A DNA stretch of 64,000 bases from Anaerolineae bacterium (GTDB lineage: Bacteria > Chloroflexota > Anaerolineae > Anaerolineales > Anaerolineaceae): positions 62,001-126,000 of the forward strand of contig JABLWW010000009.1 of NCBI GenBank assembly GCA_013178295.1. Direction: 5' to 3'. Below the pieces are notes generated by a model. It saw only the letters and a list, made by a program, of their open reading frames with translations, had not been told where the DNA came from and did not search any database. Each line of letters opens with the position of its first letter. Position 1 is the first letter of the stretch. Positions 1-64,000 of the stretch are shown here, piece after piece. The translations under genes were made by a program, and so were the position numbers.

Positions 1-950
1 GCTTTAATGCCTGGCATGAAACCAACAAAGGGGTCAATGCGGGTGAATTTTAAGGCATAGAGGACGCCTGCTGCACCGCCCAGCGAACCGCCGATCAGGA
101 AGGTCATGGAGATGACAAAGTTGACATTGATGCCCATCAAACTGGCAGTATTGCGATCTTGGGCGACAGAACGAATAGCTTTTCCAAGTTTTGTGGCGTT
201 GACAAGATAATTCAGCCCTACTAACATCAAAATGGCGACAACGATGACGACAAGCGATTTGATGGGGATATCCAGAATCATTTGAGTGGAAGCTACATTA
301 AAACTCAACACAGAAACGCGTTCATCAAAATTCCCAAAAGTGGGGAAGATACGGTGAAACTGACCGCTGGTTAAGCTTTCAGTTAACCGAATTGCATCTT
401 GAAGGAAGAAAGAAACGCCAATGGCGGAGATAAGCGGCACAAGGCGTTCGGCGCCGCGCAACGGGCGGTAGGCGATGCGCTCGATAAGAACGGCTGTGAT
501 GCCTGAGGCTGCCATACCAGCCAGAATTGCCACAAACAGCCATCCAAAGGCAGTTGCGACAGTGATATTGCTGAGTTTTTCGGCGGCATTCAGGGCGAGC
601 AGTAGCTCAACGCCGATAAAGGCCCCCATTGCAAAGATTTCGCTATGGGCAAAGTTGATAAATTCGAGCACACCATACACCATAGTGTAGCCTAATGCAA
701 TAGCTGCGTATACAAACCCTAAAGCCATGCCATCTACCAACACCTGGGGTAGATTAATCAGCGTGTATGTGAAGAGGTCGATGCCGTTGCGTTCGATAAG
801 CGCCAAGCTGGCAGCAGATTTGTTTGCAATAAGGGATATTAAAAACATGAGAATTGAGAGAATTACACCTGTCCCAAGGACAAAGGCAACGATTTGTCCC
901 AGAGGACGAAGCAATTCGCGGAGAACGGTAGATTTGATGATTCGTTCCAT
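1..950 (-). CDS. livH: Branched-chain amino acid ABC transporter permease LivH (3' end off window)
   Basis: Inner-membrane permease of a Liv-type ABC importer for branched-chain amino acids. Reading leftward from the ATG at 948-950, the frame stays open to the window edge, about 316 residues. It begins MERIIKSTVLRELLRPLGQ, with a hydrophobic segment, and later carries the LivH hallmarks YTMVYGVLEFINFAHSE (about residues 88-104) and AIRSVAQDRNTASLMGIN, the cytoplasmic EAA-type loop that contacts the ATPase. The N-terminus is somewhat longer than in E. coli LivH. It lies 113 bp downstream of the binding-protein gene on the same strand. LivM, LivG and LivF are expected beyond the left edge. The family assignment is firm; the exact substrate is inferred. 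Confidence 0.93.
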   Translation of the reverse strand, partial: MERIIKSTVLRELLRPLGQIVAFVLGTGVILSILMFLISLIANKSAASLALIERNGIDLFTYTLINLPQVLVDGMALGFVYAAIALGYTMVYGVLEFINFAHSEIFAMGAFIGVELLLALNAAEKLSNITVATAFGWLFVAILAGMAASGITAVLIERIAYRPLRGAERLVPLISAIGVSFFLQDAIRLTESLTSGQFHRIFPTFGNFDERVSVLSFNVASTQMILDIPIKSLVVIVVAILMLVGLNYLVNATKLGKAIRSVAQDRNTASLMGINVNFVISMTFLIGGSLGGAAGVLYALKFTRIDPFVGFMPGIK

Positions 951-1007
951 GTACGATTACCTGAGGTTTTATTGATGTAGAGATTGCGCTATTTGGCATC
1001 TGGTCAG

Positions 1008-1045
1008 CATCTCGGCTCTCTCTTGACAAAGAGAGAGCCGAGATG
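1008..1045 (-). terminator. 17-bp hairpin between binding protein and permease
   Basis: Perfect inverted repeat: arms 1008-1024 and 1029-1045 with a 4-nt loop (gaca). It starts about 19 nt past the binding-protein stop codon. On the minus strand no T-run follows, so it is a poor intrinsic terminator for a Liv transcript. A 3'-end stabiliser or partial terminator, giving more binding protein than permease, fits better. On the plus strand it is followed by a modest T-rich stretch. Confidence 0.6.
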
Positions 1046-1063
1046 TTATTTGTCTTGTGCGGT

Positions 1064-2284
1064 TTACGGTGGCGGTTGAATCACAATGGTTTCAATGACC
1101 TTGTTTTCTCCCCATTTTGCAGGATCAGCGTTAACAACTTGCATCACATAATATTTCGCATCCAGGGGATCGCCCTTGGAGTCGAAGTTGATGGTACCTG
1201 TGATGCCTTTGAAGTCTTTGAGAGCGCGCACTGCATCTGCAACAGCTGCACGTGTGGGTACCTGGTTGCCAGCCGCTTTGGCGGCATTTTCAATTGCGGT
1301 CAAGCACATGTTCATGGCGTCGTATGCCTGAGCAGAGTAGGGTTGCGGCTCTTCGCCGAATTTGGCTTTGTAATCTTCGATGTACTTGGCTGCATCGGGA
1401 TACAGTGAGGCAGGACCGCCAACGGTGGTGTAGTAAGTGCCTTTCCCTTCCAGAAGACCAGGGCCACCAATCTTGGTCAGATCGGAGGAGTCAAGCCCAT
1501 CAGGTCCTAACAAGACGCCCATGAAGCCCTTTTCGCGTGCCTGCTTGAACAGGACGGCTGCCTGATCGTAAATGCCGCCAAAATAAATCAGCTCGGGGTT
1601 GGCGTTAAGGAGCGGGTTGAGGACAGCATCGAAGTTGGCTTTTTCTTCGGTGCCTTCAAACCCTACCACTTTCATTCCTAGTTCTTCTGCTCTGACCTTG
1701 AAGAACTCAGCAATGCCCTGCCCGTAGGCTGTTTTGTCGTGGATGATGTAAGCAGATTTGACGCCCAATTTGTTGGCAAACTCTGCGCCCACCTTGCCTT
1801 GCATGTCATCGCGCCCTACGATGCGGCTGACTTCTTTGTAGCGGCGGTCAGTTACCTTTGGATTGGTGTTGGCTGCAGAAATATTTGCCAGTCCGGCAGC
1901 GTGGTACTCCTCAGAAGATGGGATCTGAACGCCTGAGTTCCAGTGCCCAACAACGCACAGGATGGCGGGGTCGGACACGATTTTCTTGGCATTGGCGACG
2001 CCGACATCGGGGGTTGCCTGGTCATCAAAAGCTACCATTTCAACTTTGAAACCCATTGCCTCAAGACGTCCCTTGTTCTGTTCCAATGACAGCTCAGCGC
2101 CATTTTTGAGGCTGGTGCCGATTGCCGACTGACCGCCGGAGAGCGGGCTTTGTGAGGCAACTTTGACAATTTTTTCGGCCGCTTTTTGCTCGCCAGCAGC
2201 TGGCGCGCCGCCACCGCCACACGCCGCGGCAAGCATACTGACCACCATCATCAGGGTCAATAAAACGAATAAGCGTTTGGTCAT
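1064..2284 (-). CDS. Branched-chain amino acid ABC transporter substrate-binding lipoprotein (LivJ/LivK family)
   Basis: Extracytoplasmic receptor of 406 residues feeding the LivH-type permease downstream. The N-terminus is a type II signal peptide ending in the lipobox LAAAC (Cys22), followed by a Gly/Ala linker, so it is probably membrane-tethered. The mature part is a Peripla_BP_6 fold: VASQSPLSGGQSAIG at the start, VGHWNSGVQIPSSEEY in the ligand-facing loop, then IHDKTAYGQGIAEFF, and QAYDAMNMCLTAIENAA near the C-terminus. A strong GAGGAGG ribosome site precedes the ATG. The next gene downstream is livH. Family members bind Leu/Ile/Val, other amino acids or amides, so the ligand is inferred from family and operon only. 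Confidence 0.93.
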   Translation of the reverse strand: MTKRLFVLLTLMMVVSMLAAACGGGGAPAAGEQKAAEKIVKVASQSPLSGGQSAIGTSLKNGAELSLEQNKGRLEAMGFKVEMVAFDDQATPDVGVANAKKIVSDPAILCVVGHWNSGVQIPSSEEYHAAGLANISAANTNPKVTDRRYKEVSRIVGRDDMQGKVGAEFANKLGVKSAYIIHDKTAYGQGIAEFFKVRAEELGMKVVGFEGTEEKANFDAVLNPLLNANPELIYFGGIYDQAAVLFKQAREKGFMGVLLGPDGLDSSDLTKIGGPGLLEGKGTYYTTVGGPASLYPDAAKYIEDYKAKFGEEPQPYSAQAYDAMNMCLTAIENAAKAAGNQVPTRAAVADAVRALKDFKGITGTINFDSKGDPLDAKYYVMQVVNADPAKWGENKVIETIVIQPPP

Positions 2285-2950
2285 TTATTCCTCCTCGAAT
2301 TTTGTTATTTTTGAATTAGGATAAAGCAAATCTCTTATGGTTTGCAATTTTTATTTTCTTTTTCTTGACCACCTCCTTACTATTCAAAGGATAAAACGGT
2401 CACACTTAGACCTTTTGCGGACGTTTATAGAAAAACTTGGGAGAAGAGAGTGTCAGTTGAGATATGGAATTTATTGACAGGAAGCACTGTCTGTTTGCGG
2501 TCTTGATGATTGAGGGGTGGCGAGCATTTCATTGGGTTTACCTCAAGCTGCCAAAGATAGACTTGTGCTTGTATAACTACAATCTAACTAAAAGCCCTAT
2601 GTTTTGTCATAATAACACAAAACCACCAGCAACCGGCGTTCACCTGCCAAACTGCTCCCCCTGATGAAAATTGTAAGAAATTATTGAATACACAAACATT
2701 ATAAAAGAGGAAACCTGTTTTTGTCAACTTGTATTCAAAACTAGGATTTAGTTTAATATGAGGTTATATATCTCTACAAGTAACAAATGTCATCAATCAA
2801 CGTCTGGGATGTATGAGAAGTATAACAAAAAATAGTTGTCTTATCAGGGATTGCTACCTGGAAAAGATTTTTATACTACCTTTAACGTATGATGGTGTGG
2901 TTTTGTACTGGTAAATACTATGATTTAAATCATAAGTTTTTGATTCCCGC
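2285..2950. other. Gene-free region between divergent transcription units
   Basis: About 670 bp, AT-rich, between the minus-strand Liv operon and the plus-strand aminotransferase. It must hold the Liv promoter, but I could not find a well-spaced -35/-10 pair for it. The only open frame of note (66 codons at 2464-2664, plus) has no ribosome site or recognisable domain. I see no tRNA, repeat array or riboswitch core. Confidence 0.5.
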
Positions 2951-2980
2951 TTGACTGTGTTTGGTCAGGCGTGGTAACAT
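2951..2980 (+). promoter_or_regulatory. Sigma-70-type promoter of the aminotransferase gene
   Basis: TTGACT (2951-2956), an 18-nt spacer and TAACAT (2975-2980). The predicted start of transcription is near 2987, giving a leader of about 65 nt that contains the ribosome site before the ATG at 3052. This also argues against the upstream in-frame codon at 2992 as the start. Confidence 0.6.
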
Positions 2981-3051
2981 GACGACGGGGGGTGTTATCC
3001 CTCTCTAGTTTTATTAAAATTCAACATGTCAAAGGTTTGCGGAGGCACCAG

Positions 3052-4389
3052 ATGAGCTTAAGTTATGATGAAATTGTAAGCAAGAGTCGGGAGTATACCT
3101 TTGTTAGCTGGGCGGCACAGGCGGATTGGAGGCCGATTCCGGCAGTCCGGGCGGAGGGCATCTATTTCTGGGATGCTAACGGAAGAAAGTATATTGATTG
3201 GTCGTCCATGCTTGTCAATGTGAACATTGGCCATGGAAATAAAAAGGTTATTCGCGCCATTCAGCAGCAGGCAGAGCAGTTAACCTATGTCAAGCCGAAT
3301 ATAACGAGTGAGCCGCGCGCTGTGCTGGGTGAGATGCTTGCAGAAGTAGCGCCCGGTCTGCAGAAAACTTTGTTTACGCTGGGCGGTGGCGATGCCAATG
3401 AAAATGCAATGAAAATGGCACGCTTGATGACCGGACGACAAAAGATTCTTGCACGCTATCGGGCCTTTCATGGCGGTACGTTTGGAGCGATGATGGCTGG
3501 CGGCGACCCGCGCCGTTTGGCAAATGAGCCGGGGGTGCCGTGGGTAGTGCACTTTGGCGACCCCTATTATTATCGTAGCCCGCTGTATAAGGGGCGCACG
3601 CGGGACGAGGGCGATGCTGCTCTGGTGGAAGAAATTGAGGAGTTGATACAGGTTGAAGGACCTCAATATATTGCAGCGATCATGCTGGAAGGGGTCAATG
3701 GCACCAGCGGCGTTATTCAGGGTGGACCGGTGTTTTGGGATGGTGTTCAACATCTTTGTAATAAATACAATATCCTGCTGATCATTGATGAGGTGATGAG
3801 CGGGTTTGGACGGACGGGTAAGTGGTTTGGGTATCAGCATTATCCTAACGTCAAGCCGGATATGATTACGATGGCTAAGGGCATCACCAGCGGGTATGTG
3901 CCATTAGGTGGGGTGATGGCTTCACCGAAGGTCTCAGCTTATTTTGATGATCATGTTTTGGTGGGTGGTCTGACGTATAGCGCCCACACGCTGGCGTGTG
4001 CAGCTGGTATTGCCTGCTTGCAGGTCATCAAAGAGGAAAAGTTGGTGGAGAATGCCGCAAAGATGGGGCAGGTTCTGGAAGAGGGGCTGAAAAAATTGGC
4101 AGAAAAGCACCCTGTGATTGGCGATATCCGCGGCTACGGTTTGTTGAACTGTATTGAGCTGGTGAAAAACCGCAAGACACGTGAGCCGCTCAGCCCATTC
4201 AATCAGCCTTTTAGCGAGCCAATGAAGAAAATTAATGCATCGCTGGCGAAAAACAACTTGAGCACATTTGTGCGCTGGAATCTGATCTTCAACTGCCCAC
4301 CGCTGATTATTACGGAAGAGCAGATTAAAGAGGGACTCGAAATCATTGATGAGGCGTTGAAGGAAGCCGATCCATATTACGAAGAGTAA
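3052..4389 (+). CDS. Class III pyridoxal-phosphate aminotransferase (taurine/omega-amino-acid type)
   Basis: Cytosolic transaminase of 445 residues that moves an amino group from an omega- or other amine donor to a 2-oxo acid. The start at 3052 is chosen because GCGGAGG sits just upstream; an in-frame codon 60 bp earlier lacks a ribosome site. Visible class III features: the N-terminal DANGRKYIDW, the phosphate-binding region TLGGGDANENAMKMAR, AFHGGTFGAM, the cofactor aspartate in IIDEVMSGFGRTG, and the Schiff-base lysine in MAKGITSG (Lys276). The overall pattern (YTFVSW at the N-terminus, WFGYQHYPNVKPDM) is most like taurine-pyruvate or taurine-oxoglutarate aminotransferases. It stands alone, with no sulfoacetaldehyde or beta-alanine genes beside it, so the substrate is not fixed. 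Confidence 0.88.
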   Translation: MSLSYDEIVSKSREYTFVSWAAQADWRPIPAVRAEGIYFWDANGRKYIDWSSMLVNVNIGHGNKKVIRAIQQQAEQLTYVKPNITSEPRAVLGEMLAEVAPGLQKTLFTLGGGDANENAMKMARLMTGRQKILARYRAFHGGTFGAMMAGGDPRRLANEPGVPWVVHFGDPYYYRSPLYKGRTRDEGDAALVEEIEELIQVEGPQYIAAIMLEGVNGTSGVIQGGPVFWDGVQHLCNKYNILLIIDEVMSGFGRTGKWFGYQHYPNVKPDMITMAKGITSGYVPLGGVMASPKVSAYFDDHVLVGGLTYSAHTLACAAGIACLQVIKEEKLVENAAKMGQVLEEGLKKLAEKHPVIGDIRGYGLLNCIELVKNRKTREPLSPFNQPFSEPMKKINASLAKNNLSTFVRWNLIFNCPPLIITEEQIKEGLEIIDEALKEADPYYEE

Positions 4390-4414
4390 CCGAAAGTCTG
4401 GCTCAAAACAAAAC

Positions 4415-4441
4415 AAGGGCTGCCTATGGGGCAGCCCTTTG
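4415..4441. terminator. Bidirectional terminator between the aminotransferase and xth
   Basis: Arms 4415-4424 and 4430-4439 (10 bp, GC-rich) with a 5-nt loop. T-runs flank it in both reading directions: TTTG on plus, and a T-rich tract from the AAAACAAAACAA side on minus. It serves the two convergent genes. Confidence 0.8.
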
Positions 4442-4444
4442 TGG

Positions 4445-5218
4445 TTAAAACTCAAGCTTTAAGCCAATCGGACAATGGTCAGAGCCCATCACATCGGGCA
4501 AAATCCAGGCGTCTTTGACATGGGGTTGTAAGTTCTCACTAACATAGAAATAATCAATACGCCAGCCTACATTTCGCTCGCGGGCGCGGGTTACCAGGTC
4601 CCACCATGTGTACTGCCCGCTTTCCTGGTTGAACATGCGGAATGTGTCAATGTATCCGTGGCTGATGAACTTATCTATCCAGGCGCGCTCCTCGGGCAAA
4701 AAGCCTGATACTTTGGAGTTTTCTTTGGGACGGGCGATGTCAATTTCCTTATGAGCAGTGTTGACATCGCCGCAAATGACGACCCCTTTTCCTGCGTCTT
4801 TCAACGTATCAACATAATTCAGAAAAGCCTCATAGAACTCCATTTTGTATTGCAGCCGCTCCGGGGATTGTTTGCCGTTTGGAAAGTAGATATTTAGCAG
4901 AACAAATTGTTTGTAAGTGGTGATGGCAATCCGCCCCTCGTTATCGAATTTTTCGATTCCGAAACCAAGCTGAGCATCCAGCGGCTGAAGTTTTGAGTAT
5001 GTCAGTACGCCGCTGTATCCTTTTTTTTGTGCCGACGAGATAATTGTGTGGTAGCCAGGTACGTTGAGCAGTTCATTGGGCAGACTTTCTTTGTCCGCTT
5101 TGGTTTCCTGGATACAGAGGATATCTGGTGCCTCTGAACGAAACCATTCCAAGAAGCCCTTCTTATAAACTGCTCGGAGTCCATTGACATTCCATGAGAG
5201 GAGTTTTAGAGTGTTCAT
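4445..5218 (-). CDS. xth: Exodeoxyribonuclease III (AP endonuclease)
   Basis: DNA repair nuclease of 257 residues, the usual length, that cuts 5' of abasic sites and removes 3' blocking groups in base excision repair. Endonuclease/exonuclease/phosphatase-fold motifs are all present: [11 protein letters not shown] at the N-terminus, the metal ligand in [18 protein letters not shown] with the Asp/Asn pair, and the C-terminal [11 protein letters not shown]. It lies 42 bp downstream of adenosine deaminase on the same strand. No clear Shine-Dalgarno precedes the ATG. A TATACA-like box about 10 nt upstream suggests it may also have its own very short-leader transcript. Confidence 0.95.
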
Positions 5219-5260
5219 TGTCTTGTGATGTATAGCATGAGCAAAAGATATTGGATGTTT

Positions 5261-6256
5261 TTATTGGACAACGTCTAATTCATGCATCAAACGCTTTTTT
5301 TCCTCTTGTGAAAGGAAAGAAGCCTGAATTGCATTGGATGTCATCTGGTAAAAGTCTTGCTTTTGCAATCCTAGCCCTTCGCGAAGAGCAAGATAATTTT
5401 CTTCAATATACCCCCCGAAATAGGCAGGGTCGTCTGAGTTAATGGTAACTGCAATTTCCTTGTCGAGCAATTTCTTGATGTTGTGATCATGAATGGTATT
5501 AAAGACGCGTAGTTTGACATTGGAGAGCGGACATACGGTTAGGGCAATTTTATCCTGCGCTAGTTTTTTGACCAACGCTTCATCCTCGATGCAGCGCACT
5601 CCGTGATCAATCCGTTGTACTTGAAGCAGTTGTAATGCCTCCCAAATATATTCTGGAGGACCCTCTTCTCCAGCATGCGCAACAGTCAGAAACCCATGAC
5701 GCCGGGCTTCGTCAAATACTTCTTTGAACTTTGCAGGAGGATGCCCTACTTCCGAGGAGTCCAACCCAACGGCAATGATCCAATCTTTGTAGGGCAGAGC
5801 TTGCTTGAGTGTTTGCATGGCGCTTTCGGCGCTGAGGTGACGCAGGAAGCAGACAATGAGTTTGGAAGAAATGTCCAGCTGGCTGAGTGCATCTTGCTGG
5901 GCACGGTGCAGTCCGTGGATAACGGTGTCAAAGGATACACCTCGTTCTGTGTGAGTCTGCGGGTCGAAAAAGATCTCGGCATGACGCAGGTTTTGTGTTT
6001 TTCCTTTCTGAAAGTATGCCCATGCTAGGTCATAAAAATCCTGTTCATGGATCAAGACTTGAGCGCCTTCGTAGTAAATATCTAGAAATGATTGCAGGTT
6101 GGTGAATTGATATGCCTGGCGCACCTCTTCTGCAGAACGGTACTTCAGCGCAATCCCGTTGCGCTGTGCAATTGCAAACATCATTTCTGGCTCCAATGTT
6201 CCCTCGATGTGCAAATGCAATTCCACCTTCGGGAGTCGCTGGATATAGTTTTCCAT
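5261..6256 (-). CDS. add: Adenosine deaminase
   Basis: Cytosolic zinc enzyme of 331 residues that hydrolyses adenosine and deoxyadenosine to inosine in purine salvage. Conserved elements in order: the zinc-binding His pair in KVELHLHIEGTLEP (residues 10-23), VGLDSSEVGHPP, the catalytic VAHAGEEGPP, RIDHGVRC, the LTVCPLSN loop, and the last metal ligand in INSDDPAYFGG. TAAGGAGAT is well placed upstream of the ATG. It heads the minus-strand pair add-xth. Closely related adenine deaminases share this fold, but the spacing and motifs fit adenosine deaminase. Confidence 0.93.
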   Translation of the reverse strand: MENYIQRLPKVELHLHIEGTLEPEMMFAIAQRNGIALKYRSAEEVRQAYQFTNLQSFLDIYYEGAQVLIHEQDFYDLAWAYFQKGKTQNLRHAEIFFDPQTHTERGVSFDTVIHGLHRAQQDALSQLDISSKLIVCFLRHLSAESAMQTLKQALPYKDWIIAVGLDSSEVGHPPAKFKEVFDEARRHGFLTVAHAGEEGPPEYIWEALQLLQVQRIDHGVRCIEDEALVKKLAQDKIALTVCPLSNVKLRVFNTIHDHNIKKLLDKEIAVTINSDDPAYFGGYIEENYLALREGLGLQKQDFYQMTSNAIQASFLSQEEKKRLMHELDVVQ

Positions 6257-6328
6257 GAAGATCTCCTTATGGTTTTATGAAGTGTTGCCTTTTATTATAT
6301 GAATTTTGAGAAGATTTGCAAACAAAAA

Positions 6329-6401
6329 TGCCCCAGGAGGGAGTCGAACCCCCAACCAATGCCTTAGGAGAGCACTGCTCTATCCTTTGAGCTACTGGGG
6401 C
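6329..6401 (-). tRNA. tRNA-Arg (anticodon CCT)
   Basis: Full 73-nt cloverleaf on the minus strand: acceptor stem GCCCCAG/CTGGGGC, D-stem GCTC/GAGC, a 7-nt anticodon loop CTCCTAA giving anticodon CCT, a 5-nt variable loop, T-loop TTCGACT, and discriminator A. Two G-U pairs occur in the anticodon stem and one in the T stem. CCA is not encoded. It decodes AGG. It is a lone tRNA, and no integrase or element borders it. Confidence 0.95.
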
Positions 6402-6486
6402 AAGCATTTTTGATTATAGCATTTGCGGATAGTCTTTGGCAAGGAAATCGTAAGCTGCCTGACATGACTCTGCCAAAAAGCCAGTC

Positions 6487-7179
6487 ATGATAGAATTCCA
6501 AAAGGTATTGAGAATGTTGTCAGAACTTCGTGATTTAAAAAACATTAGATTGTTCTCGTCCTTATCGGAAGAGGCGTTGAAGAAACTGGCTTGTGTGTCC
6601 TCGCGTGTGTGTTTTGAGGATAGACAGGTCTTCATGTGTCAGGGCGATAGCAACACTCCAGTCTATTTTATTTTGTCTGGCAAAGTGCGTGTCTTTCGCT
6701 GCAATCCTGAAGGGCGTGAACAAACTTTGAGCGTTTTTGGCGTTGGAGATGGGTTCAATATTCCTACGGCATTTGTGGAGATGCATGCACCAGCTAACGC
6801 GGAAGCAATTGGCAATGTGGAATTATTGCGTATAGGGGCGCAAGATTTTAGAAATGTGGTGAGCGAGACACCAGAGATTGCGCGGTTGGTTTTGCGCGAT
6901 CTGTCTGATAGGTTGTTTTATTTGGCTGATTTGGTGCATGATGTGAGTCTGCGCTCTGTACGCTCGAGACTGGCGCGCTTCTTACTGTTGCAGGCTAAGT
7001 CTTCTTCTCAGGTTTCTGTGGGTTGGACAAAAGAGCAGATTGCGGCGCAAATTGGCACCAGCCGGGAGGTGGTAAGCCGTGCACTCCGCTCGCTGATGGA
7101 TGAGGGCATATTAAGAACGGAGCGGCATAAAATTATCATTACCGACGCGCTAGCGTTGGAAGCAGTGGTAGAGAGTTAA
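6487..7179 (+). CDS. Crp/Fnr-family transcriptional regulator
   Basis: DNA-binding regulator of 230 residues. Residues about 20-135 form the cyclic-nucleotide-like beta-roll (RLFSSLSEEALKKLA, then YFILSGKVRVFR). A long dimer helix follows, then a winged helix-turn-helix at about 175-215 with recognition segment TSREVVSRALRSL. The R-E-x-x-S-R pattern lines up with the Crp residues that read TGTGA. It lacks the FNR N-terminal cysteine cluster; its cysteines are at 36, 42, 51 and 72, in or near the beta-roll. The effector is therefore unknown (haem, NO, redox or nucleotide). A second start at 6514 has a better ribosome site (AAAAGG). The ideal TGTGA palindrome lies 11 bp after its stop codon, ahead of the ferredoxin gene, so that operon is its likely target. 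Confidence 0.92.
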   Translation: MIEFQKVLRMLSELRDLKNIRLFSSLSEEALKKLACVSSRVCFEDRQVFMCQGDSNTPVYFILSGKVRVFRCNPEGREQTLSVFGVGDGFNIPTAFVEMHAPANAEAIGNVELLRIGAQDFRNVVSETPEIARLVLRDLSDRLFYLADLVHDVSLRSVRSRLARFLLLQAKSSSQVSVGWTKEQIAAQIGTSREVVSRALRSLMDEGILRTERHKIIITDALALEAVVES

Positions 7180-7190
7180 AAGAGATAATA

Positions 7191-7216
7191 TTGTCTGTGA
7201 CTTATGTCACAGACAA
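7191..7216 (+). promoter_or_regulatory. Perfect 26-bp Crp/Fnr-type operator palindrome
   Basis: Arms 7191-7201 and 7206-7216 (11 bp, no mismatch) around a 4-nt centre. The core is TGTGA-N6-TCACA (7196-7211), the ideal Crp-type half-site pair. The centre at 7203.5 is about 41.5 bp upstream of the start of transcription predicted from the -10 box at 7233-7238, which is the classic class II activator position. The neighbouring Crp/Fnr regulator is the obvious ligand. Confidence 0.85.
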
Positions 7217-7232
7217 CGGGCGGGGGGGTGCT

Positions 7233-7238
7233 TATACT
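7233..7238 (+). promoter_or_regulatory. -10 box of the ferredoxin/DUF438 operon
   Basis: TATACT, predicted transcription start near 7245. No good -35 hexamer is present because the G-rich stretch 7218-7228 and the operator occupy that position, as expected for an activator-dependent promoter. It places the coding start downstream, at the GTG at 7261. Confidence 0.6.
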
Positions 7239-7260
7239 GGGGGTAGAAAGGTTGATTCCT

Positions 7261-7521
7261 GTGAGCGATCTCATGATGCCAAGCGTTGATTATAACAATT
7301 GCACCCTTTGTGAGAAGTGTGTGCAACAGTGTCCCCAACAGGTAGTTTGTATTGTTGATGGCAGACTTTGTTTTGTCAGAGAGCAGAATTGTACATACTG
7401 TGGTGTATGTGAGGAAGTATGCCCAACGGGCGCAATTCAACTGGTATATCAGATCGTGCTGTTGAATGCAGTTACAAAGAAACAAGAGAAAGAGGTAATA
7501 AGAGATGAGCGAGTATATTAA
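7261..7521 (+). CDS. Small 2[4Fe-4S] ferredoxin
   Basis: Electron-transfer protein of about 86 residues. Two cluster motifs are visible: CTLCEKCVQQCP and CTYCGVCEEVCP, each CxxCxxCxxxCP, followed by TGAIQL. The start is set at the GTG at 7261 because AGAAAGG ends 9 nt upstream and the operon promoter lies at 7233-7238. The longer in-frame ATG at 7204 falls inside the operator palindrome and cannot be used from this promoter; ATGs at 7273 and 7276 are alternatives. The 3' end overlaps the next gene by 17 bp, so translation is probably coupled. Its partner is likely the hemerythrin/PAS protein encoded next; the redox role is inferred from context. Confidence 0.88.
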   Translation: MSDLMMPSVDYNNCTLCEKCVQQCPQQVVCIVDGRLCFVREQNCTYCGVCEEVCPTGAIQLVYQIVLLNAVTKKQEKEVIRDERVY

Positions 7522-8761
7522 TAACGCAACCAAACGCAAAGAGCAGATAAAGAATGTGCTCAAGCAATTACACGAAGGCAAATCGCTTGAGCAGGTGAAG
7601 GCTGATTTTGCAGATATTATCCGTGGGACTGACGCGGCTGGTATTGCTGAAGCCGAGCAAATGCTGATTGCAGAGGGTGTACCTGTCGAGGAGATTCAGA
7701 GCTTGTGCGACTTGCATAGTGCCGTATTTCGCGAAACACTTGACACTCAGATGTTGCCAGAGATGTTGCCGGGGCATCCGGTGTATACGTTTCGCGCCGA
7801 GAATCAGGTAGCCATGCAGGTGTTGAAAGGGCTTGGCGCTTCTTTACGGATGTACATGGCGAAACCTGATCCAGGGACATTGAGAAATGCAAGAGCTTAT
7901 CTTTCCCGTTTGATGGAATATGACTGCCACTATGTTCGCAAAGAAAATCTCCTTTTTCCTTTTTTGGAGAAACATGGTTTCTCGGGTCCGTCCAAAGTGA
8001 TGTGGGGAGTGCATAATGATATCCGATTACAGTGGAAAAAACTGCGCGAATTACTTTCTGGGGCAGAGCCTGTTGACGCGGACGCCATCTACAAAGTGTT
8101 TATGCCTTTGGAAACAGCTATGACCGAGATGTTCTACAAGGAAGAGAAAATCTTGTTTCCGGCGGCATTGGAGCGCTTGACGGATTCTGAATGGGGGCAG
8201 ATACGTTTGCAGGAATCTGAGATAGGTTATTTCTATGTTACGCCGGGAAACCTCTGGCAGGCGGGGAAGGGGGATGCTGCTCAGGGCGTGCGCTCTGATG
8301 CAGGCTTGCAAAGGCCAGCTGAGGTTGTGAAAGCCACCCCGCAAGCGGGAATACCTCTGGATACAGGAGCTTTGACGGCTGAACAGATCAACTGGATGCT
8401 GAAAAGTTTACCGCTGGATGTAACTTATGTGGATGAAGAAGACACCGTGCGCTACTTTTCTCAAACAAAAGATAGGATTTTTCAGCGTACAGAGGCAATT
8501 ATTGGACGGAAGGTGCAAAACTGTCACCCGCCACAGAGTTTGGACCGTGTTCAGCAAATTATTGACGACTTTCGTGCCGGAAAGAGAGATGAGGCAGAAT
8601 TCTGGATTCAGATGCAGGGAAAGTTCATTCACATTTGTTATTACGCGCTGAGGGATGAACAGGGGAAATACCGCGGTGTGCTTGAGGTAACCCAAGATAT
8701 TGGTCATTTGCGTTCTCTGCAAGGCGAGAAGCGTTTGCTGGATGGTGCGCCGCAGGGGTGA
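7505..8761 (+). CDS. DUF438, hemerythrin and PAS multidomain protein
   Basis: Soluble sensor-like protein of 418 residues. Residues about 1-75 are a helical DUF438 domain (RKEQIKNVLKQLHEGKSLE). Residues about 80-225 form a hemerythrin HHE bundle whose likely di-iron ligands lie in LCDLHSAVF, YDCHYVRKENLLFPFLEKHG, GVHNDIR and FYKEEKILFP. A Gly/Ala/Pro linker leads to a C-terminal PAS domain (about 300-405; VTYVDEEDTVRYFS, IIGRKVQNCHPPQSLDRV). There is no kinase, cyclase or DNA-binding output domain, so signalling may go through the co-encoded ferredoxin or by direct contact. Family members respond to O2, NO or redox state. AGAGG precedes the ATG. The operon is preceded by an ideal Crp/Fnr site. 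Confidence 0.9.
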   Translation: MSEYINNATKRKEQIKNVLKQLHEGKSLEQVKADFADIIRGTDAAGIAEAEQMLIAEGVPVEEIQSLCDLHSAVFRETLDTQMLPEMLPGHPVYTFRAENQVAMQVLKGLGASLRMYMAKPDPGTLRNARAYLSRLMEYDCHYVRKENLLFPFLEKHGFSGPSKVMWGVHNDIRLQWKKLRELLSGAEPVDADAIYKVFMPLETAMTEMFYKEEKILFPAALERLTDSEWGQIRLQESEIGYFYVTPGNLWQAGKGDAAQGVRSDAGLQRPAEVVKATPQAGIPLDTGALTAEQINWMLKSLPLDVTYVDEEDTVRYFSQTKDRIFQRTEAIIGRKVQNCHPPQSLDRVQQIIDDFRAGKRDEAEFWIQMQGKFIHICYYALRDEQGKYRGVLEVTQDIGHLRSLQGEKRLLDGAPQG

Positions 8762-8809
8762 TCTCTGCTGTGACGGGCATACAGAGATAGATTGCCAGGC
8801 TAATTGTTC

Positions 8810-8847
8810 AAGTGGTCAGGTGGCGGGTTTGCCTGACCACTTTTTTA
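8810..8847 (+). terminator. Rho-independent terminator after the DUF438 operon
   Basis: Arms 8810-8820 and 8832-8842, 11 bp perfect, loop of 11 nt, followed by a run of T (8841-8846). It closes the regulator/ferredoxin/DUF438 region before degV. Confidence 0.9.
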
Positions 8848-8917
8848 TAGAGAAACTCAAATGCTTTTGAGGTGTTATAAGCTTAAATACAGTTTATATG
8901 ACAATCGGAGTGAAGAT

Positions 8918-9778
8918 ATGTCCAAAATAGCAATCGTGACCGACAGCACAGCCGCGCTACCAGCCTCTGCCATCAATGGATATTCCATTTTTGTTATCCC
9001 TTTGCAGTTGATCTGGGGAGATACAATATATCGCGATGGGGTGGATATTAAGCCAGAGGAATTCTATGCAAAACTGGAGCGTTCAGAAATCGTGCCGACC
9101 ACTTCGCAGCCGTCACCAGCAGCGTTTCATGAGCTGTATTCGCGTTTGTTGCAAGAGGGGCATGAGATCTTGAGCATTCACATATCTTCCAAATTGTCTG
9201 GCACGGTGGACTCTGCTTTACAAGCAAAGGATATGCTGCCCGGCGCGCCGATTGAGGTTGTTGACTCAGAGGCTACGTCTATGGCGATGGGGTTTCAGGT
9301 GCTGCACGTTGCGCGGGCAATCCGCAATGGGGCGAGTTTGAAAGAAGCGAAGGAAATTGCCGAGAATGCCAAACAGAAGGCAGGGGTATATTTTGTTGTG
9401 AGCACGCTGGAGTATCTTCATCGCGGGGGACGCATTGGCGGGGCGGCTGCTTTTCTCGGTACAGTGCTTAATCTCAAACCTGTTCTGGCATTGCAAAATG
9501 GTCGGGTTGAAGCTGTTGAGCGTGTGCGCACCATGAGCAAAGCAATGAACCGTATGCTTGATCTGGTTGAGCATGACCTTGCAAAGGCGAATCCGTTTGA
9601 GTTGTGCGTGGTTCATTGCAATGCGCCGGATGTGGCAGGTATCCTGCGCGAGAGGGTGTCTGACCGTTTTGGCATTTCTGCCGCAGAGCGCATTCTTTTC
9701 ACTGATGTAAGCCCGGTTATTGGCACACATGCTGGCCCGGGTACGGTTGGGCTGAGTTATTTTAAGGGGTCGGTATAA
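8918..9778 (+). CDS. DegV family fatty-acid-binding protein
   Basis: Protein of 286 residues in the DegV/FakB family. Members hold a fatty acid between two domains and, with a FakA kinase, present it for phosphorylation into lipid synthesis. Family features: KIAIVTDSTAALP at the start, VPTTSQPSPAAF, the ligand-contacting ISSKLSGT, VDSEATSMAMG, LEYLHRGGRIGG, and the C-terminal IGTHAGPGTVGLSYF. The start at 8918 follows GGAGTGA; an upstream in-frame ATG lies right after the terminator and lacks a ribosome site. No fakA gene is in the window. The last 17 bp overlap the convergent peptidase gene. Confidence 0.92.
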   Translation: MSKIAIVTDSTAALPASAINGYSIFVIPLQLIWGDTIYRDGVDIKPEEFYAKLERSEIVPTTSQPSPAAFHELYSRLLQEGHEILSIHISSKLSGTVDSALQAKDMLPGAPIEVVDSEATSMAMGFQVLHVARAIRNGASLKEAKEIAENAKQKAGVYFVVSTLEYLHRGGRIGGAAAFLGTVLNLKPVLALQNGRVEAVERVRTMSKAMNRMLDLVEHDLAKANPFELCVVHCNAPDVAGILRERVSDRFGISAAERILFTDVSPVIGTHAGPGTVGLSYFKGSV

Positions 9779-11255
9779 AATAGCGATTGGTCAGTTCGCT
9801 TAGGCTGACGGGGCTGATTTCTGCCGCGATATCGAAAAAATCCTGTGACTTCGCCAGTTTTCCCTGGTATTGTTTGGCATATTCCGACAGCAGATTGAAG
9901 AATGCCTCTTCCCCCATAACGTTTCTCAGGTCTTCGAGAAATAAAGCGCCGCGCAGGTAAGTAGCGTTTACATAAGGGCGGTATGCCGCAAATTCATAAA
10001 TTGTTTTGTTCACAGCGCCTTCAGGTTTATAGTGATGTATTCGGTAGTCCCACCACCATGAGAGCAGTTCTGGATAACGCTGTTCGTAAAACAATTTCTC
10101 GCTGTATGTACAAAGAGCTTCATCTAACCATGGCTCTACAGCCGGGTCGTTCCCTACAAGGGCATACCACCATTGATGGGCAGTTTCATGGACGACCATC
10201 GAAGCCAATCCGCTGCGCGCTCCACCCGGGGCGTACTCAAAATAATTCCAGTTTAGAAAGAACAGACCGTCGTATTCCATGCCATCCTGGTTTTGCCATT
10301 CAACCAGTGTCAGGCTGTTGCGCGGATAGGGGTGGAACATCTCCGAAAACAGGGTTATCGCGTCCGCCATATAATTTAGGGCATTGATGCCAGCCTGTTC
10401 ATGTTCGCTAAAAACATACGCTGATAGGAGAACCCCGTTCTCGTTTCTGGACAGTTTCTTGTATTCGCTGCTGATAGACAATGTGAAATTGCGCGCTTGT
10501 TGAGCAAAGAACGTCAGAGTGTTACCAACCCTTTCGCACGGGGTGCTGGCGGCTATGACTGTCTCTGAGGGGAAATTAATAAGTTGCAACTCTACAGAAT
10601 AGTCTGCGATGTCATATACCAAGTGCTCTCCTACCAAATGGGGGGGATGCACCAGCCATCCGCTTTGAGGGGAATACGCTGGGAGAACAGGGTACCAGTC
10701 AGCAATATTGATCTGGCGGGATGTATACCCTAGTGTTCCCTGTCGCTGAGGCAATTTCAACGTGTATGATATCGCAAGCGTCGCCGTCCTGCCAGGGGGT
10801 AAAGCTTGTTTGAGAGGTACAAGGATTGTGTCTTCTGTCAGTGTAAATGTGTTAATGGAGGTGTCATCTTCCCAATGCAATGCGTTCAGTGTGAACATCC
10901 CCGGTTTTTGGTTAGCTTCTACGACAAAAAGGAGGTTTTCCAGCGGTAGCGGGTTTTTGTTTGAGAAGATGACCGCTTCATTCACTTCTAATGAGAGGGT
11001 TTTGTAGTCTATTTTAGCCTTGATGTCATACTGAGTGGTGGGCAAATGATGAGGTGTAGGGGTTGACGAGGGAGTGGCGGGCGGTGTTGCGCTTGCTGGC
11101 GCAGTGGGAGAGGACAGGGCTGTTGCTTGGGGAGGTTGCCAGGGAACAGATGAGGGAAGCGTCGGAGTGCTTACGCCCAGTGTGTCATGGGGCGCTGGTT
11201 GGAGCATGCAACCAGCTATCAGAACACATATCAGGAGTGCGTATTTGATTTTCAA
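9762..11255 (-). CDS. M1-type (gluzincin) aminopeptidase-like lipoprotein
   Basis: Surface zinc peptidase of 497 residues. The signal peptide ends in lipobox LIAGC (Cys16). A Ser/Thr/Pro-rich linker (about 28-72) is followed by the M1 N-terminal beta domain. The catalytic site is complete: HETAH at 356-360 and the third zinc ligand Glu379, the M1 HExxH-x18-E spacing, in WLDEALCTYSE. The usual exopeptidase GAMEN motif is replaced by GMEYDG (about 325-330). It begins in a 4-bp overlap with the upstream coiled-coil gene, so the two are co-translated, and its end overlaps degV by 17 bp on the other strand. Substrates are unknown; peptide scavenging at the cell surface is the simplest role. Confidence 0.88.
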   Translation of the reverse strand: MKIKYALLICVLIAGCMLQPAPHDTLGVSTPTLPSSVPWQPPQATALSSPTAPASATPPATPSSTPTPHHLPTTQYDIKAKIDYKTLSLEVNEAVIFSNKNPLPLENLLFVVEANQKPGMFTLNALHWEDDTSINTFTLTEDTILVPLKQALPPGRTATLAISYTLKLPQRQGTLGYTSRQINIADWYPVLPAYSPQSGWLVHPPHLVGEHLVYDIADYSVELQLINFPSETVIAASTPCERVGNTLTFFAQQARNFTLSISSEYKKLSRNENGVLLSAYVFSEHEQAGINALNYMADAITLFSEMFHPYPRNSLTLVEWQNQDGMEYDGLFFLNWNYFEYAPGGARSGLASMVVHETAHQWWYALVGNDPAVEPWLDEALCTYSEKLFYEQRYPELLSWWWDYRIHHYKPEGAVNKTIYEFAAYRPYVNATYLRGALFLEDLRNVMGEEAFFNLLSEYAKQYQGKLAKSQDFFDIAAEISPVSLSELTNRYFIPTP

Positions 11256-11857
11256 TACCGAAGGACGTTAACAGCTGATATGATGACCGCGATGAGGGGA
11301 AAAATAGCGAAGAAACCAGCTGTAATCAAAGCAGTTGTTTTATATTCTTCTGGGAGAACAAGCAGGAGGACAAAGACAATAATCAGCATGACAATGAAGA
11401 CAAGCAGGCTTTCGAGCCACAGCTTGATATCTTTTTTTAGATGTTCACGTTTGGCATGTTCATGATCAATTCTTTGAAAGGCTTCCCGCAACTCTTTTTT
11501 CTCCTGCTCGATTTTTTTCTTTTCTTGTTCCAGGTTTTGCAGCTCTTCCCTTTGGTTGGGCTTTCCGCTCCAGATTAATTTGAGATCGCTGATGAGTTGC
11601 TGCTTGTCGTTATCTAGTTTCTGTTGCTCTTCTTGCAGCTTATCGAGTTCGTCTTTGAGATGCCAGTAATGATCTTCAAGTTCCTGCACACAACTGTTGA
11701 GTTCTTTTGCGCTTCTCTCTAAGAGTTCTATTTCCTGTTCAAGACGGGCTTTTACCTGTGGGTTTCCAGCAGTTGATAGTGCATTACGTGCCTTATCAAT
11801 GTTTGATAGAAGAAACTTCTCGTAGGTTTTTAGGCTTTCCAGAGTGGGTATATCCAT
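11252..11857 (-). CDS. Coiled-coil membrane protein of unknown function
   Basis: Not recognised as a named family. It has 201 residues. About residues 10-145 are a near-continuous charged coiled coil rich in Glu, Lys, Gln and Leu (for example ELLERSAKELNSCVQELEDHYW). Two transmembrane helices follow (WLESLLVFIVMLIIVFVLL and ALITAGFFAIFPLIAVII), leaving a very short C-terminus. The coil would lie on one side of the membrane as a tether or spacer. It has its own promoter at 11903-11931 and a good ribosome site (GGATGGAG). It overlaps the M1 peptidase start by 4 bp, which suggests the two proteins are made together. Confidence 0.8.
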   Translation of the reverse strand: MDIPTLESLKTYEKFLLSNIDKARNALSTAGNPQVKARLEQEIELLERSAKELNSCVQELEDHYWHLKDELDKLQEEQQKLDNDKQQLISDLKLIWSGKPNQREELQNLEQEKKKIEQEKKELREAFQRIDHEHAKREHLKKDIKLWLESLLVFIVMLIIVFVLLLVLPEEYKTTALITAGFFAIFPLIAVIISAVNVLRY

Positions 11858-11902
11858 GGGGTCTCCATCCCATAAAATGGCTTTTTGCTTTATTTTATGA
11901 AG

Positions 11903-11931
11903 ATTATATACGCAATTCTGGTGACAGGCAA
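11903..11931 (-). promoter_or_regulatory. Promoter of the coiled-coil/M1 peptidase operon
   Basis: On the minus strand: TTGCCT (11926-11931), a 17-nt spacer and TATAAT (11903-11908). The predicted start of transcription is near 11896, about 40 nt before the ATG. Confidence 0.7.
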
Positions 11932-11946
11932 TTGAATTTTGTTGTT

Positions 11947-14373
11947 TTAAAAACTCTTTTTTCTCAAGCGCAGGCTGTTTGAAACCACAAAGACGCTACT
12001 AAAAGCCATAGCAGATGCAGCTAACATTGGAACAAGGTAGCCCAGCGCAGCTGCTGGTATGAGCAGCACATTGTAGAAAAAAGCCCAGAACAGATTTTGC
12101 TTGATTGTGCGAAGCGTGGCACGCGAGAGCGCGATTGCCCGTACCACACCGCGCAAGTCACCGCTTATTAAGACGATCGGCGCTGAGGAGATAGCTACAT
12201 CTGTGCCGCTGCCAATGGCTATCCCGATATCTGCCTGTGCCAGCGCGGGTGCATCGTTGATCCCATCACCTACCATAGAGACCGCGCCTTCACGTTGTTG
12301 AAGATCTTTGATTTTTTGGGCTTTCTCTCCTGGTTTCACCTCTGCCAATATCTGCTCAATGCCAACTTGTGCTGCGATGGTCTGCGCTGTGTGCTCATTG
12401 TCGCCTGTTAACATGATCACCCGGATGCCCATCTGGTGTAGTTGCGAGATCGCTTCTACAGAACCTGGTTTGATTTCGTCGGCAATCGAGATAATCCCGC
12501 AGGCTGTGCCATCAATTGCCACAAATACCGTGGTATTGCCTTCAGACTGCAAACGCGCCGCGTCGCCTGCTAGGGCGTTGGATGATATGCCATGCTCAGC
12601 CAGCATCTCGTGGTTGCCTATGACAATGTGATGTCCGTCCACGTGGGCTGTGATACCATGCCCTGCCTGTGCAATGAATGCCTGAGGCTCTGATAGTTCT
12701 AGCTCGTTTTCTCCTGCCTTTGCCACAATCGCTTCGCCAAGAGGGTGTTCACTTCCTTTCTCAGCTGAAGCTGCTAAACGTAGCATCTCTTTTTCGCCGC
12801 CGGGAAAGTTTTTTGTGATAATGGCGTTAACGGAAGGCTGCCCTTTAGTGATAGTGCCTGTTTTATCTAGAACCACCGTTTTTACGCTTCCGGCTGTCTC
12901 AAGCGCTTCGCTGGATTTGATTAATATACCCATTTCGGCTGCTTTCCCGGTTCCTACCATGACAGCAGTGGGCGTTGCCAGACCCATTGCGCAGGGGCAA
13001 GCGATCACTAAGACGGCCACCGTGTGGATCATTGCGCGGGTGAGTGAGGAGATTCCGCTGCCCGGTGATGGAGGGGATGCCAGAAATAGCCAGGCGGCAA
13101 ATGTGAGCAGCGCGATCAGCACTACCGCGGGGACAAAAATTGCCGAAATGCGATCAACCAGTTTTTGGATGGGCGCTTTGCTTCCCTGGGCTTCTTCGAC
13201 CAGGCGGATGATTTGCGCCAGCGCAGTCTCTTTGCCAATTTTTGTTGCCTCAAATTTGATTCTGCCTAATTTGTTAAGGGTGGCACCTGTAACAGGACTG
13301 CCCGGCACTTTTTCAACTGGCATCGATTCACCGGTAAGCATAGATTCGTCCACAGAGGATTTCCCTTCAACCACCACACCATCAACCGGGATTTTTTCAC
13401 CAGGGCGCACGATAACCAGATCTCCCACTTTTACCTCATCTACCGGGATTTCGATTTCCTCATTTTGACGGATCACGCGTGCAGTTTTGGCGCGCAGCCC
13501 CATGAGTTTTTTAATCGTTTCGCTTGTGTGTCCTTTTGCTCGGGCTTCAAGCAGTTTTCCTAGTTTGACCATGGTGATAATGACCGCTGCAGTTTCAAAA
13601 TACACATGCCCTGAAAGCAACCCCAGCGTAATGGGTAACGAGTAGAAATAAGCTGCTGATGACCCAAGCGCAACCAATACATCCATGTTGGCTGAGCGGT
13701 TGCGCAAGGATTTGTAAGCGCCAGTATAGTATTGCCATCCCACGTAGAATTGAACCGGTGTGGCAAGAGCAAGCATAACCCACTTTAGCCACGCCGAGTG
13801 TGCAAGGTGCATAGGTAGAAAGCCAAAGTCGCTTGCCATAGATAAAACGAAGAGGGGGACGGTAAATGCTAAGCCAATGAACAGCAGGCGTTTTTGCTGG
13901 TTGATTTCTTTTTGGCGCGCTTTGCCTTCGGCATCCTCTGTATCGCCGCCCATTTCAATGGTGTCAAAACCTGCGTTTTTTATCGCATGGCGAATCTCAG
14001 TTTGGGAAATCAGGGTGGGGATATAGCGCACGCGCGCTTGCTCGGAAACAAGGTTAACTTGCGCATGACGAATGCCTTCAAGACTATTTAGCAGCCTTTC
14101 TAGTTGCCGCGCATCGTTATCATCGCTGATGTGCCGAAGCATGAGTTCGGCTTCACCTTCGGCAACACCATAACCAGCGTGGTGGATGCGGGAAATCAAA
14201 TCATCTAAGGTTGCCTCTGAAGGCTCATATTCGATGGTGGCGCGTTCGGACGACAAGTTGACACTGCAAGCTTGTACGCCGTTTACTTTCTTTAAGTTTC
14301 GCTCTACAGTTGCTGCGCAGTTTGCGCATGTCATACCGGTGATCGGCAAGGTAATCAATTTGGGTGCAGACAT
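11947..14373 (-). CDS. copA: Copper-exporting P1B-type ATPase
   Basis: Inner-membrane Cu(I) efflux pump of 808 residues. Two N-terminal metal-binding folds are seen. The first (about 5-70) has [12 protein letters not shown] with the CxxC site. The second (about 75-145) keeps the fold but has lost both cysteines. Eight membrane helices follow, with the actuator TGES, the transport CPC motif ([15 protein letters not shown]), the phosphorylated Asp in DKTGT, the HP motif in [17 protein letters not shown], and the terminal YN and MAFSS signatures of Cu(I) pumps. It has its own promoter at 14428-14456 and diverges from the DUF2905 gene. No CueR-like or CsoR gene is adjacent, so control is not visible. 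Confidence 0.95.
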
Positions 14374-14427
14374 TGTGCCTCTAAAAAGCAGTCATCTCAA
14401 GTATAAAATCAGACAATATTTATCTTA

Positions 14428-14456
14428 ATTATACTCGTGAATTGCGAATTTGTCAT
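14428..14456 (-). promoter_or_regulatory. copA promoter
   Basis: On the minus strand: ATGACA (14451-14456), a 17-nt spacer and TATAAT (14428-14433), with a predicted leader of about 48 nt. The 17-nt spacing and the absence of a dyad across the spacer argue against MerR/CueR-type control, which uses 19-20 nt. Confidence 0.65.
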
Positions 14457-14463
14457 GTCCATA

Positions 14464-14492
14464 TTGGCTGTCTGAAGTCCTGTTGGTATAAT
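14464..14492 (+). promoter_or_regulatory. Promoter of the DUF2905 gene (extended -10)
   Basis: TTGGCT (14464-14469), a 17-nt spacer and TATAAT (14487-14492), with an upstream TG making an extended -10 (TGGTATAAT). Only 6 nt separate the box from the GTG start, so the transcript is predicted to be leaderless. Confidence 0.7.
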
Positions 14493-14498
14493 GGGGGT

Positions 14499-14732
14499 GT
14501 GAATCCATTTGCCGATTTTGGACGCTGGCTTGTTGTGATTGGGTTGATCACTGCGGGGGTGGGGGCGCTGATATGGCTTTTTTCTCGGGCGGTTAATATA
14601 AAAGATATTCCTGGCACAATACGAATTGAAGGTTCTGGGTATAGTTGTGTGTTTCCGCTTTTGGCGTCTATTGTATTGAGCGTCTTACTAACGGTGGTTT
14701 TGAACATTATCACGAGGTTAATGAATCGCTGA
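14499..14732 (+). CDS. DUF2905 small membrane protein
   Basis: Protein of 77 residues with two transmembrane helices and a short polar loop. The pattern FGRWLVVIGLITAGVG, then DIPGTIRIEGSG, then FPLLASIVLSVLLTVV matches the DUF2905 family, whose function is not known. The start is placed at the GTG at 14499, because a consensus extended -10 box ends 6 nt before it; upstream in-frame codons would lie inside or before the promoter. No Shine-Dalgarno is present, consistent with a leaderless transcript. A hairpin follows its stop codon. Confidence 0.85.
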   Translation: MNPFADFGRWLVVIGLITAGVGALIWLFSRAVNIKDIPGTIRIEGSGYSCVFPLLASIVLSVLLTVVLNIITRLMNR

Positions 14733-14734
14733 CA

Positions 14735-14758
14735 CTCCGCTTGAAGTTTGAAGCGGAG
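14735..14758 (+). terminator. Hairpin after DUF2905 gene (weak terminator candidate)
   Basis: Arms 14735-14742 and 14751-14758, 8 bp, loop of 8 nt, starting just after the stop codon. No clear T-run follows, so it may be a 3'-end stem rather than an intrinsic terminator. Confidence 0.4.
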
Positions 14759-14841
14759 GCCAGCTTTGTATGGTCTGGATGAACTCTGCCCTATCCTGAG
14801 AGGTTGTCTAAGGGGTGGTTTTTGGCAATGCGGGCATTTCC

Positions 14842-17460
14842 TTAGACTTTAAACTGTGCAACAGCCTGACGCAGCGATTGCGCCATTTCAGCTAAAGACT
14901 GAGCGGAAGCAGTAACTTCCTCAACCTGTGCAGTCATTTCTTCAGCCGCGGCTGATACTTCTTCGATCGCGGCGCTGTTTTCTTCACTGATGCTGGCAAT
15001 ATTTTCGCTTGCTTGCATGACGTCATTTGAATTGGCAGAGAGGCTATCGGTGGCAACTAGATTCTGTTCGACTACGTTGGAGACAGTTTCGATGCTGGCG
15101 CTCAGCTGCCCGGAAACGGTCTGGATTTCCTGTGCGGTGATGTAGGAGACCTCGACGGCTTCATTGACGGTTTTTTGAATGCCAGCAATCAAATTGGCGA
15201 TTTCTTTTGTGGCGATGCTGGAGCGTTCTGCAAGTTTTCGCACTTCATCTGCCACTACGGCAAACCCTTTGCCATGTTCACCAGCGCGTGCGGCTTCAAT
15301 GGCAGCATTGAGCGCCAACAAGTTAGTTTGCGAAGCAATGTCCTCGATTGTCTCAATAATGCTGCCAATTTGCTGGGAGTGTTTTCCTACCTCTGCTATT
15401 TTGTCAGCAGTCTGACTGACTTTCTCTGTAATGCCGCCATGGGATGTTATCTGGCTGGTAACCTTCCCGGCCTGCTCAACGGCTGCTGCCTGGTTACGTG
15501 CGCCCTCTGCCAACTTTAACACAGCTTTATTCATTTGCTCGACAATCTGGGCTGTTTTGGCGGTCGATTCGGTTTGTTGAGAGATGCCTTTTACAATTTG
15601 TTGAATGGTCGTAGCAATTTGTGATGTTGCCATACCCGCCTGGTCTGAGGATTGCGCCAATTGGTCGGTGGATATGGTGAGTTTTTCAGCGTTTTCAATT
15701 ACGTTTTGGATCAGCAGGCGCAGCATGTCGCGCGCTTTAATGAGACTGTCGTTGATGCGAGCAAAGTTTTCCTGTATCTCTTTTGTGTTTTCATCTGCCT
15801 CTGGTAATTGTGCGATTTCAAAGTTCAATGCCCCTTTTGAAAGCTCTTCAAGGCTGGCCGAGAGAAGCTCAACAGCTTTTTCCTGGTAGCGGCTGGCTGC
15901 GAGTAGCTGCGTGATTTCCTGGACAACCTCAATGTGCCCGACTCGTTCTCCTTTTGAGTTCAGAATGTGCGAAGTATCTACTTTGAAGTTGCCGCCTTTC
16001 TGGTTGAAGAACGTTTGGGTGAAATTGCGCCGCAGGCGGGCAATGCCGCAGTTTTCAGTATTGCATATATCCGCATTCCATTCGCTACACTGATGCCCAA
16101 TGACGTCCTGACGTTTCACGCCCAGGAAATTTTCCACCGGGCGGTTGATAAATGTCCAGTTCATGTTCATGTCAGTAACTGAGATTGGCAGGGGGATTGC
16201 GTCCAGCAGGGCTTCAAACCAGACGATTTTTTCAAGCATAAAGTGTATTGTCGCGTCGAGCGCCTGCCCGATTTGCCCAATTTCATCGCGCCGGCGGAGG
16301 ATTTTGTTCTTTTGTTTTTCGTCCAGTGTCCAACGCAGGTCACCCGTTGCAATCACACTCGTCGCTAACGTCAGAGATTCGAGGGCGTTAATACGCGACC
16401 CGATGACAAAATATCCCAAAGCCCCCAGAATGAAAGCTATTACCAGGGATATTAGGATGCCCGTTATCATATTTTCGCGAGTAGCGCGGTGTATCTCGCT
16501 GAGATCCTGGTTGAGAATCAGACTCCAGCCTAGAAAATCGCCGAGAACACCACCTAGTTTGTTATGGGCTAAAAGGGAGGGGTTGCCTTGAAGATCGGTT
16601 AATTTGTCGCTCCAGGGCTGGCTGCTGATGGCAAACTCGGCAAGCCATTGTGGTGCGGGCTGCATTAGCATCTCATCTGAACGTGCAAAAAGGATTGTTC
16701 CTGCCTTGTCAAGGAGGATGACGTCTCCAGTCTCTCCCAGACTTATCCTGGAGAGCGTGTCAAAAATAGCTGAAATGTTAACAGTTCCTCTCAGAATGCC
16801 TATCAGAGCGCCGTTTTCATCTCGAATAGGAACGCCGATGTTGATGGCGTAAGTTTGTGCCGACTCATCATACGTAACATCATCAACGAAGGTAGTTCCC
16901 TGACCAGCGTAGTAAGTGGATTTCCACCAGTCTTCATCCGCCTGTAGGAAATCACCAGTTCGCTCGCTCATTGCGATGTTCAACCCGCGAAGGTCGGTTA
17001 CAAAGACCTCGACTTCTTCAGGGAAATTTTTTGTAAAGGCTCTCAAATAGTCACTGACAGGATTTTCCTGAACACTCTTAACGAGCGCTTCAGCTTCAGG
17101 TGCTTTGTCTTCCCATGCTTTGTCATAGGCGGCTATTTGCTCTTCTGACAATGAGGCATTTTTCTGATTGGCGTTTTTAACGGCTTCGGTGATCGTGGGG
17201 GAAATGGCAAGCACTTCAAGATTTCTTGCGTGTTTTTCGATTGAGTCAGTGATTCCGGATAGGAGGATTGTGCTTAATTGAAGCATATTCTCTGCCGCCG
17301 TTTTGGTGGAAAACCTTGTGTTGCTCACACCGTTATAGGCTGTGAGGATAACGACAGTCAAAATAATGGCCAGCAGTATCGCTCCAGCAAGTTGAGTCTT
17401 AAGCCCAATACCCCGCTTATTTTTTTGAGATGCTGAGTTTTCGGGTGTCTTTGGAGACAT
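14842..17460 (-). CDS. Methyl-accepting chemotaxis protein with dCache and PAS domains
   Basis: Membrane chemoreceptor of 872 residues. A transmembrane helix lies at about 24-44, followed by a periplasmic dCache-type sensor (about 50-325), a second helix (about 335-355), HAMP, and a cytoplasmic PAS domain (about 415-525). That PAS carries three closely set cysteines (458, 466, 471; [19 protein letters not shown]). The C-terminal signalling hairpin has the invariant tip around [20 protein letters not shown] and flanking Glu/Gln methylation regions. AAGGAGAAG precedes the ATG. No che or flagellar genes are in the window, so it is an orphan receptor here. It may control chemotaxis, type IV pilus motility or another CheA pathway encoded elsewhere. 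Confidence 0.93.
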
Positions 17461-17487
17461 TGTATTCTTCTCCTTTCTTTTCTTTGC

Positions 17488-17509
17488 TACAGATAATTGT
17501 TTATCTGTA
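17488..17509 (-). repeat. 9-bp inverted repeat at the chemoreceptor transcript start
   Basis: Arms TACAGATAA (17488-17496) and TTATCTGTA (17501-17509) around a 4-nt loop. On the minus strand it begins at about +1 of the transcript predicted from the promoter at 17517-17544, and lies upstream of the ribosome site. It could be an operator or a 5'-end stem-loop. Confidence 0.6.
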
Positions 17510-17516
17510 ATTATAG

Positions 17517-17544
17517 ATTATAGGTATTGTGTCTTAAAAAGCAA
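17517..17544 (-). promoter_or_regulatory. Promoter of the chemoreceptor gene
   Basis: On the minus strand: TTGCTT (17539-17544), a 16-nt spacer and TATAAT (17517-17522). The predicted start of transcription is near 17510. Confidence 0.6.
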
Positions 17545-17556
17545 TTTTTTCGGGGA

Positions 17557-17925
17557 TCAGCAACCCTGCTGTGGTTTGATGCGGTAAACCCAGTGGGCAA
17601 GAAAGAGCGACCCCAGCAGGATGAGCGGAAATGCGGCGGTGAAAATAGATGCCAAAGAAAAGCGCCCTAAAATTATTCTGGCAATGAGCAAGACCCCTAG
17701 CGCAATGAAGAGCAAGCCACCAATGATTTCCCTACGCCAGGCAATTGCCAGAACTGCCATGAGGATAAGAACAGGCACCATGCGAATAGCAAATGCCGTC
17801 AGGGCGCGCCAGAATGTGTATCCCTGGTTGAAAGTGTTCAGTGCCAGCAGGCTGATAAAAAGTATTTCCAATATGCCCAGCAGTCTAGGTATCCAGAATA
17901 GCAAACGCTCGATGGGCTTTTTCAT
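17557..17925 (-). CDS. Small four-helix membrane protein
   Basis: Hypothetical membrane protein of 122 residues with about four hydrophobic helices (RLLGILEILFISLLAL, MVPVLILMAVLAIAW, GGLLFIALGVLLIARIIL, AAFPLILLGSLFLAHWVY). It has no charged catalytic signature. It resembles small integral membrane proteins often annotated DUF7670, but I am not certain of that assignment. It lies upstream of the chemoreceptor gene on the same strand, 96 bp away, with the chemoreceptor promoter between them, so the two need not be linked in function. Confidence 0.7.
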   Translation of the reverse strand: MKKPIERLLFWIPRLLGILEILFISLLALNTFNQGYTFWRALTAFAIRMVPVLILMAVLAIAWRREIIGGLLFIALGVLLIARIILGRFSLASIFTAAFPLILLGSLFLAHWVYRIKPQQGC

Positions 17926-18052
17926 GGTATAAACGGAATCGCTTTGGTAAGTGTATTTTCAACCAGCAAATGGTTATTAAGCTCTATATATCATTTTACC
18001 CTAAACCCCATCCTGCGTTGGTACCCCTGTTATTGACGGTGAATTCCATTTT

Positions 18053-20428
18053 ATGAAGCTTAAAACGTCTGGCTTGTCGGTGATAAGTTTGGCTGTCGGT
18101 TTATTGATGGCTTACTCAGTAGCCGTACATTATTTCGTTTGGTTTTCTCGCCCCCGAACGGAAAAAATTGGTATTTTGCTGATCTGTGTTTTGGTCTGCG
18201 TTGTCGCAGTCAGCTTAGTGTTGTGGGCATTATTGCGTTGTCTGTCGGTTGGGTGGATATCGCGAGGGGTTTTAGGGCTTTCTCTACTGTTTTCTTTTGT
18301 CCTCACCCTGTTTTGGTTGCGCAATTATGCGTTTGTACCTTTTCAAACCAATCATAAACTTGTCATTTATCCAATAAGTACACAGCGGGTTGAGCGATCC
18401 GGAGAAGCCCAAGTTGAGTTGCGGGGGATCTTTTTACCGAATGGGCAGCAGGTAAACCGGCAGGATATTACACTAACTGGGCGCTATTTCGAAAATGGGG
18501 GTGTCATTTTACTGATTGGTGAGGATTCTGCGACGTATTACCAGGCGGAATTTTTGGGGGACATGTCGGTTGAGTTGCGCAGTGGGCCAGTGTTTGATGC
18601 TGCATTGATTGAATGGGATGGGGCGCGGAAAAAGGTAGATGTGTTTTCCGAAACCGACGGTATTCGAAAAATACAGCTTTCAGGCAAGTCTTTTGGTGAC
18701 CCTAGATTGCCATGGCGCGTATTGGCTTATATGTTGTATGTTGCCGATTTTGTTGTGGTGTTTTTTGCGTTTGGAATTGTTGTTTTTGTGATATGTGCCT
18801 GGGGTATAAAAATATATCACAGGGATGGCCTGTTTTGGCCTGTTTTTAGCTTTCTGATTGTTGCCGCAGCTGGTATATCGAAAGCACTGGCGCCTACCGG
18901 TTCGTGGGTAACCAGGATTCTTGGTGCAGAATTTTGGTATACCAACGACCCTGAAGGGGCTTATTTTGGCTCCGCAATGCATTTATTTGGTCCTGAACGA
19001 TACCCACCGTTTGCTGGACATCCGGGTCTTCCATTGCAGTTGCTTTTGTATGTGTGTTCAAGAGTTTTTTATGGGGCAAATGTATTCCGGGGTGCTACAG
19101 TGTCTGTGGATGAATTTATTGCCAGACATCAGTCCGATTTTTTTGTTTTCTGTAGTAGCGTCTTAGGATTTATTTTAGTTTTGGGCCTTTATTTGCTATA
19201 TCTCCTGACGTTGGATTTGACAGCGAGTAAAACAACAGCTCGTCTTTCGTCTGTTGCGTATGCCACCTCCTTTCCCGTATTATTTTTTATAAGCCGAATC
19301 TCGGTTGAGTACTTGATGGTTTTGTTTTATCTTGGGGCGTTGCTTGCCGTCTGGAGGGCTGAGCGTGAAGCCGGGTTGAAAAATTACCGACGGGCTTTTA
19401 TCTATATTATCTTGGCGAGTCTATCAGCCGTCAGTGCTCTATTCACGAAGATACAAATATTGGGTTTATTTCCGGCGTATTTAATAATGCAAATCGTTTT
19501 TGATAGATCATGCGACGACACCAAAGTTCCGATGAAAATGCGAGGAATTGGAGTTGCCTTGTTTGTAGTTTTTGCTTTGTTTTTTTCGTGGCTCTTTGTT
19601 CAAAAGGTGGATGTGAACTCTTTTTCGGCATATTGGGTAACCTATGGTGGGTTAGAGCATGCGGACTCTTTGGGTCTGATGGGCAAGCTTTCTTTTGTTC
19701 TTCGCAGTGGGCTGGACAACTTTTCCACTTTTCTATGCCAAAATTTGTTTCTCGAGTGTGTTCTTGGAAATATATGGTGCATTTCTAAAGTTGCTTCTCT
19801 CTCAGAATATGCTTATTTTGTGATGGCAGCAATTGGCTTGGTGTTATATCTTCGCAATAAACCTCGCCATCGCTCACGAACGATCTGGTTGTTGGGGTAT
19901 CTGTTGGTTACTATGCCAATACTGTTTTATCGTCTTGTTTTTCATTACTGGTTTATTCATCTTGTGGTTGCGGCAGTATTTGTTGGGTATGCTGTGAATG
20001 TCCTTTTTTCATCACTATTCAGATTTTTTAAATGGAAAATAGATGTTTTTCCAGTCGCGCTTGCGGGAGTGTTGGTTGTGCATCTTATGGCGATTTTGTT
20101 TTTTGTTGACGGGAAATATTTTGACACCCAGTACTATCGAAAGCATGTTTCTCCTTACAAGATGGTGGTCTCTTCGCTTGGGGAAAGTGAGAAGTTTGGG
20201 CTGTTGTATGATGGGCGTGTTAGCTCGCCAAGCACATTTGACTATCATGGGGTTTATGAGGTGTATACGCCGCCCAATTTGCCGATCCAAAAAGCGTTGA
20301 ATGACATATACGTTGCGATATCAATCGAGGATAGCATGATTGATTCTTGCACCGAAGCCGCAAAACAGGGAGTAGATGTGCTTTTAGATACACGCGAAAC
20401 GCCTGCAAAGGTGATACATTGTCGCTGA
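18053..20428 (+). CDS. Large polytopic membrane protein, probable GT39-like glycosyltransferase
   Basis: Membrane protein of 791 residues. Two to three N-terminal helices are followed by an extracytoplasmic beta-rich segment (about 110-215), then about nine or more further helices. The loop after a central helix (TNDPEGAYFGSAMHLFGPE, RYPPFAGHPGLPLQLLLY) is where GT-C enzymes such as ArnT/PMT carry their acidic catalytic residue, here the Asp-Pro-Glu. Such enzymes transfer sugar from a polyprenyl-phosphate donor to protein or lipid on the outer face. The soluble insert near the N-terminus is unusual. No ribosome site is seen before the ATG, and the next gene, uvrA, has its own promoter. The transferase role is inferred from topology. 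Confidence 0.65.
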   Translation: MKLKTSGLSVISLAVGLLMAYSVAVHYFVWFSRPRTEKIGILLICVLVCVVAVSLVLWALLRCLSVGWISRGVLGLSLLFSFVLTLFWLRNYAFVPFQTNHKLVIYPISTQRVERSGEAQVELRGIFLPNGQQVNRQDITLTGRYFENGGVILLIGEDSATYYQAEFLGDMSVELRSGPVFDAALIEWDGARKKVDVFSETDGIRKIQLSGKSFGDPRLPWRVLAYMLYVADFVVVFFAFGIVVFVICAWGIKIYHRDGLFWPVFSFLIVAAAGISKALAPTGSWVTRILGAEFWYTNDPEGAYFGSAMHLFGPERYPPFAGHPGLPLQLLLYVCSRVFYGANVFRGATVSVDEFIARHQSDFFVFCSSVLGFILVLGLYLLYLLTLDLTASKTTARLSSVAYATSFPVLFFISRISVEYLMVLFYLGALLAVWRAEREAGLKNYRRAFIYIILASLSAVSALFTKIQILGLFPAYLIMQIVFDRSCDDTKVPMKMRGIGVALFVVFALFFSWLFVQKVDVNSFSAYWVTYGGLEHADSLGLMGKLSFVLRSGLDNFSTFLCQNLFLECVLGNIWCISKVASLSEYAYFVMAAIGLVLYLRNKPRHRSRTIWLLGYLLVTMPILFYRLVFHYWFIHLVVAAVFVGYAVNVLFSSLFRFFKWKIDVFPVALAGVLVVHLMAILFFVDGKYFDTQYYRKHVSPYKMVVSSLGESEKFGLLYDGRVSSPSTFDYHGVYEVYTPPNLPIQKALNDIYVAISIEDSMIDSCTEAAKQGVDVLLDTRETPAKVIHCR

Positions 20429-20437
20429 TTTGCATTT

Positions 20438-20464
20438 TTGAGCCGGTTGCCAATTTGGTATAAT
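20438..20464 (+). promoter_or_regulatory. uvrA promoter (extended -10)
   Basis: TATAAT (20459-20464) with an upstream TG, giving TGGTATAAT (20456-20464). A weak TTGAGC (20438-20443) lies 15 nt upstream. The predicted leader is about 33 nt. No LexA-type box of a kind I could recognise is present. Confidence 0.5.
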
Positions 20465-20503
20465 TCACAAGTTATCTCAAAAACATCTTTATCAGGTTGA
20501 AAC

Positions 20504-23398
20504 ATGTTTCAGAATGTAATACGTGTGGTTGGCGCCCGGCAGAACAATTTAAAAAATATCACGGTGGAGATTCCTCGTGATAAGCTGGTCGTTATTACGG
20601 GGCTCTCAGGGTCAGGGAAATCTTCTCTGGCGTTTGATACCATTTTTGCAGAAGGTCAGCGGCGCTATGTGGAATCCTTGTCGGCTTATGCACGCCAGTT
20701 TCTTGGACAGATGGATAAGCCTGATGTGGATTACATTGAAGGTCTTTCTCCTGCCGTTTCGATTGATCAGAAGGCAACATCCCATAACCCTCGCTCTACG
20801 GTTGGAACGGTTACCGAAATATATGACTATTTGAGATTGCTGTTTGCCAGGGTGGGTGTTCCGCATTGCCCTGTGTGCGGTCGCGAAGTTGTTCGCCAGT
20901 CGGCGCAGGAAATTGTGGATGCATTGGAAAAACTGCCCGAAGGGACGCGTTTATTGGTTTTGGCGCCACTTGTCCGGGGAAGGAAGGGGACATATCAAAA
21001 CGTTTTTGATGAGATTCGCAAGGCGGGTTTTGTGCGGGTGCGCGTTGATGGAAAATTGTACAATCTTGATGATGAAGAAATTGTCCTTGACCGCTATAAA
21101 ATTCACACAATTGAGGCTGTTGTTGACCGTTTGGTGTTGACAGGTTTTGCTTCCGGGCAAGATGAAACGGATATCAAAGCGGCACGCTCGAGGCTGGCAG
21201 ATTCTGTTGAGACAGCCTTAAAACTGGGTGAGGGCTATCTCACCGTGCAAATTCTTTCGGAGGAAAATCCCACCGATTTGCTCTTTTCTGAACATTTGGC
21301 GTGTCCCGAACATGGTGTCAGCCTGACCGAGATTGAACCGCGTACATTTTCGTTTAATACACCGCATGGTGCTTGCCCAGATTGTCAGGGGCTGGGTAGC
21401 CGTTTAGAGATTGATCCTGATCTATTGATCCCGGATGCAGAACGCTCTTTATGTGAGGGGGCTATTGTGGCTGCGGAATGGAGCACCGGGCGTGAGCAGA
21501 ACGGGTATTACTGGCAAATGCTCGAGGCGACAGCTAAAGCTTATCATATTGACCTGGAGACGCCGGTTAATCAGTTGCCTAAAGAAAAACTGGATATTAT
21601 CCTGTATGGAACTGGTGGCAAAGAGGTTAAAGTCCATTTTCATGGGCGCAATGAGCGTCAGACGACGGTGAACGTTGCCTTTGAGGGGGTGATACCTAAT
21701 CTGGAAAGGCGTTATCGTGAAACCAATTCAGATTACATTCGCAGCAAGATCAGTGAGTATATGAGTGATCGCCCATGTCCAACATGTAACGGCACTCGCT
21801 TGCGCAAAGAGGTTTTGGCGGTTACTGTGGATGGGCATAATATTGTGGAAGTTACGGAATGGCCTGTTGCAAAGACGCTGGATTGGGTTAACCGTTTAAT
21901 GGAAGGCGAAGTCTTAACTCAACGTCAGCGATTGATCTCTGACCGAATACTCAAAGAGATTGCTGCGCGGCTTGGCTTTCTGGTCAATGTTGGTCTGGAT
22001 TATCTGACGTTAATTCGCTCTGCGGCTACACTTTCAGGCGGTGAAGCGCAGCGTATCCGTTTGGCTACGCAAATTGGGTCAAAGCTGATGGGGGTATTGT
22101 ATGTGCTTGATGAGCCTTCGATTGGGCTGCATCCGCGTGATAATGACCGCCTTTTGAGAACGTTGATGGGGTTGCGTGATCTGGGCAACACGGTTTTGAT
22201 TGTTGAGCATGATGAAAGCACCATTCGTGCTGCGGATTGGGTGATTGACCTTGGTCCTGGTGCGGGGGAGCATGGCGGCTATCTGGTGGCTGAGGGTCCG
22301 GTAGATGCTATTCTCTCGAATTCTCAGTCTCTCACGGGTGCCTATTTGTCTGGGCGGCTTTCGGTTCCGCTTCCTTCTCGACGCAGGACAGGAAATGGGA
22401 AGAAGCTGAAGATTATTGGCGCACGCGCCAATAATCTCAAGAGTGTGAATGTAGAAATCCCTTTGGGGATGTTCGTATGCATTACAGGCGTTTCCGGTTC
22501 AGGAAAGTCCACCTTGATGGTGGACGTGTTGTACAGTGCATTGGCGCGTGAACTGCACGGGGCACACATGCTGCCGGGAGAATATGACCGTATCGAGGGG
22601 ATTGAATACATTGATAAAGTAGTTAATATTGATCAATCTCCAATTGGACGAACGCCGAGATCAAACCCTGGTACCTATACGGGCGTTTTTGATGAAATAC
22701 GAAAGTTATTTGCAGAGCTTCCAGAAAGCAAAATGCGAGGGTATAAAGCGGGGCGTTTCTCCTTCAATGTTCACGGTGGTAGGTGTGAAGCTTGCCAGGG
22801 GCAGGGTCAGCTGAGAATAGAGATGCAGTTCCTGCCGGATGTGTATGTCCCTTGTGATGTTTGCCATGGGGCAAGGTTTAATCGTGAGACTTTGCAAGTA
22901 CGGTTTAAAGGGCTTTCCATTGCAGATATTTTGGATACGACCGTTGAGGCTGGTATTGAGTTGTTTGGGGCATTTCCGGCAATTGTCAATAAGTTAAACA
23001 CGTTGAATGAGGTGGGTTTGGGGTATGTCCGTATAGGACAGCCGGCGCCAACGCTATCAGGTGGAGAGGCGCAGCGTGTGAAACTGGCACGTGAACTTTC
23101 GCGGCGGGCGACCGGAAAGACACTATATGTGCTGGATGAACCTTCAGTTGGTCTTCACGCGGCGGATGTCCACAAGTTAATAGAAGTTCTGCAGCGGCTT
23201 GTTGAGGCGGGGAATACGGTACTTATTATTGAGCACAATCTGGATATTATCAAAGTGGCTGATTATATTATTGATCTGGGCCCTGAAGGGGGGGATCGCG
23301 GGGGCGAGGTTATTGCTACTGGCTCCCCTGAGGCAATTGCAGAAATAGAAGGTTCATTTACTGGGCAGTTCTTGAAAGCACATTTGCAGGATATATGA
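20504..23398 (+). CDS. uvrA: UvrABC excinuclease subunit A
   Basis: Damage-recognition ATPase of nucleotide excision repair, 964 residues, slightly longer than usual. Two ABC modules are present, each with Walker A (GLSGSGKSS about 32-40; GVSGSGKST in the second half), signature ([13 protein letters not shown] and [13 protein letters not shown]) and Walker B ([14 protein letters not shown] and [14 protein letters not shown]). Zinc modules appear as CPVC, CPEHG, CPDCQG, CPTCNG and CEACQG/CDVCHG. The UvrB-binding region follows the first zinc pair. The DNA at the start of the second ABC module (22410-22437) forms a perfect 13-bp inverted repeat. It is followed at 60 bp by a LysM gene of unrelated function. 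Confidence 0.98.
22410..22437. repeat. 13-bp perfect inverted repeat inside uvrA
   Basis: Arms 22410-22422 and 22425-22437 with a 2-nt centre. It encodes the [12 protein letters not shown] start of the second ABC module. It is fully coding and could fold as a stem-loop in DNA or mRNA. Confidence 0.8.
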
Positions 23399-23457
23399 TA
23401 GAATAATTTAGGAAAGGATAATAGATATCCTGATTGAAAGGATGTTCCTTAGCTCCT

Positions 23458-24189
23458 ATGGCGAAAAAAGAATCCCCCCAGAATGTGATTCAGTCATATC
23501 AGCGCAAACAACAAATTATGCCGTTTGTGATAGGAAGTTTGGCGGTTCTGTTTGTGGTGATTGGCATCATTCTTCTTGTGGTCTGGTTTGTTGGGGAAGA
23601 TAGCCCTATCTCTTCGTGGTTTCCGACTGAGACACCGACCTCTACCCTCACTTTTACCGCGACGCCCGAGACCCCCACCTCCACCCCCACAGAAACCCCT
23701 ACAGAAACGCCGTCGCCTACGGTTACTGAGACGCCTACCCCCTCTGGTCCGTTTCTTTATACTGTCAAGGAAGGGGATACCTGCTGGGATATCGCGGTGA
23801 ACTTTAAAGTAGAGCTTCCTGTTTTACTGGCAATCAACAATTTCGTGGGATGCCCTATCAAACCTGGAGATACCATTCGCATTCCTGCGCCTGATACGCA
23901 GCTTCCAACAGATACCCCAATCCCCACTGGGTTGCCGCGGGGCACCAAGCTGGAATATGTTGTGCGGAGTGGAGACACGATTGCCAGCATTGCTTCCAAG
24001 TTTAATGCAAAGGTTGACACGATCCTCAAAGATAACAAGATTACGGATGCCAATAAGATCGAAGTTGGGCAGAAGTTGATTATCCGGGTGAATGAGGTTA
24101 CCCCTACTAATACCCTTGCTCCAACTTCTACGGCGCCAGTTGGAGAAAACGCAACGCCGCTGCCGCCTCCTGCAGGTTCGGTTTCGTAG
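23458..24189 (+). CDS. Membrane-anchored protein with two LysM domains
   Basis: Envelope protein of 243 residues. A short basic cytoplasmic tail is followed by one transmembrane helix (about 24-45, VIGSLAVLFVVIGIILLVVW), then a Thr/Pro linker (about 55-95) with repeated TPTET-like units. Two LysM modules follow: FLYTVKEGDTCWDIAVNF (about 100-145) and LEYVVRSGDTIASIASKF (about 160-210). The tail is Thr/Pro-rich. LysM domains bind N-acetylglucosamine glycans such as peptidoglycan. No enzymatic domain is attached, so it is a wall-binding anchor or scaffold. The ATG at 23458 is preferred; a TTG at 23434 is possible. It neighbours the surface-protein gene string on the opposite strand. Confidence 0.87.
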   Translation: MAKKESPQNVIQSYQRKQQIMPFVIGSLAVLFVVIGIILLVVWFVGEDSPISSWFPTETPTSTLTFTATPETPTSTPTETPTETPSPTVTETPTPSGPFLYTVKEGDTCWDIAVNFKVELPVLLAINNFVGCPIKPGDTIRIPAPDTQLPTDTPIPTGLPRGTKLEYVVRSGDTIASIASKFNAKVDTILKDNKITDANKIEVGQKLIIRVNEVTPTNTLAPTSTAPVGENATPLPPPAGSVS

Positions 24190-24239
24190 CCTGTGCAATT
24201 GGTGGAGCAGAGAAATACATAGACAAGTTGGAAAAGGAT

Positions 24240-25391
24240 TTATTGGCTGTTGAGGGCGTTGATAATCTCTGCGCGCACATAGGGTTCTGGCTCAGTTCTT
24301 AGACGGTTGAGAAGTATCTGTTTTGTTTTTTTGAGGTGATAATTGCCCAGCGCCCAGGCAGCATGTCCCCTGATGATGGCATCTGGCTCATCGGAAAGGA
24401 GCTTGGAAAGCGGGGAAATACATGCGGGATGGCGCAAATTGCCAGCGACAACTGCCAGATTGCGGATGTAGCCTTTACGGCGCGTTCGTGATATGGGTGT
24501 TTTTCCGTATTTTTGTTTGAATTCCTGATCTGTTAGCCCAAGTTCTGAGAAAACCTGAGGAAAAAACAAATCCTCTTTTGGTTGTATCAAGACAGGTGTT
24601 TGTAGACGATCAACGCGTTTATTCCATGGGCATACCATCTGGCAAATATCACAGCCGAAGACCCAGTTGCTCATGGCAGGGCGTATTTCTACAGGTATCA
24701 CTCTTCTATGTTCTATTGTCAGGTAGGAGATGCAGCGACGGGCGTCAATAAAACGCTCGGGGCGAATACACTGTGTGGGACATGCTGAAATACATCTCTG
24801 GCAGTTGCCGCATCTGTCATCTAGAAATGGCGGGCTAGGCTCCATTTCCAGGTTGAGAAAGCAAACAGATAGAAAAATATATGAGCCGTATAGCGGGGAA
24901 ATCAGACAGGTATTTTTCCCTACCCAGCCTAAGCCTGCCTGGGATGCAAAATCCTTTTCCATCACAGGGCCTGTGTCGGTGTAATGAAGGGCTTCGATGG
25001 ATTTTGTGACACCTGCGATTTTTTGAATAGTTTGTACCAGTATTTCAACACGGGGCGGGATGACATGATGATAGTCCTGCGAACATGCATACGCCGAGAT
25101 GCGCCCCAGTCCTTTTTGTTGTTCGGTAGGCAGATCGTGGGGTTTTGTATAACGCGTTGCCAATACGATCACAGATTGTGCGGAGGGTAGGATAAGCCGC
25201 GGGTCTTTGCGCATAGATATAGCGCGTTGATTAGAGAGATATTGCATCTCTGCGTGGTATCCGCCAGTGATCCATTGTTGATAGAATTCTGTGTGCGGAG
25301 TGGGCTGGGGTAAGGCAATGCCAAAGACATCAAAGCCGAGGTTGAGCGCCTCGGCTTTGATGTCTTCTATTTGCGAACGGAGGAGGGGCAT
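24240..25391 (-). CDS. queG: Epoxyqueuosine reductase
   Basis: Iron-sulfur, cobalamin-dependent enzyme of 383 residues that makes the last step to queuosine in tRNA wobble positions. The N-terminal DUF1730 region is followed by two 4Fe-4S motifs (CGNCQRCISACPTQCI and CDICQMVCPWN) and C-terminal HEAT-like repeats (DEPDAIIRGHAAWALGNY). The length fits the family. It is the last gene of the long minus-strand surface-protein string, only 4 bp after the preceding stop codon, although its role is unrelated. Codons about 9-22 contain an 18-bp perfect inverted repeat at DNA level (25324-25366). No other queuosine gene is in the window. Confidence 0.95.
   Translation of the reverse strand: MPLLRSQIEDIKAEALNLGFDVFGIALPQPTPHTEFYQQWITGGYHAEMQYLSNQRAISMRKDPRLILPSAQSVIVLATRYTKPHDLPTEQQKGLGRISAYACSQDYHHVIPPRVEILVQTIQKIAGVTKSIEALHYTDTGPVMEKDFASQAGLGWVGKNTCLISPLYGSYIFLSVCFLNLEMEPSPPFLDDRCGNCQRCISACPTQCIRPERFIDARRCISYLTIEHRRVIPVEIRPAMSNWVFGCDICQMVCPWNKRVDRLQTPVLIQPKEDLFFPQVFSELGLTDQEFKQKYGKTPISRTRRKGYIRNLAVVAGNLRHPACISPLSKLLSDEPDAIIRGHAAWALGNYHLKKTKQILLNRLRTEPEPYVRAEIINALNSQ
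25324..25366. repeat. 18-bp perfect inverted repeat inside the queG 5' coding region
   Basis: Arms 25324-25341 and 25349-25366 with a 7-nt loop (ttgagcg on plus). It lies 25-68 nt inside the queG coding sequence and encodes residues EDIKAEALNLGFDVFG. A stem this long near a start codon could slow ribosomes or stabilise the mRNA. Confidence 0.9.
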
Positions 25392-25395
25392 TACG

Positions 25396-26076
25396 TTATT
25401 CGGTCACCTTAACTGAAAAATAAAAGTTGTAGAAGCAAACCCCGTCGTCATTGTACAGACAATACTTCGCCACGTGGATCCCCGGTGTCCTTGGAGCCTC
25501 GAAAAAGGCGATGAAGTCATATTCTGCGCCCCTGGGAACCGCTGCCCGTAGGTGGATGCTGGTATCGGCTGTGGTCATGGTGCCACCCATCCAACGAAAA
25601 TAGAACTTTGTGTTCCAGTCACGCGCGCCGGTATTTTTGAATACCCATTTGATGTTCAAATCTTGCCCCGGTGTAACAACAATACCATCTGCAATGGATT
25701 GGCTGAGCAGCACGGCGGAGTCGGTATAGTAAGTTTTTGTGATGGTGGGTTGAACAACCCATCCTCCACCTGAGCCTGATGGAGCAGAGGTGGGTAACGA
25801 TGTTGCTGTGGATATTGTATATAGGGTTGGCGTTTCCACTGGCGGCGGGGGTGGTGGAGGAGGCAGAGGCGAGGACGTTACTGTTGGCAGAAGGGCTGCC
25901 TCCTGCGTAATTTGGGCAACAACAGTCTGTGCAGCTTGTGTGCGTACCAGATTGATGTCTTCCGTTGGCATCGCAGCGACGGTTGGCTGCGGGGCTACGC
26001 TGACAGTCTTGCACGATGTGAGCCAAAGGGTCAGCAAGATCAAGAAGTTTGTCAATAGGATATGTTTTTGCTTCAT
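25396..26076 (-). CDS. Lipoprotein with C-terminal NBR1-like Ig domain
   Basis: Surface lipoprotein of 226 residues. The signal peptide ends LWLTSC (lipid Cys about 22). A short motif EDINLVRTQAAQTVVAQIT follows, then a Pro-rich linker. The C-terminal about 110 residues match the NBR1-type Ig-like fold: VTPGQDLNIKWVFKNTGARDW, then HLRAAVPRGAEYDFIAFFEAP and TPGIHVAKYCLYNDDG. This fold is common in Chloroflexota exported proteins; it is thought to mediate binding, with no known enzymatic role. AAAGGA precedes the ATG by 7 nt. It has two paralogues further upstream in the same string (32268-33233 and 33284-34051). It lies 36 bp after the giant repeat protein. Confidence 0.85.
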   Translation of the reverse strand: MKQKHILLTNFLILLTLWLTSCKTVSVAPQPTVAAMPTEDINLVRTQAAQTVVAQITQEAALLPTVTSSPLPPPPPPPPVETPTLYTISTATSLPTSAPSGSGGGWVVQPTITKTYYTDSAVLLSQSIADGIVVTPGQDLNIKWVFKNTGARDWNTKFYFRWMGGTMTTADTSIHLRAAVPRGAEYDFIAFFEAPRTPGIHVAKYCLYNDDGVCFYNFYFSVKVTE

Positions 26077-26112
26077 TACGTTATCCTTTCAGGGCAGTAT
26101 TTCCCAGGGTGC

Positions 26113-29100
26113 TTACTGTATAGTGAAGGTTGCCGTATTGCTGGTAGGGCCGAGGACTTTGGGTGCCCATGGTGTAACTTTCCATGTATGATTTCCTCTA
26201 GGGAGGTCAACTGTGGAAGTAACGCTACAGGTTGTTCCCGCACAAATGCTTGAAGCCTTATACCAAGCATAGATTTCTCTCCCGTTTGGCCCATCGACCC
26301 TAAGCAGATATTCTGTGGCTGAAGACACCTCATTCCACTTGAAAGTAGGTTTTTGGGTAGTTATTGCACCAATTGGGGAAATAAGCACTGGGGCGGTCAA
26401 TGGCGCCTGTACAATGAAAGAGCCTGTCGAACTCCATGCGCCTTCTGTGGCATCATAGCCGACCTTTACTTTCCATGTCAGATTTCCGGATGGTAGCGTG
26501 ATAGATGGCGTGACAGAACAGGTTGTGCTTCCACAATTTGCTTGGGTGGTCGTGTACCACGTGCTGATAACGTTGCCAGAGGAGCTGTCTATATTGAGCA
26601 AATAGCGTGTGGCATTTTCCACCTTGTTCCAGGTAAACGCGGGTTGTTGTGAGGTGACTGTATTGTTGATGGGTGAGACCAACGTGGTTGCACCAGCCGG
26701 GTTGACTTGAGAAGGCACTACAAATTGCGCCGATGAACTCCAATTGTATCCGCCCGAGTTCCAAGTTTGGACCCTCCAGGAATATGTTCCTGGAGACAGT
26801 ATTGTTGAGGGCTTGACAGAGCAGTTTTGCGTGCCACAGTTGGCGTCAGCAGCGGTGTACCAGTACTGGTAGGTGGTTGTAGAGCCTGTTACCTCAACAA
26901 GATACCATGATGCGTCTGAGACTTTTGTCCAGGTGAAGCTTGGCTGTGCCGGTGCATTCTCGCCACCAATGGGCGAAACTAGGTGAACGGAATCTGGCAG
27001 GGTGGATACACTAAACGCGCCGGTGTCGCTGACGGGACCATCTCCTGAGGAATTAGAACTTGTAACTGTCCAGGTATAATTCCCAGTGTTCAATCCCGAA
27101 GCGGCTTTGACAGAGCATGTGCTTGTGCTGCATACCTGGTTTGAGTCGTACCAGGTATTGATGACCGTACCGCTGCTGCCATTTACCTTGAGCAGGTACA
27201 TGGTCGCTGAACTGGACCTTTCCCATGTAAAGGTGGGTGTGGCGGTGGTGGTAGCGCTGTTGATGGGTGAAATCAGCTTGACTTTGGCGGGCGCTGTTAC
27301 GACTGTGAATGCAGCACTGGAAGTTCCTCCGTAACCGCTGCTCGATGTTGTACTGGACGTCCAGGTCTGAATATGCCAGGTGTGGTTGCCAGCTTCCAAA
27401 GGAGTGGAGGTCAAAGCGGTATGAGCGACGAAACATGTATCGGTGCCGCAACTGGCTTCTGCGGCTGACATCCAGCGACCAAATAGTGTGACGCTGGAGG
27501 CATCCTGCACGCGGATATAATACCAGTCGGCAAGGTCAACCGGCTTCCAGATGTATACGGGCTGGGTTGTGGAAATCGTACCGCTGGGAGAAACCAGGGT
27601 GGCAGCTCCTGGCAAGCCTGGTATTTTGAATGTCCACACAAGTGAGTCGGTAAATCCAGCTGCGTTGTATGTGCGGACGCTCCAGTTGTAGTTCCCTTTT
27701 CCCAAGCCGGAGATGGATACTGAACAGGTTGAGCCAACAGCCGTACAGCCTGCTTCAGAGGGTGTTTTCCAGGATTGTTTCTTTATGTTGCCAAACGAAT
27801 CTTTTATTTCTAGAAAGTACCACAGAGCATCATTGACATAACCCCACTGGAAGGTTACTGGCGAGGCAACGTTTGTGGCCCCATCTAGCGGTTGGACTAG
27901 CGTAGCTGCGCCGGGCCCTACACCGACTGTGAAAGTGTCGGCGGCGCTTCCATTGCCCGCGGCATTAGTGGCTTCGATTTCCCAAGTATATGGTCCAGCA
28001 GCTAGCGGGGAGGATGATGAGAAGGGAGCAACGTAGCAAGTAGAAGTGTCGCAATTTGCCTCTGCTGGGGTATATTCTCTGGTGGTTACGCCACCGCCGG
28101 TCACAGTCAGTGTGTATTTTGTGGCGTAGGGGACAACTCTCCAACGGAAGGTGGGTGTGCCGGAAGTGGTTGTTCCAAGCGGGGAAAGCAACACTGGGGC
28201 GGGTGGTAAAACCAGGGCAAATTGTTTTGGGGCGCTCCATGTTCCGTTGCCGCCTATAGAGTTTGCTGCCTGCACCTTCCAGGTGTAATTTCCTGATATT
28301 GTAAGGGCTGGGGCAAGCGGGTATACACAGGTATCTCCTGGGGCTGAACAGTCCACCCATTGGGTAAGGGTGGTAAACCCACTTGGGCCCTCCAGCATCA
28401 GCTGGTAGTTGGTAATGCCAGGTACTTCATACCATGTGAATGAGGGGGTTGGGTTTGTGATTTCGATTGACGATGCGCCAGCGGCAGGGGGGTCTATGAG
28501 AACTGGCGCACCCGGATTGGCTGGGATGACAAAGTACTCTGTGTCGCTCCAGGGTCCTGACCCAAAAGCGTTCCATGTCATCACCTTCCAGGAATGTGTG
28601 CCGGGGCTTAGAGCAATGGTAAGATCAATGGTAAATGTGGGTGGTGCAACCGATCCGTCGAAGACCAGGTTATCCGGGCTGAGCCACAGGTTGACCTCGA
28701 TGCCGTTGGGCCCGTCGATCTGTAACAAGTAAAAGCTGGCATCGGCTACCCATTCCCAAGTCAGCGTAGGTGTGTTATCACTTGTCGCGTGGGCAATTGG
28801 TGAAACAAGATTTGTAGCGGCTGGTGTGGATGCAACGGTGAATGCACCAGCGACGCTGGGGGGGCCCGCTGCGCCACCATTTAACCCTTCAACTGTCCAG
28901 GTGTAATTGCCGCTGGTTAGTGAGGTTGGGGGTGTTACCGAACAGTTTGTGGCGCAATTTGACTGGGCGGTGGTGTAAGTGAGGCTATATACATTCTCAC
29001 CAGAGGCTTTGTTGACCGTAAGCCGGTAAGAGGTAGCCAGTGCCACCTTTTGCCACACAAAAGTGGGTTTGTTGGTAGTGGTTGCGCCCAAAATGGGTTG

Positions 29101-30837
29101 AACCAGTGTTGGCGCTGCTGGAAGGGAAGATACGGTGAACTGGAATTGCTCACTCCATGGCCCCAGACCGGAGGTGTTCCATGTCATGACTTTCCACGTG
29201 TGGACGCCCCCTTCCAGCGTTATGCCGGGTGTAATACGGCATGCGTTGGTATAGCCGGGAACGGCAGCACAGCTGGCAGCGCTGTACCAGTTATTGATGA
29301 CTGGAAGACCGTTTGGCCCGATGACCTGTAGGAGATAATACAAGGTGTCAGTAACCTGATAAAAGTCAAAGGACGGGGTTTCATTTGAGAAGCCGTTCTG
29401 CGGCGGGCTGATCAATGTGGCAGTAGCGGGATTGGCAGAAACCATAAACGTACGTTCGCCAACTGGCTGTCCGGACCATAACCCCGCCTTACCGTTGTTC
29501 CACGTCTGGATATCCCAGGTGTACTGTCCGCCAGCCAGAGGAGTTGTCAGAGTAATTGAACAGTTGTCTGTTCCACAGTTTGCTTCTGAAGTCGTATAGA
29601 ATTTGTTGAAGACGTTGCCGGACGAACCGTCGATGCTCAACAGATAGGCAGAAGCAAGCGCCAATTTTTTCCAGGTAAAGGTTGGCGTCGAGGTGGTGTA
29701 TACTACATCGGGTGGGGTGCTGAGGGGGGAAACCAGCGTAGTAGCTGCCAATGGAACAGCATCCACCTGCACGTTAAACTGATTGGTAGTGCTCCACTCG
29801 CCTTCTCCGCTGGCATTTTTGGCTTTTACTTTCCAGGTATGCTGTCCGCCTTCAAATGAAACAGCTGTAGCATCATACGTGCAAGTGCTATTTGGCGCTG
29901 TGCAGGTCAGGTCTGCGCTTGAAAACCAGTTGTTGATCACATAACCTGAGGGACCCATTACCTCCAGGAGATATGAAGTTGCACTTGCCACGGAATTCCA
30001 GGTAAATCTAATGTTGTTATAAACCCACTCTGATCCATTGACAGGTTGTTGAAGCACCGGGATTCCCGGCGGTGCAGTTACAACAAAACTTCTATCTGCA
30101 GGAACTGTTGCCCAGCTGCCAGGCACGTCTTCATTCCAGGTCTGAACGTTCCAGGTGTATAAGCCTGCAGCCAGTGTTAAGGTAGGTGCAATGTTACATA
30201 CAGCAACAGATGGATCCGAGCAACCACATTGGGTAGCAGTATAAGATTGATTCAGGATGGCGTTGCCGTCTTCGTTGACAATACTGAGCAGGTACCTGGA
30301 GGCAAAATCAACCCTTTCCCAGGTGAACGCCGGGCTGGAATTTGTGCTTTGCCCGTTAATTGGCGATAACAGTTCTGTTGCCGCAGGCGGTACAATTGTC
30401 TCAAAAGGTATCGTCGTTGACCAGGAACCAGCCACCGAGCTATATGTTTGTACACGAACCTTGTGCTTTCCACCTGGCAGGAGAGAAAGGTCAATGCTTA
30501 ATGAACAATTCCCATTGCCCGCTAAGCTATAACCTGGATTGGCAGGGTCTTCGCACAATGCCTGTGTTGCGGTGATCAACTGCTGAAATTGCATGAAGTC
30601 GGTCGCTGCGTCGTCAATACGCACCAGGTAAGATGATGCCGCTGCGATACCGTCCCAGCGAAAGGTGTGCGGGGATAGGGGCAGTTTCTGGTTGTATGTT
30701 GGGGAACGAACAGTTGTAGCCGCCGGGGCGGTTTGCGCCTCAGCGGTCTGGATGCTTGTGGCTGTAGTTCCCAGCAACAAGACAAAGATCAACAGAAAGC
30801 TGAAAAGCCTGTAGATTATCATTTTCTTAGGAAACAT
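26113..30837 (-). CDS. Giant secreted protein of 15 cysteine-paired beta-sandwich-like repeats
   Basis: Exported protein of about 1574 residues. It has a signal peptide (YRLFSFLLIFVLLLGTTATS) followed by 15 repeats of about 95-110 residues that continue to the C-terminus. Each opens with a strand like LVSPINNTVTSQQPAFTW, then a Y-L-L-x-I/V segment, usually a G-P-S/N-G turn, a pair of cysteines 4-12 residues apart in most units (NCGTDNCS, VCSTSTCS), and ends G-x-Y/H-T-W-x-V-x-T-W-N. This looks like a fibronectin-III-type fold with a local disulfide. No anchor, sortase signal or catalytic domain is visible. I place the start at the ATG at 30837 (AGGAG upstream). A stalk, adhesin or glycan-binding surface fibre is likely; the exact role is unknown. 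Confidence 0.85.
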   Translation of the reverse strand: MFPKKMIIYRLFSFLLIFVLLLGTTATSIQTAEAQTAPAATTVRSPTYNQKLPLSPHTFRWDGIAAASSYLVRIDDAATDFMQFQQLITATQALCEDPANPGYSLAGNGNCSLSIDLSLLPGGKHKVRVQTYSSVAGSWSTTIPFETIVPPAATELLSPINGQSTNSSPAFTWERVDFASRYLLSIVNEDGNAILNQSYTATQCGCSDPSVAVCNIAPTLTLAAGLYTWNVQTWNEDVPGSWATVPADRSFVVTAPPGIPVLQQPVNGSEWVYNNIRFTWNSVASATSYLLEVMGPSGYVINNWFSSADLTCTAPNSTCTYDATAVSFEGGQHTWKVKAKNASGEGEWSTTNQFNVQVDAVPLAATTLVSPLSTPPDVVYTTSTPTFTWKKLALASAYLLSIDGSSGNVFNKFYTTSEANCGTDNCSITLTTPLAGGQYTWDIQTWNNGKAGLWSGQPVGERTFMVSANPATATLISPPQNGFSNETPSFDFYQVTDTLYYLLQVIGPNGLPVINNWYSAASCAAVPGYTNACRITPGITLEGGVHTWKVMTWNTSGLGPWSEQFQFTVSSLPAAPTLVQPILGATTTNKPTFVWQKVALATSYRLTVNKASGENVYSLTYTTAQSNCATNCSVTPPTSLTSGNYTWTVEGLNGGAAGPPSVAGAFTVASTPAATNLVSPIAHATSDNTPTLTWEWVADASFYLLQIDGPNGIEVNLWLSPDNLVFDGSVAPPTFTIDLTIALSPGTHSWKVMTWNAFGSGPWSDTEYFVIPANPGAPVLIDPPAAGASSIEITNPTPSFTWYEVPGITNYQLMLEGPSGFTTLTQWVDCSAPGDTCVYPLAPALTISGNYTWKVQAANSIGGNGTWSAPKQFALVLPPAPVLLSPLGTTTSGTPTFRWRVVPYATKYTLTVTGGGVTTREYTPAEANCDTSTCYVAPFSSSSPLAAGPYTWEIEATNAAGNGSAADTFTVGVGPGAATLVQPLDGATNVASPVTFQWGYVNDALWYFLEIKDSFGNIKKQSWKTPSEAGCTAVGSTCSVSISGLGKGNYNWSVRTYNAAGFTDSLVWTFKIPGLPGAATLVSPSGTISTTQPVYIWKPVDLADWYYIRVQDASSVTLFGRWMSAAEASCGTDTCFVAHTALTSTPLEAGNHTWHIQTWTSSTTSSSGYGGTSSAAFTVVTAPAKVKLISPINSATTTATPTFTWERSSSATMYLLKVNGSSGTVINTWYDSNQVCSTSTCSVKAASGLNTGNYTWTVTSSNSSGDGPVSDTGAFSVSTLPDSVHLVSPIGGENAPAQPSFTWTKVSDASWYLVEVTGSTTTYQYWYTAADANCGTQNCSVKPSTILSPGTYSWRVQTWNSGGYNWSSSAQFVVPSQVNPAGATTLVSPINNTVTSQQPAFTWNKVENATRYLLNIDSSSGNVISTWYTTTQANCGSTTCSVTPSITLPSGNLTWKVKVGYDATEGAWSSTGSFIVQAPLTAPVLISPIGAITTQKPTFKWNEVSSATEYLLRVDGPNGREIYAWYKASSICAGTTCSVTSTVDLPRGNHTWKVTPWAPKVLGPTSNTATFTIQ

Positions 30838-30873
30838 AACATCACACACTCCTGAATCACAGCCTAATTGTAT

Positions 30874-32250
30874 TTATCTGTAGGTGGCATCTATAGATTT
30901 CAAAATCGCAGCCAGGTCTATACCATTGACAAAGTCCACCATCCCTTTTTGGAAAGCCTGGTTTGTTTCTGGTGGTAGAAAGACCGATGCCGGGTAGCGC
31001 ACAATCTGTGCATTGATAACCAAATCAGCCAGTGCCCTCTCAGTTTCAGAAGGGTAGGCGTTTTTGTCTAAATCTTTGTGCGGGAATAACCCCCCGCCCA
31101 GTTTCGCCCATTCAGCACCAGCATTGCCAGTAGCGAGAAATTCCATAAGCTTGCGCACTTCGGCTCTATCGTTGAGCATCACAAACATCTCGCCGCTGAC
31201 CAGAAGAGGGGTGTCTGTCCCTTGCATGGTGGTGGGCAAAACAAAGAACCCTGCCTGGTTTTCCATTTCGGCTTTTACCGTTGCGGGCAGTTGATGGTAT
31301 AAAGCGCTCGTCTGGCGGCTTAACCAACAGGAGGGCGGATTTGAGAAAATCATTGCTAGAGCGTTAGGGGCTGAGGTACTCAGCATATCAGATGTCCCGC
31401 CGTATACCATTTGTGGATCAAGCCAGATTTTGCCCAAATTATCAAATGCAGTTTGCACCTCATTGCTTTGGAATGACAATTGATGGGCTGTCCATTGGTC
31501 GTATTGCTTAATGCCAACGGTGTGTAGGAAGACATCTTCCAGCCACTCTGTAGCAGGAGTGCTTCCGTAATAGCTGTCTGTTACCAGCCCAATACACCAG
31601 GGAGAGATGCCTTGGGCCGCCATCTGGGCAGTCATGGTTTCCAGTTCCTGCCATGTGGAAGGGGCGGAATAACCAGCGCTTGAAAATGCAGTTTTGGAGT
31701 ACCAAACCAGACTATGGGCGTTTACACGATATGGGACGGCATAGACACGACCTTCAAGAGAGGCCATTTGTTTCCAAGCAGGAGAGTAGTTGGCGTCTAT
31801 TTGTTTTTCGATTTGTGCCCACAGTGGCTTGATGGCGCCGATTGTGGCCAAGTCTTTCAAGATAGCCGGGTCCGGCAACATGCTAATATCTGGAGTGTCT
31901 CCAGCATCGATACGCAGCTTGAGCAGGTCTGAAAAATTAGAGGCGCTTGAATAAACAACGTCAATCCCTGTGGCGTCTTCAAAAGGTTTTAGGGCGATAT
32001 TGAAACGCATCTCATCTTCGCCCGTGAGCGTGCCGAAGATCGTGATGACACCAGTATCCGTTGCAGTTGGGATCACCACAGGGGTGGCGACTTGTGGCGT
32101 GGGTCTGGAAGTACTGGCTGGCAATTGCGTTTGCTCAGAAGGAGGTGGCAATTCTGGCGTTTTGGTGTTCTCCTTGCTTTTGCAGCTGCCTAATATAAGG
32201 GCAAGACAACAGACGACGCAAAGCGACAGCGTTAAGACCTTTGTTTTCAT
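30874..32250 (-). CDS. Extracellular solute-binding lipoprotein (family 1, sugar type), orphan
   Basis: Binding protein of 458 residues. The signal peptide ends in lipobox LILGSC (Cys23), with a Pro/Thr-rich tether before the domain starts at about 65 (GVITIFGTLTGEDEMRF). The fold matches carbohydrate-type SBP family 1: PFEDATGIDVVYSSAS, DAGDTPDISMLPDPAIL, AVPYRVNAHSLVWYSKTAF, and an expected ligand-site region LAMIFSNPPSCWL. Members usually serve an ABC importer for sugars or oligosaccharides. No permease or ATPase genes are nearby; it sits between the giant repeat protein (24 bp) and an NBR1-Ig lipoprotein (17 bp). It could pair with a distant permease or act as a surface sugar sensor. Confidence 0.88.
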   Translation of the reverse strand: MKTKVLTLSLCVVCCLALILGSCKSKENTKTPELPPPSEQTQLPASTSRPTPQVATPVVIPTATDTGVITIFGTLTGEDEMRFNIALKPFEDATGIDVVYSSASNFSDLLKLRIDAGDTPDISMLPDPAILKDLATIGAIKPLWAQIEKQIDANYSPAWKQMASLEGRVYAVPYRVNAHSLVWYSKTAFSSAGYSAPSTWQELETMTAQMAAQGISPWCIGLVTDSYYGSTPATEWLEDVFLHTVGIKQYDQWTAHQLSFQSNEVQTAFDNLGKIWLDPQMVYGGTSDMLSTSAPNALAMIFSNPPSCWLSRQTSALYHQLPATVKAEMENQAGFFVLPTTMQGTDTPLLVSGEMFVMLNDRAEVRKLMEFLATGNAGAEWAKLGGGLFPHKDLDKNAYPSETERALADLVINAQIVRYPASVFLPPETNQAFQKGMVDFVNGIDLAAILKSIDATYR

Positions 32251-32267
32251 GAAGTCAGCAACTCCGT

Positions 32268-33233
32268 TCAGGACGCAGGGCAGACATACGTCCCCGAGAA
32301 ACCGCCATCGGCGCCACAGGTATTTACGGAACAGAAAGTAATCGTATCAGCCTTTACCTGCAAGGCTCGTGCGGCTAAGAATTCTCGGCATGTATTTTGC
32401 TCTGATGAGCCTGGAGCGTAGGTATTGGGATCCTGAACACAGCACAGCTGAATTTTATTGAGGGTTTCTTTGGTGGCAGTCTGCGCCCATGCGGTGGCCG
32501 TCCGTTCCTGGTCGCCGATATCCTGGAACACGTTGATGGTGACATTAAGTTCGTAGAAAGGTTGAGCCTGATCATTTTTCAGCACCCACACACTTTTGAA
32601 AGTGCCTGTGGTGCCACTGGTTTCCATATCAACAATCACCTGGTAGGTTTCGTTTGGCAATACATCATTGCGGAAGTAGTAGATGCGCGGAAAGCTTGAT
32701 GGCCCAATACGGTTGCTGGTAGAGGTATCCCAGAACTCGACGTAGTAGCCAGTAGTCCATTTGTTCGTACCGATATTGCGAATTTCCCATATTGTGTCAA
32801 AGCCATGATATGTGGGAAGGGAGGTGCCATCGGCGGGCGTTTGTCCGACGAACTCCACCTTATCCGCTTTGGAGGTTGCTGGAGCAGCTGGCGTATTGGT
32901 TTTCAGAACAGGCAAGGTGCCGATAACCGGTGTGCCAGGAATGGCAGCGGGTAAAGTGGCACCTCCCAGCGGTTGAGGTGAAGCCAGAGGAGTGTTGGTT
33001 TGCATTTGCGCCATGACAGTTTGCGCTGCCTCAGTGCGAATGAGGTTGGGATCCTCTGATGGTTGGGCTGCCGCCTGTGTCAATTGGGCTTCGACAGTTT
33101 GTGCTGCAGAGGTGAATATAAGATTGGGATCCACCGTAGGGGATGTGCCGGGGCGTTCGCAGGCACTGACTCCAAGAAGAAACATGGTGACAACAATGAG
33201 CCACCGTCTATGTGTCTTAGACAAACAATTCAT
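32268..33233 (-). CDS. NBR1-Ig-like lipoprotein with two copies of the AAQT motif and a Cys-rich tail
   Basis: Lipoprotein of 321 residues. The start is the ATG at 33233, since GGAGG lies just before it and the signal peptide (RRWLIVVTMFLLGVSAC, lipid Cys) begins there; a longer frame would run into the gene upstream. Two tandem motifs follow (DPNLIFTSAAQTVEAQLT and DPNLIRTEAAQTVMAQM), then a Pro-rich linker and one NBR1-type Ig domain (about 120-235: PTYHGFDTIWEIRNIGTNKW). A C-terminal region of about 80 residues has five or more cysteines (QLCCVQDPNT, NTCREFLAA, CSVNTCGADGG) and is unlike its paralogues. Likely a surface-binding protein; the Cys-rich tail suggests a disulfide-stabilised module. 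Confidence 0.8.
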   Translation of the reverse strand: MNCLSKTHRRWLIVVTMFLLGVSACERPGTSPTVDPNLIFTSAAQTVEAQLTQAAAQPSEDPNLIRTEAAQTVMAQMQTNTPLASPQPLGGATLPAAIPGTPVIGTLPVLKTNTPAAPATSKADKVEFVGQTPADGTSLPTYHGFDTIWEIRNIGTNKWTTGYYVEFWDTSTSNRIGPSSFPRIYYFRNDVLPNETYQVIVDMETSGTTGTFKSVWVLKNDQAQPFYELNVTINVFQDIGDQERTATAWAQTATKETLNKIQLCCVQDPNTYAPGSSEQNTCREFLAARALQVKADTITFCSVNTCGADGGFSGTYVCPAS

Positions 33234-33283
33234 CGTTTTCCTCCATAAGCCGTGAGGCGTATTTTTATAAGTAGATTTTAGAT

Positions 33284-34051
33284 TCAAGGAGATTGAATGA
33301 TTACCTCTAGTGTGAAGAAGCAGAAGGAAATTCCCTCGGCATTCTGCAAAGCCCACATGCTGGTGTACTTTCCGGGTGTAATGCCTGTTTTCATATCGGC
33401 AATGGCACGATATGTCTCTCCGGGGGCTACGGTGTTGGTGAGGAAATATTGTGTGGGCAATCCAGCTCCAATTCGATCGCTTCCCTGCACATTATACCAA
33501 ACTAGACGGTAGAGTTTATTCCAGGTTGTGCTGCCCGAGTTCTGTAATGACCAACTGGCATCGAACGAAAAGTTGGTGGAATAGATTAATCCGTCGGGGG
33601 GATCCTGGCTTACGTAGGTGCATTTATCGGCAGTCTGGGTGCTGCCAGAAGGGGTATTTGCTAGAGTTGGTATGATGGGTGTTGTTTGTGTGTTTTGCGG
33701 CGGCAGAGTGGTGTCCTGAGGGATTGGAGGAGGCGGGGGGACAGTAGCCCCTCCGAGCGGAGCAGCTTGATTTGCCTCGGCAGATGCAGTAAGCAGGGGC
33801 GGGGGCGGGGGAATTGAATCTAAAGGAGAAGAAGATGGTGTTTGGACTTGCTCCTCTTGAGATGGGGCTGGAGCCTCAGCACTAAGTTGCACGACGATGG
33901 TCTGCGCGGCTGCAGTATAAAAGACATTGACATCCTGCGTGGGTTGTGCTTCTGATGATCCACAGGCACTTAAGGTAATGGCTATGATGAAAAAGATAAT
34001 CTGCAGAACCTTCCGCCAGTCAGGCTCTTTTACAACGTGCAAAACAAACAT
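33284..34051 (-). CDS. NBR1-Ig-like lipoprotein (third paralogue)
   Basis: Lipoprotein of 255 residues. The signal peptide is VLQIIFFIIAITLSAC with the lipid Cys at about 30. One AAQT-type motif follows (DVNVFYTAAAQTIVVQLS), then a long Pro-rich linker with runs such as IPPPPPLL and VPPPPPIP. The C-terminal NBR1-type Ig domain has the expected W-N-G pattern (NFSFDASWSLQNSGSTTWN) and a closing TPGKYTSMWALQN. The ribosome site (TAGGAGA) is rather far from the ATG, so the start is less sure; an in-frame TTG three codons on is possible. It lies between the M23 peptidase (68 bp) and the previous lipoprotein (50 bp). Confidence 0.8.
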   Translation of the reverse strand: MFVLHVVKEPDWRKVLQIIFFIIAITLSACGSSEAQPTQDVNVFYTAAAQTIVVQLSAEAPAPSQEEQVQTPSSSPLDSIPPPPPLLTASAEANQAAPLGGATVPPPPPIPQDTTLPPQNTQTTPIIPTLANTPSGSTQTADKCTYVSQDPPDGLIYSTNFSFDASWSLQNSGSTTWNKLYRLVWYNVQGSDRIGAGLPTQYFLTNTVAPGETYRAIADMKTGITPGKYTSMWALQNAEGISFCFFTLEVIIQSP

Positions 34052-34119
34052 GGTTTTCAGGTATAGTCTCCTAAAGATGTTTAATTGTCAATTGGTTTGT
34101 GTAAAATGTCAAGGGAGGA

Positions 34120-35232
34120 TTAAGGGTTCAAAAACGCATCGGGTGATGGTGTTGGTGGGGGAGAGTTATTAAAGCCTTTTTCTCCGGTGAAGGTAAAATA
34201 AGTAATCGCGCCAGGGTTTATGCGGATTTCATTTGTGTATATATCATCAAAATACTCAATGAAGAGGTAATAGTCTCCTGCTGGCAGGTCACCAAGTACG
34301 AGATTCTCTTGGTAATAGTCGTCGCTATGAATAACAGACTGCCCACCATAGCTGATCACGTACCACTCATCCCCGCTTTGCTTTGATCGAACATCAACCC
34401 GTTGACCACCGAGGAAAGAGCCGTTGGTATTTTGCAAAAGCCCTACCAGGACTCCCCAGCCTTGCGGTGGCACAATCCATAATTCGGGGTTGCGCGAGGT
34501 AAAGAAAGAGTTGTTTGCAATTCGGACTTCAAAATGAAGGTGTGGGCCTGTGGTTTTCCCGGTGTTTCCCACAATACCAATAGGGTCTCCTGTGTTGACT
34601 CTTTGCCCCACAACCGCATCCACCCGATCCATGTGCCCGTAGATGGTATATAAACGTCTTCCTTTGTAGCCAAAGTCGTGTCGAATGGTAACCGCTAAAC
34701 CGTATGGGTCATTGGGATCATTTCCCCCAGAAAACACACCGTATCCGGCAGAAATCACCTCACCTGGACCTGCGGCAATCACAGGCGTTCCTCTTTTAGC
34801 GACAATGTCGATTCCGGAATGAACTACGTTTTCCCAAAACACTCCACCATAGCGATAGTTTGCCAATGGCCAGTTGATTTCATCCGCTGCGATGGGGCGC
34901 TTGAAGTAGAAGTGGTCATAAGGGCCAAGAGCAAAGGGCGCTTCATACAAAGGAGGACGCCAGAGTGAAACAGGGGCTTGTGCTGGTTCAGGAAAGGTAA
35001 ACTCAAGAATTTCTTCAGTTTGGGAAAGGTTTTGTGTTGGGCTGGGCTTAAGCCTTTCGTCTGTTGGAAAAAGCGCAGGCTGTGGAGTTTCGGTTCTTGT
35101 TATTTGGTCTGCGGAGCTCTCGGCAGTGGAAAAGCTTGGGATGCCCGTTGCAACGGTTGTTGAGGTACATCCAGCGGAACAGAATGCCAAAAACCAGAGG
35201 CATAAGACTGTAGCAGTAATTCTGAGGTTCAT
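34120..35232 (-). CDS. M23 family metallopeptidase lipoprotein
   Basis: Cell-wall endopeptidase candidate of 370 residues. I place the start at 35232, where a signal peptide with lipobox FCSAGC begins; an earlier in-frame start would overlap the upstream propeller gene by about 270 bp. A Thr/Pro linker leads to the M23 (LytM) domain with the complete zinc site: HSGIDIVAKRGTPV, YTIYGHMDRV, and HLHFE in TGPHLHFEVRIA. A C-terminal beta domain of about 115 residues follows (PQGWGVLVGLLQNTNGSF). Family members cut peptidoglycan cross-links, and the site looks active. Position 23 bp after the beta-propeller gene implies co-expression. Confidence 0.88.
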   Translation of the reverse strand: MNLRITATVLCLWFLAFCSAGCTSTTVATGIPSFSTAESSADQITRTETPQPALFPTDERLKPSPTQNLSQTEEILEFTFPEPAQAPVSLWRPPLYEAPFALGPYDHFYFKRPIAADEINWPLANYRYGGVFWENVVHSGIDIVAKRGTPVIAAGPGEVISAGYGVFSGGNDPNDPYGLAVTIRHDFGYKGRRLYTIYGHMDRVDAVVGQRVNTGDPIGIVGNTGKTTGPHLHFEVRIANNSFFTSRNPELWIVPPQGWGVLVGLLQNTNGSFLGGQRVDVRSKQSGDEWYVISYGGQSVIHSDDYYQENLVLGDLPAGDYYLFIEYFDDIYTNEIRINPGAITYFTFTGEKGFNNSPPPTPSPDAFLNP

Positions 35233-35254
35233 AAGAATGACAATGATTGCTCTA

Positions 35255-37147
35255 TTAGGGCTTTGCTGTCCATGTTGGGCGGGGTGTGCTCGTGGCAGAC
35301 GGTAAAGGGGTGGGCGTAGAGCTTTCGAACACGAAATCTTTGGGCGTTTGGGTGGGAGTTCGGGTTCGAGTAGGCACGTAAGTGGCTGTCCACAATAGTT
35401 CTGGAGGATAAAGTTCAGACATTGCCTGATCCCAGGTGAGGTTGTCACTGATGACAAATTGGTTAAAGCGTGCTGCGGGGTAATAAGCGCGCCACTCAGA
35501 TAACGCCGGTAGCCTTTCCCAGCCATATTTGCGGGCTAAAGCGGTGAAGTCAATATAGTAACCCGACGGTGCGGGCAGAGGACGCCCGCCGTTTTCATAA
35601 AAGTCTGGGTTTCCACTGTATCGGGCGCTCATGTCCCACACACTTTGTTTGATTGGTTTACCCTGTGATCCGTCCTGGTATCTGGTTTTGATGTACAGCC
35701 GCCAGTATACCTGAGCGTTGATGTCTTCTCGGGCGAGGTACATCCAGCCTGCTTGCAGTGGGATTGTATTGATTTCAATTGCACGCCCGGTAAAAAGCCA
35801 GTTTTTCTGCATGTTGGGCGCAGGAGGCTCGGTAAGGGGAAGATAGGCGTTTTCAAGGTTTTCTAGAAAATTCCAGCCAAGCAATATTTCTGTCTCTGCT
35901 TTGAGGCTGGCAAAGGCTTCATCTACCGCATCATGCAGGAAAGGGTAAGGGGCTCTTATATTATTTAACTTGGAGACGCTAAATCTTCCTACGGACGATA
36001 CAGGATTCACAGAGAGGATTGGCTGCCATAAAGGAGCGGCTTGTGTATTGGCGTCTTTGTCAAAAGGGTAGTCTGCCATAAGATTGCCTATTTCCCCTGA
36101 TTTCCAGTCTATGCCATTTACGTTGCCTGGCAGTCGGGTGGGGGGGAGATAGATCGAACCATCGCTAACCAAATAACCAGCCAACAGGGTCTGATTTGGA
36201 TCAGGTATCTGCGCAAGAAGGATATCGCCCATGGGGCTCCAAACAGGCTTCTCCCCGCTTCCAACCTGGCGCGGTGGGTGGTTTGGGTTTTGAGAATCCC
36301 AAATTAGCAGACTGGTTTCCCAGGTGTTTTGAGCAGACCATGCTAGAAAACGTCCGTCAGGTGACCACACTGGATGCGTATCGCTGTGTGTTGCATCCCG
36401 ACTGATGTTAATCAAACGATCTTCTGTTTTATCCAGATCAGCCAGCCATATTTCCTCTTCGCCTGTTCTATTTGAACAAAAGGCAATTTGCCTGCCTTGT
36501 GGCGACCACACCGGAGTGATATCCTGTCCGGGGTGGTCGGTCAGACGCACAGGGGGCTGATTTATGTCTTCAGCAGAGCGGATAAATATTTCAAGGTTGT
36601 TATCAATATAAGTTTCGTGTGCAATAAATTTTCCATCAGGAGACCAGCTTAACTGACCCTCGTACTCCGGGCTGTCGGTTACCCTCTTCCACGTATTGCG
36701 CTTGATATCCAGGATGTAAATATCCCAGTATCCATTGCGTTTCGAACTCATTGCGATAGCGCTTCCATCGGGTTTTATGGCCGGGTATTCGTCATCCCAT
36801 TCACCTTTTGTGATGCGTGAAAGAGGTTTGTATAACGGGTGGAATGCAAAGATGTGTGAAAACATTCCATCCTGCATGGAGAGAATGACAAGACCTTGAT
36901 GCTGTAGCCCTTGTTGTGCGGATAGGCTAAATGTTGGGGACGCGGCAGAAGTCCTAAGCGGGCTTACTGGAGGTGCTTCTCCAGAGCCTGTGGTTTGCAG
37001 CGCGATGCTGGGGGTTTGGGAAAGGGTGTGTGTAGGGGGTGAGACTGGTTGTTGGCGAAATGGCAAAAGAAAGTATAGAGCAGTAATGGCACCAGCGATA
37101 AGCAACACAGCCAGTAGAACCCATACAACGCGGCGTTTTGATAACAT
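35255..37147 (-). CDS. Membrane-anchored PD40/TolB-like beta-propeller protein
   Basis: Exported protein of 630 residues and first gene of the long minus-strand string. One N-terminal helix (VVWVLLAVLLIAGAITAL) acts as an anchor, with a Ser/Thr/Pro linker. Residues about 95-345 contain five or more PD40 blades, with repeats like LSWSPDGKFIAHET, PVWSPQGRQIAFCSN and PVWSPDGRFLAWSA. The region about 380-600 is a separate domain with many aromatics (AGWMYLAREDINAQVYWRLY, PSGYYIDFTALARKYGWERLP) that I do not recognise. The tail is Thr/Pro-rich. Propellers of this kind are interaction platforms. A promoter lies so close that the transcript is probably leaderless. Confidence 0.85.
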   Translation of the reverse strand: MLSKRRVVWVLLAVLLIAGAITALYFLLPFRQQPVSPPTHTLSQTPSIALQTTGSGEAPPVSPLRTSAASPTFSLSAQQGLQHQGLVILSMQDGMFSHIFAFHPLYKPLSRITKGEWDDEYPAIKPDGSAIAMSSKRNGYWDIYILDIKRNTWKRVTDSPEYEGQLSWSPDGKFIAHETYIDNNLEIFIRSAEDINQPPVRLTDHPGQDITPVWSPQGRQIAFCSNRTGEEEIWLADLDKTEDRLINISRDATHSDTHPVWSPDGRFLAWSAQNTWETSLLIWDSQNPNHPPRQVGSGEKPVWSPMGDILLAQIPDPNQTLLAGYLVSDGSIYLPPTRLPGNVNGIDWKSGEIGNLMADYPFDKDANTQAAPLWQPILSVNPVSSVGRFSVSKLNNIRAPYPFLHDAVDEAFASLKAETEILLGWNFLENLENAYLPLTEPPAPNMQKNWLFTGRAIEINTIPLQAGWMYLAREDINAQVYWRLYIKTRYQDGSQGKPIKQSVWDMSARYSGNPDFYENGGRPLPAPSGYYIDFTALARKYGWERLPALSEWRAYYPAARFNQFVISDNLTWDQAMSELYPPELLWTATYVPTRTRTPTQTPKDFVFESSTPTPLPSATSTPRPTWTAKP

Positions 37148-37153
37148 GTGGAC

Positions 37154-37183
37154 ATTCTAACATTCATAATCCCTGAACGTCAA
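37154..37183 (-). promoter_or_regulatory. Promoter of the minus-strand surface-protein string (leaderless)
   Basis: On the minus strand: TTGACG (37178-37183), an 18-nt spacer and TAGAAT (37154-37159). Only 6 nt separate it from the ATG at 37145-37147, which predicts transcription starting at the A of the start codon. Confidence 0.7.
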
Positions 37184-37196
37184 TAATTAGAGTGGA

Positions 37197-37205
37197 TGGT
37201 ATAAT
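37197..37205 (+). promoter_or_regulatory. Extended -10 of the divergent M23 gene
   Basis: TGGTATAAT, an extended -10 box (hexamer 37200-37205). No clear -35 is seen. The predicted start near 37212 leaves a 30-nt leader with an AGGTGG ribosome site before the ATG at 37242. Confidence 0.6.
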
Positions 37206-37241
37206 TTCGGCTGTATTTCAATTGTGCCAGGTGGTTGTTTT

Positions 37242-38354
37242 ATGTCGATTTTTGCCCGTGTGACCAAGTGGGGATTGCTCAACAAGGAAGCAAACGGCAA
37301 GCGCGGGATGGCCTTGCCGTTTATTTTCATGGTCGCTGTGACAAAAATTGTGGGGCTGGTGGCAACTTTTTTGCTTATTGTTGTGTCAATTATGATGCAG
37401 TTTGATTACTTGACGATCGCTACCGGTTTTCGGTTTCCCGTAGTGCATTTTGATCATTTTCAAAAGTTTGGGTTGAACCTTGAGAGCTTTGGAGTGGCTT
37501 CAAGACCGGCGTTTGAGGCAAGCCTTACGCCTTTTCTATCTGCATCTGCCGGGCAGAGTAGTCTACCTATACAGGTAACTTCAACCCCTTCTTTTCGACT
37601 CAGCCCAACAGCAATCGCTACACAAAAGCTTTCTGACACAGCTACAATAGCGCCTTCCTCAACGCTGACTGCGACGCTAACCCTGTCGCCAACTTTGACA
37701 TTGACTCCCAGTATCACCAGTACACCTACAATCACTCCAACCGCGACTGTAACACCGTATGTGCTTGCGTATGAGGGGAAACTGCACTCACCTTTGGCAG
37801 ATATCAGTTTTCCGGAATTGTCTTCGATTGTTTCACAGCCATATATACGGATTTATGAAGCACGTGATACCGGTCATTATGGGGTGGATTTGGGTTCTTA
37901 CGACTATAAGGGGAAAATGATTTATGATTGGCCGGTCATGGCTGTGTTCGCGGGCAGAGTGGTTTCTGTGGTTAATGACAGATTGCCGTTAGGGAATATG
38001 TTGATCATCGAGACAACGTATGATGATCTTCCCCAGGAAGCGCGCAGTTTGCTGGGTATTCAGTATGGTGAGTCGCTTTATCATCTATATGGGCACTTGA
38101 TCCAGCCGCCAGCGCTTAAGATTGGAGAGAGGGTATTGTGTGGTCAGAGGATTGGCGCAGTGGGAAAGAGCAAGACGGTTGAGGCACATTTGCATCTTGA
38201 AATGCGGATAGGGACACCCAATGTGGTATTTGATGGTATGGCTTATTATGAGACCAATGCCACAGATCAGGAACGAAACAACTATGAACGCTTCAGAATG
38301 AGCGGCGAATTTCGATCTTTTGACCCAATGATCATTTTTGCCCAAATACAGTAA
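37242..38354 (+). CDS. Membrane-anchored M23 family metallopeptidase
   Basis: Second M23 enzyme of the region, 370 residues. The start at 37242 follows AGGTGG; a GTG 18 bp upstream overlaps that site. One membrane helix (about 30-55) is followed by a long Thr/Pro/Ser linker (about 100-170) and the LytM domain. The zinc site is complete: HYGVDLGSYD, HLYGHLIQP and HLHLEMRIG. Insertions relative to short M23 proteins (about residues 200-230) may shape the cleft. It is membrane-tethered by a helix, whereas the divergent M23 protein is a lipoprotein. It runs with two more plus-strand genes in a presumed surface operon. Confidence 0.88.
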   Translation: MSIFARVTKWGLLNKEANGKRGMALPFIFMVAVTKIVGLVATFLLIVVSIMMQFDYLTIATGFRFPVVHFDHFQKFGLNLESFGVASRPAFEASLTPFLSASAGQSSLPIQVTSTPSFRLSPTAIATQKLSDTATIAPSSTLTATLTLSPTLTLTPSITSTPTITPTATVTPYVLAYEGKLHSPLADISFPELSSIVSQPYIRIYEARDTGHYGVDLGSYDYKGKMIYDWPVMAVFAGRVVSVVNDRLPLGNMLIIETTYDDLPQEARSLLGIQYGESLYHLYGHLIQPPALKIGERVLCGQRIGAVGKSKTVEAHLHLEMRIGTPNVVFDGMAYYETNATDQERNNYERFRMSGEFRSFDPMIIFAQIQ

Positions 38355-38365
38355 CCAGTTTAGAC

Positions 38366-39313
38366 ATGGAACAAAAATCAACCCTGATGCCTTTGTTTGT
38401 GCTTTCTTTTTTGTTTGTCAGCGTGATTATCTGTATTGTTTTTTTGTATTCATCTGCTTTGTTGGGTGCAGCCTTTGGCTATTTCTGGTTTAAGAATGTC
38501 TGTGGGCAATGCCCGCAGATCACAATGACCCCCGTCGTGGCTTTTCAGCCAGGTTCTTCAATGACTCCAATTGCCAATACCGCAACGATCACAGCGTCTC
38601 CATTGCCTACCCAAACCCCTGAGCCTTCTCATACTTTTACGCCTGTTCTAACCACGTTTGTGCCGGATACTCTTACACCAAGTGTAACAAATGTGCCCAC
38701 CAACACTCGGGATGCTATGAGCGTGACGCAAACATGGTCTGCCGAGATGACGCAGCAGGTGATGAATATGATGGAATGGCTAAACCAGCTTTACCAGAGA
38801 GGCAAAATAGGCAACTTGAATGGTCAGTATTATCGGCTTCCCAACTTTGCGGATGAGGCTGTTGAGGTGGGCGCGCTCCGCAAGGTAGAAAGTGGATATA
38901 CTGCAAGGGATTTTGTTTTACGCGCTGATTTGGTGTGGCAGGTTGACGGTAATCAGGGGGATTGGGCGGAATCTGGGTGTGGAGTGGTGTTTCGTGAAAA
39001 CGAGGCGGGGGGGTATTATTTAGTGTACTTGAGTGCCGATGGACGCGCCCGTTTGAAAAGGTTTATTGGTAGTTCGCTGGCATTAATTGGGCGTTCCACA
39101 ATCTACAACGTCAATCGCGACATGGCGGAGGCTGAATTAACGCTTGTTGTAAAAGATGAAACGGTAACTATTTTTGTGAATCGGGAACAGAAATTTGAGA
39201 ATTATAGTGAACCAGCAAGCGGTATGGTTTCGTTTACGGCTGTTAATGGAAATCCCTATGGCTTTGGAACCCGGTGTTGGATGAATAATATTGACCTTTG
39301 GGTAATGCAATGA
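38366..39313 (+). CDS. Membrane-anchored protein with C-terminal jelly-roll domain
   Basis: Hypothetical surface protein of 315 residues. One N-terminal helix (about 8-35) is followed by a Thr/Pro linker (about 50-115). A C-terminal beta-rich domain of about 180 residues has the pattern of concanavalin-like/DUF1080-type jelly rolls: DFVLRADLVWQVDGNQGDW, CGVVFRENEAGGYYLVYLS, TLVVKDETVTIFVNREQKFENY. No catalytic residues can be identified, so glycan binding is only a possibility. It starts 11 bp after the M23 gene and probably belongs to the same transcript. Confidence 0.75.
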   Translation: MEQKSTLMPLFVLSFLFVSVIICIVFLYSSALLGAAFGYFWFKNVCGQCPQITMTPVVAFQPGSSMTPIANTATITASPLPTQTPEPSHTFTPVLTTFVPDTLTPSVTNVPTNTRDAMSVTQTWSAEMTQQVMNMMEWLNQLYQRGKIGNLNGQYYRLPNFADEAVEVGALRKVESGYTARDFVLRADLVWQVDGNQGDWAESGCGVVFRENEAGGYYLVYLSADGRARLKRFIGSSLALIGRSTIYNVNRDMAEAELTLVVKDETVTIFVNREQKFENYSEPASGMVSFTAVNGNPYGFGTRCWMNNIDLWVMQ

Positions 39314-39359
39314 GGGTGTTGCTTGAAGTGCTTCCAGAGGTTTTATAAGGAGAAATGCA

Positions 39360-39935
39360 ATGGAGATGTCAGACCGCTCAATACGCGATGGTGTTCTACT
39401 GATCAGCGGGTACCACTATTTCCTGGCTGTCTTGGCGTTGGTTGGTGTTGCTGCAGTGATTATTTATGGAATTGTCCCTCAGTTGGGAGGGGAGGAAGTT
39501 CTAGGGGCAGTTTTCGTTCCTGTCCTTCTTGTCCTGCTTGGGCTTGTCCTGGCGGGCTTTTATGTCTCTGTTGGGCTGGGTTTGCCTAAATACAGGAACT
39601 CTTCACGTCTGGTCGCGATATTCCTCTCGGTGATTGGGATATTGAGCGGCTTTGTTGCAGTACTTGGGCTGATGGTGATTCGGATTACCAGTACACTTGT
39701 TCCCAACTGGATTGCAGTGATTATGGTGGGAATGATCGCCATATGCGTTTATGCACTGATCGCATTTATGGATGTTTTTGTTTTAGTCTTTCTTTTCAAT
39801 GGGCGGGTGCGGGAAGCGTTTTACAAGACGGATTTAGATACAGATGTCGACGTTTTGTTGGATGATGTAGAAATGCTATCTCCCGAATCAGAAAAGACTT
39901 TGCCAGCTCAAACGAATAAAAAACGCCGGAGATAG
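39360..39935 (+). CDS. Four-helix membrane protein of unknown function
   Basis: Membrane protein of 191 residues with four clear helices (HYFLAVLALVGVAAVIIYG, GAVFVPVLLVLLGLVLAGFYV, VAIFLSVIGILSGFVAVLGL, WIAVIMVGMIAICVYALIAF) and a hydrophilic, acidic then basic tail (DLDTDVDVLLDDVEML...KKRRR). I recognise no family. AAGGAG lies 7 nt before the ATG at 39360. It follows the jelly-roll gene by 46 bp, and its last codons form one arm of the terminator. Confidence 0.75.
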   Translation: MEMSDRSIRDGVLLISGYHYFLAVLALVGVAAVIIYGIVPQLGGEEVLGAVFVPVLLVLLGLVLAGFYVSVGLGLPKYRNSSRLVAIFLSVIGILSGFVAVLGLMVIRITSTLVPNWIAVIMVGMIAICVYALIAFMDVFVLVFLFNGRVREAFYKTDLDTDVDVLLDDVEMLSPESEKTLPAQTNKKRRR

Positions 39936-39953
39936 AGATTTCTCCGGCGTTTT
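39920..39953. terminator. Bidirectional terminator between convergent genes
   Basis: Arms 39920-39932 and 39941-39953, 13 bp with an A-tract and a T-tract at the two ends, loop of 8 nt. The left arm includes the last codons of the membrane protein gene. It separates that gene from the convergent DUF1015 gene. Confidence 0.9.
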
Positions 39954-39969
39954 CAGAGCGGGAATCTGG

Positions 39970-41289
39970 TCAGCTATCAATTCTTCTGCATTCCATATAG
40001 AATCTTTTCTCTTTTGCTTCTCCCATTGAAAAGGTTTTGCGTGGCAATACCCCGTCCAGGATAACGGTCTTGAATAAATCGCTTTTGTTCATTGCAGGCA
40101 GCAAAAAACCCAGATTATTGGGTTTTCGCCCTAATTCCATGACGACGCTTTCTCCATGCACGTAGTCAATTTGAGAAGCTTTACCATGCTTGAGCCAGCC
40201 GTCCAGGAACGCCTGAAGGGTGCCAACAGGCAAATTGGAAGTAGTGGGCTGAATGGAAGCTATACCAATTTCTGTTGGGGAGACGACCCCAACAATGTGT
40301 CTATCAGGTGCTTGGCGGGTCACATAATTTATCATCTCTTGTTCGTTTGAACATCGATCGAAAGAAAAGCCTGCACCGAAGAATTGCTGCATGGCTGTTT
40401 TGTAGTCTTCTTTGACATCAAAGAGAATGCGGTGAATGGGCTCAAACTGCAAGCCGCTATCATGAACATTTTCAATCTCTACCAGCGCATAACGAGCAGG
40501 GTGGTTCATGCCTACTTCGGACTTAATTTGCTCCCAAATGGCTTTGGCGGTAGCCAGCGAATGGTTGCCATCGCCTACCGCAAAGAGCAACACGCTTTTT
40601 TCTCCGGATACACCGTATTTGTTTTGAAAGGCTGCCGGTTCAGCCAGGTGCTCAAGTGTCTGAATCATGCCATTCAACAGGGCTGAATGGTCCAGAGAAA
40701 AGCCTTTCAGATGTCCGCTTCCGAACATTAACTCAAAATCATAAAGCAAATTCAGATTGGGCTTGTTGGAAATGAGCGGCTCAAAAACTTTGTTTTCAGG
40801 ATCGTCGATCAGTACCAGAATGTGCGGCAGTTCAAGTTTTGCACCTTTTCGTATGCGTATACGGGGGGGCAGGCGCTCTAAAATTGTGCCTTCGGTGGCA
40901 CGTATTAAACTTTGAGAGCCTTTATTGTAGTCATACCGTTCCAGGTCAAGAGCAAGCATCACACCATGACGCGTGGCTTTATCGGTGGTGCGCTCAACAA
41001 GAATTGCCCCCTGATGAACGTAGAAGATATTCTCGTCCAAGTATTTTTGCATGGTTTGCTGTGTCAGGGCAATCCTTTTCTCCTCCTCTGGCTTTCCAAG
41101 AAAGACCTCAGGCAGGATCAGGTTATACGTAGAAGGGGAATCGCCGATGAATTTCTCTACTTGTTGCCAGTATTCCGGTTGGGATGTGAATTGATCACAT
41201 GCGATCACAGCCCACTTTTGCAAGTCAATGCCCTGTTTGGGCAGCAAAATCTGAGGTATCTGAATGCCAATCGTATCAATTATTGTCAT
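39970..41289 (-). CDS. DUF1015 family protein
   Basis: Cytosolic protein of 439 residues. The start at the ATG at 41289 follows GAGGTGA. The protein matches DUF1015 along its length: QKWAVIACDQFTSQPEYWQQ, VPRI-type segment GTILERLPPRIRIRKGAKLELPH (shown in part), LLFAVGDGNHSLATAKAIWE, and the terminal VLPRKTFSMGEAKEKRFYM. The GDGNHS motif is the most conserved part of the family and may bind a ligand. Family function is not established. It is a single-gene unit between terminators and convergent to the surface operon. Confidence 0.88.
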   Translation of the reverse strand: MTIIDTIGIQIPQILLPKQGIDLQKWAVIACDQFTSQPEYWQQVEKFIGDSPSTYNLILPEVFLGKPEEEKRIALTQQTMQKYLDENIFYVHQGAILVERTTDKATRHGVMLALDLERYDYNKGSQSLIRATEGTILERLPPRIRIRKGAKLELPHILVLIDDPENKVFEPLISNKPNLNLLYDFELMFGSGHLKGFSLDHSALLNGMIQTLEHLAEPAAFQNKYGVSGEKSVLLFAVGDGNHSLATAKAIWEQIKSEVGMNHPARYALVEIENVHDSGLQFEPIHRILFDVKEDYKTAMQQFFGAGFSFDRCSNEQEMINYVTRQAPDRHIVGVVSPTEIGIASIQPTTSNLPVGTLQAFLDGWLKHGKASQIDYVHGESVVMELGRKPNNLGFLLPAMNKSDLFKTVILDGVLPRKTFSMGEAKEKRFYMECRRIDS

Positions 41290-41400
41290 GAAAATCACCT
41301 CTTATAGGGAAATGGGGTTGAGCAGTACAAAACCGATTATAATAGCTTTTTGGCAGGAAAAGGTTTGATTGTAGCAGAAAGGATTGCATTTGGTTTTACC

Positions 41401-41429
41401 TTGACCTTTCGGGGCTTCCAGAATAAAAT
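41401..41429 (+). promoter_or_regulatory. ffh promoter
   Basis: TTGACC (41401-41406), a 17-nt spacer and TAAAAT (41424-41429). The predicted start of transcription is near 41436, leaving a 50-nt leader that includes the hairpin below. Confidence 0.75.
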
Positions 41430-41440
41430 TTTATGTATAG

Positions 41441-41466
41441 ACCTTCCTGGGAGAAGGTATTTTTTT
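41441..41466 (+). terminator. Attenuator-like hairpin in the ffh leader
   Basis: Arms 41441-41446 and 41453-41458 (6 bp, extendable by one pair with a bulge) followed by A and seven T (41460-41466). It lies between the ffh promoter and the GTG start, so premature termination is possible. The stem is short. Confidence 0.5.
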
Positions 41467-41485
41467 GTAACACAGCAGGTATTGT

Positions 41486-42808
41486 GTGTTTGAAACTTTA
41501 GCAGAACGCTTAAACATCGTTTTCAAGAATTTGCGTCGGCGCGGTAAGTTATCCCCCGAGGATGTTGACGCATCGCTGCGAGAAGTCCGTCTGGCATTGC
41601 TGGAGGCGGATGTCCATTATAGTGTGGTGAAGACATTTCTGGCACGCGTGCGTGAAAGAGCTGTGGGCTATGAAGTCTCCCAGGCACTAAATCCGGCTCA
41701 GCAGGTCATCAAAATTGTGCACGAGGAGCTGATTGCAACACTGGGCGAGACTTCCAGATTAAACTTATCTGGTCCGCGCCCGCGTGTCATCATGTTGGTT
41801 GGCTTGCAAGGCTCTGGCAAAACAACCGCTGCTGCAAAGCTTGCCCGTCTTTTGCGCTCACAGGGAGAGCGGGCGCTGCTTGTGGCGGCAGACCCATATC
41901 GCCCGGCGGCGGTTAAGCAATTGCAAACACTTGGGGAGAAGATTGGGGTAGATGTATACACTCAGTCTGACAGACGCCCTCCAGAACTGGTTTGGGACGC
42001 TTATCAACTGGCGCAGAAGGGCGGAGTTTCTGTCATCATTATTGATACTGCTGGTCGCTCACAATTGGATAATGAATTAATGACAGAATTGTTAGAGATT
42101 AGCAGGAAGGTGCCAATCAATGAGACACTTTTGGTGGTGGACGCTATGATAGGGCAGGAGGCATTACGGGTGGCGGAAGGCTTTCGCGAAGCTGTTGCGC
42201 TGACCGGCCTTATTATGACCAAGATGGATGGTGATGCCCGGGGCGGTGCGGCAATATCTATTCGCAGCGTCACTGGAGTGCCGATCAAGTTTTTGGGTGT
42301 TGGTGAAGGCGTTGAGGCATTGGAAGTGTATGATCCTCAGCGATTGGCTTCTCGGATTCTGGGGATGGGGGATATGATTGGGCTGATTGAGAGAGCAGAA
42401 GCCATGTTTGACCAGAAACAGGCTCAAGCGCAGGCTGAAAAGATGCTTACAGGACAATTTTCTCTGGTAGAATTTGCAGAGCAGTTGAAACAGATGCGCC
42501 GTATGGGACCCTTTCAGCAAATTTTGGAAATGTTGCCCGGAAGCATGGGGCAGATGGCGCGGACAATTTCACCGCAAGATGTAGAAAAGCAGTTTAAGAA
42601 GACTGAGGCGATCATTAACTCAATGACGATGGAAGAACGTCGCGATCCCGATATTCTCAACGCCAGCCGCCGCCGCAGGATAGCTTCTGGTTCAGGTACT
42701 GAAGTGCAGGATGTTAACCGCCTGATCAAACAGTTTCGCGATGTTCAAAAAATGTTCAAGCAAATGCAAAAGACTGGCGGACGCAATATGATGCGTTTCT
42801 TCAGCTAA
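41486..42808 (+). CDS. ffh: Signal recognition particle GTPase Ffh
   Basis: SRP54-type GTPase of 440 residues that carries ribosomes translating membrane and exported proteins to FtsY. Domains in order: N-helical bundle (ERLNIVFKNLRRRGKLS), G domain with P-loop GLQGSGKTT, the RPAAVKQLQTLGE region, DTAGR and TKMDGDARGG, and the Met-rich M domain (about 320-440) ending in KQMQKTGGRNMMRFFS. It starts at a GTG. It heads the conserved translation cluster ffh-rpsP-khpA-rimM, although a 105-bp gap before rpsP may hold another promoter. Confidence 0.97.
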   Translation: MFETLAERLNIVFKNLRRRGKLSPEDVDASLREVRLALLEADVHYSVVKTFLARVRERAVGYEVSQALNPAQQVIKIVHEELIATLGETSRLNLSGPRPRVIMLVGLQGSGKTTAAAKLARLLRSQGERALLVAADPYRPAAVKQLQTLGEKIGVDVYTQSDRRPPELVWDAYQLAQKGGVSVIIIDTAGRSQLDNELMTELLEISRKVPINETLLVVDAMIGQEALRVAEGFREAVALTGLIMTKMDGDARGGAAISIRSVTGVPIKFLGVGEGVEALEVYDPQRLASRILGMGDMIGLIERAEAMFDQKQAQAQAEKMLTGQFSLVEFAEQLKQMRRMGPFQQILEMLPGSMGQMARTISPQDVEKQFKKTEAIINSMTMEERRDPDILNASRRRRIASGSGTEVQDVNRLIKQFRDVQKMFKQMQKTGGRNMMRFFS

Positions 42809-42913
42809 TATGGTAGGATGAAAGGTGATAGTATGCGTTCCTTCCGCAGCCTCTCACACACCTTTTTGATAACCGTTAAAAGATTTTTAGATGATGTAGA
42901 GGAGTGAAACTCA

Positions 42914-43258
42914 ATGGTTCGAATTCGTTTGCGACGTGTTGGCTTACGTAACCAGCCAAGTTACCGTATTATTGCTGCGGATAAAGAAAGTCCCCGTGAC
43001 GGGAAGTTTCTTGAGATTCTGGGTTCTTATAATCCGAGAACCGAGCCTTTTACCATTCAGGTGGACGAAAGTCGTGTTTTTCACTGGATGAGCAATGGCG
43101 CTCAACCTACCGAGTCGGTTGCCAAGCTGTTTAAAAGTGTTGGCATTTTGGATAGGTATGAGCGGTATAAGGCTGGAGAGAGCCTTGAGAGCCTTCTTGA
43201 AGAATCCAAGGCATATTTTGAAAAGCGCGGTACAAGCTTCAAAACTCGACGAGATTAG
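42914..43258 (+). CDS. rpsP: 30S ribosomal protein S16
   Basis: Ribosomal protein of 114 residues, with the family start VRIRLRRVGLRNQPSYRI, the GKFLEILGSYNPR segment and the W-x-x-x-G-A-Q-P-T motif (WMSNGAQPTESVAKL). The tail is longer than in the shortest S16 proteins and is charged. The GAGGAGTGA ribosome site is strong. It is followed at 68 bp by khpA, as in many bacteria. Confidence 0.98.
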   Translation: MVRIRLRRVGLRNQPSYRIIAADKESPRDGKFLEILGSYNPRTEPFTIQVDESRVFHWMSNGAQPTESVAKLFKSVGILDRYERYKAGESLESLLEESKAYFEKRGTSFKTRRD

Positions 43259-43326
43259 TGGGCACCAGCTTGGTCTAAGCCCAAAGTTAAGTTCCTTACC
43301 ATTCGGGCAAGGCAAAGGAGGTGTCT

Positions 43327-43563
43327 GTGAAAGCTCTTGTAGAGTATATCGCGAGTTCTCTGGTTGATGATCCGTCCCAGGTGGTTGTCAAACAGGAGCG
43401 CAGCGGGAGTAAGGTTGTGTTGCAGCTGCGGGTTGCCAAAGCAGATATGGGGCGTATCATTGGAAAAAACGGAAAAGTTGCAAATTCCATACGCATCCTT
43501 CTGCGGGTGGCTGCTGCGCGGGAGGGAAAGCAGGTTTCCCTGGACGTGATTGAGCCGAAATGA
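43327..43563 (+). CDS. khpA: KH-domain RNA-binding protein KhpA
   Basis: Small RNA-binding protein of about 78 residues, homologous to YlqC/KhpA. It has a single KH fold with the GxxG-type loop IIGKNGKVANSIR. Start: the GTG at 43327 is chosen because AAAGGAGGT ends 4 nt upstream; a GTG at 43321 is immediately next to that site and too close. The stop codon overlaps the rimM start by 4 bp (ATGA). Partners with KhpB/Jag in other bacteria; jag is not in this window. Confidence 0.95.
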   Translation: MKALVEYIASSLVDDPSQVVVKQERSGSKVVLQLRVAKADMGRIIGKNGKVANSIRILLRVAAAREGKQVSLDVIEPK

Positions 43564-44129
43564 GCAGTGCATTGACCGGGGCTGGAAGCGAAAAAGATAT
43601 TTCTGACGCAGGCTCGTCTTATCGGGGCGAGCCTGTTTTCTTGGCGGTTGGGAAGATTCGGCGCTCGCACGGGTTACGCGGTGAGATGCTGATGGATGTT
43701 ATGACACATTTTCCCGAGCGCCTTGTCCCTGGAAAAGCGCTCTATATCGGTGAAGGACGGTTGTTGGTGCACATTGATCATGCGCGTTGGGCAGACAAGG
43801 GGATGCTAATTGCGTTTAAGGGCTATGATACAGCCGAAGCGGTTGCTCACTGGCGCAATACTTATGTCTACGTGAAATCTGATGAATTGCCGGACTTGCC
43901 CTCAGGGGTTTTTTATCACCATCAGCTTTTGGGATTAAGAGTGGTGGATCAGAGAACAGGAAGAGAATTGGGAGTGCTGTCTGAAATTCTCGAGACGGGC
44001 GCAAATGATGTGTATGTGGTTACCTCTGCTCAGGGTCAGGAAACACTCTTAGCCGCTATTGAGGAGGTGATTTTACAGGTTGATGTGCCCAATTCTGTCA
44101 TGTATGTTTGTGCACCGGATTGGTTATAA
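43560..44129 (+). CDS. rimM: Ribosome maturation factor RimM
   Basis: 16S maturation factor of 189 residues that acts on the 30S head. The N-terminal RimM barrel starts LAVGKIRRSHGLRGEM, and the PRC barrel follows (YHHQLLGLRVVDQRTG, LETGANDVYVV, LLAAIEEVILQVD). About 25 extra residues precede the conserved start, so a downstream start is possible but none has a better ribosome site; translation is probably coupled to khpA through the 4-bp overlap. The stop codon TAA lies inside the dprA -10 box. trmD and rplS, usual neighbours, do not follow. Confidence 0.95.
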   Translation: MSSALTGAGSEKDISDAGSSYRGEPVFLAVGKIRRSHGLRGEMLMDVMTHFPERLVPGKALYIGEGRLLVHIDHARWADKGMLIAFKGYDTAEAVAHWRNTYVYVKSDELPDLPSGVFYHHQLLGLRVVDQRTGRELGVLSEILETGANDVYVVTSAQGQETLLAAIEEVILQVDVPNSVMYVCAPDWL

Positions 44130-44130
44130 T
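44125..44130 (+). promoter_or_regulatory. -10 box of dprA, overlapping the rimM stop codon
   Basis: TATAAT whose T-A-A (44127-44129) is the rimM stop. Seven nt separate it from the dprA ATG, and there is no Shine-Dalgarno, so the transcript is probably leaderless or nearly so. A -35 match is weak. Confidence 0.55.
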
Positions 44131-44137
44131 TGGCGGT

Positions 44138-45214
44138 ATGGACGCCAAAGCCTATTGGGTGGGTTTTAACACGATAAAGGGGATAGGCGCAGTCCGTATG
44201 CAGGCGCTTCTGGATTATTTTGGCGATCTTGAGGTTGCCTGGCATGCGCCGTATGATGCGTTGTGTGCTGCTGGATTGACCGAGAAAATAGCCCAGAATG
44301 TTATTGTGTATCGGCGGCACGTTGACCTTGAAAAGCTGTTGTGCAAAATCTTAGCACAAGGCATCAAAGTTATCATCAGGGAAGACGCTGAATACCCGAG
44401 GAGGTTAAGGGAGATCGCTTATCCGCCTCCCGTTCTGTATGTACGTGGAGAAATAGACCCAAGGGATGATTGGGCTGTGGCGGTCGTTGGAACGCGAAAC
44501 GCTTCCTCGTATGGAAGGCAGGTGGCGGCTGAGGTGGGAAAGCACCTGGCTCGTAACGGGATCACAGTGGTCAGTGGGCTTGCCAGGGGGATTGACCGGA
44601 TAGCGCATGAATCTGCTCTGGATGCTGGCGGCAGAAGCCTGGCGGTTTTGGGGAGCGGGGTAGATCGCATCTATCCCCCGGAGCATCGTTTTCTTGCCAA
44701 CCAGATGATACAGACAGGCGCGCTGATAAGCGATTATCCTCCGGGAACGCCGCCTGAGAGCATCAATTTTCCGCCTCGCAATCGCATCATTTCTGGTTTG
44801 TCTGTCGCGGTTGTCATTGTCGAAGCGGGCAAAGAGAGCGGGGCGTTAATTACAGCCGAGTTTGCGGCTGAGCAGGGCAGGGAAGTGTTTGCTGTGCCGG
44901 GAAACATTTTTAATCCCCAATCAGCGGGTACCAATTATTTGATCCAACAGGGCGCTAAACCCATGCTCAAAGTAGAGGATATTCTTGAGGAGTTGAATTT
45001 GCAGCAGGTTGTGCATACTGCTGCGTTGCCTTTGCTGCCCAGTGATGAGGTAGAATCCTCTTTGTTTCGTTTGCTGAGCAAAGAGCCGCTGCATATAGAT
45101 GACATTCGAGCGCAATCGGGCTTGCCAATTGAGAGGGTTTCGGCTACACTGGCGATGATGGAGTTGAAGGGCATAATCAGACAGGTTGGTTATATGAGTT
45201 ATGTTCTGTGTTAG
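44138..45214 (+). CDS. dprA: DNA processing protein DprA
   Basis: Single-strand DNA-binding protein of 358 residues that loads RecA onto incoming DNA in transformation. An N-terminal helix-hairpin-helix region (AYWVGFNTIKGIGAVRMQ) precedes the Rossmann DprA core: VAVVGTRNASSYGRQVA, VVSGLARGIDRIAHESAL, VLGSGVDRIYPPEH, NRIISGLSVAVVIVEA and AVPGN. A C-terminal winged helix (about 290-355) follows. The start is the ATG at 44138; an in-frame ATG 30 bp upstream lies within rimM and ahead of the promoter. No other competence gene is in the window. Confidence 0.95.
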   Translation: MDAKAYWVGFNTIKGIGAVRMQALLDYFGDLEVAWHAPYDALCAAGLTEKIAQNVIVYRRHVDLEKLLCKILAQGIKVIIREDAEYPRRLREIAYPPPVLYVRGEIDPRDDWAVAVVGTRNASSYGRQVAAEVGKHLARNGITVVSGLARGIDRIAHESALDAGGRSLAVLGSGVDRIYPPEHRFLANQMIQTGALISDYPPGTPPESINFPPRNRIISGLSVAVVIVEAGKESGALITAEFAAEQGREVFAVPGNIFNPQSAGTNYLIQQGAKPMLKVEDILEELNLQQVVHTAALPLLPSDEVESSLFRLLSKEPLHIDDIRAQSGLPIERVSATLAMMELKGIIRQVGYMSYVLC

Positions 45215-45242
45215 GAATCTGTTGAGAGGTTAGATTACAAAA

Positions 45243-46340
45243 ATGCAAGAGCATTATTATGCTGTGATTATGGCGGGCGGGGGCGGGACAAGACTTTGGC
45301 CAATTTCCCGCAAGCAGTGCCCCAAACAGATGATCAGTTTTGGGCAGGAACGCTCGCTGTACCAGATGGCAGTGGACAGGCTGACGGGCGTGTTTGCTCC
45401 GGAACAGATATTTATTGTCACCAATGCGCAGATGGCATCTGCTTTGCAAACCCAGGTTCCCAGTATCCCCAGGCGGAATTATGTTCTGGAGCCTATGCCA
45501 AAAGGCACTGCTGCCGCGATCGGTCTGGCGGCGGTGGAGATTTTATCTAGGGATGATCATCCTGCTGCTACTATGGCTGTTTTGACGGCCGATCACTATA
45601 TTCAGAATGTGCCATACTTTCGCAATTTGTTGCTGGCAGCTTATGATGCTGCCAGTGATGGGCACATGGTTACCCTGGGCATTAAACCGACATATCCATC
45701 TACGGGGTATGGCTATATTCAACGCGGCGAATGGGTCAAAGGGTACCAGGGTATTAATGCCTACCGTGTGGTTCGTTTTTTGGAAAAGCCGGATGAGGAG
45801 AACGCACGCAGATTGATCCGACTGGGGAATTATGATTGGAATTCCGGGATGTTTTTCTGGCGGGTGAATCACATCCTTGAACAATTCAGACAGCACATGC
45901 CTGATCTGGCTTCTGTTTTGAACGAGTTGCTTTATGCTTGTCGAAAAGGAGAATATTCTGAGACGCTTGAACGAGTTTGGGGCGGAATCGTGCCGCAGAC
46001 AATAGATTATGGCATTATGGAGAAAGCAAGTGGGGTTGTGGTTCTTCCCACAATGGATTTGGGGTGGAATGACGTTGGGAGTTGGGATTCGCTGTTTGAG
46101 GTTTTGCCCCCTGATGAGAGGGGCAATATTGTAGTTGATGCTGAGCACATTGGCGTGGACACGTTCAACTCGTTGATATATGGCGAGAAGTCGAAACGCT
46201 TGATTGTAACGATTGGGGCACGCAACTTAATTGTTGTTGATACAGGAGATGCCTTGTTGGTATGTTCGCGCAATGAAGCGCAAAAGGTGCGTCATGTGAT
46301 TGAATTATTAAGCAAAAAGAACCTTGAGAGATATTTGTAG
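45243..46340 (+). CDS. Mannose-1-phosphate guanylyltransferase
   Basis: Enzyme of 365 residues that makes GDP-mannose from mannose 1-phosphate and GTP, supplying glycan and lipid glycosylation. The nucleotidyltransferase signature is clear: AVIMAGGGGTRLWPISRKQCPKQM, with GGGTRLWP binding the nucleotide (quoted in part), followed by LEPMPKGTAAAIGL, FLEKPDEENARR and the hexose-binding DLGWNDVGSWDSL. The C-terminal isomerase domain of bifunctional ManC proteins is absent, so it is a single-function enzyme. It is placed between dprA (28 bp) and topA, which are often direct neighbours elsewhere, and supplies a donor useful for the GT genes at 57-64 kb. Confidence 0.93.
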   Translation: MQEHYYAVIMAGGGGTRLWPISRKQCPKQMISFGQERSLYQMAVDRLTGVFAPEQIFIVTNAQMASALQTQVPSIPRRNYVLEPMPKGTAAAIGLAAVEILSRDDHPAATMAVLTADHYIQNVPYFRNLLLAAYDAASDGHMVTLGIKPTYPSTGYGYIQRGEWVKGYQGINAYRVVRFLEKPDEENARRLIRLGNYDWNSGMFFWRVNHILEQFRQHMPDLASVLNELLYACRKGEYSETLERVWGGIVPQTIDYGIMEKASGVVVLPTMDLGWNDVGSWDSLFEVLPPDERGNIVVDAEHIGVDTFNSLIYGEKSKRLIVTIGARNLIVVDTGDALLVCSRNEAQKVRHVIELLSKKNLERYL

Positions 46341-46354
46341 AGGAGGAATTGGTT

Positions 46355-48670
46355 TTGGAGGCTTATTGTGTTAAATGCAAAGTGAAGAGGGAAATCCAGC
46401 AGCCGCAGGCAGGTTATAACAATGCTGGAAGCCCATACGTCAGCGGGGTTTGTGGTGTGTGTGGGACACGCGTGTATCGTATGGGGAAGACAGAAGCTCA
46501 CGAAGGTCTGGAAAAGCCCGCGTCATTGGCGAACAGAAGAGATGGGAAGCTGGTGATTGTTGAATCGCCTGCTAAAGCGCGCACGGTTGGCAGGTTTTTG
46601 GGTAAGGGGTATACGGTTAAGGCTTCTGTTGGTCATGTGCGCGATTTGCTGAAATCTGAACTTTCGGTTGATGTGGAAAACAATTTTCAACCAAAGTACC
46701 GGGTGCCAAATGAAAAAAGACCCGTGGTGAAAGAAATAAAAGCGCTGGCAAAGCGTGCGGAAGAGATTTATCTGGCGACTGACCCGGATCGAGAGGGGGA
46801 GGCGATCGCATGGCATCTTATGGAGGCGGCTGAAATATCGCCAAAATATTCGCGGCGGGTTGTTTTCCACGAAATTACGCAGTCGGCTATTTCTGAAGCA
46901 TTTTCTCATCCACGCCAAATTGATATGAACCTGGTTAATGCGCAGCAGGCGCGCCGGGTTTTAGACCGCCTGGTGGGCTACGGGATTAGCCCGATCCTGT
47001 GGGCTAAAGTTCGTAATCGTCTGTCGGCAGGGCGTGTGCAGTCTGTGGCATTGCGGTTGATTGTGGAGCGTGAGCAGGAAATTGACGCTTTCATCCCCCG
47101 AGAATATTGGACAATCGCTGCGGAATTGATGCCTGAAGGCGTTCGCGGCAGCAATAGCTATATTGCCCGCCTTGTGCGTGTGGATGATAAAGAACCTGAA
47201 CTGCCAAATGAAAGCGTTGTTACCCCGCTTCTGTATGACCTGGAGCGTTCCACATTTCGCATATCCAAAATTAAACGAGGAGAAAGAAGACGGAAACCTT
47301 CTGCGCCTTTTATCACGAGCACCTTGCAGCAGGAAGCCTCGCGAAAGCTGGGCTATACCGCCAAGCGCACCATGGCGCTTGCCCAGCAACTGTATGAGGG
47401 GCTGGATGTGGGAGAGGAAGGAAACACTGGCTTAATTACGTATATGCGTACGGACTCGACCAATGTGGCGGAGGTCGCCGTAAAAGATGCGCGCGAGTAT
47501 ATCCTTAATACGTATGGGGAGAGCTATCTGCCTGCAACGCCGCCGCAGTATAAGACCCGCGCAGCTGTGGCTCAGGAGGCGCACGAAGCCATTCGTCCCA
47601 CGTCTGTTCTGCGTAGCCCAGAAAAGATAAAGTCTTTTTTGAGCCGCGATCAGTATCGCCTCTATCAGTTAATCTGGCAACGTTTTGTAGCTTCTCAGAT
47701 GGAAGCGGCTATTTTTGATACCCTATCTGTTGAGATTAGTGCTATGGGTACTGACCATCAGTATTTGCTGCGCGCTTCGGGTTCTGTCCTCAAATTTCCG
47801 GGTTTTCTCGTGGTGTATGAGGAAGCGCGTGATGAAGATCAAAAAACTGATGAGGAGGCTGAAAATGCGCAGATACCGCCTGGTCTTGTGGAAGATCAGG
47901 TGCAGAATCTTGTACGTCTGATACCCGAGCAGCACTTTACACAGCCCCCGCCGAGATACACAGAGGCATCACTTGTGCAGGTTTTGGAGGAATATGGTAT
48001 TGGCCGCCCTTCGACGTATGCGCCTATTCTTTCCACAATCCAGGAACGCGGTTATGTGGTTAGAGAAGGAAAAAGGTTGATACCAACGGAGACCGGGGTG
48101 TTGGTGAATGGTTTGCTGCTTGAATACTTTGCCGATATTGTTGATTTGAATTTCACTGCGAACATGGAACTGGAACTTGATACGATTGCCAATGGGGCAA
48201 TCGTCTGGGAGAAAGTGATACGCTCTTTTTACGATAAATTTTCGCCGCAGTTGGCGCATGCTCAAGCTGAGATGCCTGAAAGCAAAGCGGAGCTGGAGAA
48301 GGTGGGTAGGGCATGCCCAAAATGTGGAAAAGATCTTGTCATACGCTGGGGACGTTATGGAAAGTTTATCAGTTGTAGCGGTTTTCCGGATTGTCGCCAT
48401 ACAGAGGCATGGCTGGAGCAAATTGGTGTAAAATGTCCTGAAGATGGCGGCGAGGTCGTCATACGAAAGACACGTAAGGGGCGCATTTTTTACGGATGTG
48501 CCAACTACCCTGAGTGCAATTTCACATCTTGGAAGCGTCCAATACCTGTTGCCTGTCCGACCTGTGGCGGTCTTTTGGTGATTGCTAACAAACAGGAGTT
48601 CCAGTGTGTTAAGTGTCAGGAGACATTCCTGACAGAGCAGATAGGGGATTTGGCGTTTGAATCCTCTTGA
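46355..48670 (+). CDS. topA: DNA topoisomerase I with N-terminal DUF5679 zinc ribbon
   Basis: Type IA topoisomerase of 772 residues that relaxes negative supercoils. Residues 1-45 are an added zinc ribbon (Cys5, Cys8, Cys33, Cys36; AYCVKCKVKRE, GVCGVCGTRVYR) of the DUF5679 type. The Toprim domain follows (KLVIVESPAKARTVGRFLG, ATDPDREGEAIAWHL), then the catalytic tyrosine Tyr363 in LITYMRTDSTN. Three C-terminal zinc modules end the protein (CPKCGKDL...CSGFPDC, CPEDGGEV...CANYPEC, CPTCGG...CVKC). The start is the TTG at 46355, which has AGGAGG at proper spacing; a TTG at 46349 is too close. Confidence 0.95.
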   Translation: MEAYCVKCKVKREIQQPQAGYNNAGSPYVSGVCGVCGTRVYRMGKTEAHEGLEKPASLANRRDGKLVIVESPAKARTVGRFLGKGYTVKASVGHVRDLLKSELSVDVENNFQPKYRVPNEKRPVVKEIKALAKRAEEIYLATDPDREGEAIAWHLMEAAEISPKYSRRVVFHEITQSAISEAFSHPRQIDMNLVNAQQARRVLDRLVGYGISPILWAKVRNRLSAGRVQSVALRLIVEREQEIDAFIPREYWTIAAELMPEGVRGSNSYIARLVRVDDKEPELPNESVVTPLLYDLERSTFRISKIKRGERRRKPSAPFITSTLQQEASRKLGYTAKRTMALAQQLYEGLDVGEEGNTGLITYMRTDSTNVAEVAVKDAREYILNTYGESYLPATPPQYKTRAAVAQEAHEAIRPTSVLRSPEKIKSFLSRDQYRLYQLIWQRFVASQMEAAIFDTLSVEISAMGTDHQYLLRASGSVLKFPGFLVVYEEARDEDQKTDEEAENAQIPPGLVEDQVQNLVRLIPEQHFTQPPPRYTEASLVQVLEEYGIGRPSTYAPILSTIQERGYVVREGKRLIPTETGVLVNGLLLEYFADIVDLNFTANMELELDTIANGAIVWEKVIRSFYDKFSPQLAHAQAEMPESKAELEKVGRACPKCGKDLVIRWGRYGKFISCSGFPDCRHTEAWLEQIGVKCPEDGGEVVIRKTRKGRIFYGCANYPECNFTSWKRPIPVACPTCGGLLVIANKQEFQCVKCQETFLTEQIGDLAFESS

Positions 48671-48776
48671 CTGAATTCTACGGATACCTGAATTGCATAT
48701 TATTAAAATCTGTTCTAAAATAATATATGTGCTTGTGCCGTACCATCGGGTAGTGTCGGCGTGTTGAGGAGATGCT

Positions 48777-49814
48777 ATGGAAAAAATTCGTGACCAGTTG
48801 CGTAATCCTGTGGTAACAGCGATATTGGGGTTTTTGATTGGACTGGTAATTGGGTTGCCGGTGCTGGGGTGGGGTCTTCTGCCTGTCAGGTGGACGGATG
48901 CATCTGCACAGCATTTGCGAGAAGATGCACGCCTGGATTATCTGCGTATGGCTGTGGAATCCTATTCCAAGAACCGCAATGTGGATCTTGCCAAAATGCG
49001 ATGGGAGGAATTAGGTACAGAAGCGCAATCGGCAATGCAGGCACTCCAGAGCGAGGTTTCTGTTTCGCCTCAGGATATTGCAGACTTCCAGAAAGCGGTG
49101 GGCGAAGCTGGGGGCGGTGTGTTGGAGGTTACTCCTCAACAGACCGGCACTTCATTGGTTACCCAGGAGCCAGCTAAGGAATCATCGCCGGGATTAAATT
49201 TGGTATTGTTGTTTGGTGTTTTCTGTGTATTGACGCTTGTTGTTGGCGCCGTGCTGGTGTTTATAATTTTGCAGCGCAGAAAAAGGGTGCAAAGCGGGGA
49301 TTTGGGTGATGAGCGTGCAGCTACAGAGGATGGGTATGGATATGTGGCTGAAGAGGCTGGTTATGTTGAGGGACAGGAGCACCCTATTGCACAATTTATG
49401 ACAACGTACACGTTGGGTGACGATCTCTATGATGACTCGTTCAGCATTGATTCTCCTACCGGCGAGTTTTTGGGAGAGTGCGGCGTTGGGGTATCTGATA
49501 CGATTGGAATTGGTGATCCTAAGAAAGTCAGCGCTTTTGAAGTATGGCTGTTTGACAAGAATGATATTCAGACAGTTACCAAAGTGCTGATGAGCGAACA
49601 TGCGTATAATAATCCAGAGATCAAGCAGCGTTTGGCGACAAAAGGTGAGCCTGTGCTGTTAGAGTCAGGCAAGCATATTCTTCTTGATACTGCCACACTG
49701 CAACTGGAAGCTAGAGTGGTAGATATGAATTATGGGCAAGGCGCCTTGCCGCAAAACAGTTTCTTTGAGCGTTTGACGCTTGAGCTGGCGATTTGGCCAA
49801 AAGCGGTCGAGTAA
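48777..49814 (+). CDS. Bitopic membrane protein of unknown function
   Basis: Protein of 345 residues. An N-terminal helix (VVTAILGFLIGLVIGLPVLGWGLLP) is followed by an extracytoplasmic helical segment (about 40-110; AQHLREDARLDYLRMAVESY), a second helix (about 140-162, LVLLFGVFCVLTLVVGAVLV), and a cytoplasmic C-terminal domain (about 200-345). The last part is beta-rich and conserved-looking: YTLGDDLYDDSFSID, GECGVGVSDTIGIGDPKKVSAFEVWLFDKND. I recognise no named family. GAGGAG precedes the ATG. It stands alone between topA and the terminator shared with greA. Confidence 0.8.
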   Translation: MEKIRDQLRNPVVTAILGFLIGLVIGLPVLGWGLLPVRWTDASAQHLREDARLDYLRMAVESYSKNRNVDLAKMRWEELGTEAQSAMQALQSEVSVSPQDIADFQKAVGEAGGGVLEVTPQQTGTSLVTQEPAKESSPGLNLVLLFGVFCVLTLVVGAVLVFIILQRRKRVQSGDLGDERAATEDGYGYVAEEAGYVEGQEHPIAQFMTTYTLGDDLYDDSFSIDSPTGEFLGECGVGVSDTIGIGDPKKVSAFEVWLFDKNDIQTVTKVLMSEHAYNNPEIKQRLATKGEPVLLESGKHILLDTATLQLEARVVDMNYGQGALPQNSFFERLTLELAIWPKAVE

Positions 49815-49819
49815 AAGAA

Positions 49820-49849
49820 AAAATTGGGAGCTTCTGGCTCCCAATTTTT
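49820..49849. terminator. Bidirectional terminator between convergent genes (greA side)
   Basis: Arms 49820-49831 and 49837-49848, 12 bp, loop ttctg, with A- and T-tracts at the ends so that it can work from both strands. It separates the membrane protein gene from greA. Confidence 0.92.
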
Positions 49850-50321
49850 ATTCAATGCGGATGATTTTCAATTTTAGTGACCCGCTTGGGGTCTCGGCAT
49901 TAACCACCTCACCGACTTTGTGTCCTATAAGAGCTTTGCCGATCGGGGACTCGTAGGATATTCTACCTTTGGTGGGGTCCGCCTCTTTGGGGCCAACCAT
50001 GTGGTAAGTTTCCTCTATGTCATATCCTTCTTCTTTGATGGTGACGCGGTCGCCAATACCAACCTCTTCCAGGTTTTGTTCTATCTCATCAATGATAATG
50101 GCGTTGTTGAGAACAAGCTCAAGCTCGCGAATGCGACCTTCCAGGAAAGCTTGCTCTTCTTTTGCGCTGATATAATCCGCATTTTCAGAAAGGTCGCCTT
50201 GCTCAATAGCCGCGCGTAACCGCTTGGCTATTTCGTCTCTTCCTCTGCCCTTTAAGTCGGCAAGCTCTTCTCGAAGCCGGGCAATGCCTTCAGCGGTCAA
50301 GTAATTTGCGTTTGTTGTCAT
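49848..50321 (-). CDS. greA: Transcription elongation factor GreA
   Basis: Cleavage factor of 157 residues, the normal length, that lets RNA polymerase recover from backtracking. The N-terminal coiled coil contains YLTAEGIARLREELADL and the acidic tip GDLSENADYISAKEEQ. The C-terminal FKBP-like domain has VGIGDRVTIKEEGYD and IGKALIGHKVGEVV. The start at 50321 follows GGAGCAAAC; the frame extends upstream, but without a ribosome site. Confidence 0.97.
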   Translation of the reverse strand: MTTNANYLTAEGIARLREELADLKGRGRDEIAKRLRAAIEQGDLSENADYISAKEEQAFLEGRIRELELVLNNAIIIDEIEQNLEEVGIGDRVTIKEEGYDIEETYHMVGPKEADPTKGRISYESPIGKALIGHKVGEVVNAETPSGSLKLKIIRIE

Positions 50322-50379
50322 GTTTGCTCCTGCAAGCAAATTATACCAAAAAATTTTGTGGTTACTGGGCTGGCTGGTC

Positions 50380-51531
50380 TCATGGAAGTTTTGTCGGATC
50401 AAATATCTTTTGGTGCTCTTCAACAGCAAAGCGATCTGTCATGCCAGCAATGTGATCACAGATTGTTTGCTCCAGCCCGCGAATCTCGATGAGTTGCTGG
50501 ATGTGGCCGGGCAATATTAGAGGTTCGTTGAAATAGGCATTGAATAGGTCAGAAATGATTCTTTCTGCTTTTACGGCTGTGCGCATGACGCGAAAATGTC
50601 TGTAGAGGTTTTTGTACAAAAAGTCTTTTAGTTGCCGGTTGCGTCTGTACATATCCTCGCTGAAGCTCACAATGTTATATGGCAGACGCTGTATTTTCTC
50701 TACCGTATCAATACGCCCATTTTCTAATTTTTGGGTTGTTGTATGCACAAGATCGTTGACTTCAATACCAATTAACCTGCGGATAATGCGGTGGCGCATT
50801 AACTCGTCAATTCGCTCATCGTGCCATCCAATGCTGGATTTTAGGATTTCCCATAATTCCAGCCCAGCCAGCATTTGCGGGTTAATCATACCTGAGCGCA
50901 ACCCGTCGTCAAGATCGTGAGCTGTATAAGCCAGCTCATCAGCAACATTGCAGATTTGTGCTTCGATGTGCCCTCTGAGATCGGGGGCGAAATCACGAGC
51001 GTCTGCTTGATCATATTCCGTTTCGTGTTTGACAATTCCTTCCAGCACTTCCCATGTCAGGTTGAGTCCTGGAAAGTCAGAGAATCTTTGTTCCAGCACT
51101 GTAACAATGCGCAGAGATTGCCTGTTATGATCAAAACCCCCGTGGTCTTTCATCAACCTTGCCAGCGCAGTCTCCCCGGAATGTCCAAAGGGGGGATGTC
51201 CCAGGTCATGTGCCAGACAAATTGCTTCGACCAGGTCTTCATTAGCGCCTAAGGCGCGGGCGATGGTTCTTCCTATCTGCGCGACTTCCAGCGTGTGGGT
51301 CAGGCGAGTGCGGTAATAGTCGCCCTCATAGTTAATAAAGACCTGAGTTTTATATTCCAGGCGGCGAAAGGCGCTGGTGTGCAATATGCGGTCTCTATCC
51401 CTTTGGAACAGGGTACGGTATTCAGGTTCATCTTCTGGATGCTTGCGTCCTTTGGAATTTTTGCTGCGAATGGCGTAAGGTGCAAGATAATGATCCTCTA
51501 TATCTTCGAGGGTTTCACGTTTGAAAAGCAT
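50380..51531 (-). CDS. dgt: Deoxyguanosinetriphosphate triphosphohydrolase-like protein (HD domain)
   Basis: HD-superfamily enzyme of 383 residues that hydrolyses dNTPs to nucleosides and triphosphate. The metal site is complete: RTRLTHTLEVAQIGRT (first His), ICLAHDLGHPPFGHSGE (His-Asp), and the later AYTAHDLDDGLRSG. The start is put at the ATG at 51531, since GGAGAG precedes it; an ATG 12 bp upstream is part of that site. Members of this branch are often called deoxyguanosinetriphosphate triphosphohydrolase-like because dGTP preference is not sure. It is likely co-transcribed with the isopentenyl phosphate kinase gene (17 bp). Confidence 0.93.
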   Translation of the reverse strand: MLFKRETLEDIEDHYLAPYAIRSKNSKGRKHPEDEPEYRTLFQRDRDRILHTSAFRRLEYKTQVFINYEGDYYRTRLTHTLEVAQIGRTIARALGANEDLVEAICLAHDLGHPPFGHSGETALARLMKDHGGFDHNRQSLRIVTVLEQRFSDFPGLNLTWEVLEGIVKHETEYDQADARDFAPDLRGHIEAQICNVADELAYTAHDLDDGLRSGMINPQMLAGLELWEILKSSIGWHDERIDELMRHRIIRRLIGIEVNDLVHTTTQKLENGRIDTVEKIQRLPYNIVSFSEDMYRRNRQLKDFLYKNLYRHFRVMRTAVKAERIISDLFNAYFNEPLILPGHIQQLIEIRGLEQTICDHIAGMTDRFAVEEHQKIFDPTKLP

Positions 51532-51548
51532 ATATCTCTCCATCTGGC

Positions 51549-52340
51549 TTATTGTTTGATGGTCGTGCCGTTTGTTTTACCCATCAGAGCTTTTTTTACA
51601 GAATTCGGTTCAACTCCGGAAAAGATAGTGATCTCGCAATGAGGATGTTGCTCGACTAACTTGAGCATTGATTTCACTTTGTGGTACATTCCTCCAGTCA
51701 CATCAACACATGATGATGTGTACAGGGAGGATTGCACTTGCGTGAAGTTTTCCGGTGTGATTTGGGGAATAATCTCGGTGCGTTTGGGGTAATCCTGCCA
51801 AACGCCTTTTTCAATACCGCTGATAAGAATGCGGTTTGGGTTTAGGTGTGCTGCCAGGTAAAAAAATAGAGTTTCAGTGGAAAGTATTGTACCGCCGATT
51901 TGATTGTCGAGCACAACATCGCCATAAATAAGGGGGACAAGACCTGATTTTAAGGCGGTTTGTATGGGTGAGATATCCCAGCTCTTTATTTGTTTGTCTT
52001 CGCAGACGATGGCGCTGGAGGGGGGGAATGAGATTGCTGGAATGCCAGCGGTTATCAGGGCTTCAACTACAATTTGATTGAGAAGACGCGCTTGCCTCCA
52101 CACCTCTACAAACCCTAGCCAATCCTGTTTTGTCTTGACGCCGTTTTGGGTTTTATATTTGCTGGCAGCAGTGTGCCCGAATGATCCAGAACCATGCCCA
52201 ATGATTAGTTGTAGGTCTCCTTGTTCTCTTAATGCGGCTGCGACCTCCTTTGCCAGCCGTTTGATTAAATGGCGTTTGCAGGTAAAAGGGGTGTTCTTAT
52301 CGGTGATCAATGAGCCGCCTAACTTTAGCATGTATAACAT
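51549..52340 (-). CDS. Isopentenyl phosphate kinase
   Basis: Amino-acid-kinase-fold enzyme of 263 residues that phosphorylates isopentenyl phosphate to isopentenyl diphosphate. The start YMLKLGGSLITDK carries the nucleotide-binding Lys/Gly pattern. The signature GHGSGSFGH includes the His that marks these kinases apart from acetylglutamate kinases. Later elements: VPLIYGDVVLD, VDVTGGMYHKV. AGGA is 6 nt upstream of the ATG at 52340. It starts 2 bp after the mevalonate kinase stop, so both belong to one unit. Together they point to the alternative mevalonate route in which mevalonate 5-phosphate is first decarboxylated, as described for Roseiflexus; the decarboxylase is not in this window. Confidence 0.92.
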   Translation of the reverse strand: MLYMLKLGGSLITDKNTPFTCKRHLIKRLAKEVAAALREQGDLQLIIGHGSGSFGHTAASKYKTQNGVKTKQDWLGFVEVWRQARLLNQIVVEALITAGIPAISFPPSSAIVCEDKQIKSWDISPIQTALKSGLVPLIYGDVVLDNQIGGTILSTETLFFYLAAHLNPNRILISGIEKGVWQDYPKRTEIIPQITPENFTQVQSSLYTSSCVDVTGGMYHKVKSMLKLVEQHPHCEITIFSGVEPNSVKKALMGKTNGTTIKQ

Positions 52341-52342
52341 GT

Positions 52343-53299
52343 TTATCCTGCCACTGAATGTGATGAAAATTGCGAGCAAATAATGTTCTTTGCCCCTGTT
52401 TTGCGTAATGCTTCGACGATGTTTGAGACGCCTTCGGGGGGGACGAGTGCAATCAGGTTTCCGCCACGTCCGGCGCCAGATAGCTTTGCGCCTAATGCGC
52501 CAGCGTTTAATGCTGCTGATACCATGCTGTCAAGCTCGGGGCATGAGACATCGATTTGCTGGAGCAGCCTGTGGTTTTGTGTCATGAGAAGTCCAAGAGT
52601 TGTAATATCACAGCCCTCTTCTCTGAGGATACTGTAGGCGGTCTTGCAGATTTCGCCTATCTTTTCGAAAAGGGCATTATATTCGTCTGGTTTTTCCTGC
52701 CACCTTGCGCGCACGTCTTGGACCACGCTTATGGTTGGGCTTTCAATGCCGGTTGATGCAATCACCAGTTGCAGAGAAATTTTAGGAAGAAAAATAACCG
52801 GTTGTTCACCGCGAACAAAGTAAACTGGCTTGTTATAAGAGATAACGGTATTGTCTATGCCTGAAGGAGAGCCATGATACCTTTTTTCGGCTTCGAATGC
52901 AAGCGCTGAGATGGCGTCATCTGAAAGCGAAAGCCCAAGAAAGGAGGACAATGAGCGAATGACGGCAACGGAAACGGCGGCGCCAGAACCCATTCCTGAT
53001 GCGATTGGGATTGTTGAGGTAATATGTATATCGCAAGCTGGCAGTATGTTGGTGCGGTTTAGATTTTTTACCCCGTCAATGACAATAAAAAGAGGGTTGT
53101 TGGTATCTAGCTGATCAAGGTTGCATTGCAGATTGATATCTGGAGCGATAATTCTTACAATGCCCAGTGTGTTATCTGTGGTGGTTGCCGTGGCGCGCAC
53201 CTGATCAACAGGGATGGCAATTGCTGGCTGACCGTATACCACGGCGTGTTCCCCGAACAATATGATTTTACCAGGGGCGGAAGCGCTGCTGCTTGGCAT
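52343..53299 (-). CDS. mvk: Mevalonate kinase
   Basis: GHMP kinase of 318 residues that makes mevalonate 5-phosphate. Motifs: SAPGKIILFGEHAVVYGQPAI (in part) at the start, the ATP-binding PIASGMGSGAAVSVAV, GSPSGIDNTV, and the C-terminal GAKLSGAGRGGNLIAL. The HAVVYG pattern separates it from phosphomevalonate kinase and homoserine kinase. It lies 15 bp downstream of the UbiA gene and 2 bp upstream of the isopentenyl phosphate kinase gene. Together the three genes link isoprenoid precursor supply to prenyl-lipid use. Confidence 0.94.
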   Translation of the reverse strand: MPSSSASAPGKIILFGEHAVVYGQPAIAIPVDQVRATATTTDNTLGIVRIIAPDINLQCNLDQLDTNNPLFIVIDGVKNLNRTNILPACDIHITSTIPIASGMGSGAAVSVAVIRSLSSFLGLSLSDDAISALAFEAEKRYHGSPSGIDNTVISYNKPVYFVRGEQPVIFLPKISLQLVIASTGIESPTISVVQDVRARWQEKPDEYNALFEKIGEICKTAYSILREEGCDITTLGLLMTQNHRLLQQIDVSCPELDSMVSAALNAGALGAKLSGAGRGGNLIALVPPEGVSNIVEALRKTGAKNIICSQFSSHSVAG

Positions 53300-53314
53300 G
53301 CTGGTGTTTGCTTG

Positions 53315-54220
53315 TCAGTAGATATAAAACACAACCAAAACGGATATACCCCATAACAGGAAAGATATTTGCAAGGGTCTATCTGCCAGGGCAAGCTCCT
53401 CCGGCGCGCCCCCCTCATGTTTGACCTGTATGAGGTATAGATAGCGGAAAATCGCGTAGATGACAAAGGGTATGGTTAACATCATGGAATGATTTTCGGG
53501 CAGGTTGGGGGCTGAAAAAGTGTAAAGAGAGTATGCCACAATGGTAGTGCCCGAAACAATGGTGATGAGCTGGTCGAGAAGCGGCATGGTGTAGCCGTCC
53601 AGTACCCGCCGATGCGATTCAGCTTCCTCGGCAAGGAGGGATAACTCGGCGCGGCGTTTCCCAAATCCCAGATAGAGCGCAAATACAGTTGTCACCACAT
53701 ACAGCCAGGGCGAAAAGCGTTCAACCTGAATAAGACTGACCCCAGCGGCTACTCGTAACACATAGAATGAAGCCAAGATCAGCACATCAATGATAGGATA
53801 ATGCTTGAGCCAGTTGGAGTATGCCAGATTGCATACGAAATAGGCCAGAATGATGGCAAAGAAGCCGGGGGAGAGCCAGTAAGCCAAGGGCAAACATATC
53901 GCAGCAATACCTGTTGCCACGCCCAAAGCGATTGGAATGGGGAGCTTGCCGCTGGCGATTGGTCTAAATTTTTTGACCGGATGCTTTCTGTCTGCCTCAA
54001 CATCGAACACGTCATTAATAATATATACGCAGCTGGATATCAGGCAGAACAGCAAGAACCCTAATAGCGAATGCAGGAGGGGAGCAACAGGATAGAGACG
54101 CCCTTCTGCAAATAGCAGGCGCGGGCTGGGTAGTTGGCGATCAAAGACAAGGGCAGCTAAAACGAAGACGTTTTTTATCCACTGGCGTGGCCGCATTGTC
54201 TTTAATAAGGCTTTTAACAT
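53315..54220 (-). CDS. UbiA-family prenyltransferase, decaprenyl-phosphate phosphoribosyltransferase-like
   Basis: Polytopic enzyme of 301 residues with about eight to nine helices. The first Asp-rich motif is in IINDVFDVEADRKHP, and LRVAAGV and YLGFGKRRAEL mark later conserved loops. The start RPRQWIKNVFVLAALVF and KKFRPIASG are typical of the branch that transfers phosphoribose from PRPP to polyprenyl phosphate (Rv3806c-like). The product would be a donor for arabinose-type or other glycan synthesis, inferred from similarity. It heads the minus-strand isoprenoid unit. A TATGAT box 6 nt before the ATG suggests a leaderless transcript. Confidence 0.87.
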   Translation of the reverse strand: MLKALLKTMRPRQWIKNVFVLAALVFDRQLPSPRLLFAEGRLYPVAPLLHSLLGFLLFCLISSCVYIINDVFDVEADRKHPVKKFRPIASGKLPIPIALGVATGIAAICLPLAYWLSPGFFAIILAYFVCNLAYSNWLKHYPIIDVLILASFYVLRVAAGVSLIQVERFSPWLYVVTTVFALYLGFGKRRAELSLLAEEAESHRRVLDGYTMPLLDQLITIVSGTTIVAYSLYTFSAPNLPENHSMMLTIPFVIYAIFRYLYLIQVKHEGGAPEELALADRPLQISFLLWGISVLVVFYIY

Positions 54221-54226
54221 GTGCTA

Positions 54227-54232
54227 ATCATA
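54227..54232 (-). promoter_or_regulatory. Possible -10 box of the UbiA gene (leaderless)
   Basis: On the minus strand TATGAT, with 6 nt to the ATG at 54218-54220. The -35 region is poor, so this is a weaker call than the other leaderless promoters. Confidence 0.45.
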
Positions 54233-54245
54233 TCATAAATTAAGT

Positions 54246-54273
54246 TTGGGATTGAGCGTTTGAGATGTAAAAT
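54246..54273 (+). promoter_or_regulatory. tlyA promoter (leaderless)
   Basis: TTGGGA (54246-54251), a 16-nt spacer and TAAAAT (54268-54273), with 7 nt to the ATG at 54281. No Shine-Dalgarno is present. Confidence 0.5.
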
Positions 54274-54280
54274 TAGCTAT

Positions 54281-55093
54281 ATGGAAAAGGTCAGGCTGGA
54301 TATGTTGCTTGTTGACAGCGGAAAGGCTGAAAGCCGCAATATGGCGCAGCGGATGATTATGGCAGGGCAAGTGCGGGTGGATGGACAGGTCGTTCTTAAA
54401 CCTTCTACCAGGGTGCTGCGCGAGGCACAGATAGAGGTTGTAAAACGCCCGCGTTACGTATCTCGCGGCGGTGAAAAACTAGAAGCAGCTCTTACTGCGT
54501 TTGGAATGGAGGATTTAAGCGGGTGGATTTGTGCAGATGTTGGCGCATCTACAGGCGGGTTCAGCGATTGTTTGCTGCAGCATGGCGCAGCGCGGGTTTA
54601 TGCGATTGATGTTGGGTATGGGGTGCTGCATTGGAAACTGCGCAATGACCCAAGGCTGGTGATATTTGAACGCACCAATGCAAGATATGTGGAACGTCTG
54701 GCTGAACCGGTTGATTTGATAACTGTGGATGCGTCTTTTATTTCGCTTGGTGTTTTGTTGCCGGTCATCAAACATTGGCTGGTTGCAAAAGGAGGGCATG
54801 TCATTGCGCTTATCAAGCCGCAGTTTGAAGCTGGGCAGGCGGAAGCGGCAAGGGGCGAGGGGGTAATCCGCGATGCGCATGTTCATCGAAAGGTCGTGGA
54901 GGATGTCTTGTGCAAGGCGGTTTCGATGGGCTATGAAGTTAAACACGTTATCAAATCCCCGTTGCTTGGGCCCAAAGGGAATGTGGAGTTCTTTGCCTGG
55001 CTCTCGTTCCCTGAGGAACGTCATAAGACTTTGGAAGAGCTGTCTGAACAGATTGCCAGTTTATTTGTTTTCAATGAATTTGTATCTAAATAA
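54281..55093 (+). CDS. tlyA: TlyA family rRNA 2'-O-methyltransferase
   Basis: Protein of 270 residues. An N-terminal S4 RNA-binding domain (VRLDMLLVDSGKAESRNMAQ) precedes an FtsJ-like methyltransferase core. That core has RGGEKLEAAL, the SAM motif CADVGASTGGFSDCLLQ, the YAIDVGYG and TVDASFISL segments, and IKPQFEAG. The methyltransferase acts on 16S and 23S rRNA in mycobacteria; older annotations call it hemolysin A. The ATG at 54281 is chosen over an upstream TTG because of the promoter box and the conserved start. It is divergent from the UbiA gene and 20 bp before the next gene. Confidence 0.92.
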   Translation: MEKVRLDMLLVDSGKAESRNMAQRMIMAGQVRVDGQVVLKPSTRVLREAQIEVVKRPRYVSRGGEKLEAALTAFGMEDLSGWICADVGASTGGFSDCLLQHGAARVYAIDVGYGVLHWKLRNDPRLVIFERTNARYVERLAEPVDLITVDASFISLGVLLPVIKHWLVAKGGHVIALIKPQFEAGQAEAARGEGVIRDAHVHRKVVEDVLCKAVSMGYEVKHVIKSPLLGPKGNVEFFAWLSFPEERHKTLEELSEQIASLFVFNEFVSK

Positions 55094-55113
55094 TTTTGTC
55101 AGCGGAGGAAAGC

Positions 55114-55740
55114 ATGCATAGTACATATCAGCAAAAAGTCTTGGGGAACAACGAAAAGGTTTTGATGTATACCCGCCAGCACTGGTTCTTTCTGGCTGGC
55201 AACATCTTTATGGAGTTAGTTATTATTGTTGTGCTATCGGCAGCTTTGATTGCGTTGTCAGCGGCTGCGCCTGTTTTCTTATTCGGTCTTTTTATCAATG
55301 TGATTCCGTTGGTTTCCATGATACGCGATATTCTTTTATGGCTGAATCACGTGTATCTGGTAACAAACCGCAGAGTTATTCAAATGATGGGGGTATTTAA
55401 CAAAAACATTACCGATTCGTCGCTTGAAAAGGTTAATGACGTAAAACTGGAGCAATCTTTTCTGGGCAGAGTTTTTAACTATGGCACGGTCGAAATCCTG
55501 ACTGCGTCCGAGCTGGGCATGAATCGCTTTTACAACATTCACAATCCAATTGCGTTTAAGACATGTATGTTAAACGCCAAGGAGGAGTTATCTACGGGGG
55601 AATTTGCTAACGTGGTAGCTCAACCTGAGAAGGAATATATCCCGCGTTTGATAAAGGATCTGGATGAATTGAGACAAAAGGGGGTTATCACTGAGGAAGA
55701 ATTTGCAGACAAGAAAAAAGAACTGCTCTCAAGAATTTAA
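55114..55740 (+). CDS. Membrane protein with PH-like and SHOCT domains
   Basis: Protein of 208 residues. Two hydrophobic segments at about 25-75 ([41 protein letters not shown]) are followed by a bacterial PH-type fold (about 80-150; [35 protein letters not shown] in part). The C-terminus is a SHOCT helix pair ([20 protein letters not shown]). Function is unknown; such proteins are often envelope or stress-related. GGAGGAAAGC sets the ATG at 55114; a TTG upstream overlaps that site. It lies 31 bp before lepA. Confidence 0.85.
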
Positions 55741-55771
55741 AGACCAAATTTGCGGTATACTTGCTCCGTCT

Positions 55772-57571
55772 ATGGCAGCGCACATACGTAATTTTTGCAT
55801 CATAGCCCATGTTGATCACGGGAAATCAACGCTTGCGGATCGTTTGTTGCAGCTTACCGGAACGATCTCTGAACGCGAAATGATGGATCAGGTTCTGGAC
55901 AGTATGGATCTTGAGCGTGAAAAGGGGGTAACGATCAAGTCCTCTGCGGTGAGAATGTCATATTCTGCCTGTGATGGTCAGGTGTATGAATTAAATTTAA
56001 TTGACACGCCGGGTCATGTGGATTTTAGTTATGAAGTCAGCCGGGCATTATTAGCTTGTGAAGGGGCTTTGTTGGTTGTGGATGCCACGCAGGGGATTGA
56101 GGCGCAGACTATTGCAAATTTGTATCTGGCGTTAGATGCCAATCTCACGATTATCCCGGTGATTAACAAAATTGATTTGATATCTGCGCGGATTGATGAA
56201 GTTTCAGAGGAGTTGAGCAATCTTCTTGGGGTTCCACGAGATGAGATATTGAAAGTGTCTGCCAAGGAGGGCGTCAACGTTGAGCAGGTGTTGGAGGCAG
56301 TAGTAGCCCGAATCCCGCCGCCAAAAGGTATCACTGCGTCGCCATTGAAAGCGCTGGTTTTTGATTCCCACTATGATTCATACAAGGGTGTGATTGCGTA
56401 TGTTCGTGTGTTTGATGGGGTTGTCAATACGAATGATGTCCTGAGGATCATGTCCACGGGAACAGACATCAGACCAGTAGAAATAGGTTATTTTGCGCCT
56501 TCGATGAAGGCGGCAAATGTTCTGGAAGCTGGGGATGTGGGGTATATTGCCACAGGGTTGAAAACCGTGTCTGAATGCCGGGTTGGGGACACGATTACCC
56601 TGGCGCAGAGGGGCGCTGACAGCCCTTTGCCGGGTTTTCGGAAAGCAAAGCCGATGGTGTTTGCTGGGGTGTACCCGGTGGAAGGCGAAGACTACCCGGA
56701 TCTTAAAGAAGCCTTGGAAAAACTACAACTCAATGACGCTGCGTTGGTTTATGAGCCAGAAACTTCTCAGGCTTTGAATTTTGGTTTTCGCTGCGGGTTT
56801 TTGGGGCTGTTTCACATGGAAATTGTACAGGAGCGTCTTGAACGTGAATATGACCTGGATATTGTCGTGACTGCCCCATCTGTTGAATATGAGGTTACGT
56901 TGAGAACCAAAGAGGTTATTCGTATTGATTCTCCAGCGCAGCTTCCCAAAGAAGACCTTATTGAAGATATTCGTGAACCGTGGATGTATTTACAAATCTT
57001 CAGTCCGACGGAATATTATGGGGCAATCATGGATCTGGTAACAAAGAGGCAGGGCATCTTCCGAGGTCAGGAATACCCCGCTCCGAATCGCGTTCAGCTT
57101 AATTTTGAAATTCCGCTTTCTGAGATTCTGGTGGATTTCTTTGATCAATTGAAGTCACGCACGCGAGGGTATGCTTCGATGGATTATCAGGTGGCGGACT
57201 ATCGTTCTGGAAACCTGACCAAGCTGGAAGTGTTGATTAACGGGGAGCCGGTTGATGCGCTGGCTTCAATTGTACACCGCAAAGATGCCTATCACCGCGG
57301 GCAGGCGCTGATTAGCAAGCTAAAGGAAGTTATTCCAAGACAGCTATACGATGTGGCAATACAGGCGTATGCGGAGGGGCGTGTCATTTCGCGGGCTAAT
57401 GTTAAAGCTCTGCGTAAAGATGTTCTTGCTAAGTGTTATGGGGGGGATATCACTAGGAAGAAGAAGCTGCTTGAAAAGCAGAAACGCGGCAAACGCCGTA
57501 TGAAGATGATTGGCAACGTTGAGATACCACAGGAAGCGTTCATGGCAGTTCTGAAATTGGAGGAAAGTTGA
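55772..57571 (+). CDS. lepA: Elongation factor 4 (LepA)
   Basis: Ribosome-bound GTPase of 599 residues, close to the usual length. G domain: [17 protein letters not shown], the switch region [29 protein letters not shown] and NKIDL. Domains II and III follow, with the V-like domain, and the LepA-specific C-terminus has [22 protein letters not shown] in part. The ATG at 55772 begins the conserved sequence. A TATACT box 10 nt upstream and the lack of Shine-Dalgarno suggest a very short leader; the previous gene is also only 31 bp away. The stop codon overlaps the next start by 3 nt. Confidence 0.97.
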
Positions 57572-58569
57572 AATCGACAGGTGTGATGTTATGGAAGGAT
57601 GCTCGCCGCTGGTTGCCGGGTGTCGTTATCAGCGTTGTCGCTTTGGCGCTTGTTTTTCGCCTCTCCAATTGGAAAGACCTTGGAGCAGCTTTGTCTGCGG
57701 TAACGGTCGAAAGCATTTTACTTGTCGTTGTTTTTACATTATCGTATCTGGTTGTGCGGAGTTTTGCGTGGAAGGTGCTTCTTGAGGGTAAGATATCATG
57801 GAAACAAGCCTTTCTTACACTCAATATTGGTTATTTGCTAAACAATGTATTTCCGTTGCGGGCTGGTGAGTTTGGGCGTGCCATTGTGCTTGGAAAGTCG
57901 TCTGGTTTGGGGATGATGCACGTTCTTTCTTCGATTGTTATTGAAAGAGCTTTTGACTTATTTTATGCTGCGGTGTTTTTGTTGCTTACCCTGCCGCTGG
58001 CGCTGGGTATGGAGTGGGTGTATCCTGTTGCATATACAACCTTGGGGTTGGTAGTGCTGGGGATGGTTTTACTGTTGATTATGGCGCGTTATCAAACAGC
58101 AGTGATTGACTTGGCGGAAAAAATTGGACAGAGATGGGCGATTGTACAGCGTTATGTTATTCCACAAATCAGGTCTTTGTTAGGGGGACTCAACGTTTTG
58201 ACGCAGCCTATCCAGTTTGTTTTAGCATTTGTACTCATTGGGATGTCCTGGGGGGTTGCCTTTATTGTTTATTATGTGATGATTGTAACCTTTGTTCCGG
58301 GGGCGCCGTTCTGGTGGTCGATCTTTGCAGATGCGGTTCTGGCAATGGGTATCGCTATTCCTTCCGCGCCAGCGGCGCTGGGTGTCTTTGAAGCCGCGCT
58401 TGTGGGAGGATTGGCATTGCTTGGGGTTGCAAATTCCACTGCGTTGGCGTATGCCGTTTTAATGCATTTTATGCAGGTTGCGATCACCGGGGTCTTGGGG
58501 TTTTATGCACTTGCCCAAGAGGGCAGGTCGATTGCCAGTTTGTTTTCTGAAGCACGGCTTCGCCGCTAG
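57568..58569 (+). CDS. Lysylphosphatidylglycerol synthase-type transmembrane protein (UPF0104)
   Basis: Polytopic protein of 333 residues with about eight helices. It fits the LPG_synthase_TM/AglD-like family: [52 protein letters not shown]. These resemble flippase domains of lipid-modifying enzymes and integral membrane proteins tied to polyprenyl-linked sugars. The catalytic domain of MprF is absent. The TTG start at 57568, overlapping the lepA TGA, has GGAGG at proper spacing. It opens the run of envelope glycan genes to the right edge. Confidence 0.85.
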
Positions 58570-58593
58570 AATTATTTGGCAAGGTGAGAGAGC

Positions 58594-59628
58594 ATGGCAG
58601 CCACAAGGCATTATCTCATAACAGGAGGAGCAGGTTTTATCGGCTCGAATTATGTTGCACGTTTGCTAGCGCGTGGCGACAGTGTTACCATTCTGGATAA
58701 TTTGTCTCGGAAGGGCGGAGAAGCAAATATTGAGTGGCTCAAACATACATACGGAGAGAACAGCTTTGCTCTTTTGCTGGGGGACATTCGAGACTTTTCT
58801 GCGGTGTGTGAAGCTGTGGCGCAAGCGGATGTCATTGTTCACCTTGCCGGGCAGGTGGCTGTAACAACCTCTGTGTTGAATCCGCGCGAAGATTTTGATG
58901 TTAATGCGGCGGGCACATTGAACGTTCTTGAGGCAGCCAGGCTTTCTGGGAGAAACCCTATTGTTCTTTACGCATCTACCAACAAGGTTTATGGTGGGAT
59001 GGAGGGGGTTGAGATTGTTGAGGGGGCGGATGCGTATTCTTATGCCAAATATCCGTTTGGCATCCCTGAGGAATATCCATTGGATTTTCACTCGCCCTAT
59101 GGGTGCTCAAAGGGCTGCGGCGATCAGTATGTGCGCGACTATTTTCGGATTTATGGACTGCCGACAGTGGTTCTGCGCCAGAGTTGTATCTATGGTCCAA
59201 GACAGTTTGGAATAGAAGATCAGGGCTGGGTGGCGTGGTTTATTATTGCTGCGGTTTGTGGAAAGCCCGTAAAGATATATGGAAATGGAAAACAGGTGCG
59301 GGATATCCTTTATATTGAGGATTTGCTTGATGCGTATGACGCCGCCATTGAACATATTGGACGGGCGGCGGGTCAGGTGTTTAATATAGGCGGGGGAGCG
59401 CAAAATACGCTGTCTGTCTGGCGGCAGTTTGCCCCTATCCTGGAGAGTTTTGTCGGGTATTCGATAGCGGCAGAATTTGATGATTGGCGTCCTGGAGATC
59501 AGAGAATCTATGTCTCTGATATTCGCAAGGCTCAGGCAACGTTGAACTGGTTGCCGAAGATCGGCGTTAAGGAAGGTTTGAGACGGTTATACGATTGGGT
59601 ATTCCAAAACCGCTCATTATTCAGGTAG
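58594..59628 (+). CDS. NAD-dependent sugar-nucleotide epimerase/dehydratase (CDP-paratose 2-epimerase-like)
   Basis: Extended SDR enzyme of 344 residues. NAD motif GGAGFIGSNYVARLL at residues 11-25, then GDIRD, LAGQVAV and the active-site pair Tyr/Lys in YGCSKGCGDQY. The pattern STNKVYGG and the insertion of about 40 residues before YGCSK are typical of CDP-paratose/tyvelose 2-epimerase-like members, but substrates vary and the choice is not certain. AAGGTGAGAG precedes the ATG. It is 24 bp after the LPG-type gene and 18 bp before the GT4 gene, so it probably makes a donor or acceptor for that cluster. Confidence 0.87.
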   Translation: MAATRHYLITGGAGFIGSNYVARLLARGDSVTILDNLSRKGGEANIEWLKHTYGENSFALLLGDIRDFSAVCEAVAQADVIVHLAGQVAVTTSVLNPREDFDVNAAGTLNVLEAARLSGRNPIVLYASTNKVYGGMEGVEIVEGADAYSYAKYPFGIPEEYPLDFHSPYGCSKGCGDQYVRDYFRIYGLPTVVLRQSCIYGPRQFGIEDQGWVAWFIIAAVCGKPVKIYGNGKQVRDILYIEDLLDAYDAAIEHIGRAAGQVFNIGGGAQNTLSVWRQFAPILESFVGYSIAAEFDDWRPGDQRIYVSDIRKAQATLNWLPKIGVKEGLRRLYDWVFQNRSLFR

Positions 59629-59646
59629 GGGGTTTTTAAAGCGATT

Positions 59647-60804
59647 ATGAAAATCTTGATTGCGCTCACATATTACCGTCCTCATATTAGCGGTTTAACC
59701 ATATATGCGGAAAGGATTGCCAAAGCCTTTGCGCGGCGTGGGCATGAGGTTACTGTGCTGACCTCGCGCTACGATAAAGCTTTGCCGCGCGAGGAGGTTC
59801 AGGATGGTGTAAGAATTGTGCGTGCTCCAATATGGTTTCGTCTCAGTAAGGGGGTGATCATGCCCTCTTTTTATTTTCTGGCAGCGAAGCTCGCACGAGA
59901 GAATGATGCGGTTCAGATTCACCTTCCGCAATTTGAATCGGCCTGGATGGCGTTTTTAGGGCGTATATTGCGCAAGCCGACTGTCATCACCTACCATTGC
60001 GATTTGTTGATGCCCCCCGGCTTGCTGAACTGGGTGGCAAATCAGGCTGTATGTTTGATGAATATTTTTGCGGCAATTTTTACACATCGGATTGTTACGT
60101 ATACGGAGGATTACGCCAAGCATTCACGCTTTCTTGCTTCTTATAAGCGCAAATCGAGTTATATCCTTCCACCGGTTGAGCTACCTGAGGTTACGGATGA
60201 AGAAATACAGCGTTTTAGGCAGGACTTTAATCCAGATAACCGCAAGCCTGTGATTGGGATGGCTGCGAGGCTGGCAACAGAAAAGGGAGTTGAGGTATTG
60301 CTGGAAGCGTTGCCCTCCGTGATCCGTGTTTTCCCAAAAGCGCTTGTGTTGTTTGCGGGACCTTATCAGAATATCGTAGGGGAACAGGAATATTATCAAA
60401 GGTTGATGCCCTTGATTCAGCGTTATGAGGTTAATGGGCACTGGAGATTTGTCGGCACGTTAAATCCCCGACAAATGGCGACTTTTTACCCCAATCTGGA
60501 TGTACTGGTTTTGCCGAGTTTGAACTCTACAGAGGCATTTGGATTGGTTCAGATTGAAGCAATGATCAATGGTGTCCCTGTGATTGCCTCAGATTTACCC
60601 GGTGTTCGACAGCCGGTGATCATGCATGAGATGGGGAGGATCATCCCTATCGGGAATTCGGCGGCGTTATCAGCGGCACTTATTGATATATTGCAAGGTG
60701 GAAAGCAGGATAGCACAAAGTGCATTGAGATTGCACGGCGGTATATGTCTGATACCGTTGCGCAGGCTTATGAGCAGTTGTTTGCAGATTGTAAAATATC
60801 TTGA
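59647..60804 (+). CDS. Glycosyltransferase family 4
   Basis: GT-B enzyme of 385 residues. N-terminal half: KILIALTYYRPHISGLTIYAERIAKA with the acceptor-side HISG loop (quoted in part) and VTVLTSRYD. The C-terminal nucleotide-binding half has RKPVIGMAARLATEKGVEVLL, and the E-x7-E pattern in STEAFGLVQIEAMINGVPVI. Such enzymes transfer sugars from NDP donors at the cytoplasmic membrane face. The donor may be GDP-mannose or the product of the epimerase next door; neither is fixed by sequence. Confidence 0.9.
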   Translation: MKILIALTYYRPHISGLTIYAERIAKAFARRGHEVTVLTSRYDKALPREEVQDGVRIVRAPIWFRLSKGVIMPSFYFLAAKLARENDAVQIHLPQFESAWMAFLGRILRKPTVITYHCDLLMPPGLLNWVANQAVCLMNIFAAIFTHRIVTYTEDYAKHSRFLASYKRKSSYILPPVELPEVTDEEIQRFRQDFNPDNRKPVIGMAARLATEKGVEVLLEALPSVIRVFPKALVLFAGPYQNIVGEQEYYQRLMPLIQRYEVNGHWRFVGTLNPRQMATFYPNLDVLVLPSLNSTEAFGLVQIEAMINGVPVIASDLPGVRQPVIMHEMGRIIPIGNSAALSAALIDILQGGKQDSTKCIEIARRYMSDTVAQAYEQLFADCKIS

Positions 60805-60836
60805 CGGTAGCAGGATGATCTTTTGATGAGCAACGC

Positions 60837-61652
60837 ATGGTAGAGCTGAAAAGCTTGCGAAATTCAAAGAATTATTTTTACTTGAATTTGCGTGAAATCC
60901 CGTATTTCCGGGCGTTGGTGCGTTCTGTGGAGGCGGGATTTTATGAGCAAATGGATTATTGCCCGCCGCTTCTTGATCTGGGATGTGGTGATGGGCATTT
61001 TGCGAGTGTTGCTTTTGATTGGAAAGTGGACGTGGGCATTGATCCCTGGCGGCAGCCAATCCTTGAAGCGCGTCAAAGGGGAGCATATTGTTTCCTTGTG
61101 CAATCTGATGGGGGACGGATGCCCTTCGCGGATGGTTTTTTTGGAAGCGCTATCAGCAACTCTGTTCTTGAGCATATTCCCCATATTGAGCGAGTGCTGT
61201 CAGAGGTCAATCGCGTCTTAAAGCCCGGAGCGCAGTTTGTGTTTTGTGTGCCCAATCCTGGGTATCTGGAGGAATTATCGTTTCCCCGCGTCTTTCGTTT
61301 TTTGGGACTGTCTCGCTTAGGCGAATTGTATCGCAACTGGTTTCGGCGCATGTCGCGCGTGGAACACGCCGAGTCTGTTGACACGTGGAAAATGTGGCTT
61401 GAGAACGCCGGTTTCATTTTGGAGAAAAGCTGGGATTATTTTTCTCCTGAGGCGTTGCGTGTACTTGAATGGGGGCACTTTTTTGGTTTACCCAGCCTGG
61501 TTTGTAAAAAGATATTTGGGCGCTGGTTGCTTACTTCAGCACGCTGGAATGTCATTCCAGTTGAATTGCTTTTACGTCATTATGCCGGTTCTTTTCCGCA
61601 TCCGCAGGGAACGTTTACATTTTACGTGGCTCGAAAGAAAAACTCAGGGTAA
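60837..61652 (+). CDS. Class I SAM-dependent methyltransferase
   Basis: Methyltransferase of 271 residues. SAM motif LLDLGCGDGHFASVAF, the acidic second motif VGIDPWRQP, and motif LEHIPHIERVLSEVNRVLKPGA. The family-wide pattern fits Methyltransf_11 type enzymes that methylate sugars, lipids or quinones. It lies between GT4 and a second methyltransferase and probably acts on the glycan or lipid of the cluster. Confidence 0.9.
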   Translation: MVELKSLRNSKNYFYLNLREIPYFRALVRSVEAGFYEQMDYCPPLLDLGCGDGHFASVAFDWKVDVGIDPWRQPILEARQRGAYCFLVQSDGGRMPFADGFFGSAISNSVLEHIPHIERVLSEVNRVLKPGAQFVFCVPNPGYLEELSFPRVFRFLGLSRLGELYRNWFRRMSRVEHAESVDTWKMWLENAGFILEKSWDYFSPEALRVLEWGHFFGLPSLVCKKIFGRWLLTSARWNVIPVELLLRHYAGSFPHPQGTFTFYVARKKNSG

Positions 61653-61663
61653 TGTGAGAGTGA

Positions 61664-62404
61664 ATGTCTGATCAGTCTGTCAATTCTCCAGAGATATATG
61701 ATAGCACTTACTTCAGCCGTGCGGCCTATGAAGGTGTGTCTTTCCGTCGTTTCAGCCAATACTGGTGGTCTAACCGTTTTTATGCCTTGCTTGCACAAAA
61801 GTATGGGGCAAGAGAAGGAAATGTATTGGAAGTCGGCTGTGGAATGGGGGATTTGCTTGCCTGGTTTCCACACGCGTATCGAACGTATGGGGTGGATGTC
61901 AACCTCTGGGCATTATTGCTGGCACGAAAAAATGTACCTCAGGCGCAGTTTTTGAGGCTTCTGGCGGAGGATTTGGATATATTCCCAGAATCTTATTTTC
62001 AGATTGTGATTGCCAAGCATATTGTAGAGCATCTCCATGACCCTTTTGCTGTGATAGGAAAGGTTAGCAGACTTCTCAAGCCGGGTGGTTTGTTATTGAT
62101 GGCAACGCCCAATCTAGATTCTCCTATGCGAAGACTCAAGAAACAAAATTGGATAGGGTATCGCGACCCCACACACATCAGCCTGAAACAGCCCTCTGAA
62201 TGGCTGGATATGCTCAAGTTTTGTGGTCTTGTGCCATTTCGGGTATTTTCGGATGGCTTTTGGGATGCGCCTTATCTTCCGTTGTTGCCAAAGGTCATTC
62301 AGAAGTTGTTGTTTGGTGCTCCTGGCGGCTTGCAAGCTATTTTCGTATGGAGTATCATTCCTGTCTATATGGGCGAGAGTCTGATTGTGCTGGCAAGGAA
62401 GTAA
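61664..62404 (+). CDS. Class I SAM-dependent methyltransferase (second)
   Basis: Methyltransferase of 246 residues with VLEVGCGMGDLLAWFP, YGVDVNLWALLL, AKHIVEHLHDPFAVIGKVSRLLKPGG and MATPNLDSPMRR. It is more distant from the previous one in the C-terminal half, which contains RDPTHISLKQPSEWLDML, typical of sugar-chain methyltransferases in polysaccharide clusters. Starts 11 bp after its neighbour; the stop codon overlaps the next start by 1 nt (TAATG). Substrate unknown. Confidence 0.9.
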   Translation: MSDQSVNSPEIYDSTYFSRAAYEGVSFRRFSQYWWSNRFYALLAQKYGAREGNVLEVGCGMGDLLAWFPHAYRTYGVDVNLWALLLARKNVPQAQFLRLLAEDLDIFPESYFQIVIAKHIVEHLHDPFAVIGKVSRLLKPGGLLLMATPNLDSPMRRLKKQNWIGYRDPTHISLKQPSEWLDMLKFCGLVPFRVFSDGFWDAPYLPLLPKVIQKLLFGAPGGLQAIFVWSIIPVYMGESLIVLARK

Positions 62405-64000
62405 TGAACGAAGAACCGACTGTACTGGACTATGTTAAAGCGCTGTTGACACCCTGGAAGGGACCGCCACCGCGTATTCCACCGCTGCCGGAAGAGTTGG
62501 AGAGTGATACCTCTATAAAAGTTGCTGGCGGAGACCTTGTTGTGATAGATGATGCGGCAAAGGCCGCTCCGGTTTTGGCTGTGGAAACTGAAGAAAAACC
62601 AGAGACCGCATTGAGGAAGGTGGTCATTCCGTGGCGGACGTTTTTGTTGGTGGTTTTTGCGACCTTTGCCCAGAGCTTTATTGAACCGCCCAGCAGGAAT
62701 GTAACAGTTGCTGTTGTTGGTTATGCAGTTGTCTGCGCTCTGATGATATGGGCTTTTCTTTCGGATGAATGGCAGCTGTTGTCTGTATCTGAGGATACAG
62801 CAACTTCGCTTTCTGCGAAGGTTAAGCCAATCTTTCTTCTTGCCTCTTTCCCGCTGATCTTATTTGCATTTCTGGCATTCAAGGGAAACCGTTTCACTTC
62901 ACTGAATTTGATCCTTTGGTCACTAGCCCTGCTTTTGGCATTGGCAGCGCTTTGGTTGCCGGGTGAAAGGGTTGGTAACTTAAAGCAGGAACTTTTGCGG
63001 TTTTTCAAGCATCCGTCATTCAACGTGGACATTTCATCCTGGACGTTGCTTCTATTGGTGTCAACGCTGGTGGTAATCTTTTTCAGGACGTATGCGTTAG
63101 ACAAGATCCCCAATGAAATGTTCAGCGACCATGCTGAGAAACTTCAAGATGTTGCTGAAGTTCTGGACGGTAGATATTCGATCTTCTTTCCCCGCAACAC
63201 TGGTCGCGAAGCTTTTCAGATGTACCTGACAGCCTTAATCGCTGTTGTTTTTGGGACAGGGCTGTCGTTTGCAAGCCTAAAAATTGGTACGGTGTTAGCA
63301 GGGGTGGTAACTTTGCCGTATATTTATTTGCTTGGCAGGGAAATAGGAAACAAATGGGTTGGGCTGCTGGCGTTTATTCTGGCAGGCATCGCATATTGGC
63401 CAAATGTTATCTCGCGTATTGGGTTACGTTTTCCGCTTTACCCACTTTTTGTTGCGCCAGCACTGTTTTACCTGATACGAGGTCTGCGCAAATTACAGCG
63501 AAACGATTTTATTCTAGCAGGGATTGCGGTTGGGTTAGGGCTACATGGTTATAGCCCTTTTCGCATTGTTCCATTTGTCATCATTTTTGCTGTGGTGCTT
63601 TATATTTTACACACATCCTCGGGTAGCAGGCGCGCCTCGGCTTTCTGGGGATTGGTTATCATTGGTTTCTTTGCATTGATTGTGTTTCTGCCTTTGTTGC
63701 GATATTCGCTAGAGTATCCGGATATGTTCGCTTTTCGGGCTTTCTCTCGTCTCGGTACAACTGAGAGAGCCCTTCCAGGACCGGCGCACGAAATTTTCTT
63801 TGGCAATTTGTGGCGGGCTGTGATCATGTATTTTTGGGATAACGGAAATATCTGGGTCCATTCTGTAACCGGCCGACCGGCGCTGGATATTGTGACGGCA
63901 GCTGTGTATTTTATTGGGACGATCTATCTCATTGCGCGTTATGCTCGCTACCGGCATTGGGTAGATTTGTTTTTGTTGATCTCGGTGCCGTTGTTAATGA
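62404..64000 (+). CDS. GT39-like membrane glycosyltransferase (3' end off window)
   Basis: Polytopic membrane protein, 532 residues to the window edge. A cytoplasmic N-terminal region of about 75 residues, Pro- and Glu-rich, precedes the first helix (WRTFLLVVFATFAQSFI). After several helices comes the extracytoplasmic loop FFRTYALDKIPNEMFSDHAEKL, where the Asp of SDH is placed like the catalytic residue of ArnT/PMT enzymes. FFPRNTGREAFQMYL and about seven more helices follow. GT-C transferases of this kind use polyprenyl-phosphate sugars. It fits an envelope glycan role together with the upstream genes. Confidence 0.82.
   Translation, partial: MNEEPTVLDYVKALLTPWKGPPPRIPPLPEELESDTSIKVAGGDLVVIDDAAKAAPVLAVETEEKPETALRKVVIPWRTFLLVVFATFAQSFIEPPSRNVTVAVVGYAVVCALMIWAFLSDEWQLLSVSEDTATSLSAKVKPIFLLASFPLILFAFLAFKGNRFTSLNLILWSLALLLALAALWLPGERVGNLKQELLRFFKHPSFNVDISSWTLLLLVSTLVVIFFRTYALDKIPNEMFSDHAEKLQDVAEVLDGRYSIFFPRNTGREAFQMYLTALIAVVFGTGLSFASLKIGTVLAGVVTLPYIYLLGREIGNKWVGLLAFILAGIAYWPNVISRIGLRFPLYPLFVAPALFYLIRGLRKLQRNDFILAGIAVGLGLHGYSPFRIVPFVIIFAVVLYILHTSSGSRRASAFWGLVIIGFFALIVFLPLLRYSLEYPDMFAFRAFSRLGTTERALPGPAHEIFFGNLWRAVIMYFWDNGNIWVHSVTGRPALDIVTAAVYFIGTIYLIARYARYRHWVDLFLLISVPLLM

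What the first reader, a model, noticed from the sequence alone, without database searches (positions are those of the whole stretch)
24240..37147. Eight-gene surface-protein string: a candidate undescribed envelope system
From 37147 leftward the genes follow with gaps of 4-68 bp: PD40 propeller, M23 lipoprotein, two NBR1-Ig lipoproteins, an orphan sugar-type binding lipoprotein, a giant 15-repeat secreted protein, a third NBR1-Ig lipoprotein, then QueG. Seven of eight products are exported. A wall-cutting enzyme, a long fibre-like protein, a scaffold and three similar binders suggest assembly of a surface structure or capture of a polymer.
Basis: partly seen in the sequence, partly recalled or inferred. 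Interest (0 to 1): 0.68.

Follow-up and report, generated by a model that had tools for sequence, protein, structure and literature searches.

The report
Conserved wall-enzyme gene pair with insertions
A row of eight genes in a bacterium of a filamentous group holds a widely kept, apparently undescribed pairing of a cell-wall-cutting enzyme with a propeller protein, followed by small binding lipoproteins, while the eye-catching giant protein beside them was seen at this spot in none of the relatives examined.

Summary
The eight-gene string is real. All eight genes, the 4-68 bp gaps, three NBR1-Ig lipoproteins and the 15 repeats of the giant were confirmed. It is not one conserved eight-gene system.

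The kept core is: a TolB-like propeller protein with a membrane helix and a strongly conserved ~210-aa C-terminal domain without a credible Pfam match ("PD40C"); an M23 wall-peptidase lipoprotein with intact motifs; and one or more NBR1-Ig lipoproteins. In the window's own family QueG usually follows.

PD40C is followed by this M23 in 68 of 69 named loci with room to see it. In 61 genomes (the window's and 60 relatives) all 46 with PD40C also hold this M23.

The giant and the sugar-type binding lipoprotein occur at this locus in 0 of 52 named loci with 6 kb of room. They lie between the two NBR1-Ig lineages, a place where two relatives carry other inserts in or near it. The binding lipoprotein looks like a stray paralogue of a sugar-transporter subunit.

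Best reading: an Anaerolineales wall-remodelling unit, an M23 endopeptidase with a dedicated propeller partner and NBR1-Ig accessory lipoproteins. The linkage is shown; the joint action is inferred.

The parts
35255..37147 (-). PD40C protein, 630 aa: N-terminal helix 4-31 (membrane anchor by sequence), six-bladed TolB-like propeller (about 85-353), conserved C-terminal domain (about 388-597), Thr/Pro-rich tail
35357..35986 (-). the ~210-aa C-terminal domain without credible Pfam match; 17 invariant and 20 nearly invariant columns in 23 sequences
34120..35232 (-). M23 (LytM-type) peptidase lipoprotein, 370 aa; catalytic domain about 136-256, conserved N-terminal segment (invariant residues from W91), C-terminal beta-sandwich about 257-355
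33284..34051 (-). NBR1-Ig (FW) lipoprotein A, first-position lineage
32268..33233 (-). NBR1-Ig (FW) lipoprotein B, first-position lineage; Cys-containing C-terminal tail
30874..32250 (-). orphan sugar-type solute-binding lipoprotein; not at this locus in relatives examined
26113..30849 (-). giant secreted protein, 1578 aa, 15 Ig/Fn3-like repeats, no membrane or sortase anchor seen by eye at its C-terminus; not at this locus in relatives examined
25396..26076 (-). NBR1-Ig (FW) lipoprotein C, the lineage found just before QueG in relatives with two or more copies
24240..25391 (-). QueG, tRNA epoxyqueuosine reductase with HEAT repeats; usual last gene of the string in the window's family (16 of 20 fetched loci), no envelope role implied
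37224..38354 (+). second M23 protein upstream, divergent here; a homologue lies within four ORFs upstream of PD40C in 13 of the 20 same-family loci fetched

Best explanation
The string is a conserved Anaerolineales cell-wall unit that holds two extra, lineage-specific genes. SHOWN: the core is PD40C, M23 and NBR1-Ig lipoprotein(s), usually with QueG following in the window's family; the binding lipoprotein and the giant sit between the two NBR1-Ig lineages and are absent there in the relatives examined. INFERRED: the M23 lipoprotein is anchored outside the membrane and cuts peptide cross-links in peptidoglycan. PD40C, held by its N-terminal helix with propeller and C-terminal domain outside, is its dedicated partner: it places the enzyme, switches it on, or feeds it substrate. 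Likely contact points are the invariant N-terminal segment of the M23 protein and the conserved C-terminal domain of PD40C. The NBR1-Ig lipoproteins are accessory binders at the same place. The giant and the binding lipoprotein are later additions that may use the operon for expression.
For: Linkage. In the named collection PD40C is followed on the same strand by the M23 in 68 of 69 loci with at least 1.3 kb of room (80 loci held, 11 lack room), and in 32 of the 33 loci that have 6 kb of room but no QueG, so the pair outlasts the general gene order. In 61 genomes all 46 with PD40C hold an M23 orthologue at 320 bits or more. By the listed coordinates the two are adjacent on one contig in 42 of these 46; in the other four (G009, G021, G038, G059) they lie on different contigs. 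M23: H138, D142 and H231 invariant, H233 at 90% or more in 38 sequences, lipobox Cys in 37 of 38; model close to lysostaphin/LytM, Z about 17, rmsd 2.3-2.9, 129-135 residues aligned. PD40C: helix 4-31 and confident propeller, nearest solved fold TolB, Z 31-32, rmsd 2.2-2.8, 265-280 aligned. C-terminal domain: 37 invariant or nearly invariant columns of 213. NBR1-Ig lies downstream in 43 of 52 loci with 6 kb of room and precedes QueG in 19 of 19. Its tree separates first-position from last-before-QueG lineages, with window LpA and LpB in the first and LpC in the second.
Against: No protein-protein contact or activity was tested. The M23 occurs without PD40C in at least two relatives whose upstream side is held (G041 at 478 bits; G005, a weaker 278-bit match followed by RecA). 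The PD40C domain occurs without this M23 within reach downstream in 6 of 7 genomes outside the order. One named locus (L145) has PD40C and no M23. Housekeeping genes (RecA, QueG) sit in the same neighbourhood, so adjacency alone does not prove shared function. The fold of the C-terminal domain was not identified. 15 of 61 genomes have no PD40C match, three of them possibly through contig breaks.
Confidence: 0.55

Rival explanations
1. One reading: the seven exported proteins build one surface structure or capture a polymer, with the giant as fibre and the lipoproteins as scaffold and binders.
For: Tight gaps and one strand. The giant is a chain of 15 Ig/Fn3-like repeats. Relatives of the binding lipoprotein lie with sugar-transporter permeases and a GH13 enzyme in three of four loci looked at, and one relative has a GH13 gene inserted between the lipoprotein and QueG of this very locus.
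Against: The giant and the binding lipoprotein are at the locus in 0 of 52 named loci and 0 of 32 fetched unnamed ones. No other gene of the string matches a permease family. Only partial, low-identity matches to the giant exist elsewhere.
Confidence: 0.12
2. Plain neighbourhood conservation: PD40C, M23, NBR1-Ig, RecA and QueG share a stable stretch of chromosome but do not act together.
For: QueG and RecA, with no known envelope role, are part of the neighbourhood. The M23 can exist without PD40C.
Against: Where QueG is not in the neighbourhood the PD40C-M23 pair stays (32 of 33). Presence matches: none of 61 genomes has PD40C without the M23.
Confidence: 0.28
3. PD40C is a Chloroflexota counterpart of TolB inside a Tol-Pal-like machine, and the lipoproteins stand in for Pal.
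For: The propeller is nearest to TolB among solved folds; the TolB NCBIfam profile matches the propeller at 113.9 bits.
Against: The TolB profile score is far below its cut-off of 343.15 bits and no TolB N-terminal domain appears in the Pfam scan at E 0.1. The extra domain is C-terminal. There is said to be no clear evidence for an outer membrane in Chloroflexota (PMC13319060, passages), so the classical role is doubtful.
Confidence: 0.05

Closest known systems
TolB (Tol-Pal system propeller)
   Same: Six-bladed PD40 propeller
   Different: No TolB N-terminal domain found; a C-terminal domain and a membrane helix instead; score under the TolB cut-off
M23/LytM wall endopeptidases and activators (lysostaphin, LytM, MepM, ShyA, DipM, EnvC)
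   Same: Catalytic fold and metal-site motifs
   Different: A lipoprotein with its own conserved N-terminal segment and a C-terminal beta-sandwich; the window copy is below every NCBIfam cut-off it matched; nearly always beside PD40C. That EnvC works with FtsEX and an amidase is recalled; solved EnvC-FtsX and EnvC-AmiB complexes are listed
NBR1 FW domain proteins
   Same: The PF16158 domain over its cut-off in all three lipoproteins; FW domains are known in some bacterial proteins (PMC9582228 and PMC9233695, passages)
   Different: Lipoproteins outside the cell by their signal sequences; low-scoring among the 14 copies in this genome
Sugar ABC transporter binding proteins (alpha-glucoside type, by gene context)
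   Same: SBP_bac_8 domain; the ten best relatives in other genomes are 34-38% identical over most of the length and lie beside LacI, permeases and a GH13 enzyme in three of four loci looked at
   Different: No permease in the string; inserted into a wall-enzyme gene row

Membership tests
TolB | Six-bladed PD40 propeller | tested here: met
   AlphaFold model; TolB Z 31-32, rmsd 2.2-2.8, 265-280 residues aligned
TolB | Whole-protein TolB profile over its curated cut-off | tested here: not met
   113.9 bits against a cut-off of 343.15
TolB | N-terminal TolB domain | tested here: not met
   No such match at E 0.1 in the Pfam scan; residues 31-72 are low confidence in the model
M23 / LytM peptidase | Peptidase_M23 domain with HxxxD and HxH motifs | tested here: met
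   PF01551 E 2e-25; H138, D142 and H231 invariant, H233 at 90% or more in 38 sequences
M23 / LytM peptidase | LytM/lysostaphin fold | tested here: met
   Z 17.1, rmsd 2.3, 130 residues aligned with lysostaphin
M23 / LytM peptidase | Cuts peptidoglycan | not testable with these tools
   needs an enzyme assay
NBR1-Ig (FW) domain | PF16158 over the gathering score | tested here: met
   47.9, 47.5 and 49.6 bits against 28
QueG | TIGR00276 equivalog over cut-off | tested here: met
   323.8 bits against 200
ABC sugar binding protein | SBP domain plus adjacent permease genes | tested here: not met
   SBP_bac_8 matched; none of the other seven genes of the string matches a permease family
M15 (VanY-type) peptidase fold for the PD40C C-terminal domain | Profile similarity to M15 | tested here: inconclusive
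   hhalign of the domain alignment against one VanY protein gave probability 0.1%; a weak template

The most novel reading that the evidence does not exclude
PD40C and M23 form a Chloroflexota-specific wall-hydrolase control complex: a TolB-like propeller with a new C-terminal domain steers an M23 endopeptidase in filamentous bacteria without a clear outer membrane, doing at their septa or sheath what EnvC/NlpD-type activators do elsewhere, with NBR1-type FW domains serving as outside-the-cell adaptors. The invariant N-terminal segment of the M23, partly low in confidence in the lone model, would be the part that folds onto PD40C.
Probability: 0.3. Interest if true: 0.62.

Novelty: new variant of a known kind. 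Interest (0 to 1): 0.42.

Why it matters
Anaerolineae include many filamentous bacteria of digesters and sediments (recalled) with an unusual envelope, and how they cut and shape their wall is, as far as I know, hardly studied. A nearly obligate pair of a wall peptidase and a propeller protein with an unnamed conserved domain gives a concrete, testable entry point. It also shows that the showiest gene of a string (the giant) can be the least conserved one.

Tried and rejected
Polymer-capture system with the giant as its core: rejected as a conserved system, because the giant and the binding lipoprotein are not at the locus in any relative examined. Recent foreign DNA by composition: not seen, G+C of the eight genes is 0.48-0.52. 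Internal promoters and terminators: counts are near the shuffled expectation (11 found, 12.8 expected; 17 found, 14.2 expected), so the transcript question stays open. Phage or defence origin: no PADLOC hit in the seven exported proteins; PHROGs hits only in the M23 protein. Known fold for the PD40C C-terminal domain: Pfam gave nothing for the window copy and only stray weak hits for others (best E 0.016); a profile search of solved-structure sequences gave only weak hits (best E 0.039); the structural comparisons were filled by propellers, so absence there shows nothing; a half-remembered likeness to M15 peptidases got no support.

Literature: no paper in the held open-access library combined 'next to BRCA1' with Chloroflexi, Anaerolineaceae with TolB and M23, the five terms, TolB-like with beta-propeller, M23 peptidase and peptidoglycan, or Chloroflexota with NBR1. 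One search counted 374 papers with four of five general terms; only its 10-row listing was seen and none was on this subject. Of three papers I saw passages only; the rest are listings. Subscription papers were not searched.

Limits of the counts. The 80 named loci are the best 80 of 236 found and overlap in genomes with the unnamed relatives, so the sets are not added together; some M23 profile training sequences come from the unnamed copies of the same genomes. The unnamed loci were chosen by match strength and contig length: 32 of the 46 PD40C-positive genomes were fetched. M23 was counted within 2.5 kb and over 60 bits, NBR1-Ig within 6 kb, QueG and the inserts within 9 kb, same strand only; a strongly diverged giant could be missed. 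My first NBR1-Ig profile contained wrongly oriented sequences; it was rebuilt before the counts. My simple ORF caller hid some genes behind antisense ORFs, so the final counts use profile hits on six-frame translations. The NBR1-Ig tree is one fast tree of a short domain; support values were not examined, and two single-copy loci (L101, L137) fall outside both lineages.
Full report
WHAT IS THERE. The window lies in a 3.95-Mb, 21-contig genome. The closest named loci include Ornatilinea, Bellilinea, Levilinea, Longilinea and Anaerolinea, so the family is Anaerolineaceae by inference. On the minus strand from 37147 to 24240 lie eight genes: PD40 protein, M23 lipoprotein, two NBR1-Ig lipoproteins, a solute-binding lipoprotein, a 1578-aa repeat protein, a third NBR1-Ig lipoprotein, and QueG. 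With internal starts at 35232 and 33233 the gaps are 22, 68, 50, 17, 24, 36 and 4 bp. The giant has 15 tandem Ig/Fn3-like units.

THE HIDDEN PART. The PD40 protein is more than a propeller. Residues 388-597 form a domain of nearly fixed length (193-213 aa in 32 relatives) with 17 invariant and 20 nearly invariant columns in 23 sequences. The window copy has no Pfam match even at E 10. The model is confident over the domain (most ten-residue blocks above 90, with dips near 440-450 and after 580), with a helix at 4-31 and a six-bladed propeller nearest to TolB among solved structures. In five of five scanned relatives from outside the order the domain also follows PD40 repeats.

GENE ORDER IN RELATIVES. 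The PD40 protein was searched in 61 genomes and 32 loci that hold the C-terminal domain were fetched. In 32 of 32 an M23 orthologue lies next downstream on the same strand. QueG lies downstream in 16 of the 20 same-family loci and in 0 of the 12 from other families. A scan of named genomes gave 236 relatives, of which the best 80 were kept. Of these 80, 69 have at least 1.3 kb of room, and 68 have the M23; the exception is L145, where other genes follow. With 6 kb of room there are 52: M23 in 51, NBR1-Ig in 43, QueG in 19, and the binding lipoprotein or giant in 0. In 19 of 19 loci with QueG the NBR1-Ig protein precedes it. In loci checked from outside the QueG-bearing group a RecA gene stands between M23 and the NBR1-Ig lipoprotein (L061, L048 and L206).

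GAIN AND LOSS. In the same 61 genomes the C-terminal domain is in 46 and the M23 orthologue (320 bits or more) in 50: all 46 plus G041, G042, G054 and G060. By coordinates 42 of the 46 have the two next to each other; in four they are on different contigs. In G042, G060 and G054 the M23 is near a contig start, so the upstream gene cannot be judged. In G041 the upstream side is held and no PD40C is there. G005 holds a weaker, 278-bit M23 before RecA without PD40C. So the M23 can live without PD40C, but in these 61 genomes PD40C was never seen without the M23. Outside the order this breaks: of seven genomes with the domain outside the order in a sample of 301 from the phylum, one has the M23 downstream.

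THE LIPOPROTEINS. The genome has 14 NBR1-Ig matches; the window's three are among the five weakest-scoring. A tree of the domain puts LpA and LpB with first-position lipoproteins of relatives and LpC with those just before QueG. The likely ancestral order in much of the family is therefore PD40C, M23, lipoprotein 1, lipoprotein 2, QueG. Lipoprotein 1 is doubled here, and the binding protein and giant lie between 1 and 2. At that same place G012 (whose contig has the length of the Ornatilinea apprima contig of L100) has a 769-aa protein, polytopic by eye and without a Pfam match over cut-off. An Anaerolinea sp. genome (L104) has a GH13 alpha-amylase-family gene between its lipoprotein and QueG.

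THE INSERTED GENES. The binding lipoprotein's ten best relatives in other genomes are 34-38% identical over most of the length, and one more is in its own genome at 35%. Four contexts were looked at. The own-genome one (L195) has LacI, two permeases, GH13 and GH1 by Pfam; in L196 one permease and the GH13 were checked by Pfam and the rest, like L197, is judged by eye; L198, cut by its contig end, shows no permease. For the giant, 17 of 60 relatives hold proteins with similar repeats, some far longer, but matches are partial, 27-49% identical and away from this locus; the four contexts inspected show no gene of this string by eye.

THE ENZYME. In 38 sequences H138, D142 and H231 are invariant and H233 is kept in 90% or more; the lipobox Cys is kept in 37 of 38. 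The model matches lysostaphin and LytM. Residues 84-135 carry 12 invariant positions, yet 84-96 are low in confidence in the lone model. That is what a partner-binding segment might look like; this is inference.

HOW IT LIKELY WORKS. See Best explanation. Shown: linkage, architecture, intact catalytic motifs, absence of the two extra genes from the locus in relatives. Inferred: joint action of PD40C and M23, and an accessory role of the NBR1-Ig lipoproteins. Litorilinea, another Chloroflexota, has peptidoglycan under extra layers, and there is said to be no clear evidence for an outer membrane in the phylum (PMC13319060, passages only).

NOVELTY. Searches of the held open-access library found no description. 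As a kind it is a wall hydrolase with a partner, so I rate it a new variant of a known kind.

Noticed in passing
37224-38354 (+): A second M23 protein, divergent from the string here; a homologue lies within four ORFs upstream of PD40C in 13 of 20 same-family loci fetched, on the same strand in 10 of the 13.
   Followed up: partly
L061, L048, L206 (between M23 and NBR1-Ig); L204: In several relatives a recA gene follows the M23, before an NBR1-Ig lipoprotein in L061, L048 and L206, so recA lives in this wall-gene neighbourhood.
   Followed up: partly
L209, L210, L211: Tandem pairs of a related M23 lineage (181-239 bits to the profile), one in a genome that has the main M23 and two in genomes that lack it.
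   Followed up: no
L178, L180-L185: The PD40C domain in other classes or families of the phylum without this M23 counted downstream; in L180 a 575-aa protein without Pfam match follows.
   Followed up: partly
25396-26076, 32268-33233, 33284-34051: The lipoproteins share a short N-terminal motif (around T-x-A-A-Q-T-V-x-A-Q) that in this genome matches clearly only in these three, with two more doubtful matches; it may serve oligomerisation.
   Followed up: partly
23434-24189 (+): A protein with two LysM domains beyond QueG, convergent with it; homologues lie near QueG and often beside UvrA in same-family loci.
   Followed up: no
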